Below, piece after piece: positions 1 through 6,043 of a DNA stretch of 6,043 nt. This DNA is from Deltaproteobacteria bacterium RIFOXYA12_FULL_61_11. GTDB lineage: Bacteria > Bdellovibrionota_F > JAHFAK01 > YA12-FULL-61-11. A program made the translations under genes and the position numbers. The notes under the pieces were generated by a model, which saw only the letters and a program-made list of their open reading frames with translations, did no database searches and was not told the DNA's origin. Location: assembly GCA_001799195.1 (NCBI GenBank), contig MGSU01000271.1:1-6043 (forward strand), read 5' to 3'. Numbering within the stretch: the first letter of the stretch is position 1; every line of letters starts with the position of its first letter.

Positions 1-71
1 CTCTGCCCGCTTCGAGGACTTCTGGGAATCTCGCTGTGCTGCCTGAAAACCCACTTTTAGGACGCACACCC

Positions 72-98
72 GTAGGAAGCTGTTAGATGTAGGAAGCT
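72..98. repeat. 10-bp direct repeat, possible operator
   Basis: GTAGGAAGCT occurs perfectly at 72-81 and again at 89-98, so the copies start 17 bp apart. The pair lies just upstream of the possible promoter at 110-137, about where an activator would bind relative to a start site near 144. A regulatory role is inference from position and exact repetition; a chance repeat cannot be excluded. Confidence 0.35.
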
Positions 99-109
99 CC
101 TCGTTCGGC

Positions 110-137
110 TTGCCAAATCGCGAAGAAACCTCATACT
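110..137 (+). promoter_or_regulatory. Possible sigma70-like promoter
   Basis: TTGCCA at 110-115 matches the -35 consensus at five of six bases. CATACT at 132-137 matches the -10 consensus at four of six, with a 16-bp spacer. Transcription would begin near 144 and give a leader of about 29 nt before the ATG at 173. Single sites of this quality occur by chance, so this is only a candidate. Confidence 0.3.
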
Positions 138-161
138 GAGGAGCCGCTCGTCCCCAACCTT

Positions 162-166
162 GGAGG
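162..166 (+). promoter_or_regulatory. Strong ribosome binding site
   Basis: GGAGG lies six bases before the ATG at 173. This fixes the start of the DUF4097-like gene; the reading frame contains no other usable start codon immediately upstream. Confidence 0.8.
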
Positions 167-172
167 TGTTCC

Positions 173-952
173 ATGCCCGCGATCTTCCTGTTCCTCCTGG
201 TCCTCCCGACAATCCTCTCCGCCGCGGTCGAAGAAGAGCGCAAGACGTTTCCCGGGGCAGCGATCACCGCCCTCGAAGTCCACAACAACGCGGGCCGGTT
301 AAAGATCGTAGCCGGGTCCACGACACCCGAGGTCGTAGCCACGAAGCGCGTGTTCGAACCAGGCTGTCGGCTCAGCATGGAACTCCTCGGCTCGAAACTC
401 GTGGTCAAGGTCACGACCGAGTCCGAGAAGTACCGCTCCCCTCGTTGCGACGTCGACCTCACCATCACCATCCCGAAGCGCTGCGCACTCGACCTGCACC
501 TCGGTTCGTGCGATGCCACGGTCTTCGGCACCGAGGGCGACCTCGAGGCCACCTTCGGCAGCGGAGACCTCGAGGTGCAGGCCACGCTCTTGCGCGTCAC
601 CGGACGCAGCGGCAGTGGCGACGTCGAGCTCAAAGGAACGGTCCTCACCGGCGAATGGCGGAGCGGTAGCGGAGACGTCGAACTCGAGGCCTTGGCCGGC
701 CCCTTCGCCGTGACGACGGGAAGCGGGGAGATCGAGCTCACCGTCACTACCCTGCCGGTCGATGCCAAGCTCAACCTGCGCAGCGGCAGCGGTGACATCG
801 AGGTGACCATACCTGCGCAGCTTTGTCCGCGGCCTCAGTTGAAGAGCGGTTCAGGTACCATCGTCAACGACCTGGCAGGTTGCGTCGGACAGGCCTTCGA
901 CCTCGAGGCCGTCACGGGCAGCGGCGACCTCGTCCTCAAGAAAGGGAAGTAA
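173..952 (+). CDS. Exported DUF4097-like beta-repeat (putative adhesin-type) protein
   Basis: This 259-aa protein begins with a hydrophobic segment (residues 2-18, rich in F, L, V and I) ending in SAA, which looks like a Sec signal peptide with cleavage before VEEE. The n-region carries no lysine or arginine, which is unusual. Residues 30-105 resemble the start of DUF4097/putative adhesin domains (an EVHNNAGRLKIVAG stretch). From about residue 125 to the C terminus there are seven GSG repeats (GSGD, GSGE or GSGT) followed by alternating hydrophobic and charged residues, plus one degenerate GSCD copy. They are spaced about 18-25 residues apart, as expected for stacked strands of a beta-solenoid. 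The family is common in envelope proteins and its biochemical role is mostly unknown; the adhesin label is a database name, not a demonstrated function. No lipobox, LPXTG or C-terminal membrane anchor is seen. The protein is probably periplasmic or surface-exposed. It is transcribed alone and converges on the radical SAM operon. Confidence 0.85.
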   Translation: MPAIFLFLLVLPTILSAAVEEERKTFPGAAITALEVHNNAGRLKIVAGSTTPEVVATKRVFEPGCRLSMELLGSKLVVKVTTESEKYRSPRCDVDLTITIPKRCALDLHLGSCDATVFGTEGDLEATFGSGDLEVQATLLRVTGRSGSGDVELKGTVLTGEWRSGSGDVELEALAGPFAVTTGSGEIELTVTTLPVDAKLNLRSGSGDIEVTIPAQLCPRPQLKSGSGTIVNDLAGCVGQAFDLEAVTGSGDLVLKKGK

Positions 953-1142
953 AAGTAATGAACGAAGTGCTAATAAAACCATGTTGGACTTCGGAGCCGC
1001 ACTGTTTTCTACGTTGGCTGTATGAGCCTGGTAATGAAAAGGCATGTGCTCGGATAATGATACTACAAGTGTGTAATACATCAGGATTGCCATCCCTATG
1101 AGGATATGTCGAATTGGATGAACAATGCACTTCCGTGGTCAT
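936..1142 (-). other. Doubtful 68-codon ORF coupled to the radical SAM stop
   Basis: The ATG at 1142-1140 overlaps the TGA stop (1141-1139) of the upstream radical SAM gene as ATGA, a typical arrangement for translational coupling. GAGGA and AGG lie about 9-18 bases upstream. The predicted peptide has cysteines at 7, 26 and 48, an RRK patch at 44-46 and a Ser/Thr/Phe-rich tail. It has no recognisable domain or signal peptide. Against it, codon use is AT-leaning at third positions, unlike the flanking genes, and its last codons run antisense into the 3' end of the DUF4097-like gene. It could be a small accessory or precursor peptide of the operon, but a chance ORF in AT-rich DNA is at least as likely. 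Confidence 0.2.
953..1138. other. AT-rich convergent intergenic island
   Basis: This stretch separates the convergent 3' ends of the DUF4097-like gene and the radical SAM operon. By my count 961-1140 is about 44% GC, against about 70% in a sampled part of the neighbouring gene (541-600). Besides the 68-codon minus-strand ORF, a 47-codon plus-strand ORF starts at 958 (ATG) and stops at 1101, preceded by GGGAAG. It has mixed codon use and no recognisable domain. A 6-bp inverted repeat (CGAAGT 963-968, ACTTCG 988-993) is present, but no classical terminator with a long T run is seen. No tRNA, insertion-sequence ends or attC site could be recognised. Confidence 0.5.
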
Positions 1143-1147
1143 TGTTC
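1120..1147. terminator. Hairpin at the 3' end of the radical SAM operon (possible terminator)
   Basis: GAACAATG at 1120-1127 is perfectly complementary to CATTGTTC at 1140-1147. Inside it, CAC (1128-1130) and GTG (1135-1137) can pair around a TTCC loop, leaving a two-base bulge. The structure covers the stop codon of the second radical SAM gene. Neither strand has a clear T run after the stem, so it is not a textbook intrinsic terminator. It may protect the 3' end or act on both convergent transcripts. Confidence 0.35.
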
Positions 1148-2389
1148 TGGCCTATTCCTCGGTATGGCCGTAAGGAAGGTACCGTACTCCTTGATCTCTT
1201 CCAGACGACAACTCCAGTAGAGCGTTCCCTCGTGCACGGTCATGTCCGGGCACCCATCACACATGTTCATCTTGCCGTCGGGCAGGAAGTCGATCGCCTG
1301 CAAGATGAGCAGAGACTGGGTGTGGACCTTCTCGCGGAACAGCTTGGGGTCGCGCAGGACCGCCTTGACCCAGGCCAGGGCCGCGGCGCGGACTCCTGCG
1401 TCGAGGAAGAAGAAGAGCGCCAGCATCAAGCGTCCCGCCGCGAGTTGCGCCCGGGTGCTCACCGCCAGGTAGCGGCCCTTGAACAGGTGATGGAGGGTCT
1501 GGGTCAGCTCCTGGAAGCGCGGTCCGGCGTAGCCGAGGACCGTGCCCCCGAGGACGAAGCGGGTGGCCAGGGTCCACTTGCTGCTCGCGAGGTCCTGGGT
1601 GCCAGAGAGGTAGGCAGAGGGCCGGTACAGAGGATCGGCCTCGGTCAGGGCAGCCACGACCTCCGAGGCCTCGACGGGTCGGAGAACTCCGAGTTCGGTA
1701 TCGCGGTAACGTTCGTCCGGAGCAACCTCGCGGCCGGCGGCAAAGGTCGTGAGGTGACCGGCCATGGTCGGGTCGCGGTAGAGGATGAAGTGGAAGCTGT
1801 GCACCGTGTCGGCATGTTCGGCGGCCCACCTCGACAGGAGACCGACCTCGTGCAGGTTCTTCTCGTGGACCGTGCAGTTGAAGCCGCAACAGGGTCCGTT
1901 CTCGGCAGCGAGCAGTTCGGCGTACTGCAGGCGCAACGGCAATAATGCGGCCTCGGAGGCAGCCTCAATTCCCTGCCTTGTCTGGGTAGTGTCCACATGG
2001 AAGGTGATCGAGGCTACTCCAGCACCCTGCAGCCGCCGTAGCAGTTCAGGGGTCAGGGCCAGCCCGTTGGTATTGAGCTGCGGCTTCCACCCCAGGGTTC
2101 GGACGAGTTCGACGAGTTCGACGAGTTCGGGGTGGACCAGGGGATCACCGCCGGCAATGGCCATGGCGTCGCTGCGGCGCAACCGGCGGAAGACCTCGAG
2201 TTCGGCGCGGAGCTGCTCGAGGCTCTTGTGACCGTCCTTGTGGGGGTCGCGATAACACCCTCGGCAGTGGAGATTGCAACGGGTGGTGATCTCGAGCCAG
2301 GACATGGCGTTGTCGGTGAGCGACCAGGGCAGCCGGTACATCCTTCCGTGATCGAGCAGACCGAGGCCCGAGCTGTTGCACGATTCCAT
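1139..2389 (-). CDS. Radical SAM protein, second gene of a paralogous pair
   Basis: This 416-aa protein is a radical SAM enzyme. CxxxCxxC at residues 38, 42 and 45, within TRCNLHCRGCY, should bind the [4Fe-4S] cluster that cleaves S-adenosylmethionine. GGDP at 80-83 replaces the usual GGEP of the SAM-binding loop. FHVDTTQTR lies near 131-139, YLSGTQDLASSKW at 260-272 and a hydrophobic helical stretch at about 319-345. CDGCPDMTVHEG follows with Cys 377, 380 and 394, possibly an auxiliary cluster site. The same elements occur in the upstream paralog at matching spacing. The start chosen is the ATG at 2389, because GGAG lies six bases before it. A GTG at 2401 would add four residues but has no ribosome binding site. 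It follows its paralog by 15 bases, so they are surely one operon. The substrate is unknown: the hydrophobic segment hints at a membrane or lipid substrate, and peptide modification is the main alternative. Confidence 0.9.
   Translation of the reverse strand: MESCNSSGLGLLDHGRMYRLPWSLTDNAMSWLEITTRCNLHCRGCYRDPHKDGHKSLEQLRAELEVFRRLRRSDAMAIAGGDPLVHPELVELVELVRTLGWKPQLNTNGLALTPELLRRLQGAGVASITFHVDTTQTRQGIEAASEAALLPLRLQYAELLAAENGPCCGFNCTVHEKNLHEVGLLSRWAAEHADTVHSFHFILYRDPTMAGHLTTFAAGREVAPDERYRDTELGVLRPVEASEVVAALTEADPLYRPSAYLSGTQDLASSKWTLATRFVLGGTVLGYAGPRFQELTQTLHHLFKGRYLAVSTRAQLAAGRLMLALFFFLDAGVRAAALAWVKAVLRDPKLFREKVHTQSLLILQAIDFLPDGKMNMCDGCPDMTVHEGTLYWSCRLEEIKEYGTFLTAIPRNRPEQ
2102..2128. repeat. Three tandem 9-bp repeats inside the radical SAM gene
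   Basis: GACGAGTTC is repeated three times without a mismatch, at 2102-2110, 2111-2119 and 2120-2128. On the coding strand it encodes ELV three times in the helix after the GGDP loop. The paralog has the same length here with unrelated codons, so the repeat did not expand the protein. Confidence 0.8.
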
Positions 2390-2395
2390 GCCAAG

Positions 2396-2399
2396 CTCC
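2396..2399 (-). promoter_or_regulatory. Ribosome binding site that decides the start at 2389
   Basis: On the minus strand GGAG (2399-2396) is followed by six bases and then ATG at 2389-2387. The in-frame GTG at 2401 overlaps this site and has only a T-rich, SD-free sequence upstream. ATG is therefore the preferred start. Confidence 0.6.
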
Positions 2400-2404
2400 A
2401 CGAG

Positions 2405-3685
2405 TTACATCAAAAAACGCGCTGAGTTCTTGACCTTGGCGTCGAGGTAATCGGCCGTGCACAAGGGCACCACCACTCCGTCCCGGACCGTGGCGTCGGG
2501 ACAATTCTGGCAGTACTCGAGTTCGCCGCTCGGCGCGAGCGAGGGTCCGCCCTGGAAGATGAAGCTCTTCTGGAAGATGCGCGCGCCGGGCCGCAGAAGC
2601 GTGGAAAGGAAGGCCAGGGTCCTGCCCATGAGGCGCAGGTCCAGGCAGGTCAGACAGTAGATCAGGCAGGCCAGCACGGCCTTGCCGCCGTTGGCCACCC
2701 GACCCGAGGGATAGGTACCGCGCACCTTCATCGAGAACCACTGGGCGAAGCGCAGGAAGTTCTTGAACCGATCGGTGGTGTGCAGGACTCTGGTGGAGCC
2801 ATCGGGCAAGGCAATGGTGAAGGAGAAGTAGAACAACCACTTCTTGGCCGCGAGGCTCCTGGTCGAGGCGATATAACCGAAGGGTTCCATGCCGAGACGC
2901 TCGTAGAGATAGGGGGCAACCTCATCGAGACCTACCTCCTGGCCAGCGAGGTCGCTCCCACCGCTGCGGCGATCGAGCACGCCCTCCCCCCCGGTGCCTC
3001 GATAACGCGCGATCATGGCGTCGAAGTCGGTGCAACAGGTGACCAGCATCCGGTGATACGAGGGATTGGTACAGAGGAAGCGGACCACGTGTGCGAGCTG
3101 GGGCAGGTTGTCCTGGTAGAGGGTGACATTGAGCGAACAGAAGAGCCCTTGGGCGTTGATGCGCCGGGCAAAGGCGAGGCGCAGCTCGTCGAGGTCGGCC
3201 TCGTTCGCACCCTTGGGAATATCCGGACGGTGCTGATGGGAATCGAGGTGCAGATAAATGGTCGAGAGGCCGGCCCTCTTGCACGCGGCGAGCAGCTCAT
3301 CGGTCAGCAGGAGGCCGTTGCTGAGCATCTGCACCACCACGCCCTTGCTCTTGGCATAGGCTATAATTTCTGGAAGTTGCGGATGAAGGGTCGGCTCGCC
3401 GCCGGCCAGGCTGATCGCGCTGACCCGGCGTTCCGAGACGATGAGGTCGAGCTCGGCCTTGATTTGTTCGAGCGGCTTGGTCGAACCGTGGCGGTCTTTA
3501 TAGCAGGCGCGACAACTGATGTTACAGGCCTGGTTGACCTCGATCACGCAGTGCGGGACGCTGCGCTTGTCGTAGGGCATGAGCATCGGCCGGCAGAGCT
3601 TGCCGCCGAGCACCAACTCGGCCGGGTCGTCCCCCTCCCGGGGCCGAAGTCCGGCACCCTCAAGAGCCACGTCACTCGTCGTCAT
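2405..3685 (-). CDS. Radical SAM protein, first gene of a paralogous pair
   Basis: This 426-aa protein is a radical SAM enzyme with CxxxCxxC at residues 54, 58 and 61 (QACNISCRACYKD), GGEP at 95-98, SNG at 122-124 and an HLDSHQHR segment at 146-153. Further on come YIASTRSLAAKKW at 271-283 and a cysteine-containing hydrophobic stretch at about 335-364. The C-terminal motif CQNCPDATVRDG has Cys 392, 395 and 409. That last motif, CxxCPDxTVxxGxxxxxC, has the same spacing in the downstream paralog and could hold a second iron-sulfur cluster. This is not a standard SPASM domain, and I cannot assign a named subfamily. The ATG at 3685 is preceded by GAGGTG with good spacing, which fixes the start. 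It is first in the operon and divergent from the membrane glycosyltransferase. The general enzyme class is secure; the reaction and substrate are unknown. Lipid or lipid-linked glycan modification is inferred from the hydrophobic segment and the neighbour. Confidence 0.92.
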   Translation of the reverse strand: MTTSDVALEGAGLRPREGDDPAELVLGGKLCRPMLMPYDKRSVPHCVIEVNQACNISCRACYKDRHGSTKPLEQIKAELDLIVSERRVSAISLAGGEPTLHPQLPEIIAYAKSKGVVVQMLSNGLLLTDELLAACKRAGLSTIYLHLDSHQHRPDIPKGANEADLDELRLAFARRINAQGLFCSLNVTLYQDNLPQLAHVVRFLCTNPSYHRMLVTCCTDFDAMIARYRGTGGEGVLDRRSGGSDLAGQEVGLDEVAPYLYERLGMEPFGYIASTRSLAAKKWLFYFSFTIALPDGSTRVLHTTDRFKNFLRFAQWFSMKVRGTYPSGRVANGGKAVLACLIYCLTCLDLRLMGRTLAFLSTLLRPGARIFQKSFIFQGGPSLAPSGELEYCQNCPDATVRDGVVVPLCTADYLDAKVKNSARFLM

Positions 3686-3690
3686 CGTCC

Positions 3691-3697
3691 CACCTCG
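3691..3697 (-). promoter_or_regulatory. Ribosome binding site of the first radical SAM gene
   Basis: On the minus strand the bases before the ATG at 3685 read GAGGTGGGACG. The GAGG core sits about seven bases upstream of the start, a strong site that supports this start over the internal ATG codons at residues 34 and 36. Confidence 0.7.
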
Positions 3698-3700
3698 TTC

Positions 3701-3715
3701 ACCCGGGGTCCGGGT
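3701..3715 (-). promoter_or_regulatory. GC-rich hairpin in the leader of the radical SAM operon
   Basis: ACCCGG (3701-3706) and CCGGGT (3710-3715) form a perfect 6-bp stem with a 3-base loop. In the minus-strand transcript the stem ends four bases before the GAGGTG ribosome binding site, so it could influence translation initiation. It could equally be a small operator or chance in GC-rich DNA. Confidence 0.35.
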
Positions 3716-3796
3716 CGCTAGCTACCATGCCCGAGGTCGCAAGTCGAGGGGAAAGCCGCGACCGTCGGCCGCACTGGAACCCTCCTCCACCAAGGC

Positions 3797-3826
3797 ATTG
3801 TATCGAGGACAAAGGTGTAGTATCCA
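3797..3826 (-). promoter_or_regulatory. Possible promoter of the radical SAM operon
   Basis: Read on the minus strand, TGGATA (3826-3821, four of six matches to -35) is followed after 18 bp by TACAAT (3802-3797, five of six matches to -10). This would give a leader of about 105 nt containing the hairpin at 3701-3715. The -35 element is weak, so confidence is low. Confidence 0.28.
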
Positions 3827-3857
3827 CCAACTCGGTCGCCGTCTGGCGCTCTGGTGG
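3824..3857. repeat. Nested inverted repeat upstream of the glycosyltransferase gene
   Basis: CCACCA (3824-3829) pairs with TGGTGG (3852-3857). Inside this, CGCC (3837-3840) pairs with GGCG (3845-3848) around a GTCT loop. The structure ends 24 bases before the ATG at 3882. It could be an operator dyad for divergent control or a hairpin in the glycosyltransferase mRNA leader. Both roles are inference. Confidence 0.4.
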
Positions 3858-3881
3858 CTTGTCCTACCTGCGAGTTGAGCA

Positions 3882-6023
3882 ATGGTCCTCGAGCAATCGA
3901 TACACCCTCTCCCGAGTGATCAGCCTCGCCTGCTGCATGCAACGTTGGTCGTAGGTTTGGGCCTCAGCCTGCTCGCCCGGTCGGTGCTCATCTGGATCCT
4001 GCCCCAAACCGACGACGACAGCTTCACCTCGATGCTCCTGGCCGACCTCTTCTGCCGAAACACCGAGGTGCCCCACAACCAGCCCTTGCCGTCGATCCTG
4101 TTCTGCTGGGGCTCGACCTTTCTCGGCACCAACGTGGTGGTCTACCGCTCGTTCGAGGTCCTGGCGACCGCGGCGACGGCCTTCCTCGTCTATCGTCTCG
4201 GCAGAACCCTGTACGATCGGACCACAGGGCTCCTGGCCTGTCAGCTCTTCACCTGCCTGCCCCTCTCCTTCTGTCTTTCGTGCATCGTGAAGACCTACAG
4301 CCTCGTGATGCTGTTCTCGGCTGCGGCACTCGTGTTTTTTTTCAGTGCTTTGAGACGGAACAGCCTCGTATTGGCCGCAGGGAGCGGACTCTGCGTCTTC
4401 TCGGCCTTCGCCTGCAAGAACCTCGGCGCCATCGGGATCGCGCCGGCCATGGTCCTGACCTTGGTGGCCCTGTGGCGCTCGCGACGAGAACCCCGGGCAA
4501 GACGGGTATTCGCCTTGTCCCTCACATCGACGCTCGCCTGCTGTCTCCCGCTGGGTCTGCTCATCTGGTGGCGGTTGCCGACCTATGGCAGCTCCATCCT
4601 CAACGACTTCGCCATCTCCAGCCGTCTGCGCCTCTGGCTCGACGCGAGGCCGCTGCCCTGGCAAGATTTCCAGTCCTACTCGAGTATCCTCCCCTACGTG
4701 TTCCTCCCTGCCCTCGGATGGTGGGCGTGGAACCACCTCCGGGCACGCTGGTCCGACCCCGCCCGAAGACCTTTGCCGGAACCACCCGATCGAGGGATGG
4801 AGTCGCTCGCTCCACGGCTGATCCCGGCAGTGCTCCTTGGGAGCAACCTCGGACTGGTGTTCCTCAATCCCATCAACCATATACCGAGAGGACTGGCTCC
4901 GTCGTTGCCGATCCTGGCCCTCTCGACCGCCGCGGTCCTCGCCGGTCTCTACCGGGAAGCCGCATCCCGGCGAGTTGCCCTCTCGTGGCTCCTGGCCCTA
5001 GCCGGGGTCTCCTGCATCTATCCGGGGCTCTTCCTCGCGAACCTCTGCCACCTCTGGGAGCTCGACGCCTTTTTCACCATGGCGACCCCCCAGGGCATTC
5101 TCCTGGTCTTCGGTTGCATCCTCGCAGTACAACTCGTCCTGTTCGCGCTCCTGCACCTCGTCCAGCGCGGACCGGCACCCGTGTTCCTGGGTCGGTGTAG
5201 GACCGGGGCCATGCTGGTAGTGGTCCTCAGCTCCACCCTCTTCGGTATCCTCTACGGCGCCTCACCCCTCTGGCAGCTCGGCAAGGCGATGCAACCGAAC
5301 CTGGATGCTCTGGCCACGCTACCCTCCTGCAGAGTCATCGGCGGAGGAGACGCCGTCACCTTCCTCGGCTACCCGGCCTTCGCCAATTTCCACAGTCTCC
5401 CGCGCAAGGACCTGATCCGGGCCTTTTCCGGGGACCTCGAGGCGGTCCTGCGCCATTACTCCATCGCCCATATCCTCCATCCTCGCGAGCCCCAGGAGGT
5501 TGGACAGCACATCCTGACGTCGATCGCACAGCAGTACCAACTCGGTCCGGTCAGCCTGGAAACCCTGCTCCTCGGCCGCACCGACTACCACCGGATCTAT
5601 GACAACGGCTCGGTCTCGGTCCTCCACTTCCCCGCTATCCGATCCGTCGCGTGCGACAACCACCTGCTCCTCGACCGGCACCGCCCACCGCTTGAAGTCG
5701 ACACGATCGAGGCCAGTCTGACCCTTCGCGCCGTTCCCGCTCGTCCGGGCGAGTGGTCGCTGACCCTTGCCAACCGGAGCAAACACGCCAAGGCCTTCCG
5801 ATTGAGCTTCCACGATGCACCTCCGGAACAGACCACGGCTCTCGATGAGCGGGGAATAGCCCCCCCCCTCTGGTCGGCGACCAACACCGTCGCTTCTGAA
5901 TGGAGGATGAGTCTACGGCCGACCGACTGGTCCGTACGGCAGGGTTTTTTAGTGCGGGCTCAGCAGGGAACCAACCCCACAGGCCTCACGGTCTTCCTCG
6001 GTACCAACGCAGGAGTGGATTAA
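3882..6023 (+). CDS. GT39/ArnT-like GT-C membrane glycosyltransferase
   Basis: This 713-aa integral membrane protein has about ten or more predicted membrane segments between residues 20 and 460, followed by a soluble region of about 250 residues. The first extracytoplasmic loop contains TDDDSF (Asp 44-46) at the place where GT-C enzymes carry their catalytic or metal-binding acidic residues. HNQPLP (65-70), an RLGRTLYDRTTGLLA stretch and KTYSLVMLF follow in the order seen in GT39/ArnT/PMT-like proteins. The family moves a sugar from a polyprenyl-phosphate donor to a lipid or protein acceptor on the outer face of the membrane. The exact sugar and acceptor cannot be told. The C-terminal part (about 465-713) has an alpha/beta-looking section and then a beta-rich end; I do not recognise it. 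An in-frame TGA lies one codon before the ATG, so no longer start is possible. The ribosome binding site is weak. It is divergent from the radical SAM operon, with a shared control region of 196 bases. Confidence 0.85.
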   Translation: MVLEQSIHPLPSDQPRLLHATLVVGLGLSLLARSVLIWILPQTDDDSFTSMLLADLFCRNTEVPHNQPLPSILFCWGSTFLGTNVVVYRSFEVLATAATAFLVYRLGRTLYDRTTGLLACQLFTCLPLSFCLSCIVKTYSLVMLFSAAALVFFFSALRRNSLVLAAGSGLCVFSAFACKNLGAIGIAPAMVLTLVALWRSRREPRARRVFALSLTSTLACCLPLGLLIWWRLPTYGSSILNDFAISSRLRLWLDARPLPWQDFQSYSSILPYVFLPALGWWAWNHLRARWSDPARRPLPEPPDRGMESLAPRLIPAVLLGSNLGLVFLNPINHIPRGLAPSLPILALSTAAVLAGLYREAASRRVALSWLLALAGVSCIYPGLFLANLCHLWELDAFFTMATPQGILLVFGCILAVQLVLFALLHLVQRGPAPVFLGRCRTGAMLVVVLSSTLFGILYGASPLWQLGKAMQPNLDALATLPSCRVIGGGDAVTFLGYPAFANFHSLPRKDLIRAFSGDLEAVLRHYSIAHILHPREPQEVGQHILTSIAQQYQLGPVSLETLLLGRTDYHRIYDNGSVSVLHFPAIRSVACDNHLLLDRHRPPLEVDTIEASLTLRAVPARPGEWSLTLANRSKHAKAFRLSFHDAPPEQTTALDERGIAPPLWSATNTVASEWRMSLRPTDWSVRQGFLVRAQQGTNPTGLTVFLGTNAGVD

Positions 6024-6043
6024 TACACCATCGGCCCGGACCA

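Follow-up and report, generated by a model that had tools for sequence, protein, structure and literature searches.

The window analysed here is the whole of contig C271, 6,043 bases of a 4.64-Mb draft genome, and it carries on its minus strand two adjacent genes for radical SAM proteins, here called A and B. The genes and the motifs considered below lie at the following positions.

2405..3685, minus strand: gene A, radical SAM protein of 426 aa, first of the pair (PF04055 at 1.5e-16 and full-length homology to B)
3503..3526, minus strand: A, CxxxCxxC motif of the SAM cluster, C54-C61 (sequence motif)
3227..3250, minus strand: A, HxDxxQxR, residues 146-153 (sequence motif)
3137..3139, minus strand: A, C183, the fourth non-SAM cysteine common to the family (alignment)
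2624..2680, minus strand: A, most hydrophobic helical stretch, residues 336-354, AVLACLIYCLTCLDLRLMG (sequence)
2459..2512, minus strand: A, C-x2-C-x13-C, predicted auxiliary-cluster motif, C392, C395 and C409 (sequence motif)
1139..2401, minus strand: gene B, radical SAM protein of 420 aa counted from GTG 2401 (PF04055 at 2.1e-17 and membership of the B-type family)
2255..2278, minus strand: B, CxxxCxxC motif of the SAM cluster, C42-C49 (invariant in 36 of 36 B-type proteins)
1976..1999, minus strand: B, HxDxxQxR, residues 135-142 (all four residues invariant, 36 of 36)
1886..1888, minus strand: B, C172, invariant (alignment and model)
1373..1429, minus strand: B, most hydrophobic helical stretch, residues 325-343, LMLALFFFLDAGVRAAALA (sequence; helices 317-356 in the model)
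1208..1261, minus strand: B, C-x2-C-x13-C, predicted auxiliary-cluster motif, C381, C384 and C398 (invariant; spacing of MoaA 1TV7)

Both open reading frames, which an earlier sequence-only reading had described as tandem radical SAM paralogs, were confirmed at these positions and on this strand. BLASTP aligned the two proteins end to end, C-terminus included, with 28% identity across 411 columns (E=1e-42), indicating that the likeness is not due to chance. PF04055 scores of 61.5 bits for A and 64.2 bits for B, against a cut-off of 29.5, place both in the radical SAM superfamily. Gene B probably starts at the ATG at 2389, which stands behind a GGAG and gives 416 aa, rather than at the GTG at 2401; read directly, the gap from the stop codon of A is 15 nt to the former and 3 nt to the latter. 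On the plus strand, a membrane protein of 713 aa with a PMT_2 domain (dolichyl-phosphate-mannose / ArnT type glycosyltransferase; 3882-6023) diverges from gene A, and a DUF4097 protein of 259 aa (173-952), which has a signal-like N-terminus and carries repeats of SGSGD[VI]E, converges with gene B. A search for RNA features found none.

Searching genome contigs with B returned a relative of 43% identity in a Bacteroidetes MAG (L010), and B-type genes were counted with a three-sequence profile. Such genes occur in 27 of the 296 genomes of the phylum of that MAG, the Bacteroidota (about 9%), in 4 of 45 genomes of another phylum, and in 3 of 386 bacteria-wide genomes, the genome of the window included. 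This last genome holds a third copy of the family on contig C50 (L009:12560-13846, minus strand), which is 52% identical to B and adjoins a family 2 glycosyltransferase and a Sulfotransfer_3 protein. In a phylogenetic tree, B and the C50 copy were sisters inside the B clade, and A branched apart from all 38 B-type rows; because its branch is very long, its exact place is unsure. Four Bacteroidota genomes (G459, G479, G502 and G679) carry two B-type genes each, on separate contigs and not in tandem. One further B-type gene, 45% identical to B, was found in an IMG/VR contig (L088:4953-6254, plus strand), flanked by ORFs that by eye resemble phage tail proteins and transposases.

When 36 B-type proteins were aligned, exactly seven cysteines proved invariant, namely the SAM triad, C172, C381, C384 and C398, and A has all seven. 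The C-terminal motif reads CQNCPDATVRDGVVVPLC in A (residues 392-409) and CDGCPDMTVHEGTLYWSC in B (residues 381-398). The shared CxxCPDxTVxxGxxxxxC pattern that had been noticed at the two C-termini is therefore present in both proteins, and its three cysteines, whose absence from close homologs would have counted against a defined subfamily, are retained throughout the alignment. The C-x2-C-x13-C spacing is exact in 30 of the 36 B-type rows and in A. The other six (L077, L078, L081, L082, L083 and L084) have five extra residues mid-hairpin between C384 and C398 (x18), an insertion that fits a hairpin turn. The invariant C172 of B, equivalent to C183 of A, had escaped the earlier reading; it opens a barrel strand (171-178) in the B model and is a candidate for the fourth ligand of the cluster or for a catalytic role. 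CxxxCxxC and HxDxxQxR were found as described in both proteins, starting at A54/B42 and A146/B135, and HxDxxQxR is invariant across the 36 B-type proteins, as is the KW pair at A282-283 and B275-276. Within the longer pattern Y[IL]xxTxxLAxxKW, the 'LA' does not characterise the family; its columns are neither invariant nor nearly so, and the consensus at this place reads YLNGTEKxDSFKW. The distance from KW to CxxC, given as 105-109 residues, was off by one, with 108 residues from W to CxxC in A and 104 in B. Residues that are invariant in the B type, for example R281, E298, H305, Q368, M380, R399 and E402, are missing from A. A and B are anciently diverged homologues, and the family to which B belongs is coherent and has no name.

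Among the described subfamilies of NCBIfam, no model reached its cut-off with A or B, so that neither protein, let alone both, gave a clear match. The proposal that these proteins belong to a defined subfamily of radical SAM enzymes, marked by conserved cysteines at the C-terminus, is thus borne out; its members occur in several phyla of bacteria, and no curated NCBIfam model describes it. The best NCBIfam match of both proteins was the TrsS radical SAM (seleno)protein (NF045646), which scored 71.8 and 71.2 bits against a cut-off of 490 bits; the match covers the SAM core and stops at residue 203-205. Matches in PHROGs and in the plasmid search were confined to the core as well. In our literature search, the CDGCPD motif was not printed in any paper found, and a search on Tes, twitch and Bacteroidota returned nothing. 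Neither the superfamily nor the cluster motif nor the fold is new, but the family has no curated name.

The sequence-only reading had considered the C-terminal motif unrecognised and neither SPASM nor twitch. We compared it with tail spacings taken from retrieved PDB sequences of MoaA and Tes. The C-terminus of S. aureus MoaA (GTP 3',8-cyclase; PDB 1TV7) reads CSTCTRARLSSDGKFYGC, and its spacing is exactly C-x2-C-x13-C. The MoaA domain is classed as twitch, and its cluster is held by three cysteines with an open iron that binds GTP (PMC6231123, PMC9012708). In the B model, strands 387-390 and 393-396 are followed by a helix at 397-406, the hairpin and then helix across which the MoaA-type motif is spaced. 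Given the identical spacing, the hairpin-like insertion and the model, the view that the cysteine site falls outside both SPASM and twitch is unsupported, and a real family signature can now be told apart from the impression of an unclassified cluster. MoaA and A/B both have a Gly ahead of the second hairpin strand, shifted by one position in A/B. A/B differ from MoaA by an extra hydrophobic helical insert and by conserving PD and WSCRxEE in place of MoaA's residues, and NCBIfam MoaA models matched only their core, far under cut-off. SPASM enzymes (PqqE, SuiB, anSME) share the radical SAM barrel and a C-terminal auxiliary cluster region, with fold Z scores of 11-14. The SPASM motif is defined as CX9-15GX4C-gap-CX2CX5CX3C-gap-C (PMC6231123); this seven-cysteine, two-cluster motif is missing from A/B, in which the C-terminal invariant cysteines number only three, plus C172. 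The auxiliary site may have three ligands and an open iron, or four ligands with C172.

To examine the remainder of the proteins, we used AlphaFold models built without templates and with four sequences each (B, m17416e5da9f8, pTM 0.78; A, m0f148ec7f54a, pTM 0.69). Confidence was moderate (mean pLDDT 69.5 and 60.7) and lowest around the C-terminal cysteines. The best fold match of both was the archaeal tetraether lipid synthase Tes/GDGT-MAS (7TOL), which joins the tails of membrane lipids, with Z 23.7 over 305 residues for B and Z 22.2 over 294 residues for A. The match extends over most of the chain, but pLDDT is low in the C-terminal part of the models. Foldseek ranked 7TOL and 7TOM first for B. 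Tes was also the best PDB match by sequence (E=1.3e-24, profile A1), in the SAM core only, and this core homology recurred with a profile E of about 1e-21. Profile-profile alignment with bacterial Tes homologues detected no homology outside residues 25-205, and the C-terminal halves gave none whether aligned whole or cropped, locally or globally, or against the 57-residue MjTes tail. The likeness to Tes in the C-terminal half is one of predicted structure only.

Several features set A and B apart from Tes. Their scores against the Tes model NF045702 were 68.2 bits (A) and 67.4 bits (B), compared with a cut-off of 450 bits. Tes carries rubredoxin-like and [4Fe-4S]N domains N-terminal of the SAM core (PMC9433317), and these are absent from A and B because the SAM motif starts as early as residue 54 or 42. 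Tes homologues place their cysteines as CHPxC mid-protein and C-x14-C near the end, with Met439 used alongside them in Tes, whereas A/B have C-x2-C-x13-C. Common to Tes and A/B is a C-terminal cysteine site that lies beyond hydrophobic helices. In Tes, the second lipid pocket is built from amphipathic helices, both lipid sites have the C-terminal cluster next to them, and a carbon of the substrate becomes bonded to a cluster sulfur ahead of C-C coupling (PMC9433317). The hydrophobic helical stretches of A and B fall in the region that matches these lipid-pocket helices. The Bacteroidota member L010 lacks a strongly hydrophobic stretch.

From the homology, the invariant cysteines, the MoaA spacing and the predicted fold, we infer the type of the auxiliary cluster and its ligation, a lipid substrate and the reaction. 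We put at about even chances the proposal that A and B are radical SAM enzymes with one MoaA-like auxiliary cluster each on a Tes-like scaffold, acting on long-chain lipids. Each protein would bind one SAM [4Fe-4S] cluster and, via the C-x2-C-x13-C hairpin, one auxiliary [4Fe-4S] cluster, with the hydrophobic helices sitting between the barrel and the C-terminal cluster as in Tes. A lipid would lie buried among these helices, the 5'-deoxyadenosyl radical would abstract a hydrogen from its aliphatic chain, and the auxiliary cluster would then hold or oxidise the resulting carbon radical, as in the tail coupling of Tes. A and B would work as stand-alone enzymes, in which the auxiliary cluster may serve as radical holder or electron acceptor. 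The substrate of A probably differs from that of B, since A keeps all the cysteines but has lost many invariants of the B-type C-terminal half. Among the genes neighbouring the family no lipid pathway was found; the only pointers that way are isolated instances, one of a fatty acid hydroxylase and one of a CMAS.

An unlikely but still noteworthy alternative is that A and B are MoaA/twitch-type enzymes whose substrate, a small polar metabolite or a nucleotide, is bound by the open iron of the auxiliary cluster. The spacing identical to MoaA would suit such a substrate. So would the fold comparison, in which MoaA comes second to Tes for both models at about Z 15.6; in MoaA itself the open iron is where the substrate attaches (PMC9012708). 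By contrast, Tes outscores MoaA by 7-8 Z units with about 50 more residues aligned, a hydrophobic helical insert precedes the motif in the family, and the Pfam C-terminal MoaA domain was not reported at E<=1.

Somewhat less probable still is that A and B form an obligate heteromeric or sequential pair, in which A might be a degenerate accessory subunit. The two genes are adjacent on the same strand, 3-15 nt apart and probably co-transcribed, and A retains all the cysteines while many B-invariant residues are gone. However, the third copy (C50) of the same genome lacks A, and an A-like tandem partner was found at none of 37 other B-type loci. A search of 386 bacteria-wide and 395 Bacteroidota genomes (about 780) revealed no orthologue of A; what it returned were weaker matches to proteins of the B type or to generic radical SAM proteins, the best in Bacteroidota scoring 127 bits against 981 for A itself. 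Since B stands alone in other genomes, it does not need A. No recurrence of the tandem pair was thus seen at the 37 other loci, and the suggestion of sequential or heteromeric action drawn from the adjacency finds no support. The one radical SAM protein that neighbours a B-type gene, at position +1 (L065:8843-9877, minus strand), was considered as a counterpart of A and rejected; it bears a weak match to DUF3463, a domain known from the hopanoid enzyme HpnH.

It is equally doubtful that A and B are peptide (RiPP) or protein maturases of the SPASM/twitch group: the SPASM and twitch enzymes include many maturases (PMC6231123) and several maturases appear among the sub-threshold NCBIfam matches, but no RRE-like N-terminal domain is present, the SAM motif of B starting at residue 42, the family is conserved as a stand-alone gene, and clustering of the genes beside the 37 loci yielded no recurrent neighbour or peptide precursor, a few genomes sharing one stretch aside.

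Lipid-chain chemistry on a Tes-like scaffold is the reading we favour. We know of only a few enzymes that join alkyl chains, Tes and Gms in archaea and Mss in bacteria. That A and B found a bacterial radical SAM class coupling, or modifying in some other way, unactivated carbons in the tails of membrane lipids, separate from Tes and as a candidate also from Mss, is a bolder proposal that we regard as improbable at present. Nevertheless, an un-named family combining a Tes-like predicted fold with a MoaA-like site offers a testable lead to lipid-tail chemistry in common bacteria; the bolder proposal, if true, would imply that Bacteroidota and other phyla make a type of lipid not yet recognised, with the help of a MoaA-type auxiliary cluster. 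The genome of the window also encodes a Tes/TrsS-like radical SAM protein (L094:1021-2385, minus strand), which scored 186 bits with TrsS and 147 bits with Tes, both under cut-off, and whose N-terminus, CPRC...C.EHG, resembles the rubredoxin domain of Tes.
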